Below are positions 1 to 64,000 of a DNA stretch of 64,000 nt, piece after piece. Within the stretch, counting starts at the first letter, position 1. Every line of letters begins with the position of its first letter. Source of the DNA: Paenibacillus psychroresistens (lineage in GTDB: Bacteria; Bacillota; Bacilli; Paenibacillales; NBRC-103111). The position numbers were made by a program, and so were the translations under genes. The notes beneath the pieces were generated by a model. It was not told where the DNA came from. It searched no databases and saw nothing but the letters and a program-made list of their open reading frames with translations. The stretch covers positions 2,208,001 to 2,272,000 of the forward strand of contig NZ_CP034235.1 of the NCBI RefSeq assembly GCF_009728935.1. The letters are read 5' to 3'.

Positions 1-762
1 TATTCCGATGGTCCATTGCCTTTTGGCACCGATAAAAGCGTACATGGTGATGGTTCCTATGAGGCGGGACTTAATGCAGTAGCCCATCTTTATAATACGA
101 GCGCAGTTAATCACGGAGGGGTCAATCAAGCGGTTTATAACCAGAAGGATAGGCGCCAGGAGATTTTCTCAATTGGCGTATTGGATATTGAGCGCAGTCA
201 AGAAGCGAGTATTAAACCACAGGTTTGGCAGACGGATACTTGTGTTGGTCACTGGTTTTATGATGTACGCAGCGAGTATAAGAAACCAGGCCACGTTATT
301 GAAATACTGGTTGACATTATATCGAAAAACGGCAACCTTTTATTGAATCTTCCTCAAAAGCCAGATGGTACACTAGATGATGAATGTACTTTTATTCTAA
401 CGGAAATGGCCAAATGGAATAAAGTTTGTGGAGAAGGAGTTTATGGCACACGTCCCTTCCGTATTGCTGTTGAGGGTCCTGCTAGTGTTGTCATTGATGG
501 GTTTAAAGAGGAAGCCGTGTATTGGACGTATGCAGATTTTCGCTTCACCCAAAAAGGAAATATTTTATATGCTTTTCAAATGCGTTGGCCAGATAACAAC
601 AGAGCTGTTATTCATTCTCTTACAACTGCTGAGAAAGTAAAATCCGTACGGCTTTTGGGTTTTGGCGAAGTTCAGTTCGAACAGCCATATGGAACACTCG
701 TGGTAAGTCTGCCTGATCATCAGCCTACAAAGTATGTGAATTGCTTAGCTATTGAACTTTAA
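1..762 (+). CDS. Alpha-L-fucosidase (GH29), 3' part only
   Basis: Open from the left edge of the window, so the start and most of the catalytic barrel lie outside it; about 253 codons are visible. The visible part includes the GH29-like stretch with GHWFYD near codon 83 and the strand GNLLLNLPQKPDG near codon 112, followed by a C-terminal beta-sandwich of the kind found on bacterial fucosidases. Family knowledge: such enzymes release alpha-L-fucose from oligosaccharides by a retaining mechanism. No signal peptide can be judged. It is 39 bases ahead of a GH43 gene on the same strand and probably cotranscribed with it, which suggests joint breakdown of an imported fucose-containing oligosaccharide. 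The assignment to GH29 is firm; the true substrate is not known. Confidence 0.85.
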   Translation, partial: YSDGPLPFGTDKSVHGDGSYEAGLNAVAHLYNTSAVNHGGVNQAVYNQKDRRQEIFSIGVLDIERSQEASIKPQVWQTDTCVGHWFYDVRSEYKKPGHVIEILVDIISKNGNLLLNLPQKPDGTLDDECTFILTEMAKWNKVCGEGVYGTRPFRIAVEGPASVVIDGFKEEAVYWTYADFRFTQKGNILYAFQMRWPDNNRAVIHSLTTAEKVKSVRLLGFGEVQFEQPYGTLVVSLPDHQPTKYVNCLAIEL

Positions 763-801
763 TAAATAAGCGAATTATCAACATTTAATGGGGGAAGCAG
801 C

Positions 802-2355
802 ATGCATAATGCAATGGAACTATCAAAATCCGGTTTATGGGGAGATCAAGGAGATGGCACCTATATCAATCCTATTCTGCCAGGAGATTATAGCGATCCT
901 GATGTTATTGGAGTTGGCAGTGATTATTACTGCATTTCCTCTACCTTTCATTTATCTCCAGGAATGATTGTTATGCATTCCAAAGATCTTGTGAATTGGA
1001 GCAGTATCGGGCATGTCGTGGATGACATAACTCAGATTAGCCCGAAGCTGAATTATGATAAAATGAACCACCACGGCAGAGGAATTTGGGCGGGGGCAAT
1101 TCGTTTCCACAATGGCAAGTTTTGGGTGTATTTCTGTACACCTGATGAGGGTTTTTTTATGAGTACGGCAACAAACCCTGAGGGGCCATGGGAACCATTG
1201 CAGCACATATGGGATGTAGCTGGTTGGGATGATTGCTGCCCATTCTGGGATGACGATGGACAAGGCTACTTAGCTACCACTCATTTTGCAGATAACTATC
1301 AGATGCATCTGATTAAGATGAGTAACGATGGCAAACAACTATTAATGGAGAGCGATGTTATTTTTCATCAATATAAAGGCAGTGAAGCAAGCAAGCTTTA
1401 TAAAATAAACGAGCTTTATTATTTTTTCCATAGTGAGATTAGGGTTGAATCAGGTAATGAGGTGAGAGTTGTTATGATGCTGCGAGCTTCCAGCCTATAT
1501 GGCCCCTATGAAGAAAAGGAAATTCTGCATACGCATGGTGAGGAATTGGATCGGGAGCCTAATCAAGGGGGATTAGTGCAAGCTCCAACGGGTGAATGGT
1601 TGTTTATTACCCACCATGGATCATGTGGATATTTGGAAGGAAGAACTTTGAGTTTATTGCCTGTAACTTGGATGGATGGTTGGCCTATTATTGGAGAAGA
1701 CATTGATGGTGACGGCATTGGCGAAATGGTTTGGGGAGGGAAAAAACCGATAGCAGGCTACCCGATTGTACTTCCTAATCAAAGCGACGATTTTAAACAT
1801 CCCAAGCTCAAGCATCATTGGGAGTGGAGTCATCAGCCAAGATCAGACAAATGGTCGTTAACGGAAAGACCAGGATTTTTAAGGCTGCATGCTTGTATTC
1901 CTCTGGAGATTGGGAATTTTTTTACGGTTTGTAATGTGCTGACTCAAAGAGCAATGAAAACCGCTAAAAGCGAAGTCATTGTCAAAATAGATCTAACCGG
2001 CATGGAAGATGGACAGGAAGCGGGCATATGCCATATGGGAACCCAATATTGTACTTTAGGAGTTTGCCAGCAAGGCAGTATAAAGCGTTTAAAATACAAT
2101 GATACAGGGACGTGTTCTGACGGACCCATAATAGAAGGTTCATTCTTATGGTTGAAGTCTTCTTGGAATCTTGATGGGATCCATACTTATGCATATAGCT
2201 TAAACGGGGAGGATTTCCAAGATTTTGGCGGACAGTATCAGTTAAACTGGGGATTCTATAGAGGGGATCGAGTAGGCTTATATTGCTATAATGAAAAAAC
2301 CGAAAAAGGATATTTGGATGTAGAGTGGTTTCAATATCATTATCTAAGTAACTGA
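802..2355 (+). CDS. Glycoside hydrolase family 43 (beta-xylosidase/alpha-L-arabinofuranosidase type)
   Basis: 517 residues, no signal peptide, so cytoplasmic. The N-terminal five-bladed propeller carries the expected acidic triad: general base D32 in YSDPDVI, pKa modulator D144 in the segment before PFWDDDG, and proton donor E195 in GSEASKLYK. From about residue 325 a concanavalin-like beta-sandwich follows, as in the two-domain beta-xylosidases of GH43. Length fits that class. The start is supported by GGGGGAAG eight bases before the ATG. It follows the fucosidase gene closely. Family knowledge covers beta-xylosidase and alpha-arabinofuranosidase; which one cannot be told from sequence reading alone. 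Confidence 0.9.
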   Translation: MHNAMELSKSGLWGDQGDGTYINPILPGDYSDPDVIGVGSDYYCISSTFHLSPGMIVMHSKDLVNWSSIGHVVDDITQISPKLNYDKMNHHGRGIWAGAIRFHNGKFWVYFCTPDEGFFMSTATNPEGPWEPLQHIWDVAGWDDCCPFWDDDGQGYLATTHFADNYQMHLIKMSNDGKQLLMESDVIFHQYKGSEASKLYKINELYYFFHSEIRVESGNEVRVVMMLRASSLYGPYEEKEILHTHGEELDREPNQGGLVQAPTGEWLFITHHGSCGYLEGRTLSLLPVTWMDGWPIIGEDIDGDGIGEMVWGGKKPIAGYPIVLPNQSDDFKHPKLKHHWEWSHQPRSDKWSLTERPGFLRLHACIPLEIGNFFTVCNVLTQRAMKTAKSEVIVKIDLTGMEDGQEAGICHMGTQYCTLGVCQQGSIKRLKYNDTGTCSDGPIIEGSFLWLKSSWNLDGIHTYAYSLNGEDFQDFGGQYQLNWGFYRGDRVGLYCYNEKTEKGYLDVEWFQYHYLSN

Positions 2356-2368
2356 AAATGTATTTAAG

Positions 2369-2467
2369 CTTTAAGAAAGTAAGGCTATTGAGTAACCATT
2401 ATGTACGAGTATGTATTTCGTTTGGATTCCACTCGACATACATATTCTCCGCTAAGGTTTCTTAAAG
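2369..2467. other. Nested inverted repeats in the 202-base gap before the AraC gene
   Basis: A perfect 10-bp outer stem (CTTTAAGAAA at 2369-2378 with TTTCTTAAAG at 2458-2467) encloses a second 10-bp stem (2400-2410 with 2431-2440, one bulged A, 20-base loop). No gene is seen in the gap. It could be a folded RNA leader, a weak terminator for the GH43 transcript, or remnant DNA. AT-rich sequence makes chance pairing possible, though two nested perfect 10-bp stems are more than expected. Confidence 0.4.
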
Positions 2468-2556
2468 GCCTTTTTGGCATAGAAATATGAATTCCAAACC
2501 TCTGAATAATTGAAAACGCTATCAAAATACTATGAGTTAATAGGGGGACAAAAAAT

Positions 2557-4737
2557 ATGTCCATTTTTTCTAAAATATCGAGAAGATTTCTAATTTCATA
2601 CATCATTATTCTAATCATTCCTAATATCACAGGTTATATTTCTTATCGGGTTTCGATTGATGCTGCCAAGGCTAGTTCAATTGAAGCCAGCTTAATGCTG
2701 TTAAAGCAAAGTAAAGAAGTATTAGAGCGTCGAATGGCTGAGGTAGAAGGCTTTACCAGGCAGCTGTCCATAAATCAGGATATGATCAAACTTATTAATG
2801 AAAGAATGCAAGGAAATCTTTATAACGTTTATGGTTTGTGGAAAAACGCAAGAGATATGATCTCCTATAGCCAGACAAATGACTTTTTGGAGAATTTCTA
2901 TATTTATCTAAATAATTACAATGTTATCCTCGCACAAGGCTCTGCATTTTATCGATTGGAGCATTACTACGAGCTTTATCATTATAATAATCTTAGCTTT
3001 AATGAATGGGAAAAAACATTTCTGCATCAAAGTCATCATAGTGAAATTTATCAGCTTAGCCCATTCACGAGAAGAACGGAACAAACCTCTGTTATTACCT
3101 TTATCCAATCACTGCCATTGGATAGCTTTAATAATCCACAGGCTACCGTAGTGATCGTAATAGATGAGAAGAAAATAAGCAGCTTTCTGGGAAGCATTTC
3201 GGATCAGTATAATGGGTGGGCTCACATTACGGATAGCAAGGGAAATACATTGCTCCAAACAGGCATTGACGATACGCAGTTTAAGGCTCTTTCCCTCAGC
3301 CAATTAGAAAAAGGCTCCGAATCTAGTGAACAACGCAATAATACTATAATAATCTCTATACGCTCTGAAAAGAATGGTTGGCTATATACAGCGGGCATAC
3401 CTAAACAAACCCTGATGAAAAAGGCCAATACAATTAAGCATATTACTTGGAGCTTAACTGCTGTTGAATTATTGGTTGGATTATTAATTGGCTTCTTGCT
3501 TGCTTATCGGAATAGTGCTCCGTTAAAACAATTGGAGAATGATTTGAAACGGCAAATCCCGCTTCTAAGAGATGCATTCGTTAAACGGCTTATCGCTAGT
3601 GAATTCCAATCTACTCAAGAAATAATGGCAATCGCTGCTCAGACCAAGGTTGGTTTAATAGGGGATTTTGGAAATGTCGGCATTGTGCAAATAAATGGAT
3701 ATGGGGGGATTGATAGTAAGGAAATCCTCAATGAATTAAGCGTAGCCCGTCTGGTTGTGAAAAAAATGCTGGAGGAAATCGATAACAGTCAGATGATGAC
3801 TAATCTGGGTTCTGATCAGATCGTCATTCTGTTTACTTCCTCAAGTGAGTTGGATGATTTATGGCAAAGAAAGGTTGAGCAAATATTGGAGCGGCTTACA
3901 TTTATAGCTGATAGAGATTATCGGATGTCTATAACAGTAGCTATGGGCTCTATGTATCAATCTCTTTTTGATATTAGCCGCTCGTTCGATGAAGCTAAGC
4001 AAGCTATAGAGTATGCGATTTTTACAAATAAGGACGGGACGATTTGGTATCAGAATATTACCAAGGAAACCGTTATGTACTATTATCCTATCGAATTGGA
4101 GCAGCGTTTACAGAATACTATTAAAGTCGGTGATTTCGAAGAGGTTAAACGAATTATAACGAACATTTTTCATTTGAATTTTGAAGTAAGGGAACTCTCG
4201 TTAGACATGAAAAATCAGCTCATAGGGGAGCTAAAGGGGACAATGCTGAAGCTTCTCGATCAAAAAACCTTTCAAGATTCTGAGTTAACCTGGGTAATAA
4301 AAAGTGAAATCGTTCAAATTCTACCGACGGATGGAATTGAACAGTTCAAAATCGATATGGAGAAGGCAATCGAGAAGCTGTGCAACTTGATTGTGAAGCG
4401 AAAGCATGAGCAATATAACGAAACTATAGATAAAATTAAGCGATATATCGAAGAAATGTATATGGATCCTGAATTGTCGCTTTTTCGAATAGCTGAGCAG
4501 GTAGGCAAACAGGAGAAATATATTTCGCAATTCTATAAAGAACAAACAGGAGATAACTTATCGGATTATTTAGAAAAATTAAGAATTTCTAAAGCATCGG
4601 AATTGTTAACAGAAAAGAGGTTGACGATCGATGAAATTGCTTTGAGTGTTGGCTATCATAGCTCCCATTCCTTTAGAAGAGCTTTTAAACGTATTTTAGG
4701 TATACTGCCAAGTACTTACAGGCAATCTGATGAGTAA
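2557..4737 (+). CDS. Membrane-anchored AraC-family regulator with extracellular sensor
   Basis: 726 residues. A transmembrane helix lies near residues 10-32 and a second near 297-318, bracketing an extracytoplasmic Cache-like sensor of about 265 residues. The cytoplasmic half ends in an AraC double helix-turn-helix from about residue 625, with the typical final helix around SVGYHSSHSFRRAFKR and the ending LPSTYRQ. The ATG follows AGGGGGACA. This architecture, common in Paenibacillus, senses a ligand outside the membrane and activates a neighbouring glycan operon without a separate kinase. A terminator follows, and the importer genes downstream begin behind a tandem-repeat operator at 4822-4889 that is the likeliest target (inference). 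Confidence 0.88.
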   Translation: MSIFSKISRRFLISYIIILIIPNITGYISYRVSIDAAKASSIEASLMLLKQSKEVLERRMAEVEGFTRQLSINQDMIKLINERMQGNLYNVYGLWKNARDMISYSQTNDFLENFYIYLNNYNVILAQGSAFYRLEHYYELYHYNNLSFNEWEKTFLHQSHHSEIYQLSPFTRRTEQTSVITFIQSLPLDSFNNPQATVVIVIDEKKISSFLGSISDQYNGWAHITDSKGNTLLQTGIDDTQFKALSLSQLEKGSESSEQRNNTIIISIRSEKNGWLYTAGIPKQTLMKKANTIKHITWSLTAVELLVGLLIGFLLAYRNSAPLKQLENDLKRQIPLLRDAFVKRLIASEFQSTQEIMAIAAQTKVGLIGDFGNVGIVQINGYGGIDSKEILNELSVARLVVKKMLEEIDNSQMMTNLGSDQIVILFTSSSELDDLWQRKVEQILERLTFIADRDYRMSITVAMGSMYQSLFDISRSFDEAKQAIEYAIFTNKDGTIWYQNITKETVMYYYPIELEQRLQNTIKVGDFEEVKRIITNIFHLNFEVRELSLDMKNQLIGELKGTMLKLLDQKTFQDSELTWVIKSEIVQILPTDGIEQFKIDMEKAIEKLCNLIVKRKHEQYNETIDKIKRYIEEMYMDPELSLFRIAEQVGKQEKYISQFYKEQTGDNLSDYLEKLRISKASELLTEKRLTIDEIALSVGYHSSHSFRRAFKRILGILPSTYRQSDE

Positions 4738-4773
4738 AACAGTATGAAACCAGGAAATACCACAATTCCACAG

Positions 4774-4807
4774 AAAAGATATGTCCGTTTTACGGTCATA
4801 TCTTTTT
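4774..4807 (+). terminator. Rho-independent terminator after the AraC gene
   Basis: AAAAGATATG, then a CCG/CGG stem around TTTTA, then CATATCTTTTT; one T-T mismatch in an otherwise continuous stem, ending in a T run. It separates the regulator from the importer operon. Confidence 0.75.
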
Positions 4808-4821
4808 GTAGATGGAAAAAG

Positions 4822-4916
4822 GCACTTTTAAGGATAATTGTACCTAGTTAAAAACAAGAGAAAAGCACCTTTAATTTGAAATGTACCTATACTCCATGCA
4901 GGAGTAATCCTATAAT
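4822..4916 (+). promoter_or_regulatory. Importer-1 promoter with 43-bp tandem operator
   Basis: Two direct repeats of 25 bp, at 4822-4846 and 4865-4889, share GCAC(T/C)TTTAA at the left and TGTACCTA at the right, with the two blocks 17 bp apart in each copy and the copies exactly 43 bp apart (four helical turns). The second copy reaches a -35-like TATACT at 4888-4893, 17 bp before a perfect -10 TATAAT at 4911-4916. Adjacent tandem sites abutting a poor -35 are typical of AraC-type activators. The membrane AraC protein at 2557 is the obvious candidate; that link is inferred. A small ACTCC/GGAGT palindrome lies in the spacer. Confidence 0.65.
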
Positions 4917-4973
4917 CAGAAATTGTAAGCGCGAACAAATCGCTATGAAGTAGAAATGGCAGGGGTGGTTACT

Positions 4974-5942
4974 TTGGATACGATTATTGAAACGAAACAC
5001 GAAGTTAAGAGAAGGAGTGGAAAATCATCTAATCTGCGAGCAATTGCGAGGAAGAGCTTTAAACGACATTGGCAGCTATATTTGCTTATAATCCCACCAG
5101 TAATTTTCTTTCTTGTTTTTAAATATATTCCGATGTTCAATGCAGTACTTGCATTTAAGGACTACAACGTGATTAAGGGGATATGGGGCAGCCCCTGGGT
5201 CGGTACCCGATATTTTAAATTGTTTTTCGAGAATCCGGCTTTTTCCACTTTGATTAAGAATACCCTTCTTATTTCTTTGTTTCAGTTAGCCATTGGCTTT
5301 CCTATTCCCATTCTGCTGGCAATTGCACTTAATGAAATCAAAAGCAGACGCTTTAAACGTACCGTTCAAATGGTAACCTATGCACCCTATTTTATATCGA
5401 CCGTCGTCATGGTCTCCGTCATCATACTGTTCCTTTCCCCACGTCTAGGGATTATCAATACAATTATGAACTCGTTGGGAATCGATTCAATTAATTTTCT
5501 AGGAGTTTCAAGCATGTTTCGCTCGATTTATGTGTTTTCAGACATTTGGCAAACAGCCGGATACTCAGCTGTTATCTATTTGGCGGCTCTCTCAGGTGTG
5601 GATCCTTCTTTATATGAAGCGGCAAAAGTGGATGGAGCCTCCCGTATTCAAAAAATATTAAATGTTGATCTTCCTGGTCTGATGCCTGCAGCCATAATAA
5701 TTCTGATTCTTAGTGTAGGGAGTATCATGGCGATAGGTTTTGAGAAAATTTATTTGCTGCAAAACCCGTTAAATCTGGCAACATCAGAAATCATTTCAAC
5801 TTACGTTTATAAAATCGGGTTGCTTAATGCAAATTATAGCTTTGCAAGCGCTGTAGGATTATTCAATTCCATGATTAATCTCATTCTTCTGCTTATGGTT
5901 AACACATTGGCAAAACGATTTTCCAATAACAGTTTATGGTAG
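4974..5942 (+). CDS. Sugar ABC importer permease, LplB/YteP type (importer 1)
   Basis: About 322 residues with six predicted transmembrane helices; the first helix starts around LYLLIIPPVIFFLVFKYIP. The cytoplasmic EAA loop (EAAKVDGASRIQKI) that docks the ATPase is near residue 215. It belongs to the binding-protein-dependent permeases that import complex oligosaccharides. An ATG at 4956 extends the frame, but it has no ribosome binding site, while AGGGGTGG at 4961-4968 sits five bases before TTG 4974, which I prefer. The partner permease follows after 25 bases and the binding protein after that. As usual for this group, no ATPase is encoded nearby; a shared MsmX-like ATPase elsewhere is expected. 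Confidence 0.9.
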   Translation: MDTIIETKHEVKRRSGKSSNLRAIARKSFKRHWQLYLLIIPPVIFFLVFKYIPMFNAVLAFKDYNVIKGIWGSPWVGTRYFKLFFENPAFSTLIKNTLLISLFQLAIGFPIPILLAIALNEIKSRRFKRTVQMVTYAPYFISTVVMVSVIILFLSPRLGIINTIMNSLGIDSINFLGVSSMFRSIYVFSDIWQTAGYSAVIYLAALSGVDPSLYEAAKVDGASRIQKILNVDLPGLMPAAIIILILSVGSIMAIGFEKIYLLQNPLNLATSEIISTYVYKIGLLNANYSFASAVGLFNSMINLILLLMVNTLAKRFSNNSLW

Positions 5943-5967
5943 AAGACATCTTAAGGAGGAAATCCGA

Positions 5968-6861
5968 ATGAAGCAGAAACAAACTATTCAGGAATCGTTC
6001 GGAGATCGAATATTCCTTGTGCTGGTTTATGTATTTTTAACCCTTATCTTGCTAGTTGTCTTATATCCGCTAATTTATATCGTGAGTTCATCATTTAGCA
6101 GCGCGGCTGCCGTTTCATCTGGGCGAGTATGGCTGTGGCCAGTTGATATATCCCTGAAAGGATATTCTACCGTGTTACGAAATTCGCAAGTCATCAGCGG
6201 ATATGGAAATTCGTTATTCTATACTAGCATAGGAACACTGATTAGCGTCACGTTAACCATCATGATCGCTTACCCTTTATCCAAAAAAACATTTTTCGGC
6301 AGAAAAGGTTTAATGATTTTCATTACATTTACAATGCTTTTCTCAGGTGGGCTGATCCCAACTTATCTTGTAGTAAAGACATTAGGGTTGATCGACACTC
6401 GTTGGGCACTTCTGCTTCCGAATGCAATCTGGGTCTGGCAGGTTATTATCGCGCGGACTTTTTTTCAATCATCAATTCCGGATGAGTTATCTGAAGCGAG
6501 TGAGATGGATGGATGCAGCGACTTTCGATTTATATTCAGTATCATTCTCCCGCTTTCCAAGCCAATTATCGCAGTATTAGCTTTAATGTATGCCGTTGGA
6601 CAATGGAACGCATACTTTGATTCTTTGATTTATTTAAAATCGCAGGGATTATACCCGCTCCAGCTGATCCTGAGGAGCATTCTAATTCTCAACAATGGCA
6701 CCGGTAGTGTGGATGCAGGGAAAATAGTCGAAAGACAACAGATGGTTAATCTTATGAAATATTCACTTATTGTGGTGGCAAGCTTACCTGTACTTATCAT
6801 CTATCCTTTCGTTCAACGTTATTTTGTGCAAGGGATGATGATTGGATCAGTTAAAGGCTAA
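5968..6861 (+). CDS. Sugar ABC importer permease, YtcP type (importer 1)
   Basis: 297 residues, six transmembrane helices, EAA loop around SEASEMDGCSDFRFIF near residue 176. The ending, a hydrophobic helix then YFVQGMMIGSVKG, is characteristic of this half of the permease pair. TAAGGAGGA lies seven bases before the ATG. It forms the membrane channel with the preceding permease and serves the lipoprotein that follows. Confidence 0.9.
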   Translation: MKQKQTIQESFGDRIFLVLVYVFLTLILLVVLYPLIYIVSSSFSSAAAVSSGRVWLWPVDISLKGYSTVLRNSQVISGYGNSLFYTSIGTLISVTLTIMIAYPLSKKTFFGRKGLMIFITFTMLFSGGLIPTYLVVKTLGLIDTRWALLLPNAIWVWQVIIARTFFQSSIPDELSEASEMDGCSDFRFIFSIILPLSKPIIAVLALMYAVGQWNAYFDSLIYLKSQGLYPLQLILRSILILNNGTGSVDAGKIVERQQMVNLMKYSLIVVASLPVLIIYPFVQRYFVQGMMIGSVKG

Positions 6862-6959
6862 TAGTTACCGCTATAAAAGGGGGGATCTATATGTAAGATC
6901 AGCTGTGGAAATGTCATAATATTCACTAAAAATTATGGATGAAAAGGGAGAGGTTGCTA

Positions 6960-8627
6960 TTGAAAAATTATTTAATGACTCTGACTGCAGCAGTTTTAGT
7001 ATTTGGTATTATTGTATCAGGTTGCTCCAGTACTAAAAAAGATGCGGACAATACAGAGAATACGGCTGCAGCTACAAATGGTAGCGAATCCGCTAAAGTG
7101 GTAAATATAAGTGTTTTTGCACAGCAAGGCACGGATCAGGATTTGAAGACAAATTTGTTTACTAAAGTCGTCGAGGAAAAAACCAATGTCCATTTTGATT
7201 GGACGACAGTACCTTTTGATGGAGCAGCTGAAAAAAGGCAGATTTCGCTAGCTAGCGGAGATTACCCAGCCTTGTATATGCTTATTCCATGGGTTGATAA
7301 GTTCTCCCAAACGGATTTGATTCGTTTCGGCAACCAGGGTGTACTTGTCCCATTCAACGATTTGATCGCTAAATATGCGCCGAATATCCAAAAAGTCATA
7401 GAATCAAATGAGTACTATAAAGCAATGAATACTGCGCCTGACGGCAAGATATATGGCCTCAACCAATTAAATGAATGCTTCCATTGTTCATATCCCAATA
7501 AAATGTGGTTGAACACTAAATGGCTGAAACAGCTGAATCTTGAAGTGCCTAAAACGACCGAGGACTTTAAAAAAGTGTTGGAAGCATTTAAAACACAAGA
7601 TCCAAATGGCAACGGCAAGAAGGATGAAGTTCCATTGAGCGGTTCCACAGAAATCTACGGTGTACATGTCATCCCGTATCTGATGAACGGATTTATTTAT
7701 GACGATGACAGAACGTATCTGACCCTTAATGGCGGCAAGGTGGATATTGCAGCCAATAAGAATGAATGGAAAGAAGGCTTAACGTACATCAAGTCATTGT
7801 TTGATGAAGGCTTGATTGACCCGGGTGCATTCAGCCAAAATGCAGAAGCTTTTAAGAAAATTGGCGACAATGCAGATGCACAGCTTCTTGGTGCTGGTGT
7901 TGGCATGCATCCTGCCATTTTTGTTAATACAGCGCCAGGTAACAAATTCGGCAATGATTATAATCCTATTCCACCGTTGACTGGACCACATGCAGCGTAT
8001 TCGACTTATGTCTATCCAGTCGATCCAGGAGCAACATTTGTCTTAACCAACAAAGCTAATGAAGAACAGCAAATAGCTGCAATTAAAATGCTGGACTATG
8101 TTTTCACTCAAGAAGGACAGCTTTTAGGTAATTATGGGGAAGAGAATATAGATTGGACAAAACCAAAAGCCGGAGATGTAGCGATTGAGAAAAGTGCAAC
8201 GCCGATTTTTGCTACAATTGCTTTAAAAGATGGGGAAAAACCGCACAATAGCTCATGGGGTGCTTTAGCGCAATACAATCACAGCAAGGATTTTCGTAAT
8301 GGATGGGTTCAAGCGACCGATATTTATGGATCAACGGGTTATGAGCGCAGACTTCAAGAAGCAACCAGTCTATATGACGGGCAACAGCCAGAAGAAGTAT
8401 TTCCACATTGGGCTATTTGGATTGACCCTGCTGCATCTGACCAAGCGAGCATGATGCAAACGAATATTAAGGATTACATCGATCAGAATGCGCTTCAATT
8501 TGTAACAGGCGGGAAAAGCCTAGAGAAGGATTGGGATTCCTATATTAAAGGACTTGAAGCTTTAAACTTGAAAGGTTACTTGGAGATCATGCAGAAGGCG
8601 CTTGATTCATCAACTGCAACTAAGTAA
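6960..8627 (+). CDS. Extracellular solute-binding lipoprotein (importer 1)
   Basis: About 555 residues. The N-terminus is a lipoprotein signal with lipobox IVSGC, then a low-complexity Ser/Thr/Asn/Ala tether, then the large two-lobed binding domain of the LplA-like proteins of Paenibacillus. An ATG at 6939 is in frame, but its first codons contain the ribosome binding site (AAGGGAGAGG at 6944-6953) of TTG 6960, which gives the normal signal peptide start MKNYLMTLT. It captures oligosaccharides outside the membrane for the two permeases upstream. The sugar is unknown. A good terminator follows the stop codon. Confidence 0.88.
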   Translation: MKNYLMTLTAAVLVFGIIVSGCSSTKKDADNTENTAAATNGSESAKVVNISVFAQQGTDQDLKTNLFTKVVEEKTNVHFDWTTVPFDGAAEKRQISLASGDYPALYMLIPWVDKFSQTDLIRFGNQGVLVPFNDLIAKYAPNIQKVIESNEYYKAMNTAPDGKIYGLNQLNECFHCSYPNKMWLNTKWLKQLNLEVPKTTEDFKKVLEAFKTQDPNGNGKKDEVPLSGSTEIYGVHVIPYLMNGFIYDDDRTYLTLNGGKVDIAANKNEWKEGLTYIKSLFDEGLIDPGAFSQNAEAFKKIGDNADAQLLGAGVGMHPAIFVNTAPGNKFGNDYNPIPPLTGPHAAYSTYVYPVDPGATFVLTNKANEEQQIAAIKMLDYVFTQEGQLLGNYGEENIDWTKPKAGDVAIEKSATPIFATIALKDGEKPHNSSWGALAQYNHSKDFRNGWVQATDIYGSTGYERRLQEATSLYDGQQPEEVFPHWAIWIDPAASDQASMMQTNIKDYIDQNALQFVTGGKSLEKDWDSYIKGLEALNLKGYLEIMQKALDSSTATK

Positions 8628-8655
8628 TAATCCCAATTCATTTAAAGCAGCCATG

Positions 8656-8688
8656 AAGACGTCTCTATCGAAGGATAGGACGTCTTTT
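8656..8688 (+). terminator. Rho-independent terminator of importer 1
   Basis: AAGACGTC and GACGTCTT form an 8-bp stem that continues, past one bulged T, into CTATC/GATAG around a GAAG tetraloop, followed by a T run. Confidence 0.85.
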
Positions 8689-8852
8689 CATGTAGGTCCT
8701 GTAAAAAAAGTATTAAAGGATTCCTCAGAGCAGATCCGCAAACAACTTATGTTTTCCGCTTTGATAACTGAGAACCATTCTTTCTGTTTGGGGACACGAT
8801 GTAAATCAATTCGGCGCGCAATATTGCTATGTGGATGTTAGACGATGCTAAG

Positions 8853-8883
8853 AAACGTACGGCTTCATGCTGCGCGTTTTTTT
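8853..8883 (+). terminator. Second terminator-like hairpin
   Basis: AAACG/CGTTT outer pairs and CGGC/GCTG inner pairs around a short loop, followed by seven T. It lies in the 391-base gap 8628-9018, which holds no convincing gene; a 79-codon frame across 8602-8841 starts inside the importer gene and resembles nothing. Confidence 0.55.
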
Positions 8884-8951
8884 ATTGTATTAAAACATAA
8901 ATGGACTATAAAAATGAAGAAAGTATTATATCTCGGAAAAAACAGTTGTTT

Positions 8952-8974
8952 TATAATTTATGTAAGCACTTACA
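8952..8974 (+). promoter_or_regulatory. Probable promoter -10 and cre-like site before the secreted protein
   Basis: TATAAT at 8952-8957 is followed by TGTAAGCACTTACA at 8961-8974, which fits the CcpA cre consensus TGWAANCGNTNWCA at all but one position (CA instead of CG at the centre). A cre at the start of transcription normally means repression by preferred sugars. The -35 is not clear. Confidence 0.5.
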
Positions 8975-9018
8975 AGAAATCAATAGGAGGTTAGATTTTT
9001 TTAAGAGGTGTAAGCGCG

Positions 9019-11508
9019 ATGCTAAAATGGATTAAGGAAGGGATGAAAATAATGAAGGTCACACAATTATCAAAGCTTGCTGTAATTGGATCTGCAGTTG
9101 TTTGTGTTTTTATTCTATCAGGTAGTGGTGCTGCTCATGCAGCGAGAGATCCTTGGACTTCTCCATTCTCACAGAACAGCATATGGAATATGCCGATTGG
9201 TTCTAATGCTTCCTACCAATCCTTTGGGCATTTCCCAGTAGGCAGCTATGTTCATGCGGATCCAGAATATCATGTGAAGACTTACTCAACGGATCCAATC
9301 CGAAATATATATGGAGTTCCCAATTGGACTAGCAGATGCAGCGATACATCCAATCTACAAGGTACAATCAATATTCCTGATGATTTTATCGTTGCGGATG
9401 CGACAACAAATCCATACAGTACACCAAATAACGTTGCAGCTTTTCTAAAACCAGATGGACATACTCTTATTCAGTTAGAACCGCTAACTCGTTGTACCGC
9501 TGGAGGCAATGTTTTTGGGTATCGTTGGTCGACAGATTTGGATATTCAAGGGGAGGGAATAGGAGGAACCCATTGGGGCTCAGGACTATCTGCTATAGGT
9601 GGCTCCATTAGACATGGTGAACTCACAGGAACGGCCCCAATTAAGCATGCACTCAAATTAAATGTTTGGGGGAATTATCTATATTATAACAACTCGGATA
9701 CTACCAAAGGCTATCGATGGCCAGCAGATCGATCAGATGCAGGTGCACCAAGTAACTATCACGGTACGAATCCGAAGATTGAAATGGGTGCTTTAATGGC
9801 AATTTCTCCAAGTGCTACGGAATCATCTCTAGGTTTACAAACAGTAGCAGGTAAAAAGCTGTTCCATGCACTTCAAGACTACGGGGCTTACATTGCTGAT
9901 GATACGGGTTGGGATGCCTACGCTTTCAGTTTATCAGTTGAGGCTATGAATGAGTTCGAAGAAGTGAACGGATATTCTTTTAATCAAGGTTCTTCTGCAA
10001 CGGGCAATTCAAAGGTATACTATGATGATTTTAATAAACTAATTACAAACTTATATGTAATCGACAACAACAGCTCCACCAATGTTGGCGGGGGAGGTAC
10101 GCCGAGAGCTGTACTTGCCGATGCTGCATTTAGCGCGATGGATAACACAGCACCGAGTGTGCCAACTAATTTTCAGCTGACTAGTAAAACAACTAATTCA
10201 ATTTCATTGTCATGGACAGCTAGTACGGATAATGTTCGCGTAATGGAATACGATATATTTAATGGAAGTCAACTCTTAGGATCTACTTATGGCAAAACTT
10301 CCTTGACTCTTAACAATTTAACTATAAACACAACTTATTTACTTAAGATAAGAGCAAGGGATACGGGACTGAATGCATCTGCTTTTACGACTCCTATATC
10401 TATGACGACTTATGATGGTTACTCTGAGAATTTTGATGATGGAGTTGCTCAGAATTGGAGTTTAGGAACGGGTACACTCGTGGAATATCAGAAGCTGAAA
10501 ATGACCAACTGGGGAGGGACGACATCGGGGATTTATAGCAACCGCGTTTTCTCTGCACCTAACACAGGAAACAATTATGTCTATCGTGTGAAGCTGCAAA
10601 CCGATGCTAGTGATAATAATGGGAAAACGAGGGTTTACTTCAATTATCTCGATACTAGCAATACGTATTACGTACAGTTAGGAGGAGGAACAAGCAATTC
10701 TGTTGAACTGAAAAAGGTAGTTGGCGGGATAGAAACAACTTTAGCATCGTATGGAGCTTATGAGATTAAAAACAACTCTTGGCCTAAGCTCGAAATTAAA
10801 TATGAAAAAGGTGGATACATCACGGTCAAGGGTATTCGTGCTGGCACAACAACTACACTTTTTAATCTTGTTCAAGATACCTCCTTAACTTCTGGGAAAA
10901 TTGGAGTTGGCGTATCAGGTACCCAATCTTTTGCAGAGGATGTTGAAGTTGTTATTAATGAGAATGCGGCTAGCCCTGCAGTTACGCCTTATGCTGAAAA
11001 CTTTGATGATGGACTAGCGCAGAATTGGACACTCAGCAACGCTTCGGTCACATTCTCAAGGCTGCAGCTGACGAATTGGAGCGGTTTAGCGAGCGGTATC
11101 TATGATAATGCCACTTACTCTGGTGCATATACCTATAAGGCTGCACTTCAGACCGATGCAGGAGATAATAATGGAAAGACGAGAATTTACTTTAACTATA
11201 CCAATACTAATAATACTTATTTTGTCCAGTTTGGCGGCGGAACAGTGAATACAGTTGAATTAAAGAAGGTTTTCGGAGGGGTGGAGTCTACGCTCGGGAC
11301 TTACTCAGGAGCCTATACCATCAAGAATTGGGATTGGCCAAGCATAGAAATCACTTACAATAATGGATCTATGACCATTAAAGGGACACGAGGCACGACA
11401 GTGACCACACTATTCCAAAATGTAACAGACTCCACGTTAACTTCAGGTAAAATAGGAATAGGTTCATTAAATACACAGTCATTCGCAGAGAATATTAGTA
11501 TCAATTGA
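9019..11508 (+). CDS. Large secreted protein: unrecognised N-terminal domain, FN3, tandem C-terminal beta domains
   Basis: 829 residues. Signal peptide of about 41 residues ending GAAHAA. The next 330 residues form one domain that I cannot assign; it starts with a WTSPFSQNSIWNMPIG motif and has further conserved-looking blocks (HADPEYHV; GGTHWGSGLSAIGGSIRHGEL; HALKLNVWG). A fibronectin type III domain follows (about 378-460), then two homologous copies of a 170-180-residue beta-sandwich starting ENFDDG(V/L)AQNW (about 471-650 and 659-828), resembling sugar-binding lectin-like modules. AAGAGGTG lies eight bases before this ATG; ATG 9052 is an alternative start. It stands alone, with a cre-like site upstream. 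A role in extracellular glycan binding or cleavage is inferred from the modules only. Confidence 0.75.
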   Translation: MLKWIKEGMKIMKVTQLSKLAVIGSAVVCVFILSGSGAAHAARDPWTSPFSQNSIWNMPIGSNASYQSFGHFPVGSYVHADPEYHVKTYSTDPIRNIYGVPNWTSRCSDTSNLQGTINIPDDFIVADATTNPYSTPNNVAAFLKPDGHTLIQLEPLTRCTAGGNVFGYRWSTDLDIQGEGIGGTHWGSGLSAIGGSIRHGELTGTAPIKHALKLNVWGNYLYYNNSDTTKGYRWPADRSDAGAPSNYHGTNPKIEMGALMAISPSATESSLGLQTVAGKKLFHALQDYGAYIADDTGWDAYAFSLSVEAMNEFEEVNGYSFNQGSSATGNSKVYYDDFNKLITNLYVIDNNSSTNVGGGGTPRAVLADAAFSAMDNTAPSVPTNFQLTSKTTNSISLSWTASTDNVRVMEYDIFNGSQLLGSTYGKTSLTLNNLTINTTYLLKIRARDTGLNASAFTTPISMTTYDGYSENFDDGVAQNWSLGTGTLVEYQKLKMTNWGGTTSGIYSNRVFSAPNTGNNYVYRVKLQTDASDNNGKTRVYFNYLDTSNTYYVQLGGGTSNSVELKKVVGGIETTLASYGAYEIKNNSWPKLEIKYEKGGYITVKGIRAGTTTTLFNLVQDTSLTSGKIGVGVSGTQSFAEDVEVVINENAASPAVTPYAENFDDGLAQNWTLSNASVTFSRLQLTNWSGLASGIYDNATYSGAYTYKAALQTDAGDNNGKTRIYFNYTNTNNTYFVQFGGGTVNTVELKKVFGGVESTLGTYSGAYTIKNWDWPSIEITYNNGSMTIKGTRGTTVTTLFQNVTDSTLTSGKIGIGSLNTQSFAENISIN

Positions 11509-11526
11509 TTAGGCAATAGCTTTTGA

Positions 11527-11584
11527 GATGGCGGCAGGACTAATCTTGATGATTCTGTAATTAAGATAAGTCCTATCCGCCATC
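11527..11584 (+). terminator. Long hairpin after the secreted protein
   Basis: GATGGCGG pairs with CCGCCATC, continuing through AGGACT/AGTCCT and ATCTT/AAGAT arms. There is no T run after it, so it may be a 3'-end stabiliser or a rather weak terminator. Confidence 0.5.
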
Positions 11585-11710
11585 AACATGGATAATGAAT
11601 GAACAATAGAATTCTATTAATCTCGAAATTGTTCTATATCCGTACGTAGCGTATTTCATTATGATTAATTTGTATCAAAAAAAAGTTTTATAATATAGGG
11701 AGGCAGAAAG

Positions 11711-13417
11711 ATGAGTAAACTTAACAGAAAAATGATTCAAATTTTATTAATTGTTTTACTTGCATTTGTAAGCGCATGCTCCAGCAGCAAGGATGAAGGG
11801 ACGAGTAAAGAAACCCCTGGAAACACGGCAACTTCCGTTAGTCCTCCTGTAGTTATGGATGGACCTCTACAGAAATATGAGAATACCGTCACTCTAACGA
11901 CAACCAAAGTACTCGAAGGCGATGTGAAGTTTAAAGAAGGCGAAAGCATCGATAACAATGTCATCGATAAATCAATTGAGCAAGATCTGAATATTAAGAT
12001 GAAGTACTTGTGGACTGCTTCAAACATGCCTGAATTAATTGAAAAGATTCGTTTGGCGCTATCAGCCAATCAAGAATTGCCAGATATGCTGGCTATATCT
12101 GATCCACTTCTATTGAGTCAATTGGTAAAATCAGGTAAGTATCAGGAAGTAGGTCCACTGTTTGAAAAATATGCAATAGATAATTGGAAAAAAGGGTACG
12201 AAAATCATAGTGAGCTATGGAATGGTGTAACAGTGGATGGAAAGAAGTATGCACTGCCGAGCTTCAATATGGTTGGTCGCGGAAATGTGATGTGGATACG
12301 TCAAGATTGGCTGACTAAATTAAATTTAAAAGCCCCAACAACAATTGCTGAACTAGAAACAGTGATGGATGCTTTCACAAATCTAGATCCAGACGGAAAT
12401 AATAAGAAGGATACCTATGGATTAGCCTTAGCTCTTAAAGATATGGGTGTTAATGCAACTTGGATGGGCAGTCCGGATTTTGTATTCGCTGCAGATGGAG
12501 TTATACCAACCGATAATTTCTGGACTAAAGATAAGGACGGCCAAGCTTACCAACCACTATTGTCCCCAGCTGCAAAGAATGGTTTAGGCAAGCTGCAGGA
12601 GTGGATGAAGAAAGGCTACTTCCCTAAAGACAGCGGTATTTATGATAATAACAAGGCTATCGAGCTGTTTAACAGTGGAAAGGCTGGTATTACATTTGGT
12701 GCTTACTGGTTGTCTGTTTGGCCTTTTCCAGACTTAATCAAAAATGTACCCGGTTCAGAGTTCAAAGCGTACCCTTATCCATCCGGTACAGATGGGACCT
12801 ATAAAGTAGCCCAAGAAAGTCCAACAAATGGGATGAATGTATTAATAAAGAAAGATATGGAGCATCCCGAAGCTGTAATTAAATACATGAATTGGTTTTA
12901 TAAAAACTATTTAGAGCCAGATGTAGGTACTAAATATGAATTTGGTCTTGCTGAAGGTTATGATTGGGCAACTGTTGATGGCAAACCGACCAATGATAAA
13001 AGCAAAGTGCCCAATTATATGGATGCAGTCCGCATTAGTGTACCTAAAGATTTCGTTTACCCGGATGCATGGGTTGATATGATGCGCAAATTTACAGCGG
13101 GTGAAAAACCAGTAACTCCGATGGAAACCAAACAATTTGGTGGTGAGGACGCGAAGAGTCTTGAAGGAGCTAAAATATTACTAGATGGAATCGATAAAGG
13201 ATACCAGTTACCTCCTATTATTGGTATTCCAACGACCAAGACGATGATGTCCAAACAATCGATGCTGGACAAAATGAGAAAAGAGACTTTAACTAAAATC
13301 ATTTATGGAGCAGCACCAGTAGATGACTATGATAAATTCCTAGAAGACTATAATAATGCAGGGTATAAAGACATCGTGGCAGAAGTTAACGATTGGTATA
13401 AAACATCAACTAAATAA
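11711..13417 (+). CDS. Extracellular solute-binding lipoprotein (importer 2)
   Basis: 568 residues. Signal peptide with a lipobox at about VSACS (Cys near residue 23), a Ser/Thr-rich tether, then a large two-lobed binding domain of the LplA-like group. GGGAGG lies seven bases before the ATG. The two permeases that complete the importer are not adjacent: they lie at 16973-18760, beyond a convergent two-component pair, and the locus is best read as one functional set. Ligand unknown, probably an oligosaccharide. Confidence 0.88.
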   Translation: MSKLNRKMIQILLIVLLAFVSACSSSKDEGTSKETPGNTATSVSPPVVMDGPLQKYENTVTLTTTKVLEGDVKFKEGESIDNNVIDKSIEQDLNIKMKYLWTASNMPELIEKIRLALSANQELPDMLAISDPLLLSQLVKSGKYQEVGPLFEKYAIDNWKKGYENHSELWNGVTVDGKKYALPSFNMVGRGNVMWIRQDWLTKLNLKAPTTIAELETVMDAFTNLDPDGNNKKDTYGLALALKDMGVNATWMGSPDFVFAADGVIPTDNFWTKDKDGQAYQPLLSPAAKNGLGKLQEWMKKGYFPKDSGIYDNNKAIELFNSGKAGITFGAYWLSVWPFPDLIKNVPGSEFKAYPYPSGTDGTYKVAQESPTNGMNVLIKKDMEHPEAVIKYMNWFYKNYLEPDVGTKYEFGLAEGYDWATVDGKPTNDKSKVPNYMDAVRISVPKDFVYPDAWVDMMRKFTAGEKPVTPMETKQFGGEDAKSLEGAKILLDGIDKGYQLPPIIGIPTTKTMMSKQSMLDKMRKETLTKIIYGAAPVDDYDKFLEDYNNAGYKDIVAEVNDWYKTSTK

Positions 13418-13420
13418 TGA

Positions 13421-13460
13421 AAAAGCCACTTGGTCCCTTTGGATCTGGTGGCTTTTCTCT
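13421..13460. terminator. Bidirectional terminator between convergent genes
   Basis: AAAAGCCAC and GTGGCTTTT pair, with an inner GGTCC/GGATC arm around CTTT. A run of A on one side and T on the other lets it stop transcription from both the lipoprotein gene and the minus-strand regulator. Confidence 0.8.
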
Positions 13461-15089
13461 TTATATAGTAACGGATTGAATCCTATACTCCTGCGGGGTT
13501 ACATTAAAATGTTTTTTAAACATTTTGATGTAATAAGAAGTGTTCTGGTAACCAATTAGTTCGCATATTTCTTGGATTTTATAATGAGTATTCGTTAGAT
13601 AATAAGCAGATTTGTCCATCCGCAGCCGATAAATATAGTCGCTTATATTTTCACCGGTTTCTAATTTATAGAGCTTAGATAGGTACCCCGGATTTAAGTA
13701 AACCTCATCTGCAATAGCTTGCAGGGATACGTCTTCAGCTAGTCTATGCTCCACAAACTGCTGTACTCGATTAATGATTATGGTATTAGTATTCCTGTTA
13801 TCTTGATCGAGATCTTCTCTAATAAGTCCCAAGACATCCTTTGCCCAATTGCGAAAATGTTCAAGCGAGCGCCTTTGATAGGCTTCTAACTCTAGTTGCT
13901 TCAAACCAACGATATGGATAAGCTGTTTACCGCTTTTATGAGCAATATAATTAAAAGAGGACAGTAGAGAGTAGTAGACTTCATTTATATGCTCAAGTGA
14001 ATCATTCCATTTGTTCGCAAGCTCGTTCATAATTTGATCTACTTTTATTGCTGCTTCTTCCCAACGTCCTGCTTCAAGCAGTTGGTTAAGCATGGGAGGT
14101 TCATAAAGACACTGCAAAGATTGAATGCGCACCTTCTGCGAGGAGATATCGACCGTTTTGAAGATCCCGGAATTACCTTTGATCATTTTGCGCATTTCAT
14201 ACAGCATGATTTCATAGACATCAGATAGGTTCTCAGACAAGCCCGTCCAATTGCTTAAGAGGATAGTAATATTCCCGGTTAAATACAATTCAACATTATG
14301 CTGCAATTCTTCTGCTCTGAGCTCTAGGAGTTCATTATCGCTCATTGATTGTTCTGTTGGATTCATCGATTTTCCCTTTAACAGGACAACTAAATATTCA
14401 TGGCTATCTTTGCCATACCACATATCATAATCAGCACTCATGATTTCTTCAGTAATGTTAAAGACAGCATACTCGAATAAGCTCATGCTTTGTTTATTAT
14501 AATTCAGAAAGTGTCCTTCCATTCGAATAAGCAACATACAGATGCGACTTTCAGCGGTAAAAGGGAGTTTGAGCATCTCGAGTTTTTCAGCAAACGCGAG
14601 CGATTCCATTTTACGTCCTTGAAGGAGATCCTGGAGTAAATTATTACGCAGTAGAGGTAAATGCTCACGTAGCGTATTGGATGCTCTTTGATAGGAGCTA
14701 ATATCGTCCCATTCTGCTTTCAACTGTGCAATAAGCCGTTTCACAGTACTAATAAGCTCATCATTACTAACAGGTTTAAGTAAGTAATCGAAAACTTGGG
14801 AACGCATGGCTTCTTGAGCATAGTCAAATTCAGCATAACCAGTTAGGAGAATACACTTTGTACGAAATTTGACAGCGGTGATCTTTTTAATTAATTCAAG
14901 TCCACTCATGCCGGGCATGCGAATATCGGTAATGACGATATCAATTTGTCCCAGCTTGAAAATTTCAAAAGCTTCTAAACCTGAATAGGCTCTATGAACA
15001 GCACTAACACCAAGTTCTTCCCAAGGAATACGTATGGATAATGCATCTACAACGGACGTTTCATCATCTACTAACAAAACTTGAACCAT
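13461..15089 (-). CDS. Response regulator with AraC-type DNA-binding domain, YesN type
   Basis: 542 residues. The receiver domain occupies about residues 1-120, with the acidic pocket at D8-D9, phosphoacceptor D55 in DIVITDIRMPG and the conserved lysine in YLLKP. A long middle domain follows, then an AraC double helix-turn-helix over the last 100 residues (ending NVTPQEYRI). AAGGAG precedes the ATG at normal spacing. It is the second gene of a minus-strand pair, 15 bases after its kinase. It should activate the importer-2 genes that flank it on both sides; that target is inferred from position. Confidence 0.9.
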   Translation of the reverse strand: MVQVLLVDDETSVVDALSIRIPWEELGVSAVHRAYSGLEAFEIFKLGQIDIVITDIRMPGMSGLELIKKITAVKFRTKCILLTGYAEFDYAQEAMRSQVFDYLLKPVSNDELISTVKRLIAQLKAEWDDISSYQRASNTLREHLPLLRNNLLQDLLQGRKMESLAFAEKLEMLKLPFTAESRICMLLIRMEGHFLNYNKQSMSLFEYAVFNITEEIMSADYDMWYGKDSHEYLVVLLKGKSMNPTEQSMSDNELLELRAEELQHNVELYLTGNITILLSNWTGLSENLSDVYEIMLYEMRKMIKGNSGIFKTVDISSQKVRIQSLQCLYEPPMLNQLLEAGRWEEAAIKVDQIMNELANKWNDSLEHINEVYYSLLSSFNYIAHKSGKQLIHIVGLKQLELEAYQRRSLEHFRNWAKDVLGLIREDLDQDNRNTNTIIINRVQQFVEHRLAEDVSLQAIADEVYLNPGYLSKLYKLETGENISDYIYRLRMDKSAYYLTNTHYKIQEICELIGYQNTSYYIKMFKKHFNVTPQEYRIQSVTI

Positions 15090-15104
15090 ATTGATAATCT
15101 CCTT

Positions 15105-16835
15105 TTATAATCTCTTTTTAAGATTCCATCGCACAATAAACTGCATGCCTCCGTCTTTCGATAGATGAATATCTAATCCAGCAGATTCCCCAAACTGAAG
15201 TGCGAAGCGCTGGTGAACGTTCCACACCCCATATCCCATTTCTTCTTGATGCTCCTGCAATAATGTCCCTTTTAATTTCTCAAGCTCATTTACTGACATT
15301 CCGCGTCCATTGTCTTCAATAATAATCATGAATTCATTATTTGTAGAAATTCCTTTCACATGAATATACCCTTGTTCAGGACGAGAATCAATTCCGTGGA
15401 TGACTGCATTTTCCACAATAGGCTGTAAGGCTAGTCGCGGAATTTCCAAATCAAGCATCTCTTCAGGAATCTCAATTTCGTAAGATAATCGCTTTATTCT
15501 TAGTTGCTGAATATTTAAATAGTTTTTAATTAATTGGATTTCTTCCCTTACAGTGGCTGATTGCTTGTCTATCCGCGTGGTATAACGAAAATACTCTCCC
15601 AGGTTTAAAGACATGGCGACTACAGCTTCTTCATCTCCTAAAGTAGCCATGTTCATAATGTAGAAGAGGCAGTTATACAGAAAATGAGGGTTGATTTGCG
15701 ATTGAAGCTGCTTAAATTTAGCTTCTCTAGAGTGAATTTGCTCTGCGTAAACCTGCTCGATTAGCGTTTGTATTTCAGTTGCCATCTGGTTGAAGTTAGT
15801 TAGTAGATAGCCGAATTCATTATTATCCTGATGTTCAAGACGTATCGAATAATCTCCCTGTCTGACTCGGCGGACACCTACTAGCAGCTTGCCCATAGGG
15901 ATTTGAATATAGCGATAGAGCCATAAGGACGCCGCGACACCCATTAGAATTAGAATGGCGATGGATATATAGAATAAGTTGCGGTTTTTTGTTATCGGGG
16001 AAAGAATAGCATTAATCGGTACAACATCGATCGCATACCAATTGATCCCTTTTAATATAAGGGCATTCAGCAAGTACTCCTGATTGTTTACAACTACAAG
16101 TTTATTTTGTACGGGACCTTTCAAATTCTCTTTTAAATAATCAATAAAACCTTGTCTATCATGTTGAGGATCCGATGTCCCAGTAATAGCGGGGTGCATT
16201 TCCTGATAGAGGAAAGTTTCACCTTGCTTGTTTTTATTGAATTCAAACAGCATGTCCTCGAGTATGGCAATTGAGAAATAAGTTTTTGTAATCTGTTGGA
16301 CGTTTGTGCTGTCTGCTAAATAAGGATCAACAACAAAATGTGAGAAACGTGGTTTCCCAATAGCCCCCGATTTTGCCTCTTCATATATCCATGATGGGTT
16401 GCTTGGGTTGACTATCGTCTTGACATCAAATTTGTTAATGGAAGAAAGCGAATCAGGCACGATTCTATTGGCATGGGGATAATAAACGACTAATTGGTTG
16501 CTCCATTTGCTGGACAGCTGCTGAAGTCTTAGCTTTTGCTCGACTGCGTTAACGGATGATATCTCTGCATAGGATGAAAAATCATCTCTGGATTGTAGAG
16601 ATTGAACTGAATAATCACGGCTAATCACACCGGCAAGCACACTTAGTTGATTGGTTTCATCTTCGATCTGGTTGGTGAAAAAAGTCAGCCGATTCAAGTT
16701 CAACTCTTGTACTTGTGATTTGATTAGGTTAACGCTTGTCCTATTGGAATATAAGTATAAGATTACGATCGGTAATAGAATGAAAAATAAAAGTAAGAGG
16801 AGTTTCGTGAATACATTTGATTTAACCTGGGGCAT
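15105..16835 (-). CDS. Sensor histidine kinase, YesM type
   Basis: 576 residues. One transmembrane helix near residues 10-30 and another near 283-305 bracket an extracellular sensor domain. A HAMP domain follows, then the His-kinase core whose phosphorylated histidine lies in QINPHFLYN (about residue 382), and a C-terminal ATPase with the N-box around PIVENAVIHG and the G-box DNGRGM. GGAGGAG precedes the ATG. The family senses sugars or cell-envelope signals and phosphorylates the cognate AraC-type regulator, which is encoded directly downstream. It is divergent from the permease genes across 137 bases. Confidence 0.9.
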   Translation of the reverse strand: MPQVKSNVFTKLLLLLFFILLPIVILYLYSNRTSVNLIKSQVQELNLNRLTFFTNQIEDETNQLSVLAGVISRDYSVQSLQSRDDFSSYAEISSVNAVEQKLRLQQLSSKWSNQLVVYYPHANRIVPDSLSSINKFDVKTIVNPSNPSWIYEEAKSGAIGKPRFSHFVVDPYLADSTNVQQITKTYFSIAILEDMLFEFNKNKQGETFLYQEMHPAITGTSDPQHDRQGFIDYLKENLKGPVQNKLVVVNNQEYLLNALILKGINWYAIDVVPINAILSPITKNRNLFYISIAILILMGVAASLWLYRYIQIPMGKLLVGVRRVRQGDYSIRLEHQDNNEFGYLLTNFNQMATEIQTLIEQVYAEQIHSREAKFKQLQSQINPHFLYNCLFYIMNMATLGDEEAVVAMSLNLGEYFRYTTRIDKQSATVREEIQLIKNYLNIQQLRIKRLSYEIEIPEEMLDLEIPRLALQPIVENAVIHGIDSRPEQGYIHVKGISTNNEFMIIIEDNGRGMSVNELEKLKGTLLQEHQEEMGYGVWNVHQRFALQFGESAGLDIHLSKDGGMQFIVRWNLKKRL

Positions 16836-16972
16836 TTTCTTGCTCCTCCTGAAAAGTAGTGAACAAAACGTTATGAATAACCAAATCCTTTTCTATATCC
16901 TCCAGGTGGAAGGAAATATAATAATAGTATACACCAGATATTAATGGATTTAGAAAGAAGGAGAGAATATTT

Positions 16973-17866
16973 ATGTCATCTAGAAGTAACAACGGCTGGT
17001 TATATCTTATGCTGCTGCCTGCAGTGATCTTAACTTTTGTTTTTTCGTACTTGCCTATAGGTGGGTTGGTTATGGCCTTCCAGGATTATCAGCCTTGGCT
17101 TGGTTTTACAAAATCGCCATGGGTTGGTTTGGAGCAATTTCGCACCATATTTGAATTCCCTGATGCAGTGCAAGTTATATGGAACACGGTTTTTATTGCT
17201 GCATTTAAAATTATTGCAGGTCTTTTTGTCCCTTTTTTCTTTGCTCTATTACTCAATGAAGTGCGTGTTCAGTCATTTAAGAGATCTGTGCAAACACTTG
17301 TTTACCTACCGCATTTTCTATCTTGGGTTGTTCTTGGTGGTATTCTAGTGGATGTATTGTCACCTTCAGGAGGGATATTAAACCGTTTTCTTGGGGTCAT
17401 TGGTATAGAACCGATCTTCTTTCTTGGTAACGGGAACTGGTTCAGAGCGACTGTGATTATCAGTGACGTATGGAAAGAATTTGGTTTCTCTACCATTGTC
17501 TATCTAGCCGCTTTAGCAGGGATTAATCCTTCTCTCTATGAAGCCGCTGAATCAGATGGAGCAAGTCGGTTCCAACAAACCGTACATGTTACGATACCTT
17601 CATTAATACCGATTATGATTGTGCTTGGCACATTATCCTTAGGCAGTATTCTCAATGCTGGATTTGACCAAATCTTCAATCTCTATAGCTCGCTTGTATA
17701 CAGTAAAGGCGATATTATCGATACCTACGTTTATAGAATGGGTATACAGAGCGGTCAGTTAAGTTTTGGTGCCGCATTTGGATTTTTTAAATCGGTTATA
17801 TCCACCCTGTTAATCGTCTTTTCATACCGAATGGCTTATAAATATGGCAACTACAAGATTTTCTAA
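16973..17866 (+). CDS. Sugar ABC importer permease, LplB type (importer 2)
   Basis: 297 residues, six transmembrane helices, EAA loop EAAESDGASRFQQT near residue 190. AAAGGAGAG precedes the ATG. It forms a pair with the next permease and probably serves the lipoprotein at 11711. The promoter must lie in the 137-base divergent region shared with the kinase gene; I could not fix its boxes. Confidence 0.9.
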   Translation: MSSRSNNGWLYLMLLPAVILTFVFSYLPIGGLVMAFQDYQPWLGFTKSPWVGLEQFRTIFEFPDAVQVIWNTVFIAAFKIIAGLFVPFFFALLLNEVRVQSFKRSVQTLVYLPHFLSWVVLGGILVDVLSPSGGILNRFLGVIGIEPIFFLGNGNWFRATVIISDVWKEFGFSTIVYLAALAGINPSLYEAAESDGASRFQQTVHVTIPSLIPIMIVLGTLSLGSILNAGFDQIFNLYSSLVYSKGDIIDTYVYRMGIQSGQLSFGAAFGFFKSVISTLLIVFSYRMAYKYGNYKIF

Positions 17867-17881
17867 AAAGGAGAGAAACCT

Positions 17882-18760
17882 GTGTATTATAAAACAGCCC
17901 CATATCGCGTCTTTACGATCTTTAATACTGTTTTTGTTGGTTTCATAAGCTTACTTTGCATATTGCCCATGATACATATCCTGGCAGTCTCATTCAGTGA
18001 TAAAGCTGCAGTAAGCGGTAACCTGGTAAACTTCTGGCCGATTGGCTTCAACCTGGACGCCTATGATAAGACGATAGCCAATCACCTGTTTATTTCGTCA
18101 CTTTGGATTTCGGTTAAAAGAGTGATCTTTGGTACACTTTTAAGTATGATCGTTGTCATTCTAGCTGCCTATCCCCTTTCCAAGGAATCGGGGGTGCTTA
18201 AAGCAAGAGCGACCTTTGCCTGGTATTTTGTTTTTACAATGCTTTTTAGCGGAGGTCTTGTGCCTTCTTATATTTTGGTTTCCAAGCTGCACCTGAACAA
18301 TACCATGTGGGCGCTTATTCTCCCGGGTGCTGTAAGTGTATGGAATATGATTCTGTTAATGAATTTCTTTCGTAATGTACCTAAGGAGCTAGAGGAAGCA
18401 GCTTTAATAGATGGAGCCAATCAGCTTCAAACTTTATGGAAAATTTATCTGCCGATTTCAATGCCTGCTTTGGCAACGTTATCTCTATTCACCTTGGTGG
18501 GACATTGGAATTCATGGTTTGATGGCCTAATATATATGACACGTCCTGAAAATTACCCCTTAGCCACATATTTGCAGACAGTTGTAGTCAGTCATAACCT
18601 AAAGGATTTAATTACAAACGTTAATGATGCGGCGAAGCTAACTCAGCGTTCCGTTCAGGCTGCGCAAATTTTTATAGCCTCCATTCCAATTTTGCTCGTA
18701 TATCCCTTCTTACAAAGGTATTTTGTTAAAGGAATGGTGCTTGGTGCAGTTAAGGAATAG
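17882..18760 (+). CDS. Sugar ABC importer permease, YtcP type (importer 2)
   Basis: 292 residues, GTG start with AAAGGAGAG upstream. Six transmembrane helices; EAA loop around EEAALIDGANQLQT near residue 171; the C-terminus RYFVKGMVLGAVKE is typical of this permease half. It is 15 bases after its partner and 17 bases before a serine hydrolase gene, so the three are probably one operon. Confidence 0.9.
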   Translation: MYYKTAPYRVFTIFNTVFVGFISLLCILPMIHILAVSFSDKAAVSGNLVNFWPIGFNLDAYDKTIANHLFISSLWISVKRVIFGTLLSMIVVILAAYPLSKESGVLKARATFAWYFVFTMLFSGGLVPSYILVSKLHLNNTMWALILPGAVSVWNMILLMNFFRNVPKELEEAALIDGANQLQTLWKIYLPISMPALATLSLFTLVGHWNSWFDGLIYMTRPENYPLATYLQTVVVSHNLKDLITNVNDAAKLTQRSVQAAQIFIASIPILLVYPFLQRYFVKGMVLGAVKE

Positions 18761-18777
18761 TTAGGGGGAAATGAACA

Positions 18778-19818
18778 TTGTCCAATCATGTAATACAACA
18801 TATAGAGAAGCTTAGGGAACAAGAGGTTTTGTCCTGTTGCTCGGTGAGTGTATCGAGAAATAGCATAAAAGTATTCGATTATGCAGCAGGTTATGCATTT
18901 CCTGGTTCGCGCAAGGAGGTGACGAAGAAAACTCGGTTCAATATCGGATCCATCACAAAACCCATTACGGCATCATTGCTGATTATGCTTGTGGAAAAAG
19001 GAAGGATCGCATTACATGATTCAATAGATCGATATATACCGGGGTTTAAATTTCCCAATATAACAATACTACAGATGATGACTCATATTTCCGGTTTCGA
19101 TGGCAATACCCAATTTGACTGGCCAAAAATAGGGGAAAGGAAAGCATACTATTCCCGACTATATGACATTGGAGAACTTAAAAATAGACCGGGCGAAGTA
19201 AACGAATATTTTTCTCATGGCTATTCTATCTTGACAGACATTCTGGAGAGGGTTACGGGTGAATCCATAGAATCTTATGCTAGGCGGAACTTGTTCGAGC
19301 CTTTAGGGATGCTGCGAACGACATTCGACAGTCAGATGGCAGAATCCGAGGATTATGTGTTACCATTACATCAAGAGACCATGTTGCCTGAGACTAATTT
19401 GTCTGAATTGGACATAACGGGTGACAGTGGATTATATTCCACAGCAGAGGATTTACTGCGCTTTGGTAATATGTTGCTGCAAGGAGGAACATGGTCTGGT
19501 AAAAGATTATTTTCTATACCAGCTGTTAGACTCATGTTTCAAGAATCGACCGGTAATAGATTTGGTCGAACGCCAGCTTTCTGGATTAAGACGAAAACGG
19601 ATATGCAGGACACAACGAATGTGGATGTGTTTCGGTGCTTTAGTGATTTAGCTTCTCCAGCGACAGTTGGACATAATGGGTTTAGCGGCTGCATGTTTTT
19701 TTTAGATCCCACAATCAATCTTACGGCTGTCATTCTAACAAACAGTCGTAGATTGCATGCGGATGGGAAAAATTATGCCAAATGGGGGAGCGTTATTTTA
19801 AGTTCCTTAGGAAATTAA
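18778..19818 (+). CDS. Serine hydrolase, beta-lactamase/penicillin-binding-protein fold
   Basis: 346 residues, TTG start supported by AGGGGGAA seven bases upstream; the nearer ATG at 18771 is out of frame. No signal peptide, so cytoplasmic. The SxxK nucleophile motif is S58-I-T-K61, and the HxG motif near the C-terminus is HNG in VGHNGFSG. The middle motif, normally YxN, reads Y-F-S in EYFSHGYSIL, so the usual Asn is replaced. The family (class C beta-lactamase-like, including esterases and peptidases) is broad and many members act on esters rather than lactams. Its place at the end of a sugar importer operon suggests an esterase removing acyl groups from imported sugars; this is inference. 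Confidence 0.85.
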   Translation: MSNHVIQHIEKLREQEVLSCCSVSVSRNSIKVFDYAAGYAFPGSRKEVTKKTRFNIGSITKPITASLLIMLVEKGRIALHDSIDRYIPGFKFPNITILQMMTHISGFDGNTQFDWPKIGERKAYYSRLYDIGELKNRPGEVNEYFSHGYSILTDILERVTGESIESYARRNLFEPLGMLRTTFDSQMAESEDYVLPLHQETMLPETNLSELDITGDSGLYSTAEDLLRFGNMLLQGGTWSGKRLFSIPAVRLMFQESTGNRFGRTPAFWIKTKTDMQDTTNVDVFRCFSDLASPATVGHNGFSGCMFFLDPTINLTAVILTNSRRLHADGKNYAKWGSVILSSLGN

Positions 19819-19833
19819 AGTCATTAATAAACC

Positions 19834-19862
19834 GAGCAGACTCGTCATTGGGTTTGCTCTTA
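19834..19862 (+). terminator. Weak terminator after the serine hydrolase
   Basis: GAGCAGAC pairs with GTTTGCTC (8 bp with one G-U) around a 10-base loop, followed by a T-rich tail. Confidence 0.5.
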
Positions 19863-21417
19863 TTTATGAATTCTTCCGATAATTAGTTGGTGTAACTCCG
19901 TTAAGCCAACTTGCTCCGAAATTTCAGCAATGGAGAGCTCAGATTGGAGCAGCAATTCCTTGGCTTTAGTTATACGGGCATTGGTAACGCAATCCAATAT
20001 GGACTTAAGTGTATATTGTTTAAAGAGTCTTGCAAGGTATTTTGGGGAGAGCTCCAACCTCCCAGCAATTGAGTCTAAGGATAATGGGGGGGTTACATAA
20101 TCACTATTAATAATTTCATAGACTTTATCTATTTACTATCTCTACTTTGTTCAAATTAACTGAAAAGCTCAAGAGAATTTCATTATCAGGATCATTGTTT
20201 CTTTGGATGGTTTGGACTGCATTTTGAATGGTATAGGATAAAAGCGATAAACACATATTTATCGAGTTAAATGAATAAGTAGATACTTCATCTACCATGG
20301 AAAGGTAAATTTGATTGGCCTCACATGTAGATTTTAGTGTTTAGTTCATGGATAACGTTCGCATAGAGAATGCATCCGTGGCCATTAACAAGTCTATAGC
20401 TGGTTAAATCAAGGGCTTCTTTAAACATGTTGTTGACTGTTTCTTAATTCATGCTTTCCGAGCTGACCATGATCGAGATAGAAAGCTTTAAATAGGTATT
20501 TAACGCATTTTGAACCTCTGGCAATATTCTTTTGAGTGAGGAATCGTTTAAGTCAGCAAAAGAAGTGCTCATATTAAGCAAGACTACAATTTGATCATTC
20601 TCCATATAAAAAGCTTCCGTATTATAGTGCTGGGAACAGATTTCAGAAGTAATGTTCATGTTGGAGAATCGCATCAAGTTTCGTTGCTTAAAATTAAAGC
20701 GTTTGGAAACTCGGCGTAATTATCAATTTTGAGAATTAACAGCACATAGCTGCCTTGCAAGCTAATGGTCACACCAAACTGATTAAATAGCTCCTGAAGT
20801 GCCTCAGAGCGGATAGTTTTACTGTTTTGCACAAAATTCATCAGCATTTCGCGCTTTAGTATCTCCTTATTATTGGGTTTTTCGGACTCTAGAGTCGTTA
20901 GCTTGGATGAGATGGATAGGAAAGGCATATATAATCGCCTGCTTACTATCAATGAGGTGATTATTCCTAATAAAAGAATCCCACCCGCAATGTAGAAGGT
21001 TTTCACCTTCAAATTGTTGATCCCCCTGACAATGGTATTGTAAGGGGTTATTTTTATATAGCGCCAGCCAAATGCATCCGGCTCCGTGTAAATGACCAAT
21101 GATTTAATACCATCAATATTTTCTAAGAAGTAATTAGATGAACTTGGATGAATATTAATAGTTTTCACAAAGTTTTGTTTGGAGAGATCTTTCATCATGG
21201 CATATTTCCATGTAGCAGAGATCAACTGGCTTTTGTCATCCATAATAAAGATGTTAGTAGATAAGCTGGATAACTGGCTGGAAATGATTTTATGCAGCCA
21301 TGTTTCCGAGAAATTAAGAATAATCATGCTTCTGTTATTGCTAATTTGGCTAGGACCGCCATTTGATGAGTATAAAGCATTGGCAACACCGGACATTTTA
21401 TTCGGTTTTACGTTTGA
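19860..21417 (-). pseudogene. Decayed AraC-family regulator with membrane sensor
   Basis: Read on the minus strand, pieces of one gene appear in different frames. 20674-21396 gives the end of an extracellular sensor, a transmembrane helix (FYIAGGILLLGIITSLIV) and the start of the cytoplasmic part; 20444-20677 continues it after a frameshift; 19860-20057 holds the first part of the HTH domain (ELSPKYLARLFKQYT), and a shift to another frame gives the expected family ending GVTPTNYRKNS after a loss of about 15 codons. The 5' half of the sensor is missing, with a stop just upstream. It faces away from the beta-helix gene whose regulator it may once have been. Confidence 0.85.
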
Positions 21418-21512
21418 TCATACAGCAATTAAACCCGAATAAAGGTTTGTTAATCTAGTTGAGATTACAATAGAGGACCACGGGATAATTATCTTTTGTT
21501 GTAGATAATTGG

Positions 21513-21544
21513 CGTGAATTCTTTTAAGAGTTCACCTTTTTTTT
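21513..21544 (+). terminator. Strong terminator with no obvious upstream gene
   Basis: GTGAATTCTT and AAGAGTTCAC pair over ten bases, followed by a T run. On the plus strand there is no intact gene before it. It probably belonged to a gene now lost, and it insulates the promoter that follows. Another small hairpin (AATTATCT/AGATAATT) lies just upstream. Confidence 0.6.
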
Positions 21545-21546
21545 AT

Positions 21547-21612
21547 TTCGTTGAATATTCTTATTTTTCGTTGCTGGGAGAGATAGATATTCAAAAAAAT
21601 GAATTTTATACT
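21547..21612 (+). promoter_or_regulatory. Shared-regulon promoter D, before beta-helix gene 1
   Basis: Half-sites TTCGTTG at 21547 and TTCGTTG at 21567 are 20 bp apart. Ten bases later comes the -35-like TAGATA (21584-21589), then 17 bases and -10 TATACT (21607-21612). A 155-base leader follows, in which I see no further feature. The same geometry occurs at four other promoters in the window. Confidence 0.7.
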
Positions 21613-21766
21613 AAAAATGTATAAGAATAAATGGTGATTAAGGGAATTTAATGAGAAGTGGAGGTGTAATAATATAAGCTTTTTATAAGGTTATGGTGAA
21701 CAATTTTTACTCAAGACTACCATTTATTCTTGTATCGATTTTAGAATAACAAGGAGGCAAATTATT

Positions 21767-24700
21767 TTGGATAATAATAACATGGTTAGATTGAGGTTTT
21801 TTTCAGGTTGGATGGTTTTTGTTCTGTTATTAAGTCTGGTTTTAGGAAGTGTTGGTATCCAACAAGCAAGTGCTGCTTTTGGAGCGTCCACAAGATATCA
21901 GGCGGAAACAAGTAACTTAGCAAACGTCACTGTAGCATCTACCAACACCGGTTATTCTGGATCAGGTTATGTAACTGGTTTTACGAGTCAATGGTCACAG
22001 ATCGGTTTCGATAAGTCAGTAAGCTCGTCAATTGCAGCAAAGCTAGATATCCGGTATGCCAATGCGACAGGAGGAACAGTGACGAATTTATCATTATTTG
22101 TTGGCAGTAATAAAATTCAGGGATTGGTACTTCCGGTAACCGCATCCTGGAGTACTTGGAGCACTATAACAGTTACTTTCACTATCCCAGCTGGTTATCA
22201 AAACATAAGAATCAAAAGTGAAACTGACATAGCATCGTCCGCTAATATAGATTATATGGACTTATCCATTGATGACGGCACTGGAACACCAACACCAACG
22301 CCAACAGCTACACCAACTCCATCGGCGACACCTTCACCTACTCCAGTACCAACTATAGTAGTGACACCTGTGTTTAATCCAGCGGCAGGTACTTATGCTT
22401 CAGCACAATCCGTGACGATCAGCACAACTACATCAGGTGCTACTATCCGTTACACTGTAGATGGAACCACACCAACAACAGCTTCTACAGCTTATACTTC
22501 AGCAATAAGTGTAGCATCTACCAAAACTTTAAAGGCTATAGCCATTAAACCAGGCATGACCAATTCGGCTGTTGCAACAGCGCTATACACTATTAATACG
22601 ACTACTCCAACACCGACACCAACAGCCCCTCCAGTGGGCACAACCAAATACGAAGCTGAGAATGCGGCTTTGTCAGGTGGAGCTGTGTTCAACAACGGAA
22701 ACTCTGGTTATTCGGGAACTGGATTTGTCGAAGGCTATATTTATAATGCCAATGCAAGAACCGATTTTACTGTCAATGTCGGTACAGCTGGAAGCCGAAA
22801 TATCACGCTACACTATTCTGCTGGATATGGAACGGTATCTTCGCTGGACTTAATCGTCAACAGCATCACAATCCGAACATTAAATCTTGGGGGTACCGGA
22901 AGCTGGAACTCATGGGCGGATGATGTAGAGAGCATCAACCTAAACAGTGGTGTGAATACGATTTCTTTTAAAAGCAACCAATCTGCAAACAATGTAGCGA
23001 ATCTAGATTATCTCTCCATTCAGGCAGATCCTGTGCCTATACCTGGGGCCTTCAACCAAACAGCACCGGTCAACGGATCCACAGGAGTGAATGTAACGCC
23101 AAGCTTCACATGGGGAAGCTCATCTAATGCTGCTAGTTATACGTTGGTTGTATCAACAAACAGCTCTTTTACCAGTCCAGCAATTAATTTAAGCGGATTA
23201 ACTACTAATAGTTATTCTCCTAATACAGCATTATCTGCTAATACTCTGTATTACTGGAAAGTAACTGCAATAAATGCGAGTGGTTCAAAATTAGCCACTA
23301 ATTCAGGAATTTCATTTACAACAGGTGCGGCACCAACGCCTACTCCCGTGCCAACAGCTACACCAACACCTGCACCAACACCAACGCCAGTACCTGGTTC
23401 AACTTTCTACATCTCGCCAAGTGGCAACGATTCCACGGGCACTGGAACGAATGGAAACCCATGGAAGTCATTGGCTTATGCGGCCGCTCATGTTCCAGCA
23501 GGACTAGGCAATACGATATATTTAAAGGCAGGAATCTATTATGAAACTGTCGCAACTATTCTGCCTCTTGGTGTTAATATCCAAGGTGCGGGAGAAAGTA
23601 CAACTACAGTTACTTCAAATGGTGCCATACCTGCCCCTGGAGTCGATCAGGGCTCAGCGGATTGGAAGCTTTGGTATGAGGGCACTTTGATTCAGCTTAC
23701 CTCTCCAGGATATTCCGGTGCCAATCCTAGATATGGAGCTCCTGAGACCATGGTTAATTCGGCTAACGGCAATCAGACCCTAAGCGGTTTTACTATTGAC
23801 GGTAATAATAAACAGATTAAAGCTGGAGTATGGGTAGAAAATCGCAATAACGTTACGATGCATCATGTGACCTTTAACAACCTGCAAATGCGAGGAGCTG
23901 TATTTGGTCGCAGCGATATGTACTGGTATATTCCTCTTCCAGATGGCAAGTGGATGTACAATACTACCATTTACAATTGTACCTTTACTAACTCAGGCTC
24001 GCAGCAAGGCAGCGAAACCTTAGGTAACTTAAACATAGCTGGATTAGATGGAGCGGATATTTACAATATTACGATCAATGATACGATGGGGTATGGCATC
24101 AAGTTCATTTTTGTTGGTCATTACAGAAACGTGAAGATTCACGATACTACAATTAATGTTAACGAAACAGATGCACAGTGGGGCGAGAAAATTTCCATTG
24201 AGCTGTGGAATCTCCATTATGGCAATGAAGTTTATAACATTACCTGCAATACGTGGATGTCATTCGTCAATCATGCCCAAATGACTGCTTATCAGCCAGT
24301 TGGGACGGCTACGAATAACCTGAAGGTTCACCATGTGCGGATGGTTGATCAGGACGGTTCAAGCGGTAAAGAATCGATTGAAGCCGCGCTTAGCGGTGTT
24401 GAAATTTATGACACTTATATTCAAGATAAAGGTTTTGGAATCGCTATTTGGCGCGGAGGAGGCAGCTATGAGCTGAAAAATTATATTATTCGTAATAATA
24501 TATTTGCTAATGTTAATCGCACGCCTGGTTTTGGCTTTGGGAATAGCGCTGCTGTATTTGTCCCGGATGCTGCCAGTAATATCAAGATTTACAATAATGT
24601 CTTCGATCATATGGGGAATGGACTAAATCTTAATTCCGCAAGCGGTGTGGATATTAAAAACAATGTGTTTATTAATACTGAGGGAGCAGATGTTGAGAAT

Positions 24701-24952
24701 GGCAGCGGAGTTACTTTTATGAACAATCTTAAATACCATACGAATCCGCAAAAAGCAAGCTTTGTTATGGTAAATGGACCCACATTAGGTACAGGGAATA
24801 TCCTTGGTCTTCCAGGTTTTAAGAATACAGGAAACCGTTGGGATACCTACTATCAATCGGCTTCAGCAAGCAGCTTGGTAGTCAATAATGGGGTGAATGT
24901 GGGACTTCCTTACAATGGAACTGCTCCTGATATTGGACGCTGGGAGAATTAA
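21767..24952 (+). CDS. Secreted multidomain right-handed beta-helix protein 1 (CBM, FN3-like, Pro/Thr linkers)
   Basis: 1061 residues; TTG start nine bases after AAGGAGG. Signal peptide to about residue 36 (QQASAA). Order: CBM6/35-like module (38-170), Pro/Thr linker (171-195), chitobiase C-terminal-like module (197-278), linker, CBM35-like module starting TTKYEAEN (291-423), FN3-like module (425-521), linker (522-543), then a parallel beta-helix from the opening FYISPSGNDSTGTG (545) to the end. Beta-helix proteins of this kind are mostly polysaccharide lyases or glycosidases; the catalytic residues cannot be named here. It is a paralogue of the protein at 31380, sharing CBM35, FN3-like and helix parts and the last residues APDIGRWEN. 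The substrate is presumably a plant or microbial polysaccharide. Confidence 0.88.
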   Translation: MDNNNMVRLRFFSGWMVFVLLLSLVLGSVGIQQASAAFGASTRYQAETSNLANVTVASTNTGYSGSGYVTGFTSQWSQIGFDKSVSSSIAAKLDIRYANATGGTVTNLSLFVGSNKIQGLVLPVTASWSTWSTITVTFTIPAGYQNIRIKSETDIASSANIDYMDLSIDDGTGTPTPTPTATPTPSATPSPTPVPTIVVTPVFNPAAGTYASAQSVTISTTTSGATIRYTVDGTTPTTASTAYTSAISVASTKTLKAIAIKPGMTNSAVATALYTINTTTPTPTPTAPPVGTTKYEAENAALSGGAVFNNGNSGYSGTGFVEGYIYNANARTDFTVNVGTAGSRNITLHYSAGYGTVSSLDLIVNSITIRTLNLGGTGSWNSWADDVESINLNSGVNTISFKSNQSANNVANLDYLSIQADPVPIPGAFNQTAPVNGSTGVNVTPSFTWGSSSNAASYTLVVSTNSSFTSPAINLSGLTTNSYSPNTALSANTLYYWKVTAINASGSKLATNSGISFTTGAAPTPTPVPTATPTPAPTPTPVPGSTFYISPSGNDSTGTGTNGNPWKSLAYAAAHVPAGLGNTIYLKAGIYYETVATILPLGVNIQGAGESTTTVTSNGAIPAPGVDQGSADWKLWYEGTLIQLTSPGYSGANPRYGAPETMVNSANGNQTLSGFTIDGNNKQIKAGVWVENRNNVTMHHVTFNNLQMRGAVFGRSDMYWYIPLPDGKWMYNTTIYNCTFTNSGSQQGSETLGNLNIAGLDGADIYNITINDTMGYGIKFIFVGHYRNVKIHDTTINVNETDAQWGEKISIELWNLHYGNEVYNITCNTWMSFVNHAQMTAYQPVGTATNNLKVHHVRMVDQDGSSGKESIEAALSGVEIYDTYIQDKGFGIAIWRGGGSYELKNYIIRNNIFANVNRTPGFGFGNSAAVFVPDAASNIKIYNNVFDHMGNGLNLNSASGVDIKNNVFINTEGADVENGSGVTFMNNLKYHTNPQKASFVMVNGPTLGTGNILGLPGFKNTGNRWDTYYQSASASSLVVNNGVNVGLPYNGTAPDIGRWEN

Positions 24953-24984
24953 AATTACTCTCAGAATAAACAAATAGTTAATCT

Positions 24985-25021
24985 GCCGTTCTTTGCCAGT
25001 GATGGTTGAGGAGCGGCTTTT
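24985..25021 (+). terminator. Terminator of beta-helix gene 1
   Basis: GCCGTTC pairs with GAGCGGC, with an inner CCA/TGG arm and a T run. Nearly the same element follows the paralogue at 34614, so it was copied together with the gene. Confidence 0.75.
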
Positions 25022-25023
25022 GC

Positions 25024-25104
25024 TTATTCATCCTGTTCCCGTCGCGAATTTGATCTGAACTCAGCAGGTGTGAGACCAATAAATTTTTTGCCTTCTGAAG
25101 CCTC
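25024..25104 (-). pseudogene. C-terminal tail of a lost AraC-family regulator
   Basis: On the minus strand the last codons before the stop read KKFIGLTPAEFRSNSR, the standard ending of an AraC HTH domain. Upstream of it the frame is unrelated, so only about 20 codons remain. It overlaps the end of the preceding terminator. Confidence 0.6.
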
Positions 25105-25168
25105 ACCTCGTTGATGTAATCGGACACTAGTAATGGAAGTGCTTACAAATCTTTTTGGGGGATGTCCT

Positions 25169-25411
25169 ATGTACAACATTAAACAATTCAGACAAATGCA
25201 AAGAAAGCTAGTCCTACTCTTGACCTTTTCACTCGTAATATCTGGCATGATTGGATGGATACCGATTAATGCATACGCAGATCAAGAATCAACGGATGCT
25301 GTGCATATTTATGTTGCGAAAACGGGAGACGATTTATCAGGTGACGGTTTAATAAACCATCCTTTTCTAACCTTGCAAAAGGCAAAAGAAGTTGTACATA
25401 GCGGTCATTAA
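25169..25411 (+). pseudogene. 5' fragment of a secreted beta-helix gene
   Basis: ATG with GGGGGA upstream begins an 80-codon frame: signal peptide ending INAYA, then IYVAKTGDDLSGDG and PFLTLQKAKEVV, the normal opening of a secreted beta-helix enzyme. It then stops at 25409, whereas intact relatives run for hundreds of residues, so the rest has been deleted. A cre-like sequence (TGGAAGTGCTTACA at 25134-25147, two mismatches) precedes it. Confidence 0.7.
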
Positions 25412-25483
25412 TGGCAGCGTGCTTGGAATGGGTTTATTGGCAGATAGTCCTGCAGCTTTTCTAGAAGATACTGTTCGGGAGTA
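25412..25483 (+). other. Possible C-terminal tail of another gene at a deletion junction
   Basis: In the +1 frame relative to the fragment before it, about 24 codons read NGSVLGMGLLADSPAAFLE and end at TAA 25481-25483. I cannot assign the tail. It is compatible with a deletion having joined the beta-helix start to the end of an unrelated gene near 25405. The rest of 25484-25528 holds nothing I recognise. Confidence 0.3.
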
Positions 25484-25528
25484 AGGTTTTCAGCATCGTG
25501 CCTATTATATTCCAAAAAAGGTAGAAAA

Positions 25529-25594
25529 ATAGTTGAATAGTTTAATTTATAGTTGAATAGTGCAGTATATATTTTCCATAAATTATAGAATAAT
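25529..25594 (+). promoter_or_regulatory. Shared-regulon promoter E, before the Cys-rich peptide operon
   Basis: ATAGTTGAATAG occurs twice, at 25529 and 25549, exactly 20 bp apart. Ten bases after the second 7-mer lies TATATA (25566-25571), and 17 bases further AATAAT (25589-25594). The geometry equals that of the four other promoters (half-sites 20 bp apart, 10 bp, -35, about 17 bp, -10). The gene starts 57 bases downstream. Confidence 0.65.
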
Positions 25595-25650
25595 GATAGA
25601 GAGAAATAATAATTTAATCATAAATAAAACAAATATTAGGAGGTGCTTTA

Positions 25651-26169
25651 ATGAGCTTTGCGGCATTCTTACAGGTGTTTCTGGCTATTATATTTATCGT
25701 AAGCGCGTTTCCGAAGCTGGCTAAATTAAAAGCGTTTGCTAAAACATTGGAAGAGCTTGGACTCCCTCCTTGGATGTCCAGGATTGGATCATGGGGTGTT
25801 CCCGCTGTAGAACTCATTGTTGCTGGAATCATTCTTGTTGATAAAATTCGAATCTTCGGACAACTGGGCATTAGTGCTCTCTTGATTAGCTTTGTTTGGG
25901 CTGTTTGGCGGGCTAAAGGTAAAAGTCTCGATTGTAATTGCTTCGGTAATCTAGCAACTGAACAATTTGGAAGAAAAACGGTATACCGTATCTTAATTTT
26001 GGCCGGCGCTGATACATATTTATTTTTATATACACGGTTAACCGGGCTTCAGCATGCAAGCTTAATGGAATGGTCCTCGGCAATTTTTCTCACCTTATCC
26101 ATTCTAGCTGTTTATGGCCTTTTGTCTGCAATGATCCGTTTTCAAAAAATGATGGTCAAGAAATCGTGA
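25651..26169 (+). CDS. MauE/DoxX-like redox-associated membrane protein
   Basis: 172 residues with four or five transmembrane helices, of which the first (FLQVFLAIIFIVSAFPKLAK) has the typical MauE start. A CNCFG motif follows the helix-3 loop (SLDCNCFGNLA), a cysteine pair commonly present in this family. AGGAGGTG precedes the ATG. Family knowledge: MauE, with the thioredoxin-like MauD, is needed for disulfide formation in the small cysteine-rich subunit of methylamine dehydrogenase. No methylamine dehydrogenase gene is present here; instead a thioredoxin-like protein and a six-cysteine peptide follow directly. A role in passing oxidising or reducing equivalents across the membrane for that peptide is inferred. 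Confidence 0.85.
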   Translation: MSFAAFLQVFLAIIFIVSAFPKLAKLKAFAKTLEELGLPPWMSRIGSWGVPAVELIVAGIILVDKIRIFGQLGISALLISFVWAVWRAKGKSLDCNCFGNLATEQFGRKTVYRILILAGADTYLFLYTRLTGLQHASLMEWSSAIFLTLSILAVYGLLSAMIRFQKMMVKKS

Positions 26170-26179
26170 GGTTAATCCC

Positions 26180-26710
26180 ATGGGCATAAATCAATTGGCA
26201 CTAATAATGCAATATTTGGTACTACTTCTTTTGGCGGTAGCCATAACTCAAGTATACCAGCGTTCAACTCGTCGAGAGCTTGCTCACAGTAACCATGGCT
26301 TTCCCAAGGGGATGCTGTTTCCAAAGCTGCAAATAACTACGGTGTCCGGGCAAGAATTTCCCATAATTCGCCCCCGTACAGAAGGGACGATAGTAGCCTT
26401 TACTTCAACTACCTGCAAATATTGCGCTTCCTTGTATCCGCTGCTTACGCCATTTCAGCATAAACAGCCTCAGCTTAAGGTGTTAGTCCTGATAGCTGGC
26501 AGTCTGGAAGATACTCTGGCTAAGGCTAAAGAATTCAATTTAAATGAGCTTGTAGTATCATCTATTTCCTTTGATCAATTGACCGAGTTCGGAACTAAGC
26601 TTGTCCCCTTTGCCTATTTTCTTGGGGCTGACGGGAAAGTGTTGGCGCAAGGCGGTGTGCAGACCGAGAATGATTTGCAGTTGCTTCTAGAATCAGCTCG
26701 TACCGCATAA
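26180..26710 (+). CDS. Membrane-anchored thioredoxin-like protein (TlpA/MauD type)
   Basis: 176 residues. An N-terminal transmembrane anchor (about 7-24) is followed by an extracytoplasmic thioredoxin fold with the active-site CKYC in TSTTCKYCASLYP near residue 75 and the cis-Pro position in LVPFAYFLGADG. It ends with a GGVQTENDLQLLL helix. It lies 10 bases after the MauE-like gene and 36 bases before the Cys-rich peptide gene. A MauE plus MauD-like pair next to a cysteine-rich product is the arrangement known from methylamine dehydrogenase maturation; here it probably forms or shuffles the disulfides of the peptide (inference). Confidence 0.88.
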   Translation: MGINQLALIMQYLVLLLLAVAITQVYQRSTRRELAHSNHGFPKGMLFPKLQITTVSGQEFPIIRPRTEGTIVAFTSTTCKYCASLYPLLTPFQHKQPQLKVLVLIAGSLEDTLAKAKEFNLNELVVSSISFDQLTEFGTKLVPFAYFLGADGKVLAQGGVQTENDLQLLLESARTA

Positions 26711-26746
26711 TTTCTCAGGATCGCCATTGAAAGGAGGTGAAAACTA

Positions 26747-26860
26747 ATGATCCAAACAGCTAGTTCTTGCAATTGCTATTCCTATCCATGTGTTTGGTAC
26801 GGAGATCGGAATGGTCACATCGAGATTTGTGACGGCAACTCTTATTGCACTTGTCCATAA
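26747..26860 (+). CDS. 37-residue six-cysteine peptide, candidate secreted product
   Basis: A short frame with the best ribosome binding site of the region (AAGGAGGTGA at 26731-26740, six bases before ATG); an in-frame stop at 26738 fixes the start. Cysteines at 8, 10, 15, 28, 34 and 36 give the pattern CxC-x4-C-x12-C-x5-CxC. The C-terminus is CTCP. It also has four Tyr and one Trp (W17, right after C15-V). There is no Sec signal, no GG-type leader and no transmembrane segment, so export by the ABC transporter encoded next is likely. The preceding genes encode a disulfide-handling pair. A hairpin with T run follows the stop. I know no family for it. It could be a leaderless disulfide bacteriocin, a signal peptide or a redox peptide. 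Confidence 0.72.
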   Translation: MIQTASSCNCYSYPCVWYGDRNGHIEICDGNSYCTCP

Positions 26861-26871
26861 AGATGAGGTGA

Positions 26872-26913
26872 AACAGGGGCATCGCATCCTTCGCGTTGTC
26901 CTCTGTTTTTTTT
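26872..26913 (+). terminator. Terminator/attenuator between peptide and exporter genes
   Basis: AACAG pairs with CTGTT and the stem continues through G-rich/C-T-rich arms, followed by eight T. It is 12 bases after the peptide stop and ahead of the transporter, as in many bacteriocin operons, where a leaky terminator keeps the peptide message far more abundant than the transporter message. Confidence 0.65.
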
Positions 26914-26932
26914 CTGGCTTTTTGGAGTTCAG

Positions 26933-28795
26933 ATGAGCATAAAGGGGGGCAGTTATGTGAATGTATCTTCATCTTCTCGAATAATGGTTTGGAAAACAGC
27001 GGGGGCTGTCTTGCGGTTAATTTGGGGCAATGATCGCATGCTCTTGTTAGGCGCGGGTATGCTGCAAGTCGTTGCGGCAATCATACCGGCTCTGCAAATT
27101 TATACTACGAAGGAAATGGTGGATGTCCTATCCGAAGCATTGGTTTCCCCGAATAAAACCGCTTCCTTCCCTGCAGCGCTTGCTTGGGTTACTCTACAGT
27201 CCTTCTTGTTTGCATCCTTGACCGTTATGAGGTCTATAGGTGAGTACATGTCCTTGCAATTACAAACCCGAACATCCTTTCACATGGATAAGCAAATTGC
27301 CGAAAAAGCAGCAAAACTGCCTCTAAGCGTTTTTGATCAACCGACCTATTACGACCAACTGCAAAGGGTTTCAAACGGTGTAAGTCTTCGGACAATGAAT
27401 GTCATCCAATCCTTGTTTGCACTGGTCCAACACGTTTTTACACTGACGGCTGTCCTTATCGTTCTTGCAGCATTTCACTGGGCAGTTGCTGCCGCTTTAT
27501 TACTAATCCTAATTCCAAATATGCTTTTGCATATGCGTATTGGACAATGGCAATTCTGGCAAATGATCGCCCAAACACCGACGGCTAGACGCTCCAAGTA
27601 TATATTCCAACTATTATGTGGACGTGAAGCTGCCAAGGAGATTCGCGTTTTTGGGACAGCCATTTATTTGCGAGATCTCTGGTCCAAGCTTTTTTGGAAA
27701 AACGCGACGGAACAGCTGCGATTGCATCGTAAAACTTTGCTCAGCAGATCCGTTCACGAGGGCGGCGCTGAGCTTACTTTATATTTGGCCTGCATTCTAT
27801 TAACCTGGCTTTGTGTTCAGGGACGAATGACGGTAGGTTCCTTTGTTTCCATTTTTCAAGCTATGCGGAACTCACAAAACGCAATGTCTGGAATGGTCTT
27901 TACTCTATCCCGATTCTATCAAGACGCTCTCTATGTCAGTGAGTGGTTTACATTTGCTGGGATGGAGGAGGAGAGGTCCCCTGAAAAGCCAAGTACTTTA
28001 TCCGGATCTCTTCAAAAAGGAATAGAGGTTCGGGAATTGACCTTTCAATATCCAGGTGCGGTAGAGCCTGATCTTGATCAAATTTCTCTACACATTCATC
28101 CAGGTCAGAAGATTGCTATAGTAGGGGAGAACGGTGCAGGGAAAAGCACCCTAATTAAATGTTTAATAGGTTTATATTCTCCCAGTCAAGGTCAGATCTT
28201 ATATGACGGCATACCATTGGAGAGTCTGGAGCCTACGGATTTTCGTAAACGGGTTACAGCTGTATTTCAAGATTTTGTACAGTACCAGCTAACATTAAAA
28301 GAGAATATCGGCTTAGGCCATTTAGAGCAAATCAACAATACGGAAGCCTTAATACAGGCTGCTCACCGCACAGGAATAAATGAATGGTTAACTCTAAAGG
28401 CAGAAAGCCTGGAGACTCAGCTAGGAATACTTTTTGAAGGCGGGAAGGAACTATCCTTAGGACAATGGCAAAAGGTTGCGCTTAGTCGGGCTCTTTTTAA
28501 GGAGGCTGAGCTTGTTGTTTTGGATGAGCCAACTTCATCTATGGATCCCAAGGCAGAAGCCGAGCTGTACAGACTGTTCTCAACGCTGTCTGAAGGGAAA
28601 ATTTCCTTAATGGTATCCCACCGCCTGGGAAGCTGCAAGCACGCCGATCTTATTCTTGTCATGGAGAAGGGGCGTATTATTGAACAGGGAAACCATAATC
28701 AACTGATGAGCCAAAATGGAGTTTATGCAGATATGTTTCGAATCCAGGCAAATCTTTACCACATCGAAACAGTAAGTGAACCGATCATATCTTAA
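26933..28795 (+). CDS. ABC exporter, fused membrane and ATPase domains
   Basis: 620 residues. Membrane domain of six helices over about 1-330, then an ATPase with Walker A GENGAGKST (about 400), signature LSLGQWQK and Walker B ELVVLDEP. There is no N-terminal C39 peptidase, so it would not cut a double-glycine leader, consistent with the leaderless peptide upstream. Two starts are possible: ATG 26933 with GGAG upstream, or GTG 26957 with AGGGGGG upstream. As it follows the peptide gene, export of that peptide is the simplest role; homodimer formation is expected for such half-transporters. Confidence 0.85.
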   Translation: MSIKGGSYVNVSSSSRIMVWKTAGAVLRLIWGNDRMLLLGAGMLQVVAAIIPALQIYTTKEMVDVLSEALVSPNKTASFPAALAWVTLQSFLFASLTVMRSIGEYMSLQLQTRTSFHMDKQIAEKAAKLPLSVFDQPTYYDQLQRVSNGVSLRTMNVIQSLFALVQHVFTLTAVLIVLAAFHWAVAAALLLILIPNMLLHMRIGQWQFWQMIAQTPTARRSKYIFQLLCGREAAKEIRVFGTAIYLRDLWSKLFWKNATEQLRLHRKTLLSRSVHEGGAELTLYLACILLTWLCVQGRMTVGSFVSIFQAMRNSQNAMSGMVFTLSRFYQDALYVSEWFTFAGMEEERSPEKPSTLSGSLQKGIEVRELTFQYPGAVEPDLDQISLHIHPGQKIAIVGENGAGKSTLIKCLIGLYSPSQGQILYDGIPLESLEPTDFRKRVTAVFQDFVQYQLTLKENIGLGHLEQINNTEALIQAAHRTGINEWLTLKAESLETQLGILFEGGKELSLGQWQKVALSRALFKEAELVVLDEPTSSMDPKAEAELYRLFSTLSEGKISLMVSHRLGSCKHADLILVMEKGRIIEQGNHNQLMSQNGVYADMFRIQANLYHIETVSEPIIS

Positions 28796-28817
28796 ACACA
28801 TGAGGAGGGAAACCAGC

Positions 28818-30155
28818 ATGAGAATAAAAGTGGCATCAAAAGTCCACATTCTGAAAGGCATTCTTTTTTTAGCCATCCTGGGTCTACTAAGCGGTTGCTT
28901 CGCAGTTGACTCACAGAAGGATCCACAAGAGCTCATTCAATCTTCAGGCAAAGTAAAAGTTTTGCTTGCAGCATCTCAGAATCGATACTACGGGTATAGC
29001 GCCCAATCGTTCTTTACAAAAATGTATTCGGAGCCATTTCAATCCATCCATTCAGATATTCAGATTGAATTAATTTCACTGGACAAAGTAAAGAAAAATC
29101 CATCAGGTGAGCTTGATCTAGAAACCATTCGACAACTGATTGCAGATGAGCATCCAGATTTAATTTATATGAATTCCTCCCAGTATGAACAGCTAACCAC
29201 CGATAATAAACTAACTCTTTTGGATGCCAACATTGAACAAGGCGAGTTTGATATGAATGCTTTTTATCCACCTGTCTTGGAAGCATTGAATAGGGGAGGT
29301 TACTATGGATTGTCTCCAAGCTTCGATAGCTTAGCCCTGTTCTATAACAAATCGATTTTCGACTCGAAGAGTATCGCTTACCCAAAAGAAGGCATGACTT
29401 GGGAAGAGTGGTTTCGACTAGTAGCACAATTCTCGGTTCATGAAGCAGATAAGGCACGAATATATGGAATTTATCAGCCTCCCTACTCCAGATTAAGCGG
29501 CCTAGAATTGATTCGTTTCATTGGAGAGTCTATGGGACTTCCCAAATGGAAAGAAGAATCTGATGCCGATATGAATGAGTGGATACCCCTTTTGGATCGT
29601 TTCGCCTCTTTGTATCATTCCGGATCGATAGCGCCACCCGAAGCTCGCCAACTAGCTGTCTCCGCCTCAGACCATGGGAACGATAAATTTATGCAGGGTG
29701 CCGCTGCAATGACCTTTGCCGGTTCAGACTTTTTCCGAAACTTGTTGGACGTTCGTCGGGATCGAGAAGCATTTAATGACTGGGGAGTCGTTTCATTGCC
29801 GATCTTGGCCGATAATCCCAAACAAACATTAGGTTTCACTGCATACGAAATATATGGCATCCCTCTTGGCGCTAAAAAATCTGCAGCTGCTTGGCAGCTG
29901 ATTCAATATATTTGTGGAGATGATCGTGCCAAGCTTGCAATGGAGCCGCCGTTCAGATACTTCTCATCCAATCGCAAACAATGGCAGACGATTAACTTAG
30001 CGCCATTTACTGAATTGATCCCCGATAAAACGAAATCTTTCTTTAATTCTGCGGAAGTTACCAGCCATCAGGAGGAGCAGCATGCACTAGAGGCGATCAA
30101 AGAAGAAGGGAACGGTTGGAGTCTGTTATCTCTCTTTAGAAATTCCTATCGTTGA
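28818..30155 (+). CDS. Extracellular solute-binding lipoprotein, family 1, without its own permeases
   Basis: 445 residues from ATG 28818, placed seven bases after GAGGAGGG; an upstream ATG at 28776 overlaps the exporter gene and would spoil the signal. Lipobox LLSGC, then a family 1 sugar-binding fold (LDANIEQGEF; GLSPSFDSLALFYNKSIF; MTWEEWF). No importer permease is in this operon. It may feed a permease pair elsewhere in the window, or act as a surface receptor or immunity-like protein for the exported peptide; neither can be settled from sequence. Placed 22 bases after the exporter. Confidence 0.85.
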   Translation: MRIKVASKVHILKGILFLAILGLLSGCFAVDSQKDPQELIQSSGKVKVLLAASQNRYYGYSAQSFFTKMYSEPFQSIHSDIQIELISLDKVKKNPSGELDLETIRQLIADEHPDLIYMNSSQYEQLTTDNKLTLLDANIEQGEFDMNAFYPPVLEALNRGGYYGLSPSFDSLALFYNKSIFDSKSIAYPKEGMTWEEWFRLVAQFSVHEADKARIYGIYQPPYSRLSGLELIRFIGESMGLPKWKEESDADMNEWIPLLDRFASLYHSGSIAPPEARQLAVSASDHGNDKFMQGAAAMTFAGSDFFRNLLDVRRDREAFNDWGVVSLPILADNPKQTLGFTAYEIYGIPLGAKKSAAAWQLIQYICGDDRAKLAMEPPFRYFSSNRKQWQTINLAPFTELIPDKTKSFFNSAEVTSHQEEQHALEAIKEEGNGWSLLSLFRNSYR

Positions 30156-30196
30156 TTAGTATAAGATTTCGATGAATAGAGCTCAGGAGCTGGAGT

Positions 30197-31131
30197 GTGA
30201 ATAGCATGATAAGATTCGGTGTTAACTATGTGCCTTCTAAGAAATGGTGGTACAGTTGGTTGGATTGGAACCCTGAAAGTATTCTAGAAGATCTGCAAGC
30301 TATCCGCAGCTTGGGAATGGATCATATTCGCATTCACTGTTTATGGCCTATATTTCAGCCTAATCCGGATTACGTTAGTGAAACAGCACTGAATAGACTT
30401 TACGAACTGTTGAATATAGCTGACGAATGCTCGATGGATGTTCAGATTACCGTGCTGAATGGATGGTTAAGCGGATTTTCATTCTATCCGGCGTGGAAGG
30501 GAGATAGGAATCTTTTCACAAACCGTGAAATGATTAAAGCGGAGAAGTTTTTATTCCAGCAAATTGCGAATAAAGTGAAGGATCATCCGAAATTTATGGG
30601 ATTCGATCTGGGCAACGAAATCAATGTTCTTACCTGGAAAGGAGACCGCTTCAGCATGGAGGAAGGCGACCTTTGGCAGACAGAAATGATGAGCTTTTGT
30701 GAGTTGGTTGCTCCAGGGAAATTCCATGTTAACGGTGTTGATCAAATCCATGGTTTTCGGATCAGGGCTTTTCTCGCAAGGCTTTAAGCAATGCGGGTTC
30801 GGCAACAGCTTTGCATACCTGGGTTAAATTCACTGAAGCCTTGGATTTATATGGATGGCAAGGCTCAGGCAGTTTACATCTGGCTGAATACTGCATCGAA
30901 TTATCTAAAGCTTATAGTCTAGATGCAGATCGTCCCATTTGGTTGCAGGAGCTAGGAGCATCCTCTTTATGGATGGCAGAAGAGCATATCTCTCCATTTC
31001 TGGAATACTCGGTGCGCAATGCAGCATCTTGCTCGAAGCTTTGGGGAATTACCTAGGTGAAACCAAGCGGGAAGCGACTTATGGAGCTTTCAGGGGATAA
31101 AGAATATTTAAGTAGGACAATAGATAGTTGA
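30197..31131 (+). pseudogene. Broken GH5-like glycosidase
   Basis: The first frame (30197-30787, GTG start or ATG 30206 after GGAG) is the N-terminal half of a TIM-barrel glycosidase, with the acid/base motif GNEIN in FDLGNEINVL. Near 30745 the frame is lost; one added base would restore a DHNPWFSD stretch continuing into GFSRKALSNAGSATALHTWVK, so a single deletion fits. The second frame stops at TAG 31054 after SCSKLWGIT, and the sequence after the stop (VKPSGKR) matches the family's end, so some 30-45 codons were also lost there. The gene is no longer functional as one protein. Confidence 0.82.
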
Positions 31132-31189
31132 AATTGGACACTTTTCGTTGAATTTAGCGATAGTTGTTAAAAAAGGTGAAGCTTATAAT
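31124..31189 (+). promoter_or_regulatory. Shared-regulon promoter A, before beta-helix gene 2
   Basis: Half-sites ATAGTTG at 31124 and TTCGTTG at 31144 (20 bp apart), -35-like TAGTTG at 31161-31166, 17 bp, perfect -10 TATAAT at 31184-31189. The first half-site overlaps the end of the GH5 remnant. The leader to the start codon is about 190 bases, with no other feature seen. Confidence 0.72.
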
Positions 31190-31379
31190 AAATGTGAACA
31201 AGAATAGAAGGAAGATTTGAAGAGACAATAGAAGACTGGGGGTGATGGTTAATGAATAGTTTTTTGAATGGAGATCAAAAGTTAATTCTTAAGCGGTAGA
31301 AGTAGGCGGTTATTCTACTCTCAATCAAAGTTTCCTATCTCTATTCTTGTATCTTTCAATAGATAAGGTGGCAATGAAT

Positions 31380-34300
31380 TTGAGTATGAAAATAATGGAT
31401 ACTAAGCGATTTTTCTCGATGATCATGGCTTTTGTAATGGTATTTACTTTACTTATAGGGAGTGCTCGAGTCCAACAGGCCAGTGCCGATGGTAACACGA
31501 TTGAGGCTGAGAGCTATAATGGGATGTCAGGCATAGCCAATAACAGCACTTTCGTAGGCAGCTTGGATAATAACGATTGGGCGCAATACAACAACGTTCC
31601 TTTTGCGGCAGGAACTACTGGTTTCAGTGCGAATATAGCTGTGGATGCAGCATATGCAGGGCAAAAAATCGAGCTTCGTCTAGACAGTACAACAGGTACT
31701 TTAATTGGTACTTTGACAGTACAGAGCACAGGAGGCTGGAATACCTTTACTACCCAGAGCACCACAGTTACTGGAGCAAGTGGAACTCATAATCTTTATC
31801 TAGTATTTAAAGGGGCCAATGGTTTGGTTGAAGGAGTAGGGAATTTAGATTGGTTTAAATTCACTGGCAGCGCTACTCCAACCCCGACCCCGCCCCCGAC
31901 ACCAACCCCGACACCGGCTCCAACACCAGCAGCATTCAGTCAAACTACACCGGCTAGCGGAGCAACCAATGTCAATGTTAAACCTAGCTTTACATGGGGA
32001 ACATCAACAGGCGCTGTAAGTTATGCGTTGATTGTTTCGACCAATAGCAGCTATACGAGTCCATCTATTAACGTAAGCAATCTGGCGACAGCTAGTTATA
32101 CTCCAAGCACCGCTTTGGCTGCTAACACCCTATATTATTGGAAAGTAACGGCAACGAATGCTAACAGTTCAAAAATAGCGAGCAATGCGGGTATATCATT
32201 CACAACAGGCGCAGCACCGACTCCCACACCCACGGCAACTCCCACACCAACACCTACACCAACTCCTACGGCAACACCAACACCTCCTCCGGTGGGTACA
32301 ACCAAATATGAAGCTGAGAATGCCAGCTTATCCGGTGGAACTATTGCAACCTCTGGCTACCCAGGCAATTCCGGGACTGGTTATGTCGAAGGCTATCAAT
32401 TCAACGCAAATGCTCGTACAGATTTTACTGTTAATGTCGCTTCAGCCGGAAACCGTAATTTAACCCTCCGTTATGCAGCAGGGAATAGTACGGTTACCTC
32501 ACTTAATTTAATCATAAATGGAACTGTTATTAAGGCGCTTAACCTGCCCGCCACAGGCAATTGGTATACATGGGCGGATAAGCTGGAGAATGTAAGCTTG
32601 AATAACGGAGTCAACACAATCTCATTTAAAAGCAATTCGTCCTCTAGCGATGTTGCGAATCTAGATTATATCCTTTTGCAGGCAGATCCTACTCCATCAC
32701 CGACACCTGTGCCAACACCAGGGACATTCAGTCAATCAGCTCCAGTAAACGGTGCAACGAATGCCAATGTAAAACCTAGTTTCACATGGGGTGCTTCGAC
32801 CGCAGCAGCAAGCTATACATTAGTTGTATCAACGAACAGCAGCTATACAAGTCCTGCGATCAATGTTAGCTCTCTAACTGGAACAAGCTATACGCCAACC
32901 ACAGCTTTAGCTGCTAATACATTGTATTACTGGAAAGTTACAGCAACGAATGCAACTGGATCCCGATTAGCTGGGAATGCAGGTATTTCATTCACGACAG
33001 GTGCAGCACCAACACCAACGCCTACACCGTCGCCAACTCCAACTCCACCTCCTGGGTCAACCTATTATGTTTCGCCTAGCGGGAATGACAGCTCAGGTAC
33101 GGGGGCATCAGGAAATCCATGGAAGACGTTAGCTTATGCTGCGGCACATGTTCCGGCAGGTGTAGGCAGTACAATTTATCTCACTGCAGGGACGTTTGTT
33201 GAAACGAAGCCAGCGCTTATTCCGCTTGGCGTTAATATTCAAGGGGCGGGCGAAGCCAATACAATCCTCTCATCCAGTGGTGTAACGCTTGCGCCAGGCA
33301 TCAATCCAAGTGCTGCTGACTATAAGCTATGGTATGACGGCAGCTTGATCCAGCTTATTTCTCCTCATTACACCGTATTTCGCGATCCGACCAGTGCGGT
33401 AATTGCACCAGCTAATGGCAATCAAACCATTACTGGCTTTACTATTGATGGCAACAGCAAATCATTAAAAGCTGGTGTTTGGGTAGAAAACCGTAATAAC
33501 GTAACTCTGCATCATGTGACGTTTAAAAACTTGGATCAGCGTGGAGCCGTGTTTGGTCCAGGAGATAAAGATTGGTTTGTTTATCCGGCTTATTATATGA
33601 CAGGTACAAAAATTTACAATTGTACGTTTATTAATTCGGGAAAAAACCTTGGAGATGAGTCTATTGGCAATCTGAATATTGCTCAGCTTGATGGGGCTGA
33701 CATTTACAACATTACGATTAATGACAACCAAGGAGGATATGGAATTAAGTTTATTTACGATGGTTATTTAAAAAATGTAAAAATACACGATAGTACGATT
33801 ACGGTCAGTGAATCCGATCCGATGTGGGGCGAGAATATTTCTATTGAGCTTTGGAATCTGGGGACCGGAAATGAAATATACAACGTCAATTGCAATACTT
33901 GGTTATCCTTGGTCAATCATCCAGGCATTTTTGATGCACCGGTCGGTACGGAGAATATGAAGGTGCACGGAGTTAGAATGATAGATTTGGATGGAGATAG
34001 TGCTAAGGAAGCGATTGAAATTGCTGCGCCAGGCATCGAAGTTTATGATAGCTATTTTCAGAATAAGGGCTTTGGCATGGCATTGTGGGATATGGGACAT
34101 AAGAATATAAGCATTCATAACAATATATTCTACAACACTACAGAGCATAGCAATTGGGCTGGTGCTGGCGCAATCTATATCGACAACAGCAGAACCTGGA
34201 GCTTCACTAATATTAATATCTATAATAATGTGTTCGATACCTACATGAATGCTGTGAAAGTAACAGGAAGCAATATTAGTGGCGTGAATGTCATAAATAA

Positions 34301-34583
34301 TGCATTTCTGAATGTGGGTGTATCTGATCTTGAGGCTGTAGGCAGCAATATCGTATTCAAGAATAACCTGAAATATAATGCTGTCAGCAAGCCTTGGGTT
34401 ATTAATGGTGCGACAACTCAAGCCAACAATATCCTCGGAAATCCGGGTTATCTAAACACGGGAAGCAGATGGGATACATTCTATAAACCTAGCACTGCAA
34501 GCAGCTTTGCTGTGGATAAAGGGTTGAACGTAGGTTTGCCTTACAATGGTTCAGCCCCAGATATTGGACGCTGGGAAAATTAA
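31380..34583 (+). CDS. Secreted multidomain right-handed beta-helix protein 2, paralogue of the one at 21767
   Basis: About 1067 residues. TTG 31380 is preferred: AAGGTGG lies eight bases upstream and aligns with the site of the paralogue; ATG 31374, ATG 31386 and TTG 31347 are in frame too. Signal peptide ends near VQQASADG. Order: CBM6-like module (about 36-164), Pro/Thr linker, FN3-like (184-279), linker, CBM35-like (307-437), linker, second FN3-like (449-544), linker, beta-helix (559-end) opening YYVSPSGNDSSGTG and closing APDIGRWEN. Compared with the paralogue it has an extra FN3-like module and a different N-terminal CBM, with no chitobiase-like module. Probably a polysaccharide lyase or glycosidase; active site not identified. 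Confidence 0.88.
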   Translation: MSMKIMDTKRFFSMIMAFVMVFTLLIGSARVQQASADGNTIEAESYNGMSGIANNSTFVGSLDNNDWAQYNNVPFAAGTTGFSANIAVDAAYAGQKIELRLDSTTGTLIGTLTVQSTGGWNTFTTQSTTVTGASGTHNLYLVFKGANGLVEGVGNLDWFKFTGSATPTPTPPPTPTPTPAPTPAAFSQTTPASGATNVNVKPSFTWGTSTGAVSYALIVSTNSSYTSPSINVSNLATASYTPSTALAANTLYYWKVTATNANSSKIASNAGISFTTGAAPTPTPTATPTPTPTPTPTATPTPPPVGTTKYEAENASLSGGTIATSGYPGNSGTGYVEGYQFNANARTDFTVNVASAGNRNLTLRYAAGNSTVTSLNLIINGTVIKALNLPATGNWYTWADKLENVSLNNGVNTISFKSNSSSSDVANLDYILLQADPTPSPTPVPTPGTFSQSAPVNGATNANVKPSFTWGASTAAASYTLVVSTNSSYTSPAINVSSLTGTSYTPTTALAANTLYYWKVTATNATGSRLAGNAGISFTTGAAPTPTPTPSPTPTPPPGSTYYVSPSGNDSSGTGASGNPWKTLAYAAAHVPAGVGSTIYLTAGTFVETKPALIPLGVNIQGAGEANTILSSSGVTLAPGINPSAADYKLWYDGSLIQLISPHYTVFRDPTSAVIAPANGNQTITGFTIDGNSKSLKAGVWVENRNNVTLHHVTFKNLDQRGAVFGPGDKDWFVYPAYYMTGTKIYNCTFINSGKNLGDESIGNLNIAQLDGADIYNITINDNQGGYGIKFIYDGYLKNVKIHDSTITVSESDPMWGENISIELWNLGTGNEIYNVNCNTWLSLVNHPGIFDAPVGTENMKVHGVRMIDLDGDSAKEAIEIAAPGIEVYDSYFQNKGFGMALWDMGHKNISIHNNIFYNTTEHSNWAGAGAIYIDNSRTWSFTNINIYNNVFDTYMNAVKVTGSNISGVNVINNAFLNVGVSDLEAVGSNIVFKNNLKYNAVSKPWVINGATTQANNILGNPGYLNTGSRWDTFYKPSTASSFAVDKGLNVGLPYNGSAPDIGRWEN

Positions 34584-34613
34584 AATTACACTTAGAATAA
34601 TCAAATAGTTAAT

Positions 34614-34652
34614 AAGCCGTTCTTTTCCAGTGATGGATAAGGAGCGGTTTTT
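34614..34652 (+). terminator. Terminator of beta-helix gene 2
   Basis: AGCCGTTC pairs with GAGCGGTT around a loop containing CCAGTGATGG, then eight T. Close copy of the element at 24985. Confidence 0.82.
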
Positions 34653-34681
34653 TTGACTTTGTTTTGGTGTCCTCGCTGAAA

Positions 34682-34748
34682 ATAGTTGAATTTTTACACT
34701 TTTCGTTGCGTGGATTGGTTGTTGGGTACGGAGTAATTTCTGTAAGAT
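34682..34748 (+). promoter_or_regulatory. Shared-regulon promoter B, before importer 3
   Basis: Half-sites ATAGTTG at 34682 and TTCGTTG at 34702 (20 bp apart), TTGTTG at 34719-34724 as -35, then TAAGAT at 34743-34748 (18-bp spacer). It shares ACACTTTTCGTTG with promoter A. Confidence 0.68.
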
Positions 34749-34762
34749 TAAGATACAAGGGT

Positions 34763-34797
34763 AAACGGCTAGGCCGTCCTTTAAGGACGGTGCGTTT
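34763..34797 (+). other. Hairpin in the importer-3 leader
   Basis: CCGTCC/GGACGG forms a stem around TTTAA, and AAACG/CGTTT can close it outside. No T run follows, so it is not a standard terminator; it may protect or regulate the transcript. Confidence 0.45.
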
Positions 34798-34865
34798 GCC
34801 AAGAAATATCAGTCAAAAGTATGGAATTATATACTATCTGATATTTAAAAAAAGGACAGTAGGGG

Positions 34866-35828
34866 ATGCCAATGCAAACGGAGACAGTGACACAGCCGGA
34901 TAAAAGACAAGCTAGAAAAATGTCCCTAATGCGGAGGGCAATCACACAATGGGATATCCAGCTGATGATTATTCCAGGGTTTTTGCTCGTTTTAATATTT
35001 TCCTATTTACCTATGTATGGTGTGCTGACGGCATTTATGGATTATGACTTGTTTAAAGGAATGCTGCATAGTCCTTGGGTGGGAACTAAGCATTTTGCGA
35101 TGTTTTTCCACTCACCGGATTTCTGGCGAATTATGAGAAATACAATTTGTATAAGTTTGCTGAAATTAATTGTGATCTTTCCTGCGCCGATTTTTCTAGC
35201 ACTTGTTCTTAATGAAGTACAGTCCATCTTCTTCAAAAGGGTGTTTCAAACGATCAGCTATTTGCCGCATTTTCTATCCTGGGTCATAGTCGCAGGTTTC
35301 GTTGGCTCTATGCTGTCGGTTGATAACGGAAGTGTCAATATCCTCTTGCAGAAGCTCAATATTACGGGTGAACCGATTAATTGGCTTTCAGTCCCTGAAT
35401 ATTTCTGGGCAATCATTATTGGAACGAATTTATGGAAGGATATCGGATTCTCCTCCATCGTATATTTGGCAGCAATCGCAGGAATTGATCCGCATTTGTA
35501 TGAATCCGCAGCGATTGACGGTGCAAGCCGTTTCAAGCAAATATTCACAATTACACTTCCATCGCTCATGCCAATAATTATGATATTTCTGATTCTCAGT
35601 ATTGGCAATGTGTTGAATGCCGGATTTGATGATCTTTATCTGCTAAGCACTAATCCAATTGTTCGTGATGTATCAGAGGTTATCGATACTTATGTATATA
35701 GAGTCGGCATTCAAACCTCGAGATATTCTTATGCAACTGCAGTGGGCTTGTTTAAAGCAGTACTCAGCGTAGGGTTACTAACCACAGCCAATGCTCTTGC
35801 CCGTAGATTTGGTCATAGTCTTTGGTAG
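34866..35828 (+). CDS. Sugar ABC importer permease, LplB type (importer 3)
   Basis: 320 residues, six transmembrane helices, EAA loop ESAAIDGASRFKQI near residue 213. ATG 34866 has AAAGGA about ten bases upstream; ATG 34872 is an alternative with AGGGG in front. First gene of importer 3, which continues with a second permease, a lipoprotein and a two-component system. Transcribed from a promoter of the shared-regulon type. Confidence 0.9.
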   Translation: MPMQTETVTQPDKRQARKMSLMRRAITQWDIQLMIIPGFLLVLIFSYLPMYGVLTAFMDYDLFKGMLHSPWVGTKHFAMFFHSPDFWRIMRNTICISLLKLIVIFPAPIFLALVLNEVQSIFFKRVFQTISYLPHFLSWVIVAGFVGSMLSVDNGSVNILLQKLNITGEPINWLSVPEYFWAIIIGTNLWKDIGFSSIVYLAAIAGIDPHLYESAAIDGASRFKQIFTITLPSLMPIIMIFLILSIGNVLNAGFDDLYLLSTNPIVRDVSEVIDTYVYRVGIQTSRYSYATAVGLFKAVLSVGLLTTANALARRFGHSLW

Positions 35829-35858
35829 TTCATTATAAAAGCAAAGAGGTGAAGGCAG

Positions 35859-36761
35859 TTGAAATTAAGCACTGAGGATAAAATCCTCCGCACTTTTATT
35901 TATATATTTCTACTGCTGCTCGGTTTTGCAGCAGCATATCCCTTCTGGAATTCATTGGTGATCTCGTTTAATTCCGGATTGGATACATCCTTAGGCGGTA
36001 TTACGTTCTGGCCTAGGCAGTTCACCTTGGATAATTACAGAGTGGTTTTTGCAGATGACCGTCTATTGAATTCATTTGGAATTTCCGTGCTTCGCACACT
36101 GGCAGGAACCTCGCTATCGATCTTTTTTACAGGGATGCTGGGCTATGGATTATCTAAAAAGGGTGTTGCGTTTTATAAATTTTATATGCTGTTTTTCATT
36201 TTCACGATGTTTTTCTCTGGAGGCTTGATTCCTTCATTTGTAATTAATCGCTCGCTTGGCTTAACGAACAGCTTCTGGATTATGATCATTCCGTTCATCA
36301 TTAATATATGGAATATGATTATTTTCCGCTCCTTCTTCCGAGAAATACCGGATGGATTGGAAGAGTCGGCTAAGCTGGATGGCTGCAGCAACTTTGGCGT
36401 TTTATTCCGAATTATTGTCCCGATTTCTGGTCCTGTTATTGCTACATTGTCCCTGTTTGTTGCCGTATTCCATTGGAATGATTGGCTCACAGCTACGATT
36501 TATATCAACAAACAAGGCTTGATGCCCATTCAAAGCTTACTGCAGCAGGTATTGAATTCGAATTTAGCCCGCGAAGTGCTTCAACAAGCCACAGGTGGCA
36601 ACGCTGCCGCGATGAATCAATTTAACAATGCGCAGACGATCTCAACTAAATCACTTAGCATGGCAATTATGATTGTAGCGACACTTCCCATTATCGTGGT
36701 TTATCCATTCCTCCAAAGATTCTTTGTTAAAGGGGTTACGGTTGGTTCACTTAAAGGCTAG
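35859..36761 (+). CDS. Sugar ABC importer permease, YtcP type (importer 3)
   Basis: 300 residues, TTG start with AGAGGTGAAG upstream. Six transmembrane helices, EAA loop EESAKLDGCSNFGV near residue 168, and the typical C-terminus FFVKGVTVGSLKG. Pairs with the permease 30 bases upstream. Confidence 0.9.
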   Translation: MKLSTEDKILRTFIYIFLLLLGFAAAYPFWNSLVISFNSGLDTSLGGITFWPRQFTLDNYRVVFADDRLLNSFGISVLRTLAGTSLSIFFTGMLGYGLSKKGVAFYKFYMLFFIFTMFFSGGLIPSFVINRSLGLTNSFWIMIIPFIINIWNMIIFRSFFREIPDGLEESAKLDGCSNFGVLFRIIVPISGPVIATLSLFVAVFHWNDWLTATIYINKQGLMPIQSLLQQVLNSNLAREVLQQATGGNAAAMNQFNNAQTISTKSLSMAIMIVATLPIIVVYPFLQRFFVKGVTVGSLKG

Positions 36762-36844
36762 TGCTTATGTTTGAAAGGTTGCATAGTTTTGTTGTTGATG
36801 CCTAAGGGCTTAACATATAATAGGATTGAGAGGGGAAAGGTTAA

Positions 36845-38527
36845 ATGAAAAAGCACAAAATGCTTCAACTTTCACTTGCTTTGGTTTTGGTAATGAGTCT
36901 TTTCTTAACGGCATGTACTAAAAAGGAAGTGGCAACAGTTGTATCAGCGACACCAGCTGCCAGCATGGCGGCAGTAGAAACGACCGCTCCGAGCGCAGAG
37001 CCAGCACCGACAGCTCCCGCGCAATTCACTTTGGGGTCTGAACCACTAAGCTTTAGCTTCTATGGGAATTATGATTGGTGGGTTACGAACCAATGGGGTG
37101 GAGATTCACCTTCCAAATGGATTCAGGATAATTTGAAGGTGACCGTCACACCTATTCAGTCAGGCGGTGCTGCTGTACAGAAGCTTAGTACAATGATAGC
37201 GGTGAATGAATTGCCTGATGTTATTTTGCTCGATCGTGGTCCGGACGTGGAAAAGCTGGTTAAGGCAGATAAGCTGGTTGCACTTGATCCATACTTGGAT
37301 AAATATCCGAATTTAAAGAAATACGCTGGGGAATCAACACTCAACATGCTTCGCTCTGAGGATGGCAAGCTGTATACCTTCCCTAATTACTATACACAAA
37401 AACCGAATGGCAATGCCGGATATGTCATAAATACTAAAATTTACAAAGCTTTAGGTTCCCCTAAGCTGGAAACCTTTGAAGAGCTTGCAAGCTATCTGAA
37501 AATGGTTAAAGCCAAATATCCAAAAATTGTTCCACTAGAAGTTGATGTTAATGCAGGCGGAGTTTATTTATTTGCAACTGGATTCGAGGAAAACTATCCG
37601 ATTACCTTTATTAATGAGAAGGCAGTTCCAAGAGACGATAAACTAACCTCTTTATTCCTAGACCCTACTTTTAACACTACATTGAAATATGCCAGTCAGC
37701 TTTTCCGGGATAAATTAATAACACAGGATGCGTTTACACAAAAAAGTGACCAGGTGTATGAAAAACTTAAAAATGGTCGTGTGGCTGTGTTCGTTTCAGG
37801 GGATGCTTTGAACTCTAAAGTACTTGAAGCTCATAATTTCCTTAAGCAAAAAGATCCAGAGGATGGCTATATGGCGATCTGGCCGATTCATAAAGATGGC
37901 GTCTCTAAAGACAAAGTATTCCCTAACAGCTTTGCTTCACAAGGCTGGAATGTCAATGTCATCACTAAAGGAGCTAAGAATCCCGAAGCGATATTTGCCT
38001 ATCTGGATTGGTTGACAGGCAATGAAGGGCAAACAGTTACGAACTTTGGTCCTAAAGGGCAATATTGGGACACGTTAGATGCAGATGGAGCACCGATTCC
38101 AAATGCCAAATGGACCTCTACACCGCAGGCTGATAAGGATAAGGAGCATTTTGGATCCTTTGACTGGGCAGGCAACACAGCATTCCTTGATGGTACAAAA
38201 GCGAAAATTGACAGTGCCCTTCCAGAGGATCAACGCAGCTGGTCTACAACTCAGCAGCTTAATGTCATGTGGAAAACCTCGCTGAATACGACCGAATTTA
38301 CTAATTTAGCACCATCCCCGGATTCACCCGAGGGTATCGCAGCAACAGCCTTGCAGGATATTATTACTAAGGCAACGGCTAAAGCTATTTATGCGAAAAA
38401 CGATGCTGAAGTAGATTCCATTCTAAAAGAAGCTAACGACTCAGCAGTAAGCCAGGGGTATGACAAGCTATTGCTATTCAAAACAACAAAATGGCTAGAA
38501 AACGTAGCGAAAGTAAAAGTTCAATAA
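36845..38527 (+). CDS. Extracellular solute-binding lipoprotein (importer 3)
   Basis: 560 residues. Lipobox FLTAC, an Ala/Pro/Thr tether of about 35 residues, then the large LplA-like binding domain (FSFYGNYDWWVTNQWGGD onward). GAGGGGAAAGG precedes the ATG. It supplies the two permeases upstream; the ligand is presumably the product of the beta-helix enzymes under the same type of promoter (inference). A terminator follows. Confidence 0.9.
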   Translation: MKKHKMLQLSLALVLVMSLFLTACTKKEVATVVSATPAASMAAVETTAPSAEPAPTAPAQFTLGSEPLSFSFYGNYDWWVTNQWGGDSPSKWIQDNLKVTVTPIQSGGAAVQKLSTMIAVNELPDVILLDRGPDVEKLVKADKLVALDPYLDKYPNLKKYAGESTLNMLRSEDGKLYTFPNYYTQKPNGNAGYVINTKIYKALGSPKLETFEELASYLKMVKAKYPKIVPLEVDVNAGGVYLFATGFEENYPITFINEKAVPRDDKLTSLFLDPTFNTTLKYASQLFRDKLITQDAFTQKSDQVYEKLKNGRVAVFVSGDALNSKVLEAHNFLKQKDPEDGYMAIWPIHKDGVSKDKVFPNSFASQGWNVNVITKGAKNPEAIFAYLDWLTGNEGQTVTNFGPKGQYWDTLDADGAPIPNAKWTSTPQADKDKEHFGSFDWAGNTAFLDGTKAKIDSALPEDQRSWSTTQQLNVMWKTSLNTTEFTNLAPSPDSPEGIAATALQDIITKATAKAIYAKNDAEVDSILKEANDSAVSQGYDKLLLFKTTKWLENVAKVKVQ

Positions 38528-38548
38528 ATACGTCAAACAAGACTACAA

Positions 38549-38586
38549 TAAAAAGGGTATACTTTCAAATAAGTATGCCCTTTTTA
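38549..38586 (+). terminator. Terminator after the importer-3 lipoprotein
   Basis: AAAAAGGGTATACTT pairs with AGTATGCCCTTTTT around a seven-base loop; T run at the end. It lies before the two-component genes and probably lowers their expression rather than ending the operon fully. Confidence 0.82.
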
Positions 38587-38611
38587 ACTTAGCTGGAAGG
38601 AGAAGGGAATT

Positions 38612-40177
38612 ATGTTTAAAGTATTATTGGTTGATGATGAGATGCTGGATCTTGAAGGGATGGAGCGTCTCCTACCTTGGGATTCTTTAAATATGAAGAT
38701 TGTTGCATCCTTAAATAGTGGATTTGAAGCGCTGGATTATTTAAAAGAATATCCAATCGATATTCTAGTATCTGATATTAAGATGCCAATAATGTCTGGC
38801 TTAGAATTGGCAAGCCGAGCATTGGAGATGTACCCAAAGCTAAGAATAGTGTTTGTTAGTGGCTATGAAGACTTTCATTATGCCAAGAAGGCCATTCAGT
38901 TAAATGCCAGCGGTTATGTGCTAAAGCCGTTTAACGATGACGAAATGATCCAAGTGCTTAGTGATGTTAGAGATTCTTTGCATCATGAACTAGAGTGGGA
39001 ACGAATGGAGAACGTGCAGAAGCAGCACATGAACCTAGCTTATGATGAAATGATGCATCAATGGATCGAAGGGAAAAGCGGGGGCGAGGGGTTTCTAAGC
39101 TGGATTAAACAAACGCAACCATCTATTACCGTGGGAACCTATCAGCTTGGCTTGCTGGAGTTGGATGATGTTTCATGGAAGCTGGAGGGTCAGTCTGAAG
39201 ATGAGCAGGAAATGATAGTCAATAAAGCATTAGCTGTGCTATCTGCTGGCTGTAAAGCAGAAGGAATCAGTCTGCATTGTCAAACGGATATATCACGTAT
39301 GGCTCTAATTATAGAAGGAGATGATCCAAGAGCTAAGCTGGAACGGATCCTGAATTATATGAGCAAATATTCCTTATTTACAACAACAGCAAGCTTAGGG
39401 CAGGTAACCAGTTTTGAACAGCTTCCGGAATCCTACCGCACGGCTAAGGAGGTTTTATCTTATAAAATCTTTTGCGGTAAAAACGGCATCATTACCTTTG
39501 AGGATACAAAGTCCTATGAGCAGCAGGATATTCAGAACGTAGACGATTTTCTGCAAACGCTATTCATTGCGATTACAAACTATGATCTTGTCCAAATAGA
39601 TGATTGTTTAGAGGATCTGTATAAGCAAGTAAAAAACTATGGCAAAAAAATGACAGTTTACAATGTAACGCTTCATATAATTACGAAACTGGATTCTTTT
39701 CTTTCCAGTATGAATGAAAATCTGAAGAGTATTCTAGGGATTGAGCTCAAGAGCTTGGATATTCTCTACCGCTTTGAAACCATGGATGACATTAAATCCT
39801 GGCTGCGACGCAGATTGTTCGAAATTTCTGAAATGCTCTTACTGAAAAAACAACGGAAAAACCGTAAGCTAATTGATGAAATTGAGCAATATGTTCAGAA
39901 GCATATGAGTACTAATCTCACACTTCGCGATGTCGCTAACTTTTTCGCTTTTTCACCCAATTATTTGGGGCATCTCTTTAAAGAAGAGAATGAGGAGTAT
40001 TTCAGTGACTATGTAATTAAAATAAGACTTGAGAAGGCAGCAGAGCTACTGCGAAATCCTAAATTAAAGGTTTATGAGATCGCGGATCAGGTGGGTTATA
40101 AGAGCTTAACCTATTTCAGCAGGCAATTCAGGGAGAAATACGGCATTACCCCGGGTGATTATCGCAAGCAAAGTTGA
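38612..40177 (+). CDS. Response regulator with AraC-type DNA-binding domain, YesN type
   Basis: 521 residues. Receiver domain with acidic residues D8-D9, phosphoacceptor D55 in DILVSDIKMP and the lysine in YVLKP. Middle helical domain, then an AraC double HTH (about 415-521, ending GITPGDYRKQS). AAGGAGAAGGG precedes the ATG. The kinase gene follows with its start close to the stop codon. Best candidate in the window for the factor that binds the five 20-bp-spaced half-site promoters, since it is the only intact AraC-type regulator inside that gene group; this is inference. Confidence 0.9.
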   Translation: MFKVLLVDDEMLDLEGMERLLPWDSLNMKIVASLNSGFEALDYLKEYPIDILVSDIKMPIMSGLELASRALEMYPKLRIVFVSGYEDFHYAKKAIQLNASGYVLKPFNDDEMIQVLSDVRDSLHHELEWERMENVQKQHMNLAYDEMMHQWIEGKSGGEGFLSWIKQTQPSITVGTYQLGLLELDDVSWKLEGQSEDEQEMIVNKALAVLSAGCKAEGISLHCQTDISRMALIIEGDDPRAKLERILNYMSKYSLFTTTASLGQVTSFEQLPESYRTAKEVLSYKIFCGKNGIITFEDTKSYEQQDIQNVDDFLQTLFIAITNYDLVQIDDCLEDLYKQVKNYGKKMTVYNVTLHIITKLDSFLSSMNENLKSILGIELKSLDILYRFETMDDIKSWLRRRLFEISEMLLLKKQRKNRKLIDEIEQYVQKHMSTNLTLRDVANFFAFSPNYLGHLFKEENEEYFSDYVIKIRLEKAAELLRNPKLKVYEIADQVGYKSLTYFSRQFREKYGITPGDYRKQS

Positions 40178-40188
40178 GGATGATAATA

Positions 40189-41937
40189 ATGAAGCAAGAT
40201 ACAACAAGAAAATATTTTTTACCTTATGGATTTAAGCTGATGTTTTCCTATTTTTTGTTCGTGCTTATTCCCGTTATTGTTGTAGGCTGGGCAGCCTATG
40301 ATTCTTCGATTAATTCAATTAGGGAGCAAACCAGGGAGAACCTGCAAGGGACACTGGGACAAATACGCGATAATATTCAGTATAGGTCTGAAGGAGAGAA
40401 GCGGATTTCTGACCAAATTTACTTCGATAATAAGATTCAAGGCTTATTGCGCTATTTTGAGAATGGATGGATCGGTTATGAATTAATGAAAGAGTATCTG
40501 ATGCCGACACTTTCTAATGCCGTACATATGTCTAATATTCCTGTATTGCTTAAAGTATATATTGATAATAAAGTCATTCCTGAAATTTATAATGATCAGA
40601 ACCCTCAGTTTGACCCTTTGAGATTTGTGGATTATGAGATTTTACATATGGATCGTCTAAAAAATGAAGCTTGGTTTAAGAACCTGAAACTACCAGAAGA
40701 AAGCTATCGTGGAACAGAGTTTGTTTGGCAGCAGGTTGAGAATGACGAGGAGTTTCATAATATCTCATTAATTCGCAGACTTATGGATATCAATCAGAAG
40801 AAACAAATTGGATTGACTAGGACGATTGTTAGGCTTTCTGATCTAATAGATGCGGTGGATTATCGTAAAATTGGTGAATCCAGCAAGATCTTTCTGTTGG
40901 ATGGGGAGGGGAGAACAATAAAAGCCTCAGGAAGCAATTCTCCTAAATCATTCGAAAATGAGGTTGGCATAAGCGATCACTTAATGATTAGTGAATCATT
41001 ACCAGGCTTGAATTGGAAGCTAGTAGCCCTTATCCCCAATTCATTACTTGAGAAAAGCGCCAAAAAAGTCCGCAATTTGACCATTTTGGTCTGTTTGATT
41101 AGTTCGTTCATTTTATTCATTATTGGGATGTTGGTATCGAATTACTTCTCCAAACGGGTTCGCAAGATTGTTACTTCACTCAATGCATTTAAAGAAGGCG
41201 ATTTTCATAAAAGGCTATTTTTTTCTGGAAATGATGAGTTTACGCAAATTGCTGACGCTTTTAATAAGATGGGTGAAAATACGGATGAATTAATCAAAGA
41301 GGTTTATTTAGCCAACATCCTGAAGAAAGAAGCCGAGTTGGAATCCTTGCAAGCTCAGATTAATCCTCATTTTTTATACAATACACTTTCCTCAATAAGC
41401 AGGCTGGCTAAATTTGGTGAGATCGATAAGCTCCACGAAATGGTAATGGGACTAGCTAAATTTTATCGACTTACTTTAAATGACGGGCGGTTGATTATTT
41501 CTGTAAATAAGGAGTTAGAGCAAGTTAAGACATATATAGATATTCAACAAATTAAATATAGAGATAGACTCCATGTGGGATATGAGTTTCAAACGGATGT
41601 TTTTGGTTTCGATACGGTAAAGCTGATCTTACAGCCATTTGTTGAGAATGCTCTGGAGCATGCGCTTTTTAGTCATAGCATTAATCTGAGGATTACAGCT
41701 TGCTTAGTTGGAGCTGCAATTGAGTTTAAAATTATCGATGACGGGATTGGAATGAACCAACAAACGATTGATCAAATATTTACTCGGGATGGCATCCATG
41801 TCGGTTATGGTATACGGAATGTGGATGAAAGGATTAAGCTGCAATATGGTCCCAATTATGGCGTCCAGCTGTTCAGTCGATTGGGGATAGGAACTTGTGT
41901 AAGGATTACCATCCCAGCAGTAAAAGAGGCAAAGTGA
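40189..41937 (+). CDS. Sensor histidine kinase, YesM type
   Basis: About 582 residues from ATG 40189, nine bases after GAGG; earlier in-frame starts overlap the preceding stop. Transmembrane helices near residues 17-37 and 296-316 flank an extracellular Cache-like sensor. HAMP, then the kinase core with the histidine in QINPHFLYN (about residue 393), the N-box QPFVENALEHA and the G-box DDGIGM. Here the regulator gene comes before the kinase gene, the reverse of the pair at 13461-16835. It is probably the sensor for importer-3 substrates. Confidence 0.9.
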   Translation: MKQDTTRKYFLPYGFKLMFSYFLFVLIPVIVVGWAAYDSSINSIREQTRENLQGTLGQIRDNIQYRSEGEKRISDQIYFDNKIQGLLRYFENGWIGYELMKEYLMPTLSNAVHMSNIPVLLKVYIDNKVIPEIYNDQNPQFDPLRFVDYEILHMDRLKNEAWFKNLKLPEESYRGTEFVWQQVENDEEFHNISLIRRLMDINQKKQIGLTRTIVRLSDLIDAVDYRKIGESSKIFLLDGEGRTIKASGSNSPKSFENEVGISDHLMISESLPGLNWKLVALIPNSLLEKSAKKVRNLTILVCLISSFILFIIGMLVSNYFSKRVRKIVTSLNAFKEGDFHKRLFFSGNDEFTQIADAFNKMGENTDELIKEVYLANILKKEAELESLQAQINPHFLYNTLSSISRLAKFGEIDKLHEMVMGLAKFYRLTLNDGRLIISVNKELEQVKTYIDIQQIKYRDRLHVGYEFQTDVFGFDTVKLILQPFVENALEHALFSHSINLRITACLVGAAIEFKIIDDGIGMNQQTIDQIFTRDGIHVGYGIRNVDERIKLQYGPNYGVQLFSRLGIGTCVRITIPAVKEAK

Positions 41938-41952
41938 TGCATATGAATTGTA

Positions 41953-42018
41953 ATCTTTGATTATTGCCATTTTTCGTTGCATTTAGCAGTAGTTTTGCAG
42001 CTTGCCGAGATATACTAT
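41953..42018 (+). promoter_or_regulatory. Shared-regulon promoter C, before the GH63-like operon
   Basis: Degenerate half-site ATCTTTG at 41953 and TTCGTTG at 41973 (20 bp apart), TAGTTT at 41990-41995, 17 bp, TACTAT at 42013-42018. The stretch TTCGTTGxATTTAGC and the following TAGTT match promoter A closely. Confidence 0.68.
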
Positions 42019-42061
42019 TTAATCTGTGATGATTAACTAGTATACACAAGGAGAGCTGGAT

Positions 42062-44176
42062 ATGGAGCAAATCAAAACCTGGAGCACGTGGGACGTCGAA
42101 TGTTTAAATGCAGTTATGAAGGTTCCAGAAATGATGGAAATTCGAATAGCGCTTTATGATAATAAAAGAAAACAATACATCGATCAGATGCTTTGGAAAT
42201 ATGTGCATCGCTTTGGTGAGCATAGTATCGATGGATCGTATTTTGATATGGAGCTTAAATATGAGGATTTGATTTATCGCATGGAATTTGCGGCAATTGA
42301 TAATACATTTGTCTACAAAATTACACCTAATCAACTACTGCCTCGCATTAAATTCTTCATTTGTGGCTTATTTCGCTGGCATGCCAAGGGCCAAATTGTT
42401 TGTACCGATGAATCTATACTGATGACTGCTGGCGAGCAAAGCTATCAAATTACAGTTGTCGGTGAAATTGATAAAACTACTGTTTTTAATACTTCGCAGC
42501 AGGGGATTTTACTAGAATGCGGTACATCCATCTACATTCGCTGCAATCATGACTTGTCAGCCACTGAGATGGATTCGTTTCTTGCGCAGAAAAAGGCAGC
42601 TTGGTTATGTGAATCCATTTCTGGAGGAGGGATCCTCGAGGATGCGCCACAAGCCATTATTAAAGGAATGACCTGGAATACGATTTATGAACCAACCAAA
42701 CAGCGGTTTTGTACACCGGTAACCCGTGAGTGGTGTGTAATGAAGAACATGACTCATTTTGGCGGTTATGTCTTATTTGCGTGGGATACTTTCTTGGGTG
42801 GATTATTGGCTGCGCTTCAGAGCAAGGAGCTAGCCTATAGACAGGTATATAGTGTGCTTGAAGAGTTTCAAGCAGATTTTGCTCCGCAATATGGATCACA
42901 GGTGTTAACACGATTTGACCGTTCAAATCCTCCTGTCGGTTCTTATTGTATACTAAAAATTTATAAGCAATTTCAGGAGAAAGAACTATTGAATAATGTT
43001 TTTGATAAAATGCTGCTATGGAATCGTTGGTGGATTAATAACCGTGATGGAAACGGAGACGGCTTGCTGGAATGGGGCTCCAACCGGCCCTTTGTTGAGA
43101 ATGCGGGTAAGATTCTCGGAGAAACCTTTGAGGTTGCTGCTAAGATGGAATCAGGTCTAGATAATAGCCCCATGTATGACGATGTGAGCTTTATACCCGA
43201 AGGAAAAACACTGAATATAACGGACATTGGATTGAGCTCGCTGTATGCAATGGATTGTTGGGCACTTGCCGAAATAGCCCGAGAAATAGGCAGAGATCAA
43301 GAAGCGAAGGAATTATTAGCTGAGTATGCAGCGGTTAAAGCGCGAATTAATGATGAGCTCTGGAATGAAAGCTTGGGCATTTATTGCAACAAGCATTGGG
43401 ATGGACACTTTAGTGAGGTTTTAACTCCGACTTCTTTCTATCCGTTAATTGCTGGAATTGCCTCTCAAGCACAGGCGGAAAGAATGATCAAGGAGCATTT
43501 GTTAAATGAAAATGAATTCTGGGGCGAGCTAGTATTACCCACTGTAATGAAGAGTCATCCGGCTTTTGAAGACAATGATTACTGGCGCGGAAGAATCTGG
43601 GGACCCACCAATTTCCTCGTCTCAGAAGGATTAAAAAGATATGGCTACTACGATCTAGCTTATGAAATTGCCCAGAAAAGCTTGAGGCTGTTCTTAGGGG
43701 AATGGAAGAAAGACAATCATATTCATGAAAATTACAACGCTTTGACTGGTGATGGAGATGATGTGTTAAACGCAGATCCAGTTTATACCTGGGGAGGGCT
43801 GCTGCCTTATCTGGCAGTTGAAGAATTAGTCGAAGCACAGCCATGGGGAGGGCTGCGTTTTGGCAACTTAAGCGAGGAACATGCTTCTCTAGCAGGAATA
43901 ACATTTGGCAAGGATATCTATAAGGTAGTTAAAGAAACGGGACTGCTCATTATTCGCAATGACAAGCCTTATATTCAGACCGATATTGTTGTTCGCATTA
44001 CAAGCTTGTACGAAGAGGGAGCTTGCTTAGAATTTCATATGGAATTCCGGCAAAATGGTGTGTTGGAAATTTCATCGGGAGATGCCCAACGGTTCATTAT
44101 TTATTTAAATGGCAAAAGACATGAATTCCAGCAAGAAAACGGGGAAGTTCTCGTTGTTGCATTGGAGGTTCAATGA
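42062..44176 (+). CDS. GH63-like (alpha/alpha)6 glycosidase, copy 1
   Basis: 704 residues, no signal peptide, so cytoplasmic. An N-terminal beta domain (1-190) precedes an (alpha/alpha)6 barrel with the family blocks GNGDGLLEWGS (about 331), ESGLDNSPMYDD (about 363), YWRGRIWGP (about 507) and HENYNALTGDGDD (about 560). These match the MGH1-like/GH63 group of alpha-glucosidases and related enzymes; the acid is probably the Asp in ESGLDNSP. AAGGAGAG precedes the ATG. It is followed without a gap by a paralogue. It probably cuts imported oligosaccharides; the exact sugar is unknown. Confidence 0.82.
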   Translation: MEQIKTWSTWDVECLNAVMKVPEMMEIRIALYDNKRKQYIDQMLWKYVHRFGEHSIDGSYFDMELKYEDLIYRMEFAAIDNTFVYKITPNQLLPRIKFFICGLFRWHAKGQIVCTDESILMTAGEQSYQITVVGEIDKTTVFNTSQQGILLECGTSIYIRCNHDLSATEMDSFLAQKKAAWLCESISGGGILEDAPQAIIKGMTWNTIYEPTKQRFCTPVTREWCVMKNMTHFGGYVLFAWDTFLGGLLAALQSKELAYRQVYSVLEEFQADFAPQYGSQVLTRFDRSNPPVGSYCILKIYKQFQEKELLNNVFDKMLLWNRWWINNRDGNGDGLLEWGSNRPFVENAGKILGETFEVAAKMESGLDNSPMYDDVSFIPEGKTLNITDIGLSSLYAMDCWALAEIAREIGRDQEAKELLAEYAAVKARINDELWNESLGIYCNKHWDGHFSEVLTPTSFYPLIAGIASQAQAERMIKEHLLNENEFWGELVLPTVMKSHPAFEDNDYWRGRIWGPTNFLVSEGLKRYGYYDLAYEIAQKSLRLFLGEWKKDNHIHENYNALTGDGDDVLNADPVYTWGGLLPYLAVEELVEAQPWGGLRFGNLSEEHASLAGITFGKDIYKVVKETGLLIIRNDKPYIQTDIVVRITSLYEEGACLEFHMEFRQNGVLEISSGDAQRFIIYLNGKRHEFQQENGEVLVVALEVQ

Positions 44177-46326
44177 TGACCGACCTCAGCTTATTGAATT
44201 GTTGGAATACTTGGGATGTTAGACATGTGAATGCCGTTATGCGAATGTCTGATCTGGCACAAGTACGTGTCGGGTTCTATGACAATCAGCGAAAGCTATA
44301 TAAAGATGAATTCTTCGCAACAGAGATTACTAAATATGGAATGCATGATTTATATGGGCGATATTCAGAAATTGAAATAAAGTTTCAAGGAAGTGTTTAT
44401 AAACTGGAATCTGCCAGTAATGGGGATCAATTTGTCTATAAGGTTTCACCTCAGGGAAGCCCATTAAACTCTCATCTTAAATTCTATATAAGCGGATTGT
44501 TTCGTTGGGGTGGGAAAGGAAATTGCAGTATCGCCAAGGAAGGCCATCACCTGATTCTGCAATCCGATAAGCGTAAATATGCGATACAAGTAGTTGGCGA
44601 GATTGATGAAAGCACGTTGGTGAATGGATCACATTTAGGCATAACGCTGCATGCAGATAAACCCATTTATATTCAGTGCAATTCAACTATGACTATTCCC
44701 GAAATGGAAAGCGTGCTTGCTAAGAATAAGGGGATTTCTCTAAATGATGCAGTTAAAGGACAGAATGCTTTAAACGAAGTTCCGGAAGCCATTATGAAAG
44801 GTATGCTCTGGAATACGGTTTATGATCGTGTGAAGGATAGACTTGTAACTCCAGTGGCTAGAACCTGGTGTCTTGGCAAGATGGGGGAATGGGTCATGTT
44901 TGGTTCGTATGTATTATTCTGCTGGGATACCTTTCTTAGCAGCTTATTATGCGGCATTCAAGATAAAAAACTAGCCTATCAGCAGATTTACAGTATTCTT
45001 CAGGAAGTATCCAGCCGTGGAATGATTCCTAATTTCAGTGGTGAGCTGCGTAATTCCGAAGATCGTTCACAGCCGCCGGTTGGCGCATTTTGTGTGCTGA
45101 AATTGTATGAGCAATTTGGCGATATTGTATTATTAGAGCAAACCTTTGAAGCGCTGCTAAAGTGGAACCAGTGGTGGACAGTGAATAGAGACGGGAATCA
45201 AGACGGTTTGCTAGAATGGGGCTCCGATCCTTATCCAGATACACCAGAGAATACATTTATTGCAGGAGTCGAGCAAGTGGATGATCTTACGGCAGCCAAA
45301 TGGGAATCGGGATTGGACAACAGTCCGATGTATGATGAGGTCATCTATAATAAAGCCAGTCATACAATGGAGCTGTCCGATGTCGGGCTAAATTCTCTCT
45401 ATGCCTTGGATTGTCGGGCATTGTCAAAAATTGCTGAGCTATTAGGTAAACAAACCTTTGCGATTTCACTCGCGGTTGAATATGAGAGAGTGAAAACACT
45501 TGTTAACTTTGAACTGTGGAATGAAGAAAAAGGGATTTATATGAATAAAGACTGGAAAGGAGCGTTCAACGAGCGTGTTTCGCCAACCTGCTTCTATCCG
45601 ATGCTTGCTGGAATTGCCACACCTGAACAAGCGCAGAGAATGATGAATGAACATCTGTTGAATGAAAATAGGTTTTGGGGAGAATTTGTAATCCCGAGTG
45701 TACCCAAAGACGATCCAGCTTATCTAGAACAAGATTATTGGCGAGGTTACATCTGGGGACCTATGAACTATCTGGTCTATGAGGGCATTAAAAACTACAA
45801 ATTTCATGACGCTGCTTTTGCTTTTGCTGAGAAGAGCAATACTATTTTTATGAAAGAGTGGAAGCTCCATAGTCAAATACGTGAGAATTATCATGCCATT
45901 ACCGGTGAAGGAACCTGCACACATATGCAAACCTGGGGTGGATTGCTAGGATATGTCTATACAGAAGAATTTATAAGTGCTAGTGCATGGGGGGGATACC
46001 GTTTTGGCAATCTTTCGGGAGTATTGGGCGGCTTAAACAATTTTCCATTGGGGAGCGATCGCTATACGGTTGATTCGGGAAGTCATCTTATTGTGGATAA
46101 AAATGGTGAACCCTACATTCGAGCTAATGTGCCCGTACTCATTACAGATTGGTCTATTAAAAACCGCGTATTACATTGCAGCGTAGAACACAGAATGGCA
46201 GGAGAATTGGTTCTTACAATTAATGATGATGCTGATGAGTTTATCATATTTATTATTGGATTAACAGGCACAAGAGAGTTGCGAGAGACGGTAGATAGAT
46301 TCTCACAAGTCATTGCATTAATATAA
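44176..46326 (+). CDS. GH63-like (alpha/alpha)6 glycosidase, copy 2
   Basis: About 716 residues. The start overlaps the stop of copy 1; GGAGG suits the second ATG of the ATGATG pair (44176). Same architecture, with GNQDGLLEWGS (about 340), ESGLDNSPMYDE (about 377) and YWRGYIWGP (about 521). Clear sequence resemblance over the whole length shows tandem duplication followed by strong divergence, including an inserted stretch before ESGLDNSP (around FIAGVEQVDDLTAAKW). The two may act on different linkages or chain lengths, or as a heteromer; that is inference. Confidence 0.82.
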   Translation: MTDLSLLNCWNTWDVRHVNAVMRMSDLAQVRVGFYDNQRKLYKDEFFATEITKYGMHDLYGRYSEIEIKFQGSVYKLESASNGDQFVYKVSPQGSPLNSHLKFYISGLFRWGGKGNCSIAKEGHHLILQSDKRKYAIQVVGEIDESTLVNGSHLGITLHADKPIYIQCNSTMTIPEMESVLAKNKGISLNDAVKGQNALNEVPEAIMKGMLWNTVYDRVKDRLVTPVARTWCLGKMGEWVMFGSYVLFCWDTFLSSLLCGIQDKKLAYQQIYSILQEVSSRGMIPNFSGELRNSEDRSQPPVGAFCVLKLYEQFGDIVLLEQTFEALLKWNQWWTVNRDGNQDGLLEWGSDPYPDTPENTFIAGVEQVDDLTAAKWESGLDNSPMYDEVIYNKASHTMELSDVGLNSLYALDCRALSKIAELLGKQTFAISLAVEYERVKTLVNFELWNEEKGIYMNKDWKGAFNERVSPTCFYPMLAGIATPEQAQRMMNEHLLNENRFWGEFVIPSVPKDDPAYLEQDYWRGYIWGPMNYLVYEGIKNYKFHDAAFAFAEKSNTIFMKEWKLHSQIRENYHAITGEGTCTHMQTWGGLLGYVYTEEFISASAWGGYRFGNLSGVLGGLNNFPLGSDRYTVDSGSHLIVDKNGEPYIRANVPVLITDWSIKNRVLHCSVEHRMAGELVLTINDDADEFIIFIIGLTGTRELRETVDRFSQVIALI

Positions 46327-46370
46327 ATTAGATCTTGATCAATAAGCTTAAATAGAGATGAGGATTAAAT

Positions 46371-47178
46371 ATGAGAATCGATGCCCATCAGCATTATTGG
46401 CAGCTTAGCCGCGGCGTGGATGGCTTACGACTGATGCAGGCATTCTGCACCAAGAATATTTGCCTAATCAATTAGCCCTAATGCTGCATCAGCACAATAT
46501 AAATAAATCGATTGTGGTTCAAGCTGCATCAACAATTGCTGAAACGGAGTTTCTTCTTGAGCTATGCCAACAGGAGGTTTGTTTCATAATTTTCAGGAGC
46601 TTCATAAAACCATTGCCGTTAAGCTTGCACAAAAGCTGGATGACATGGCATTAATTTGCGATATTATTGCAGTGACAGATCAGTTAACGATTGGCGTGGT
46701 TGGCAATATCATTCGTGAGAGGCTTTCCTACTGGGCGGATAAGGGGAAAATAATTGTCGTTGATAGTAGAGATCGAATCGGGTTGTTTCGCAATGTAATT
46801 GTCAAACCGAATGAGATTGAAGCCGTTAGGTGGATAGAATCCGAGTATGACGGTGCAGAACGAACAATAGAACAATGGGCCGAGGTGGCTAAGGAGCTGT
46901 CTCAAGAGGTAAACGGTACGTGTTGCGTTACCCTAGGTTCGGATGGCGCTCTATGGATCGATTCCGAAACATGCATACTTATCCCAACTCGAGTAGTTGA
47001 GCCGCCAATTGATATTGTTGGTGCTGGAGATGGCTTTGCCGCTGCGTTGCTTTGTGCATTAGGGGCAGGAAGCGATGGACCAGAGGCAACAGCATTTGCT
47101 CATCTAGCTGCTTCGATTGTAATTAAGAAAATGGGTACCACAGGTACGGCTTCACCACAGGAAATCTTGGCTATTTAA
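46371..47178 (+). pseudogene. Fused remnants of a fuconolactonase-type amidohydrolase and a PfkB sugar kinase
   Basis: From ATG 46371 the sequence reads MRIDAHQHYWQLSRG, the opening of L-fuconolactone/L-rhamnonolactone hydrolases, then a one-base shift leads to WLTTDAGILHQEYLP and on to TIAETEFLLELC (near 46565). There it breaks off into the C-terminal half of a PfkB-type sugar kinase in another frame, with the family signature DIVGAGDGFAAALL near 47020, running to 47178. The kinase N-terminal half is absent. A deletion joined the two. The kinase part could still be translated from an internal start but lacks the sugar-binding N-terminus. Confidence 0.78.
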
Positions 47179-47203
47179 TAATTGAACGAAGGGGGAGAAT
47201 ATA

Positions 47204-47854
47204 TTGCTCTCAACAGAAAGCTACCAAATGGTTATGAGTGAGCTTTTAAATAAGTACCCGGACTTATCCGTTTGCAGTGAGGATTTTGAAAAGGTGTTTC
47301 GTAAGTTATCTGAGACCTTCCGGACAGGCGGGAAACTGCTCGTCTGCGGAAATGGCGGCAGTGCCTCCGATAGTGAGCATATCGTTGGTGAATTAATGAA
47401 AGGCTTCATGACCAGAAGACCACTCTCTGAAGAACAACGAAGTTTATTTCACTCGCTCTTTCCAGAAGATGGAGCCTATCTGGCAGACCATTTACAAGGG
47501 GCTTTACCAGCCATTTCCTTAGTCAGTCATTCCGCGCTGATGACTGCATACGCAAACGATGTAGCAGCAGATATGGTCTTTGCCCAACAAGTTTTTGGCT
47601 ACGCCAAAGCAGGTGACACCTTGCTCGGGATTAGTACATCAGGTAATTCCCATAATGTTATCCGGGCTATGCAAGTGGCAAAAGCAATGGGCGTAACAAC
47701 GATCGGCTTGACTGGTGAGGGCGGCGGGAGATTGGCAGAAATATGTGATGTAACGATACGCGTTCCATGGAGGAAAACACCTGATATTCAAGAACGACAT
47801 CTTCCCCTTTATCACACGTTGTGTATACTGCTGGAAAAAGAGTTTTTCTCATGA
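47204..47854 (+). CDS. SIS-domain sugar-phosphate isomerase, GmhA-like
   Basis: 216 residues, TTG start after GGGGGAGA. One SIS domain with the phosphate-binding CGNGGSASDSEHIVGEL (about 45-61) and STSGNSHNV (about 146). Closest to the sedoheptulose-7-phosphate isomerase family, which in Paenibacillus loci often sits beside PfkB-type sugar kinases, as here beside the kinase remnant. Length fits the family. With its kinase partner broken, its present role is uncertain. Final gene of the 42062 operon. Confidence 0.85.
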   Translation: MLSTESYQMVMSELLNKYPDLSVCSEDFEKVFRKLSETFRTGGKLLVCGNGGSASDSEHIVGELMKGFMTRRPLSEEQRSLFHSLFPEDGAYLADHLQGALPAISLVSHSALMTAYANDVAADMVFAQQVFGYAKAGDTLLGISTSGNSHNVIRAMQVAKAMGVTTIGLTGEGGGRLAEICDVTIRVPWRKTPDIQERHLPLYHTLCILLEKEFFS

Positions 47855-47922
47855 AGCTGAGTTAGCGTATAAAGTGACTATTAATGAGGAGAGGAGGAGT
47901 TTTGGATTAAATATGATCAGAC

Positions 47923-49065
47923 TCAGTTGATTAGGCCTGTACTTATGATATGGACTTGAATGGTTGGCTTCAACTTCACATCCTTGTACTTATTCTCCCA
48001 GTCGATGTTTTTCCACAGCTCTGAGTGGTTTACTCTTAGTTTTCTGCCGATTCCGAGAGCATCGCAATTCGCTTCCAGCAAACTGTTTGCGACTCCTGCT
48101 GCTTGTTTGTTTAACGAAGCAGATAATTCCTGATTCAGCTGCTCGCGATCGATTTTAGTACCCAGATTGCTTGAGTAACTTCTAAGCTCACCATAAAGAT
48201 CAACCTTAATGAAGCACTCGATTTTTTGCGTATTTTTATCAACAAACACCTTGAATGATCTCTTTGATTTCCTTGCTTCAAATGTAATCAAATTCGTTTT
48301 TATCTCTTTAGATTTGTCCTGTTCAGGGCTTTGACTGATAGGTATATCCATGAATGCATGTCTGTTTAGCTTGTTTTTTAGAAGCATTAATAGGATACTG
48401 TCATCACGGGACAAGGTCACTCCGGTAAATTTATCTCCATTAAATAATCCAACACGGTCAATGATTAAAGTTTTATTCCTAACTATCCGAATCATGGGCA
48501 GCACCAGATCTGCATCCGGGTCAGAAATTTGACTCCATAAAGAATACAAAGTTTGCTTCGGAACAATCGTCTTGCCCTCTGCTCCAACAACCATTTGCTT
48601 AATGTCAAAAGCGACAGGACTCTTTGCTAATTTTTCAATTGATATAACTTCAGAAGCTAATCCTGTACTTATTAGAACATTTGATTTCAGATACCCTTTA
48701 GGACTGCGGTAAATAAACTCCAAAGGGGACATAATGCCTCGCTTCGCCAGCTCCTCCCCGATGATCACAACATGGGCCTTGCTTGGTTCAAGGGTGCCTG
48801 GAAGCATACTATCAATTTTATTACCAATATTGAAAACGGAATCCCCGGTTGCTTGAATCAATTCATCCTTCACATCGAATTGTCCTCCACCTTTACTCTC
48901 CAAATTGATAGCTCTAACTGTTGCAGTGATTTGATTATCTTTAGCAGCATCCAGGCTGATCCCGTTTATCATCTTTTTATTGATTAAATAATGAATGTCC
49001 CAACACCCTGATAGGACTACTGAAAGTAATCCAATAATGACTGCAAGAAATATTTTTTTTCTCAA
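47923..49065 (-). CDS. gerC: Spore germination lipoprotein, Ger(x)C family
   Basis: 380 residues, TTG start overlapping the stop of the permease gene. Signal peptide with lipobox VLSGC followed by WD, the hallmark of GerAC-type proteins. Third subunit of a germinant receptor in the spore inner membrane. Order A, B, C with overlaps shows a single operon read on the minus strand. Converges on the isomerase gene. Confidence 0.9.
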   Translation of the reverse strand: MRKKIFLAVIIGLLSVVLSGCWDIHYLINKKMINGISLDAAKDNQITATVRAINLESKGGGQFDVKDELIQATGDSVFNIGNKIDSMLPGTLEPSKAHVVIIGEELAKRGIMSPLEFIYRSPKGYLKSNVLISTGLASEVISIEKLAKSPVAFDIKQMVVGAEGKTIVPKQTLYSLWSQISDPDADLVLPMIRIVRNKTLIIDRVGLFNGDKFTGVTLSRDDSILLMLLKNKLNRHAFMDIPISQSPEQDKSKEIKTNLITFEARKSKRSFKVFVDKNTQKIECFIKVDLYGELRSYSSNLGTKIDREQLNQELSASLNKQAAGVANSLLEANCDALGIGRKLRVNHSELWKNIDWENKYKDVKLKPTIQVHIISTGLIN

Positions 49066-50147
49066 GCTGACCCAACCTTTTCAGTATTTTTTAGCAGGAA
49101 GGACACCAACCATAACAATATTGGCAACGCTGCAATCATAATAAAGTATCCATACTCCAATAATTTACTAAAAATATCTATATTTTCTAAGGCGGATAAA
49201 TACCACGCTAATAAATAGACAAACACCCCACTGATCCATACTAACCTTCGATAAGAGCTTTGGTTTCTACTTAGACTTTTTCCGGCTATGCATAGATAAG
49301 AAACGATGGTCAAGGTCATTGGAATAATCCAAATTGTCAAAAATAGCAGATCCAAACGATCAAACAATTGATAAGTTAACCCTTTGAGAATAAACAAAAC
49401 GGGTTCATTCACTTGTTCTAACGCCTTGGGACTAAATCCGACCAGGCAAATAAATACAAAATAAGTATAAAATAGTGTAACAAAGCAATTAGCTAAGGAG
49501 ATTACACGAAACAAACCTTTGGGATTGTTTTGAACTTGGGCGAAGAAATAGAAGATCACCTCAAAACCGAGCATGGAAAAAAAGGTTCTTTGACTTCCTT
49601 TGAAAATTTGCATAGCACCTGATTGACCTACCGGCAAAATGTTAGAAAAGTGCATTTCATTAGTAAAGTTTAAAAAACTGATCAGGATCAAAAAACCGAA
49701 TAGTAATGAAGCTAATACAAAAAATCTTGCAATTACACGCAAATTTTCAATAGCCAAATAGACAACAATCCCTATGATGAGCAGAAGTAGAACCCAACTT
49801 GGCGTATTGGGGAGCATCCATGTATGAATCAAGTGGACATAGAGTGTACTCGCATAACCCGCTATGAGAATATAAAAAACATAATAAATGAGGTTTAAAG
49901 CTTTACCTATATATGATCCAAATATTCGGACCGTAATTTCACTTAAGGTGTGATTTGGAAATTTTTTAAGCAACTGCCAGTAAACGAAAAGCAAAAGCTG
50001 AATAACGACCCCAGCCAGGAGTACCGAGATCCAGGCATCCCTTTTAGCAATCCTATGAATTTCCGAAGGCAAGGATAAAAGGCCTATTCCAATCTGCGTT
50101 TTGATTATCAAAAAAAACAATTGGGATCTGGTTATCGTATTATTCAA
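49062..50147 (-). CDS. gerB: Spore germination permease-like protein, GerB family
   Basis: About 361 residues with ten or so transmembrane helices, of the amino-acid/polyamine transporter type used as B subunit in germinant receptors. A GTG at 50159 lies within the ribosome binding site AGGAGGTGG; the TTG at 50147, eight bases further and overlapping the gerA stop (TTGA), is the better start. Germinants bind this subunit in known receptors. Confidence 0.9.
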   Translation of the reverse strand: MNNTITRSQLFFLIIKTQIGIGLLSLPSEIHRIAKRDAWISVLLAGVVIQLLLFVYWQLLKKFPNHTLSEITVRIFGSYIGKALNLIYYVFYILIAGYASTLYVHLIHTWMLPNTPSWVLLLLIIGIVVYLAIENLRVIARFFVLASLLFGFLILISFLNFTNEMHFSNILPVGQSGAMQIFKGSQRTFFSMLGFEVIFYFFAQVQNNPKGLFRVISLANCFVTLFYTYFVFICLVGFSPKALEQVNEPVLFILKGLTYQLFDRLDLLFLTIWIIPMTLTIVSYLCIAGKSLSRNQSSYRRLVWISGVFVYLLAWYLSALENIDIFSKLLEYGYFIMIAALPILLWLVSFLLKNTEKVGSA

Positions 50148-51649
50148 GAGCGCTTCCACCTCCTGAGAAATGACTGTATATGGAAACCGGGTTTCTTAGT
50201 CTTCGAGTCTTTAGAGGTCTTCCAAATAGGAAGTCTAAAAAAAATATCAATTTGACCTTTTTTACCATTAAAAGGGCCAAAAGGCGCGAAATAAGGTACA
50301 CCTAGTGTCTCAATCTTGCATAAATGAATGCAGATGGCCATCATAATGATGGAGATTCCGAATAAGCCAAACAAAGAAGCAGCTAGCATCGAAGGAAATC
50401 CTAAAATCCTCAAGCTTGTTCCGAACTCACTTAACGGACTTACGAAAGATGCAATCGCCGTCAATCCAATAACGACAATCATAGTATGAGAAACCAGATG
50501 GGCTTCCACTACAGCGGTGCCTATGACTAATCCCCCAACAATACCAATCGTTTGAGCTATGGGTGAAGGTAACCGAATTGCAGCCTCTTTCAGCAATTCA
50601 AGAATGATAAGCATGACAATCGCTTCTAAGATAGGTGGTAATGGAACATATGTTAAAGAAACCGTAACGGAATAAAGAATGCCTACAGGAAGTACTTCGG
50701 AGTGGTATGATACGATAGCAATATAGATCGCTGGCAAACTAATGGCAAGCATAAAGCTAATATAACGGATAATCCGATAAAATGATCCCGTAATCCATCT
50801 ACCGTTGTAATCATCCGGGGATTGAAAAAATGAGAAAAAAGTGATCGGAAGGACCAAAACACAAGGGCTGCCGTCAACAATGATAACGATTTTTCCTTCC
50901 ATTAAATAAGAAACTGCCCGATCCGGCCTTTCGGTCTGAATCGTTTGCGGAAAAGGAGATAACGGGTGCTCTTCGATCATCTCTTCAATGTTGCCAACGG
51001 AATACAAATAATCAAGATCGATAGCTGATAATCTTTTCTCGCATTCTTCAATTATATTGGTATCGGCTATGTTGTCCATATGCATCATAGCTACTTTCGT
51101 TTTCGTGACACTACCTAGTGTAAAGTATTTCACCTTCAATTTGGGACTTTTGATTCGATTGCGGATTAAATTGAGATTAACGCTTAAGCTTTCTATGAAG
51201 CCGTCATGTGAGCCCTTAATGATTTGTTCTTCTTTGGGTTCTTGGATAGAACGGTTATACAATTCTGCGACTGGCATCATGATCGCGGCTGAATCATTTT
51301 CTAGTACACTTATGCAAAATCCATTGAGTAAAGATGTTCCTATTTGAAGAATATCGGATGATTTCTTGACTTCGATTGAGTTCAGGATCTGTTCAATGTC
51401 ACTTGAGTTTGATTCCAGCAAAGGCTTTAAAACACTGGATTGAATTAAATCTGTTTTTACAAGGGCTTCTAAATATAATAACGCGCACGATTGATTGTTA
51501 ACTACGAGCTTTTGAATCATTAAGTCTTCAGTATAGGATAAATAGGCTTGAATCTGCGCAATTTTCAGATCGATAGCTCCAGGGTTCAACTCAACTGCAT
51601 GGCTTTCTGCTTCCGTTGGTGGTTGTTTTTTAATTTTTAAGTGGTTCAT
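50144..51649 (-). CDS. gerA: Spore germination protein, GerA family
   Basis: 501 residues. Soluble N-terminal two-part domain (to about 260) including YLMEGKIVIIVDGSPCVLVLP, then five or so transmembrane helices with PLPPILEAIVMLIILELLKEA, a family block. GGGGTG lies about seven bases upstream of the ATG. A subunit of the germinant receptor. Its presence shows that the organism forms endospores. No sigma-G promoter could be fixed by eye. Confidence 0.92.
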   Translation of the reverse strand: MNHLKIKKQPPTEAESHAVELNPGAIDLKIAQIQAYLSYTEDLMIQKLVVNNQSCALLYLEALVKTDLIQSSVLKPLLESNSSDIEQILNSIEVKKSSDILQIGTSLLNGFCISVLENDSAAIMMPVAELYNRSIQEPKEEQIIKGSHDGFIESLSVNLNLIRNRIKSPKLKVKYFTLGSVTKTKVAMMHMDNIADTNIIEECEKRLSAIDLDYLYSVGNIEEMIEEHPLSPFPQTIQTERPDRAVSYLMEGKIVIIVDGSPCVLVLPITFFSFFQSPDDYNGRWITGSFYRIIRYISFMLAISLPAIYIAIVSYHSEVLPVGILYSVTVSLTYVPLPPILEAIVMLIILELLKEAAIRLPSPIAQTIGIVGGLVIGTAVVEAHLVSHTMIVVIGLTAIASFVSPLSEFGTSLRILGFPSMLAASLFGLFGISIIMMAICIHLCKIETLGVPYFAPFGPFNGKKGQIDIFFRLPIWKTSKDSKTKKPGFHIQSFLRRWKRS

Positions 51650-51698
51650 GCAATCATCACCCCGCCCTTAATAAATCATTACCTATTATTAACAAGAA

Positions 51699-51730
51699 CC
51701 CCCGTAATTATTTTTCATAATTACGGGGGG
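51699..51730 (-). terminator. Terminator of the minus-strand AraC gene
   Basis: CCCCCGTAATTAT and ATAATTACGGGGG form a perfect 13-bp stem around TTTTC. Located 36 bases after the AraC stop and just before gerA, it isolates the two. Confidence 0.8.
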
Positions 51731-51765
51731 CGTTTATTTATGGTGAATGACAAGGATGATACAGG

Positions 51766-52656
51766 CTAGGTTTTTAAACGATAATGAGTAGGTGGTACCC
51801 CTTCGTACTTTTTAAAGATTCGTGTAAAGTAAAACGCATCCTGATAGCCTACTTCCAAAGCAATCTCAGTTATGGTTCGATGGGTGTTATCAAATAAATA
51901 TTTGGCCCGCTGAATGCGTAGTTGATGCATGTAGGCTGTAATACTCATACTCGAATGCTTCTTGAAAACCTGGCAAATATATTCATAGGTTTTACCTAAA
52001 CTGGTTTCCATTCTATCTCTTGACAGCTCATGGCTATAATATTCTTCTATATAGTTCACGGTTTTTCGGTAGGTTAAATAAGACGCAGGAACGGAAGAGT
52101 CCATGTGGTTCTGGGCTAATAAGCTTTCAGCTAACAGCTCAGTGATTTGCATTAAATTAATATTTGCCCGATATCGGCTGTATCCTCTGGGATTGGCCAT
52201 TTCGTCATGCAGTTTTTCTGCAAATCCCAATAACGCATATAAAAAAACAGGTGTCGATTTTCTGGGCAGCAGTAAATAATCAATCAATGCATCATTTCCT
52301 GTACGAAGATCTTTATCCGTAAAGCGGCTCCATTGCAAAGCTTGAGCCGGGAACATTGTTTCCTCAACCAGGCGCAGCATAGGATCCGCTGCAAATTGAA
52401 TCCAGTAGAAGCCCGCTGTGTCTCTAATTTCTTTCCATCCGGAATGAAATTCCCAAGGTGCTAATAGATAGCATTCTCCAGATTGTAGAGTAAGCTTTTC
52501 TTGTTCTACTTGGAGATAAATCGGACCTTCCGTGACAATAATTAATTCAAAGTAAGGATTTGCATGGGAAACATGAAGAAACTCAGCGTTTCCTTTATGA
52601 ACGTTTACCCATTTGACATCAATATGCGTTAAGCGGGACATTGAGAAATAACTCAT
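51766..52656 (-). CDS. AraC-family regulator with cupin-type sensor domain
   Basis: 296 residues. N-terminal cupin (about 20-140; SGECYLLAPWEFHSGW is typical), C-terminal double HTH (about 195-296) with RTITEIALEVGYQDAFYFTRIF and the end PPTHYRLKT. AGGAG lies seven bases before the ATG. Cytoplasmic, so it would bind an imported sugar. Divergent from the ADP-ribosylglycohydrolase-family gene, which is its most likely target. Confidence 0.9.
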   Translation of the reverse strand: MSYFSMSRLTHIDVKWVNVHKGNAEFLHVSHANPYFELIIVTEGPIYLQVEQEKLTLQSGECYLLAPWEFHSGWKEIRDTAGFYWIQFAADPMLRLVEETMFPAQALQWSRFTDKDLRTGNDALIDYLLLPRKSTPVFLYALLGFAEKLHDEMANPRGYSRYRANINLMQITELLAESLLAQNHMDSSVPASYLTYRKTVNYIEEYYSHELSRDRMETSLGKTYEYICQVFKKHSSMSITAYMHQLRIQRAKYLFDNTHRTITEIALEVGYQDAFYFTRIFKKYEGVPPTHYRLKT

Positions 52657-52738
52657 TGGAAGCTCCTAAACACAATTAAGATTTTGGATTGTAAAATGAT
52701 AATCACGTGCATGTTATCTCGCTGAAACTGTTGATATA

Positions 52739-52754
52739 TTTGAATCGATTCAAA
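52739..52754. promoter_or_regulatory. Perfect 16-bp palindrome of LacI-operator type
   Basis: TTTGAATCGATTCAAA is a perfect inverted repeat with a central CG, the form of LacI-family operators. It lies in the 137-base divergent region, 40 bases before the plus-strand start. No plain LacI gene is in the window; the GntR/LacI protein at 54990 has other boxes. Confidence 0.55.
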
Positions 52755-52793
52755 ATGATTATATCAAATTTTATGGGAAGTTGGGATCAGTAA

Positions 52794-54674
52794 ATGGGAA
52801 GAATGAAATTAAATGCAGCGGAATATTACAGAAAAGTATACGGTGGCTGGCTTGGCAAGAATATAGGCGGTACATTAGGTGCACCTGTAGAGGGAAAGAT
52901 GGAATTGCTAGATTTAAAGTTTTATCCTATTCTGCCAGATGGGCCATTGGAAAATGACGATCTGGATTTACAGCTGGTTTGGCTGCACGCTCTAGAACAA
53001 TATGGAGCAAGGCTAACTGCTAAGGAGCTGGGACAGGAATGGTTAGAGCATGTATTCTTTCCGTTTGATGAGTACGGCTATGCGTTAACTAATTTAAGAA
53101 GAGGCTTGCAGGCTCCTATATCTGGTTGGTTTAATAACCCCTTCAATAACTGTATGGGCTCACCGATTCGCTCCGAAATTTGGGCAATGGTAGCTCCAGG
53201 TGCTCCACATGTTGCCGCATATTATGCTTATGAAGATGCCATTGTTGATCATGCCGCAGGTGAAGGTGTGTACGGTGAAGTTTTCTTCGCTGCCATTGAG
53301 AGTGCTGCCTTTGTAATTAGCGATCGCGACCAATTAATTCAAATTGGCTTAGCCTTTATCCCTAAGGAATGCCGTACAGCCATTGCTTTGCAGGATTTAC
53401 TTAAATGGCATCAAGCTGACAAAACATGGTTGGAAGCGCGTGAGTTAATCTTATTGCACCACGGTCATCCTAATTTTACCGATGCTCCGCAGAATATTGC
53501 CTTTACTATTCTTGGTTGGTTGTATGGAAATGATTTTGAAGATTCGATATTAAAGGCAGTAAACTGCGGCTACGATACAGATTGCACGGCTGCAACTTTG
53601 GCTGCTATTCTTGGGATTATTGGCGGACCGGAAAGCTTGCCAGAGCGTTGGGTAAAGCCAGTAGGGGATCGAGTAGTAGTAAGTCCGCCTATTAAGGGTT
53701 TTCCTGCACCGCAGGATTTGGATGAGCTTACAAGAAGAACAATGCGAATGGGCAGAGAGGTTTTGGCGGTTTGGGATACCCCAATTGACATAGTTGAAGA
53801 TCAACCCTCTTACTTTGGTGACTTAATTCAATGGGTTGATGAAATTCAAGCAGATGGAAAAGCAGATTTAGATCGCAATGTACGCAGGGATCGCTTCTTA
53901 CTCCCCCAAGGAACCTTTGATAATAGCGGACTTGAGCTGCTGATTGATTATGGTGTTGATGGACCTGTAATTGGAAGTGGTGCGAATAAACAAGTTAAAT
54001 TTATCTTAACTAATCATTCCAAAGAATTATGGGAAGGTAAGCTGAAGTTAACTTTACCTAACGGATGGACTGAAATAGACGAAAGGGATTTTACACTTGA
54101 ATGTGAAGCAAGCTTGGAATGGAATGTTGAAGTGCAAACAAATGAAACAACTTCAGCTTCCAACGAATTATCTTTGCATATTGCTCGGTACCATGATGAT
54201 CAGATATGGCATAAGGAGACCGTACATTTCATATTAGTAACAGCTGCACGCTGGTCATTGCGAGGTCCTGACCAAGAATCAGCAGTGGAAATAGATCTTC
54301 CTGGGAATGCGATTAATTTTAGCGAGCTGCTAAATACACAGCAGGTTGGAACTTATTACGCGTCATCCAATCTATTCAATCCAAGTACACGAACGGTTTT
54401 GTTAATTGCGGCAACCGCTGCACCGGTAAAGCTCAGCTTAAACGGTAAATTATTATTTGAAGATGAGCATCAAACGGAATTCATGCCAGCCTATCATCGA
54501 GCAGTAAGCAGTAAATCTGTAGAATTCGTTCTAGAAGAGGGAACTCATAAGCTGGAGATTGAAGCCATTAAGCAGACAAGTGAAAAGCTTGAAGTTTATA
54601 TTCTAGCTATAGCAGCATCTAAAACCAAAACCCCAGGATCCTTCTATAGCTACACGGATATCTTGTTTACTTAG
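52794..54674 (+). CDS. ADP-ribosylglycohydrolase-family protein with C-terminal beta domain
   Basis: 626 residues, cytoplasmic. The DraG fold covers about residues 1-330: metal-binding acidic cluster N54-D-D-L-D58 in PLENDDLDLQLVW and the second site D261-T-D263 in NCGYDTDCTAA. Beyond residue 370 there are two beta-rich regions, longer than a plain DraG protein (about 300 residues). Family members split ADP-ribose from proteins or small molecules. Position within glycan loci, between a sugar AraC regulator and a sugar importer, suggests a glycosidase-like role on an N- or O-glycoside; this is inference. ATG 52803 is an alternative start. Confidence 0.82.
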   Translation: MGRMKLNAAEYYRKVYGGWLGKNIGGTLGAPVEGKMELLDLKFYPILPDGPLENDDLDLQLVWLHALEQYGARLTAKELGQEWLEHVFFPFDEYGYALTNLRRGLQAPISGWFNNPFNNCMGSPIRSEIWAMVAPGAPHVAAYYAYEDAIVDHAAGEGVYGEVFFAAIESAAFVISDRDQLIQIGLAFIPKECRTAIALQDLLKWHQADKTWLEARELILLHHGHPNFTDAPQNIAFTILGWLYGNDFEDSILKAVNCGYDTDCTAATLAAILGIIGGPESLPERWVKPVGDRVVVSPPIKGFPAPQDLDELTRRTMRMGREVLAVWDTPIDIVEDQPSYFGDLIQWVDEIQADGKADLDRNVRRDRFLLPQGTFDNSGLELLIDYGVDGPVIGSGANKQVKFILTNHSKELWEGKLKLTLPNGWTEIDERDFTLECEASLEWNVEVQTNETTSASNELSLHIARYHDDQIWHKETVHFILVTAARWSLRGPDQESAVEIDLPGNAINFSELLNTQQVGTYYASSNLFNPSTRTVLLIAATAAPVKLSLNGKLLFEDEHQTEFMPAYHRAVSSKSVEFVLEEGTHKLEIEAIKQTSEKLEVYILAIAASKTKTPGSFYSYTDILFT

Positions 54675-54753
54675 TATTTTTTACTTCGTCAATTGCACCT
54701 CATTATATATTTAAGATTAAGATTGAAACAAAGTCCTTGAAATATACAAGGAA

Positions 54754-54786
54754 AGGGCAGATCGAATGCAATCATTCGTCTGTCCT
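54754..54786 (+). terminator. Hairpin in the gap after the ADP-ribosylglycohydrolase gene
   Basis: AGGGCAGA and CGAATG pair with CATTCG and TCTGTCCT around CAAT, one bulged T. A strong stem but without T run. The rest of the 315-base gap 54675-54989 holds only the operator box at 54960. Confidence 0.5.
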
Positions 54787-54959
54787 GAACTTAATGAGGA
54801 TCAACATGGAAATAGACCTGTTCATTTTTCCGCCAGCAAGAGAAGTTAGGTAATACATACAAGTTAAATTTCTTTAAACAAATCTTTGTTATGAACTATG
54901 AAGTTTATGGAATCAAAATAGATCTCCAGATTTAAAAGGTATCTTGAAAATATAAACGA

Positions 54960-54978
54960 ACTAAAGTATACTAAAGCA
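54960..54978 (+). promoter_or_regulatory. GntR/LacI regulator box 1 (autoregulatory)
   Basis: ACTAAAGTATACTAAAGCA, 11 bases before the regulator's start codon. It matches box 2 at 56212 at 15 of 19 positions. A regulator box so near the start codon suggests autorepression. Confidence 0.55.
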
Positions 54979-54989
54979 GAGGTGGAGAT

Positions 54990-56126
54990 ATGGAACAAGA
55001 TCATAAGATATATATGTACCAACAAATTGTGAATGATTATAAACAAAAGATACTTAGTGGTGAGCTCAAGCCACACGATTCTATACCAAATCAGTCCGAT
55101 CTGGCTCGATTGTATAATACCAGTGAAATGACATCCCGCAGGGCACTGAGTGAATTGGTGCTTGAAGATTTAATCTATCGAATCCGCAGTAAAGGTACTT
55201 TTGTCAAAGATCAAAAGTCAGGCATTGAGCGCAGCAGCAAAATAATTAAGCCTTTACCGCAGCTTAAACGGATTTATTTTGCCCATCCAGGGGTCAAAAT
55301 GCGCATGTTCACTTTAGACTTCTATCGCAATTTGCTATCAGGCATTCAAGCCATATGCGAAGAAAATGATGTGGAATTTCGTATTCTCGATCTGGGCCCG
55401 AAATTTGAACTGCCAGATGAGGAAGATGCAGGTTATGTGCTGATTACAGACGTTCCTACGGCAAGAATGGACTATGTGGAAGCATTGCAGCAGTGGAAAA
55501 AGGAAGAACGCAAGATGGTTACCGTTCAGTTTAGCTATCCTCATCTGCAAATTCCATATGTAATTGAAGATAACCTAACAGGGGGTTATCTGGCTACACA
55601 GCATCTCTTATCACTCGGACATCGGCGCATTGGGATAATTCTCACTGGAACCTCGCAGCTCCATTTAAATCATGAGTTTTCTTTACGGCTCCAAGGATAC
55701 AAGCTGGCTTTGTCCTTATATCATATCGACTTTGATCCTGAATTAGTTAGTGTAGTGGATAAAATGTACGAAGATGAAAGCATGGGTGCAGAAGGCTTTG
55801 AAGCCCTGATGTCATTGTCGGAGCCACCAACGGCGATATTCGCAGTAGGCGATTACAAGGCTTTAGGTGTCATTAATGCAGCCCGTGAAAGATCGTTAAG
55901 CATACCCAATGATTTAAGTGTAATCGGATATGATAATGAAATGTTTGGCGAGCACATTGATCCTGGACTTACAACGATTGACCATAACACATACCTGTTT
56001 GGTACAAGGGCAGCAGAGATGCTGCTGTTTAACTGGAAGCCATATAATGCAGCAGAAACAGTTGTTGACACTGTCGTTCCTAAGCTGATTATTCGTGACA
56101 GTACCAAGGAATATACCCAAGATTAA
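54990..56126 (+). CDS. GntR/LacI chimeric transcription regulator, AraR type
   Basis: 378 residues. N-terminal GntR winged helix (about 1-75; SDLARLYNTSEMTSRRALSEL), then a LacI-type sugar-binding core (about 80-370; GYLATQHLLSLGHRRIGIIL and SVIGYDNEMFGEHI). AGGTGGAG precedes the ATG. Proteins with this build are sugar-induced repressors. It lies directly before importer 4, and boxes at 54960, 56212 and 56261 fit control of itself and that operon. Inducer unknown, perhaps a mannose- or rhamnose-containing sugar given the downstream enzymes. Confidence 0.9.
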   Translation: MEQDHKIYMYQQIVNDYKQKILSGELKPHDSIPNQSDLARLYNTSEMTSRRALSELVLEDLIYRIRSKGTFVKDQKSGIERSSKIIKPLPQLKRIYFAHPGVKMRMFTLDFYRNLLSGIQAICEENDVEFRILDLGPKFELPDEEDAGYVLITDVPTARMDYVEALQQWKKEERKMVTVQFSYPHLQIPYVIEDNLTGGYLATQHLLSLGHRRIGIILTGTSQLHLNHEFSLRLQGYKLALSLYHIDFDPELVSVVDKMYEDESMGAEGFEALMSLSEPPTAIFAVGDYKALGVINAARERSLSIPNDLSVIGYDNEMFGEHIDPGLTTIDHNTYLFGTRAAEMLLFNWKPYNAAETVVDTVVPKLIIRDSTKEYTQD

Positions 56127-56158
56127 TTAGATAAGACACCCAGACATACACAATCATT

Positions 56159-56198
56159 AAAACGTTTGTTTGTCTTAGGATAAATAAACGTTTTTTTT
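56159..56198 (+). terminator. Terminator of the GntR/LacI gene
   Basis: AAAACGTTTGTTTG pairs with TAAATAAACGTTTT around an 8-base loop, followed by a T run. Confidence 0.85.
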
Positions 56199-56211
56199 GT
56201 TTATATGTTTT

Positions 56212-56280
56212 AGTAAAGAATACTAAAGTACATATAATTAATTTGTTTACATTTAAAATAAAGTATAGTATTCTAAAAAC
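56212..56280 (+). promoter_or_regulatory. Importer-4 promoter with regulator boxes 2 and 3
   Basis: Box 2 is AGTAAAGAATACTAAAGTA (56212-56230), containing TTTAGTA/TACTAAA as inverted repeat when the preceding bases are included. Box 3 (56261-56280) carries TAGTATTCT, the reverse complement of part of box 2, and overlaps the -10 TATTCT (56269-56274). The -35 TTTACA is at 56246-56251, 17 bp before. Binding at box 3 would block the polymerase. Confidence 0.62.
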
Positions 56281-56368
56281 ATCAAATAACATTCTTTATC
56301 CAGAATGTTTGATGCAAACATTTATAAGTGGGGAATTGTCGTAAACTATCCTAGAGAGGAAGATTTAA

Positions 56369-57706
56369 ATGAAAATGAAAAAAGCAACATTATTGACAGC
56401 TTCAGTTCTACTTGCTATGAGTATGTTGACTGCTTGCGGAACCAAAAAGGCTGAAACTGAGAGCGCTTCCTCATTAGCGCCAGCTGCAACTGCAGTAGCA
56501 ACAGCAGCACCGGAAGCGACGGCTGCTCCAGGAAGCGACCCGTTCACATTAAGCGTTTATTATTGGACAGAAACAGAATCTAAGCCTTACATCGAAGCAG
56601 CTGAGAAGAAATTCAAAGAAAAATATCCAAATGCAAAATTAGAGTATAAAGTAGTGCCAGGCGCTAAATTGACAGAAATCCTGAATACCGATCTTGCAGC
56701 TGGTCAAGGCGCAGATGTGCTTTTTAATCAAAGTCCTACCGTACTTGCTAAAGGCGGCTACATAGCTGATTTATCTGATCAGCCCTATGCACCTAACATG
56801 CTTACTACATTAACAGATGCGAATTCATTTGAAGGCAAGCTATATGGAGCTGGTTTGAATACAGCAACGTTCGGCGTGCTCTACAACAAGAAGATTTTCG
56901 CTGATCTTGGCCTTGCAGCTCCAAAAACATGGGACGAGTTCCTAGCCGTTTGCGAAGCAATCAAAGCTAAGGGAATCACGCCAATCACTGGCGGCTTTAA
57001 AGACAACTGGACAGCATGGGCACTTACATTGCCGATCATTGAAAACTCCACTTACGGAACTCATCCTAATTTCGAGAAGGATCTTTACGACGGCGTAGCA
57101 AAAGTGAATTCACCTGAAGTGAATAACGCTTTCGGGAAAATTGAGCAATTGGCGCAAAAAGGTTACTTTAACGCAAACGCATTATCGATCAATTATGATC
57201 AAGAGCAACAAATGTTTGCGGATGGAAAAGCAGCGATGGTCGTATTCGGACCTTGGTTCTTGGCTGATGTAGGCAAAAAGACTCCACAAGTAGATGTTGG
57301 CTTCTTCCCATTATTCGATGAGAATGGCAAATCCACATTGATCTCGGGTGTTGATGTATCTTTATCCGTCAATGCTAAGTCCAAGCACATTCAAGAAGCT
57401 AAAGACTATGTAGCTATTCTAATGGATAAAGACATTTTGCCTGTTTACTTGAAAGACAAAAACTCGCTTCCAGGTATTAAAGGTGTAACCGCTGACTATA
57501 CATTCCCTGGTATGCAGGATATTGTTACTGCACTTTCCACATTGCCAACAGCTCCACAATTCCAGCTTAAATTGCCTCCATCTGTATTGAATAAGTTGAT
57601 TGACACAGTTATTAAAACCATTGCCGATAAGAAATTTGATCCTAAAGATCTGGATCAAGCAGACAAGCTATACGAGAAAGATAAATCAACGGTTTCCTTT
57701 AAATAA
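56369..57706 (+). CDS. Extracellular solute-binding lipoprotein, family 1 (importer 4)
   Basis: 445 residues. Lipobox MLTAC, an Ala/Thr-rich tether, then the family 1 sugar-binding fold (FTLSVYYWTETESKPYIEAAE; ADVLFNQSPTVLAKGGYIADL; LYGAGLNTATFGVLYNKKIF). Shorter than the LplA-like proteins of importers 1-3 and of a different subgroup, matched by MalF/MalG-type permeases. GAGAGGAAG precedes the ATG. Confidence 0.9.
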   Translation: MKMKKATLLTASVLLAMSMLTACGTKKAETESASSLAPAATAVATAAPEATAAPGSDPFTLSVYYWTETESKPYIEAAEKKFKEKYPNAKLEYKVVPGAKLTEILNTDLAAGQGADVLFNQSPTVLAKGGYIADLSDQPYAPNMLTTLTDANSFEGKLYGAGLNTATFGVLYNKKIFADLGLAAPKTWDEFLAVCEAIKAKGITPITGGFKDNWTAWALTLPIIENSTYGTHPNFEKDLYDGVAKVNSPEVNNAFGKIEQLAQKGYFNANALSINYDQEQQMFADGKAAMVVFGPWFLADVGKKTPQVDVGFFPLFDENGKSTLISGVDVSLSVNAKSKHIQEAKDYVAILMDKDILPVYLKDKNSLPGIKGVTADYTFPGMQDIVTALSTLPTAPQFQLKLPPSVLNKLIDTVIKTIADKKFDPKDLDQADKLYEKDKSTVSFK

Positions 57707-57731
57707 TTAGAATACGAAATGTTCCAAGTAC

Positions 57732-57753
57732 CGGCTGCCCTTAGTGGCAGCCG
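57732..57753 (+). other. Intercistronic hairpin between binding protein and permeases
   Basis: CGGCTGCC and GGCAGCCG form a perfect 8-bp stem around CTTAGT, with no T run. Such hairpins after a binding-protein gene commonly protect its message from 3' decay and keep the protein more abundant than the permeases. Confidence 0.6.
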
Positions 57754-57781
57754 ATACCATTTCCAAATGGGGTGAAATGCA

Positions 57782-58669
57782 GTGAAACGTTTGAAACCGT
57801 CTCAAAAGAATTTACTGGGGTATCTAATGTTCGTTCTCCCAGCCATGCTAATCTTCTTGGTATTTGTTTATTATCCGCTTTTTAGAACGGTCGGTTATTC
57901 ACTTACGGAATGGGATGGAATGAGTAAACCCATCTATATTGGTTTGAAGAATTTCCATTACCTGATTGAAGACGAATCGTTTATCCAATCCGCTAAAAAC
58001 AATATTTTCTTCGCCCTCATCACAATGATTATCGGAAATCCGCTTTTTTTGCTTTTGGCACTAGCCTTGAATCTCCCGTTAAAAACCCGTGGTTTTCTAA
58101 GGACAATGTACTATTTGCCGCAGCTCATGAGTCTAATGGTCATTTCGGTCATTTGGGGTTTGATTCTGCAATATGACGGTGTATTCAATACACTGCTGCA
58201 TACGATGGGCATTGATGGACTCATTCATGATTGGCTGGGCAGCCGAAAGATAGCTTTAAATACAATTATTTTTATGAATGAGTGGCAGACAGCTGGATTC
58301 GGGGCCGTTATCTACCTGGCAGGCTTGCAATCTATTCCGGAAGACCTTTATGAAGCAGCCAAAATCGATGGAGCTTCCGCTTGGCGTAGACTCTGGCATA
58401 TTACTTTGCCTTTGCTAATGCCTTCCTTCGGAATAATCAATTTCCTGCTCCTTGTAGGTGGAATGCGTTACTTTGATATTCCTTATGTCATGACGAATGG
58501 TGGGCCTGGTGATGCTACCTCAACCATGGCGCTTAAAGTCTATAAATTCGCTTTCGTTGACCGTCAGATGGGTTATGCGACGGCAGCTTCAGTTGCCTTT
58601 ATGGTAGTTATTATTGCGCTGACATCCATCCTTCTATATTTCTCCAGAAAAAGAGAGGTGGAGTACTAA
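57782..58669 (+). CDS. Sugar ABC importer permease, MalF/UgpA type (importer 4)
   Basis: 295 residues, GTG start with GGGGTGAAA upstream. Six transmembrane helices, EAA loop EAAKIDGASAWRRL near residue 191. The final base overlaps the next start (TAATG). Pairs with the next permease for the family 1 lipoprotein upstream. Confidence 0.9.
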   Translation: MKRLKPSQKNLLGYLMFVLPAMLIFLVFVYYPLFRTVGYSLTEWDGMSKPIYIGLKNFHYLIEDESFIQSAKNNIFFALITMIIGNPLFLLLALALNLPLKTRGFLRTMYYLPQLMSLMVISVIWGLILQYDGVFNTLLHTMGIDGLIHDWLGSRKIALNTIIFMNEWQTAGFGAVIYLAGLQSIPEDLYEAAKIDGASAWRRLWHITLPLLMPSFGIINFLLLVGGMRYFDIPYVMTNGGPGDATSTMALKVYKFAFVDRQMGYATAASVAFMVVIIALTSILLYFSRKREVEY

Positions 58670-59499
58670 TGGCTGTAGGTACGAAAAAATGGAGACTTTG
58701 GCTGATTGAGCTGATTGTAATGTTCTTTGGCTTACTGGTGTTTTTTCCCTTTGTCCTGCTTATTGTGACGAGCTTCAAAACAGACCGCAAGGTGTTTGAT
58801 TTTCTGAATGTTCCTGATTTTACGTACTTCGACAATTTTGCTAAAGTGCTGAAACAGGCTTCTTTCTTCCAATCGCTAGGCAACACAGTTTATATAACCG
58901 GCATAAGCATCCTGTTATTAATTGCCGTATCGTCCATGGCGGGTTATGCAATTTCACGTGGTGGAGGCAAGCTGTTTGGCATTATGCTGATGGTGTTGCT
59001 GAGCGGCATGATCATCCCTGTACAGGTTAGCATGGTACCTCTATTTAAGATGGGGATAGCACTTGGTTTATCTAATACAAGAACGATGCTCGTTCTGTTA
59101 TATACAGCAATCAATATTCCTTTTGCCGCTTTCATTTATGTTGGGTTTACGAAGACGATACCACGGGAGCTTGAAGAAGCAGGAAAAATCGATGGCTGCA
59201 ATCGGTTTAACATGTTCTGGCGCATCATATTCCCACTATTGCTGCCTGCAACAGGAACGGTTGTTGTAACAACAATATTCCCGATCTGGAATGACTTCCA
59301 GTACCCACTTATTTTTCTACGGGGGGATACCAAACAGACCTTGATTTCATTGATTTTTAGCTTCAGAGGGCAATATTCAACAGAGTGGGGGCCGGTATTC
59401 GCCTTGTGTTTGTTGTCGACACTTCCGCTCGTAGCTTTGTTCCTGCTTGTACAAAAACAATTCTTTAAGCAAGTGACTGGCGGTGCCCTGAAGGGGTAA
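58669..59499 (+). CDS. Sugar ABC importer permease, MalG/UgpE type (importer 4)
   Basis: 276 residues, six transmembrane helices, EAA loop EEAGKIDGCNRFNM near residue 169, C-terminus FFKQVTGGALKG typical of the family. Start overlaps the stop of its partner. No ATPase follows. Confidence 0.9.
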   Translation: MAVGTKKWRLWLIELIVMFFGLLVFFPFVLLIVTSFKTDRKVFDFLNVPDFTYFDNFAKVLKQASFFQSLGNTVYITGISILLLIAVSSMAGYAISRGGGKLFGIMLMVLLSGMIIPVQVSMVPLFKMGIALGLSNTRTMLVLLYTAINIPFAAFIYVGFTKTIPRELEEAGKIDGCNRFNMFWRIIFPLLLPATGTVVVTTIFPIWNDFQYPLIFLRGDTKQTLISLIFSFRGQYSTEWGPVFALCLLSTLPLVALFLLVQKQFFKQVTGGALKG

Positions 59500-59544
59500 C
59501 CCATTGTTAAACTGTGACTGAAAATGAAGGGAGATTTCACTACG

Positions 59545-62007
59545 ATGCGAGATTTACAACAGAAATGGAAAATTGCCGTTATTCATCATTCACATACAGA
59601 TATCGGTTACACGGAACGCCAAGAAAAAATTGAACGGTACCATGTCGATTTTATACGTCAAGCAGTTGAGATTTGCGAGAATGCGTTTCATGGAATTAAA
59701 CCCGAATGGCAAGGATTTCGCTGGGTATGTGAGAATTTCTGGCCGGTAGAGAGGTTTTTAGCTAAGTCAGACTCATTGTTGATCGAAAAGTTCGAAGCAG
59801 CTGTTCGTAGAGGCGACATCGAGCTGACAGCTAATTACTTGAATATGACCGATCTGATAGACATTCCAGTGTTAAGCAAGAATATAGCCAAGTCCTTTGC
59901 ATACGCAGAAAAATTGGGAGTGAAGATTCGCTCTGCGATGATTGCTGATATCAACGGGATGAGCTGGGGATATGCGCAAGCGCTTGTTGATGCTGGTGTC
60001 GAGCATTTATTCTCCTGTTTGCATCCGCAGCATGGCATGTTTCCCCTAGGTCAGAAACAAATTCCATTCTGGTGGGAAACGCCTAATGGCCAAAAGCTGC
60101 TAGTCTGGAACGGTGACCTCTATCATATTGGCAACAATCTCGGACTTGTTCCAGGTGCACTGGACTCTTATATGCTGCAAGATGAATATCATATTTCGGC
60201 TAGCATGGATAATCATTTTGAAGTTGCTGAAACACGGATTTTTAGGTACCTTGCACAGCTGGAAGCGGACAAACATCCTTATGATTTTGTGCCCATGATG
60301 GTATCCGGCTTGATTACGGACAACGCTCCGCCTAATGGTGATATAGTTAGCTTTATTCGCGAATGGAATGAGAGATTCGGAGCTCAGGTCGAGCTTGAGA
60401 TGATGACGTTGGGTCAATTCTTCGACATTGTTCAAGTGCAGCCGCAAGAAATTCCCGTCTACCAGGGAGATTGGCCTGATTGGTGGTCAGACGGTGTTGG
60501 CTCAACTGCTGCGGCAACCAAGATTTTTCGCGAAGCACAGCGGCAGCTAGCACAAGTACGCCGGCTTGATCCGATGGAAGCCTATACCAATGCTGAGCAG
60601 ATGGCAGAGGCGGAATATCAGCTAACCCTATATGCTGAACATACGTGGGGTTACTCATCTTCGGTTAAGGAGCCATGGAATGCGCTTGTCCAGACATTAG
60701 GCTCAAGAAAAGAGCTGAGCGCAACCCGCGCGCATCAAATAATATATGAGACATTAGACGAGGTGCTTGCAGCAAGAGGTGAAGCACAGCTTGCAGTCAA
60801 CATTCCTTTTCTATATGCAATTATTAACCCGCAAGACCATCCCACTGAGGATTTATATAAGCTTCACATCGATTATTGGGAGCAGACCAAATTTGCAGGT
60901 GCGTTTGAGGTCGTGGAGGCTAAGTGCGGAGAAGTGCTGGCGCATCAGGTTCAAACAGTTGCCCGCGGCACATTGATCTGTGTCGTCGCAAAGCTTCAGG
61001 CTAAGGAAGAAAAGAAGCTGTATATCCGGTTTATTGAAACAGCTTCCGATAAAACGATTTCCTCCCGAAGACTTCGCGGCACGGATGGCGTAGAGGATAT
61101 TGCTACTGTTTTCGAACAAAGTGCACAAGACAATAACCTGAGAATTCAATTCGATGGAACTTCGATTGAAACACCTAATGTGAGGATATCTTGGGAAACA
61201 GGTAAGGGAATTACAGAATGGATACCAACAGATACGGGAGTTAACTTGATCAAAGCTGGTGTTCTGGCTGGTGCTTTTACGCCGGTATATGAAGTTACGC
61301 CCGTGCCTATTAAAGAAAAAATGGTTGAGTCACGTGTAAACATGGGCAGAAACCGCAAAGGCTCGCATGTCAAACGTTCAGTTGGTATTCTGTCCGGTGT
61401 ACGGGAAGTCATGAATGGACCTTTGTTAGCAACCTATGAATTCGATTATGAAGTGCCGGGCATTAGCTATTATTCCATGCTTTTAACTTTATTTACAGGT
61501 TTGTCCAGAGCAGACGTTCAGGTTCGCATGCACAAAGATAGTGTATGGCAGCCGGAAAATGTTTATATTGGCTTGCCGTTTCAAACGGGTCAAGACGAGA
61601 ATAAGGAGCTATGGCTGGAGAAAACAGGAGCACTTGTCCGCGCCTGGAAAGATCAATTGCCCGGTACCAATACAGATTATTCCTGTATTCAAGAAGGCGT
61701 TGCCTGCACTTCTGATACTTATGGAATTGCTATAGCTACACCAGATACCCCGTTAATGCAGCTAGGAACTTTAGCGTATAAAAAGCGGCAGCTTGCAGGA
61801 GATAAACACCTTGATTTTAACTCGCTTAACATGTATTCTTGGGTGCTTAACAATTATTGGGAAACCAACTTTAAAGCGACTGTCGGCGGTTTTTATGAAT
61901 TCGATTATCACATTGGCTGGGGCTCTGAGTTTACCAATCCTCAAGCTGCATTAGCTTGGTGCCATGATATCAATGCTGGATCAATCGGAATACGTCTTAG
62001 TAAATAA
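59545..62007 (+). CDS. GH38-type alpha-mannosidase
   Basis: 820 residues from ATG 59545, the start with AAGGGAG upstream; ATG 59524 has none. Cytoplasmic. N-terminal (beta/alpha)7 domain with zinc-binding H17 and D19 in HSHTDIGYT and the nucleophile D135 in MIADINGMSWG; helical part near 330-430 (AEHTWGYSS supplies another zinc-binding His); then large beta domains. Family knowledge: retaining alpha-mannosidases. It resembles the subgroup with a DUF5054-like body rather than the eukaryotic N-glycan type. It is 45 bases after the importer and should cut the imported oligosaccharide. Confidence 0.87.
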   Translation: MRDLQQKWKIAVIHHSHTDIGYTERQEKIERYHVDFIRQAVEICENAFHGIKPEWQGFRWVCENFWPVERFLAKSDSLLIEKFEAAVRRGDIELTANYLNMTDLIDIPVLSKNIAKSFAYAEKLGVKIRSAMIADINGMSWGYAQALVDAGVEHLFSCLHPQHGMFPLGQKQIPFWWETPNGQKLLVWNGDLYHIGNNLGLVPGALDSYMLQDEYHISASMDNHFEVAETRIFRYLAQLEADKHPYDFVPMMVSGLITDNAPPNGDIVSFIREWNERFGAQVELEMMTLGQFFDIVQVQPQEIPVYQGDWPDWWSDGVGSTAAATKIFREAQRQLAQVRRLDPMEAYTNAEQMAEAEYQLTLYAEHTWGYSSSVKEPWNALVQTLGSRKELSATRAHQIIYETLDEVLAARGEAQLAVNIPFLYAIINPQDHPTEDLYKLHIDYWEQTKFAGAFEVVEAKCGEVLAHQVQTVARGTLICVVAKLQAKEEKKLYIRFIETASDKTISSRRLRGTDGVEDIATVFEQSAQDNNLRIQFDGTSIETPNVRISWETGKGITEWIPTDTGVNLIKAGVLAGAFTPVYEVTPVPIKEKMVESRVNMGRNRKGSHVKRSVGILSGVREVMNGPLLATYEFDYEVPGISYYSMLLTLFTGLSRADVQVRMHKDSVWQPENVYIGLPFQTGQDENKELWLEKTGALVRAWKDQLPGTNTDYSCIQEGVACTSDTYGIAIATPDTPLMQLGTLAYKKRQLAGDKHLDFNSLNMYSWVLNNYWETNFKATVGGFYEFDYHIGWGSEFTNPQAALAWCHDINAGSIGIRLSK

Positions 62008-62034
62008 TGGTTTATCATTTTAGGAGGAATACAT

Positions 62035-62355
62035 ATGGCTCGCTCTTCATTTGTACTGCGGATATCTCCTGCTGATTATGAGACTTACGTGGATAGACAT
62101 CGTCATGTCTATCCCGATTTGCTTGCAGCCTTCGGCGAAGCAGGGATCACCTCATACAGCATTTATTATTACGAAGGCTTGCTGTTTGCTTATATGGAAG
62201 CAGAGGATTTTGCCTATGTTTCAAAAGTGTTGTCCAGTCACCCGGCTAGTCACAGATGGGCGGCTTTTATGTCAGATATATTGTTATGCTGGGAGAATGG
62301 CAACGATTCTGTTCAAATTGAGGAGGTGTTTCATTACGCGCATCAGGACCAATAG
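62035..62355 (+). CDS. L-rhamnose mutarotase-family protein
   Basis: 106 residues, the normal length of RhaM. Motif D20-R-H22-R-H-V-Y-P-D-L corresponds to the RhaM active-site region, followed by SIYYYEGLLFAYMEAEDF and RWAAFMSDIL. TAGGAGGA precedes the ATG. It converts between alpha and beta anomers of a 6-deoxyhexose (rhamnose, possibly fucose). Placed after an alpha-mannosidase-type enzyme, so the substrate may contain deoxysugars. Confidence 0.88.
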   Translation: MARSSFVLRISPADYETYVDRHRHVYPDLLAAFGEAGITSYSIYYYEGLLFAYMEAEDFAYVSKVLSSHPASHRWAAFMSDILLCWENGNDSVQIEEVFHYAHQDQ

Positions 62356-62418
62356 AGAGAGAGTTTTTGGTTAGAATTGGAGAAGGGGCCATGTTAATAA
62401 AATAAAGAGGTGGATCTA

Positions 62419-64000
62419 TTGAAACAGATATCTCGGTCTTATAAGGTTTGGTTAACAATCATACCTTGCTTTGTGTTGCTTTTTGGGACCTTTTCGCCAG
62501 ATCAACGAGCTTTTGCAAACGCTACCACCTATTATGTGAACAATCAATCAGGCTCAAATTGCAACGACACAGGTGCAGGCACCTCAACTAGTGCCCCTTG
62601 GTGTACATTTAATCGAGTTAATGCAATGACCTTCGGTGCTGGTGATAAAATTCTGTTGGCTCGAGGGGCTACATGGAATCAGGAAATGGTTATAGCAGGC
62701 TCTGGCACGTCAGTAAGTTATGCTGAAATTGGTGCTTATGGTTCAGGCAACCGTCCCAAAATTATTCGCAACGGGGCAACCTTTGACAAAGGCATCAAAA
62801 TTGTCAATCCTTCTTATTGGAAAATCAGCTCACTTGAAGTAGCCAATGCCAGTGTAGGGATTTATGTGTATTTCAATACCAAATCTCATGATAGCCTTAG
62901 CTTTAATGATATCTATGTGCATGACATGCGGGGTGTTTGGGCGGCTCAGACCATTGCTTATCCATCCAATGGCAATCATTCGTCATCCACGGATGATCCA
63001 ACTGCTACAAGCGACCGGATTTTTATGTCCTCGGGTATTCTTTTCACAACCTCTGGTTTTTCATTTACAAGTGTTGAATATGCGGTTCGTAATGTTTCGA
63101 TTACAAACCTGGAAGGCACACATAACGTGGACAGCCTTTCCGTGGATTCTTATAACGGATATAACTCATCGGACGGCGGAGACGGCAACAATTTATTCCA
63201 AAATTTCACGATGAGCAATCTATATTTTCATGATGATGATGGACATGCAGGAGTTGCTTATCAGAATGCAGGATTAGGGTGCAGCGACTCACTGAGGTTA
63301 TCGGGCGTTAGCAACTCAATCGTGATGAATTCAGTGTTGAAAAATGTGGCGGGCTGTCATACCTCTGCGGGTACAGCGGCTATTTTCCTAGGACGCGCAT
63401 CTAACATCAAGCTTATTAACAATATTATTACAGATACTGCCGATACGAATTCATACGATCAAACGGCAGTCGATCATGAGTATCTAACGAATAACATTCA
63501 GTTTATCGGCAACTATATTGGCCGCAATGCTGGGCCAGGTGTTGAATACTTAAATATTAACTCAGGCATGGGGGTAGCCGACCACAGCACCAATGAGGTT
63601 GAAAACGGCAACACATTCGAAGGTAATGGATTGCACAATAAAGCTGGAACACCGCAGGTTGGCGCAGGCTCGATCTTCCAGCATGGTTCGACTGCAGTCA
63701 CATCAGGCAGCCTAACGAACAATTTCTATAATGAAGGCTCATTACCTTTTTTATCGGGTGATAACATTAGCCAAATTACAGCAACTAACAACATAAATGC
63801 CAACAGCGGCCTATATAATGCGATGAATGGCTTTTCAAGCACACAAGGCAGTGGCGCTTGGACCTATCAATATAAACCGAGCGGTGGCAGCTGGAGCAAT
63901 TTACCTTACTATAATGCTGCTGAACGAAATTGGTATCAGGATACGGTTAATCCATCCAATCAGAAGGTATCCGTATCCGAGCTGCATCCTGGCACTTGCG
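62419..64000 (+). CDS. Secreted right-handed beta-helix protein 3, cut by the window edge
   Basis: TTG start six bases after AAGAGGTGG; open to the end of the window (527 codons). Signal peptide ending near RAFANA, then TYYVNNQSGSNCNDTGAGTS and a beta-helix body with turns such as FNDIYVHDMRGVW, FTMSNLYFHDDDGHAG, NIKLINNIITDTADTNS. There is no CBM or Pro/Thr linker before the helix, unlike the two other beta-helix proteins. Family members are mostly polysaccharide lyases or glycosidases. The C-terminal modules are not visible. Confidence 0.82.
   Translation, partial: MKQISRSYKVWLTIIPCFVLLFGTFSPDQRAFANATTYYVNNQSGSNCNDTGAGTSTSAPWCTFNRVNAMTFGAGDKILLARGATWNQEMVIAGSGTSVSYAEIGAYGSGNRPKIIRNGATFDKGIKIVNPSYWKISSLEVANASVGIYVYFNTKSHDSLSFNDIYVHDMRGVWAAQTIAYPSNGNHSSSTDDPTATSDRIFMSSGILFTTSGFSFTSVEYAVRNVSITNLEGTHNVDSLSVDSYNGYNSSDGGDGNNLFQNFTMSNLYFHDDDGHAGVAYQNAGLGCSDSLRLSGVSNSIVMNSVLKNVAGCHTSAGTAAIFLGRASNIKLINNIITDTADTNSYDQTAVDHEYLTNNIQFIGNYIGRNAGPGVEYLNINSGMGVADHSTNEVENGNTFEGNGLHNKAGTPQVGAGSIFQHGSTAVTSGSLTNNFYNEGSLPFLSGDNISQITATNNINANSGLYNAMNGFSSTQGSGAWTYQYKPSGGSWSNLPYYNAAERNWYQDTVNPSNQKVSVSELHPGTC

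Follow-up and report, generated by a model that had tools for sequence, protein, structure and literature searches.

The question raised by this locus of a soil bacterium is what a 37-codon reading frame with six cysteines is for, standing as it does between two putative thiol-redox genes and the gene of an ABC exporter. An earlier note on this DNA had proposed a dedicated system for a disulfide-stabilised peptide, which could be a bacteriocin, a signal or a redox peptide. The analysis described here, in which the window is the whole stretch of 64,000 nucleotides, leads us to read the locus, with a probability of about 0.75, as a laterosporulin-type operon: the peptide would be made without a leader, would form three disulfides with the aid of the MauE-like and TlpA-like proteins, and would leave the cell through an ABC exporter free of a C39 peptidase as a likely antibacterial product.

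The peptide gene occupies positions 26747-26860 on the forward strand, as do all genes of the operon, and its product (MIQTASSCNCYSYPCVWYGDRNGHIEICDGNSYCTCP) has no leader. The cysteines at positions 8, 10, 15, 28, 34 and 36 follow the pattern CxC-x4-C-x12-C-x5-CxC-P (spacing 1-4-12-5-1). The Shine-Dalgarno sequence (AAGGAGGTGA, 26731-26740) scores 10/10 and lies 6 nucleotides from the ATG; the frame, its six cysteine positions and its near-perfect ribosome binding site are as the earlier note had described them. The peptide is slightly acidic (net charge -2; that of laterosporulin is -1) and matches no Pfam or NCBIfam family at E<=1, including the laterosporulin families PF17861 and NF033806. 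Structure prediction, performed twice, gave three strands at low confidence (pLDDT 55-58), and a fold search with this model returned zero matches. Searched against the PDB by profile, the first peptides gave chance matches only. As regards the animal-type (alpha/beta) defensin fold, a three-stranded sheet with its own disulfide connectivity, the cysteine spacing alone looks similar, the three-stranded model being of pLDDT 55-58 and having no fold match.

The gene is preceded by two genes of a putative redox pair. The first (25651-26169) encodes a MauE-like membrane protein of four helices, the CNCFG motif of which is kept in most relatives; the protein matches PF07291 with an E value of 2.4e-22 (80.1 bits, gathering cut-off 27) and is the only match to this family in the 8.1-Mb source genome. 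The second (26180-26710) encodes a TlpA/MauD-like protein of the thioredoxin fold, with a single membrane helix at its N-terminus and a CKYC active site, the CxxC of which is invariant across relatives. Its match to the MauD model TIGR02661 (E 5e-11, 42.4 bits) stays below the cut-off of 188.6, so it is not assigned as a MauD equivalog, and the match to ResA (E 2.4e-6) also lies under the ResA cut-off. The peptide gene is followed by a hairpin with a U run at about 26873-26914 (RNA fold -23 kcal/mol, z -2.25), which was absent from the output of a simple scan and is probably a terminator or an attenuator. Next comes the ABC exporter (26933-28795; PF00005, E 1.8e-35) with membrane and ATPase domains, in which no Peptidase_C39 domain was found with Pfam; as the peptide also lacks a leader, the locus does not qualify as a double-glycine/C39 bacteriocin system. 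These four neighbours agree with the assignments that had been made for them earlier.

Although it lies outside the coordinates of the earlier note, a solute-binding-type lipoprotein gene at 28818-30155 (lipobox LLSGC; PF13416, E 9e-14; start codon chosen from the sequence) is also part of the operon. It recurs in about one quarter of relatives, and homologues are found in the neighbourhoods of 11 other loci, in several of them directly 3' of the exporter. The protein is a candidate for an immunity or accessory function; no dedicated immunity gene was recognised at the operon. Among the operon genes neither LanB/LanC, LanM, radical SAM nor YcaO proteins were detected with Pfam and NCBIfam, so the operon does not count as a lanthipeptide cluster. 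Around the operon, two large paralogous secreted proteins of similar repeat-rich sequence are encoded at 21767-24952 and 31347-34583, and a glycoside-hydrolase-like frame at 30197-31056 seems to be broken in pieces (30197-30787 and 30811-31056), possibly a pseudogene or a frameshift.

Comparison with relatives settles whether the short frame is a gene. A search with the peptide only, in 105 genomes of its family, returned its own copy as the one convincing match, the weak matches being interrupted by stops or aligned in part, and the zero direct sequence homologues in the other 104 genomes could be taken for the sign of an untranslated chance frame near a redox operon. However, homologues that keep all six cysteines, with 31-47% identity to the window peptide, occur in a sister family beside the same genes (one copy in L070, two each in L071 and L072); in the genomes G246, G289 and G356 such homologues stand directly 3' of MauE-TlpA-ABC. 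A profile of the window peptide and the L070-L072 homologues retrieved two more copies in a genome absent from that profile (G759), directly after MauE-TlpA-ABC, at E ~1e-15. Six-cysteine homologues are thus present in four species, two of which have exactly CxC-x4-C-x12-C-x5-CxC; the spacing 1-4-12-5-1 is identical to that of the window peptide in the second copies of L071 and L072 (L071b and L072b). The copies are arranged in tandem and diverge outside the fixed cysteines, every cysteine being common to both members of homologous pairs compared in the same register. In homologous or sister copies dN/dS is mostly 0.04-0.5, the change being mostly synonymous. Of 25 peptides of the wider set, 21 finish with CC or CxC no more than two residues from the C-terminus, where residue shuffling gave an expectation of 2.3.

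Since the homologues keep the six cysteines, the sister copies are under coding constraint and such frames cluster at these operons (see below), chance is excluded and the frame at 26747-26860 is a real gene. Together with the 10/10 Shine-Dalgarno sequence, this makes an untranslated frame extremely improbable. The earlier note had advised looking in other genomes for short frames of this cysteine pattern beside MauE and TlpA-like genes, and had named as a refutation the lack of any cysteine-conserved homologue in relatives that keep the flanking genes; the search found such frames, with the exact spacing in two species, and all six cysteines are retained in four. In the exporter tree, the window exporter is sister to those of L070-L072 with support of 100/100. 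At another locus (L096, 8119-9102, oriented), a 43-residue six-cysteine peptide is encoded between TlpA and ABC in a tandem array of five or more copies that have diverged.

A characterised counterpart of the operon was found in Brevibacillus. Laterosporulin is a purified, defensin-like antibacterial bacteriocin, the gene of which has no leader and is accompanied by an ABC transporter without a protease domain; the published neighbours are a regulator, a hypothetical protein, the ABC transporter and a dehydrogenase, MauE being unnamed (PMC3293901). The peptide contains three disulfides, and heterologous expression of its cluster failed twice in a 2019 study (PMC6510442). At the B. laterosporus locus (L138), the genes of a LuxR-type regulator, laterosporulin, a Trx-like protein, an ABC exporter, a TlpA-like protein (FCSYC), MauE (CSCFGG) and a small one-helix protein run in one direction. 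When the exporter of this locus was compared with the window genome, the best of 139 hits was the window exporter (242 bits, the next one reaching 149 bits), and the best match of its TlpA-like protein in the same genome was the window TlpA-like protein. The exporters of the cassette and that of laterosporulin form a lineage (100/100) that excludes 14 further exporters encoded in the window genome, and within this lineage the laterosporulin exporter sits on a long branch and its exact place is uncertain.

Laterosporulin and laterosporulin10 (Brevibacillus; PDB 4ozk) resemble the window peptide in being leaderless and having six cysteines (50 residues in laterosporulin), and the laterosporulin operon likewise combines MauE with a TlpA-like CxxC protein and with an ABC exporter that is C39-less and falls in the clade of the window exporter. 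In contrast, the cysteine spacing of laterosporulin is 1-13-14-7-7, the peptides have no sequence similarity, and the Brevibacillus locus has extra Trx-like genes, a LuxR-type regulator and another gene order. Laterosporulin itself matches PF17861 and NF033806. If a laterosporulin-type operon is defined, as here, by a peptide gene with MauE, TlpA-like and C39-less ABC genes, all three of these partner genes are present in the window, the exporter being of the laterosporulin ABC lineage, beside a short leaderless frame with about six cysteines. Judged by its sequence, the window peptide is therefore placed outside the laterosporulin family and appears laterosporulin-like by gene context. The remark in the earlier note that no described family has this cysteine pattern holds for the peptide sequence; as regards the gene set it has to be amended, as a described bacteriocin shares it. 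No paper that ties MauE to laterosporulin or describes this peptide class was found in the literature searched, which was that outside subscription journals; the one apparent match for MauE with laterosporulin came from the author name Mauerer.

The same arrangement was then surveyed in other genomes. In six other genomes of the family, MauE and TlpA-like genes lie side by side, and in five of these they are followed by an exporter of the same kind. Each of the five loci has, at the operon, a short frame encoding 6-8 cysteines, located before MauE in three (L032, L033 and L035), in the TlpA-ABC gap in L036, as in the window, and after ABC in L037. At the sixth locus (L034) the MauE/TlpA pair is part of a type I lanthipeptide cluster (2780-2926 and 7594-8657, oriented) that also contains LanB-like and LanC-like genes and encodes a cysteine-rich precursor with a CYSSCCC end. 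Of 399 genomes from the order, 42 were positive with the MauE profile, and of 399 from the class, 16; at the level of the phylum, the source genome was the only one among 398 in which MauE of this type was found, and the search of plasmids found none.

Loci that combine MauE with an exporter of this clade number 47, and in 45 of them inspection revealed a Shine-Dalgarno-led small frame with at least four cysteines beside the operon (the exceptions are L105 and L106). Among small frames preceded by at least 7 bases of Shine-Dalgarno sequence, at least six cysteines are present in 32 of 49 near the operon versus 0 of 17 elsewhere (p 9e-7; loci picked by MauE only, background of 459 kb further away). 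At the MauE and TlpA loci without this exporter clade (L127-L136), no operon-linked peptide of this sort was found. The roughly 45 other loci with the same arrangement suggest that such peptides make up a large class, most of which is still undescribed.

Several loci of the survey show other variants. In L103-L108 the same MauE (doubled in several loci), TlpA and ABC are found in apparent lasso-peptide clusters with a B2-type protease and an asparagine-synthetase-like cyclase; the precursors in L103, L104 and L108 combine a leader like that of lasso peptides with a cysteine-rich core of unusual length (~60 residues) that starts with GDCxWGTE. In L075, L081, L087, L090 and L095, MauE of the MCSGSYLY/8-Cys subgroup has lost one or both CxC cysteines (YQWFGG or CNWFGG), with the TlpA gene retained. 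A distinct family of 66-76 residues with eight cysteines (TCTYYSNC...CCGC...GRNRF...C) adjoins the same cassette, on the same strand as MauE in L076 and on the opposite strand in L079, L080, L086, L100 and L101.

From these comparisons, the laterosporulin operon included, we infer the following course of events. The 37-residue peptide would be made without a leader, and the MauE-like and TlpA-like CxxC proteins would act as a thiol-redox pair dedicated to it, aiding the formation of three disulfides from the six cysteines. The exporter would then release the folded peptide unprocessed, except that the initiator Met may be removed. Once outside, the peptide would most likely inhibit bacterial competitors, and self-protection may come from the exporter, the downstream lipoprotein (28818-30155) or both. 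The dedicated system suggested by the earlier note gains support from the short cysteine-rich frames beside MauE and TlpA in relatives, with the disulfides themselves being presumed. With respect to its three proposed functions, the laterosporulin locus favours a bacteriocin; by analogy, and considering also the tandem divergent copies and the patchy distribution, the window peptide is probably antibacterial. Counting against this reading are the deviating cysteine spacing of laterosporulin and the failure of the window peptide to match its family, the low-confidence model that matches no fold, the five MauE relatives of one subgroup in which the CxC motif is lost, the fact that no dedicated immunity gene was recognised, and the slight acidity of the peptide, although laterosporulin shares this last trait.

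In respect to the side of the membrane on which the disulfides would form, the flank C-terminal to the TlpA helix carries more positive charge than the N-terminal flank in 36 of 43 proteins, and in 28 of 39 the MauE loop with CxC exceeds the loop ahead of it in positive charge; both patterns suggest the cytoplasmic side. The TlpA homologue of the laterosporulin locus has a charged stretch at its start and no N-terminal helix. As one of two thioredoxins from the same genome, used as a control of this charge-based topology, was ambiguous, a cytoplasmic placement of the MauE and TlpA active sites is only a lead. A broader view, which we hold as tentative and rather doubtful, is that Bacilli possess a large unrecognised class of leaderless disulfide-rich peptides defined by MauE-TlpA-ABC, of which laterosporulin alone has been characterised, and that the disulfides are made at the membrane, perhaps at its cytoplasmic face, before the folded mini-protein is exported.

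Two other readings accept the gene and differ about its product. The same biosynthesis could yield a signal or self-recognition peptide in place of an antibacterial one: the highly variable non-cysteine sequence and the tandem copies would suit specificity signals too, and the window peptide combines small size with a non-cationic character. We regard this as unlikely, as laterosporulin, the sole characterised product of a homologous operon, is a bacteriocin and the recurrent neighbours include no conserved sensor kinase or receptor. It is also conceivable that the cysteines bind metal or bear another modification (thioether or heterocycle) and that MauE/TlpA only keeps them reduced, a role that a thiol-redox pair could play and that would fit the lanthipeptide cluster of L034, where free thiols are needed. 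The operon genes include no LanB/LanC, radical SAM or YcaO, however, and laterosporulin, with its homologous gene set, has three plain disulfides, which makes this a decidedly improbable account.

The laterosporulin-type reading, if true, would turn one bacteriocin, the laterosporulins having so far been regarded as isolated curiosities, into a class open to mining by its cassette rather than by peptide sequence and spanning many cysteine frameworks. MauE, for which a disulfide role has only been presumed so far, would gain a small and easily assayed substrate. Should MauE/TlpA be the missing folding machinery, this would explain the failed expression of the laterosporulin cluster and supply a ready expression cassette.

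Other known systems share parts of this arrangement. Actifensin from Actinomyces is a six-cysteine, defensin-like bacteriocin that shows a 6-Da mass deficit (PMC6989792); unlike the window peptide it has a 32-residue leader and is encoded in a different operon, for which the accessible part of the report mentions neither a MauE nor a thioredoxin gene. The decRiPPter candidate families from Streptomyces include mauE, and in one family mauD, in putative peptide clusters (PMC7794033); as far as the accessible part of that report goes, these are predictions with no tie to laterosporulin, leaderless six-cysteine peptides or this exporter clade. In the case of humidimycin, a lasso peptide of the siamycin/humidimycin type, the DoxX-family HumE and the thioredoxin HumF are assigned to disulfide formation (PMC7168211). 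The lasso cyclase, leader protease and leader peptide of such clusters are all absent from the window operon, and the likeness lies in the use of a DoxX-type membrane protein and a thioredoxin protein for the disulfides of a ribosomal peptide. Compared with the MauE/MauD maturation of methylamine dehydrogenase in Paracoccus, the window operon contains no methylamine dehydrogenase genes, has a peptide exporter and encodes a protein scoring far under the MauD cut-off; common to both are a membrane protein of the MauE Pfam family and, adjacent to it, a MauD-like thioredoxin protein.
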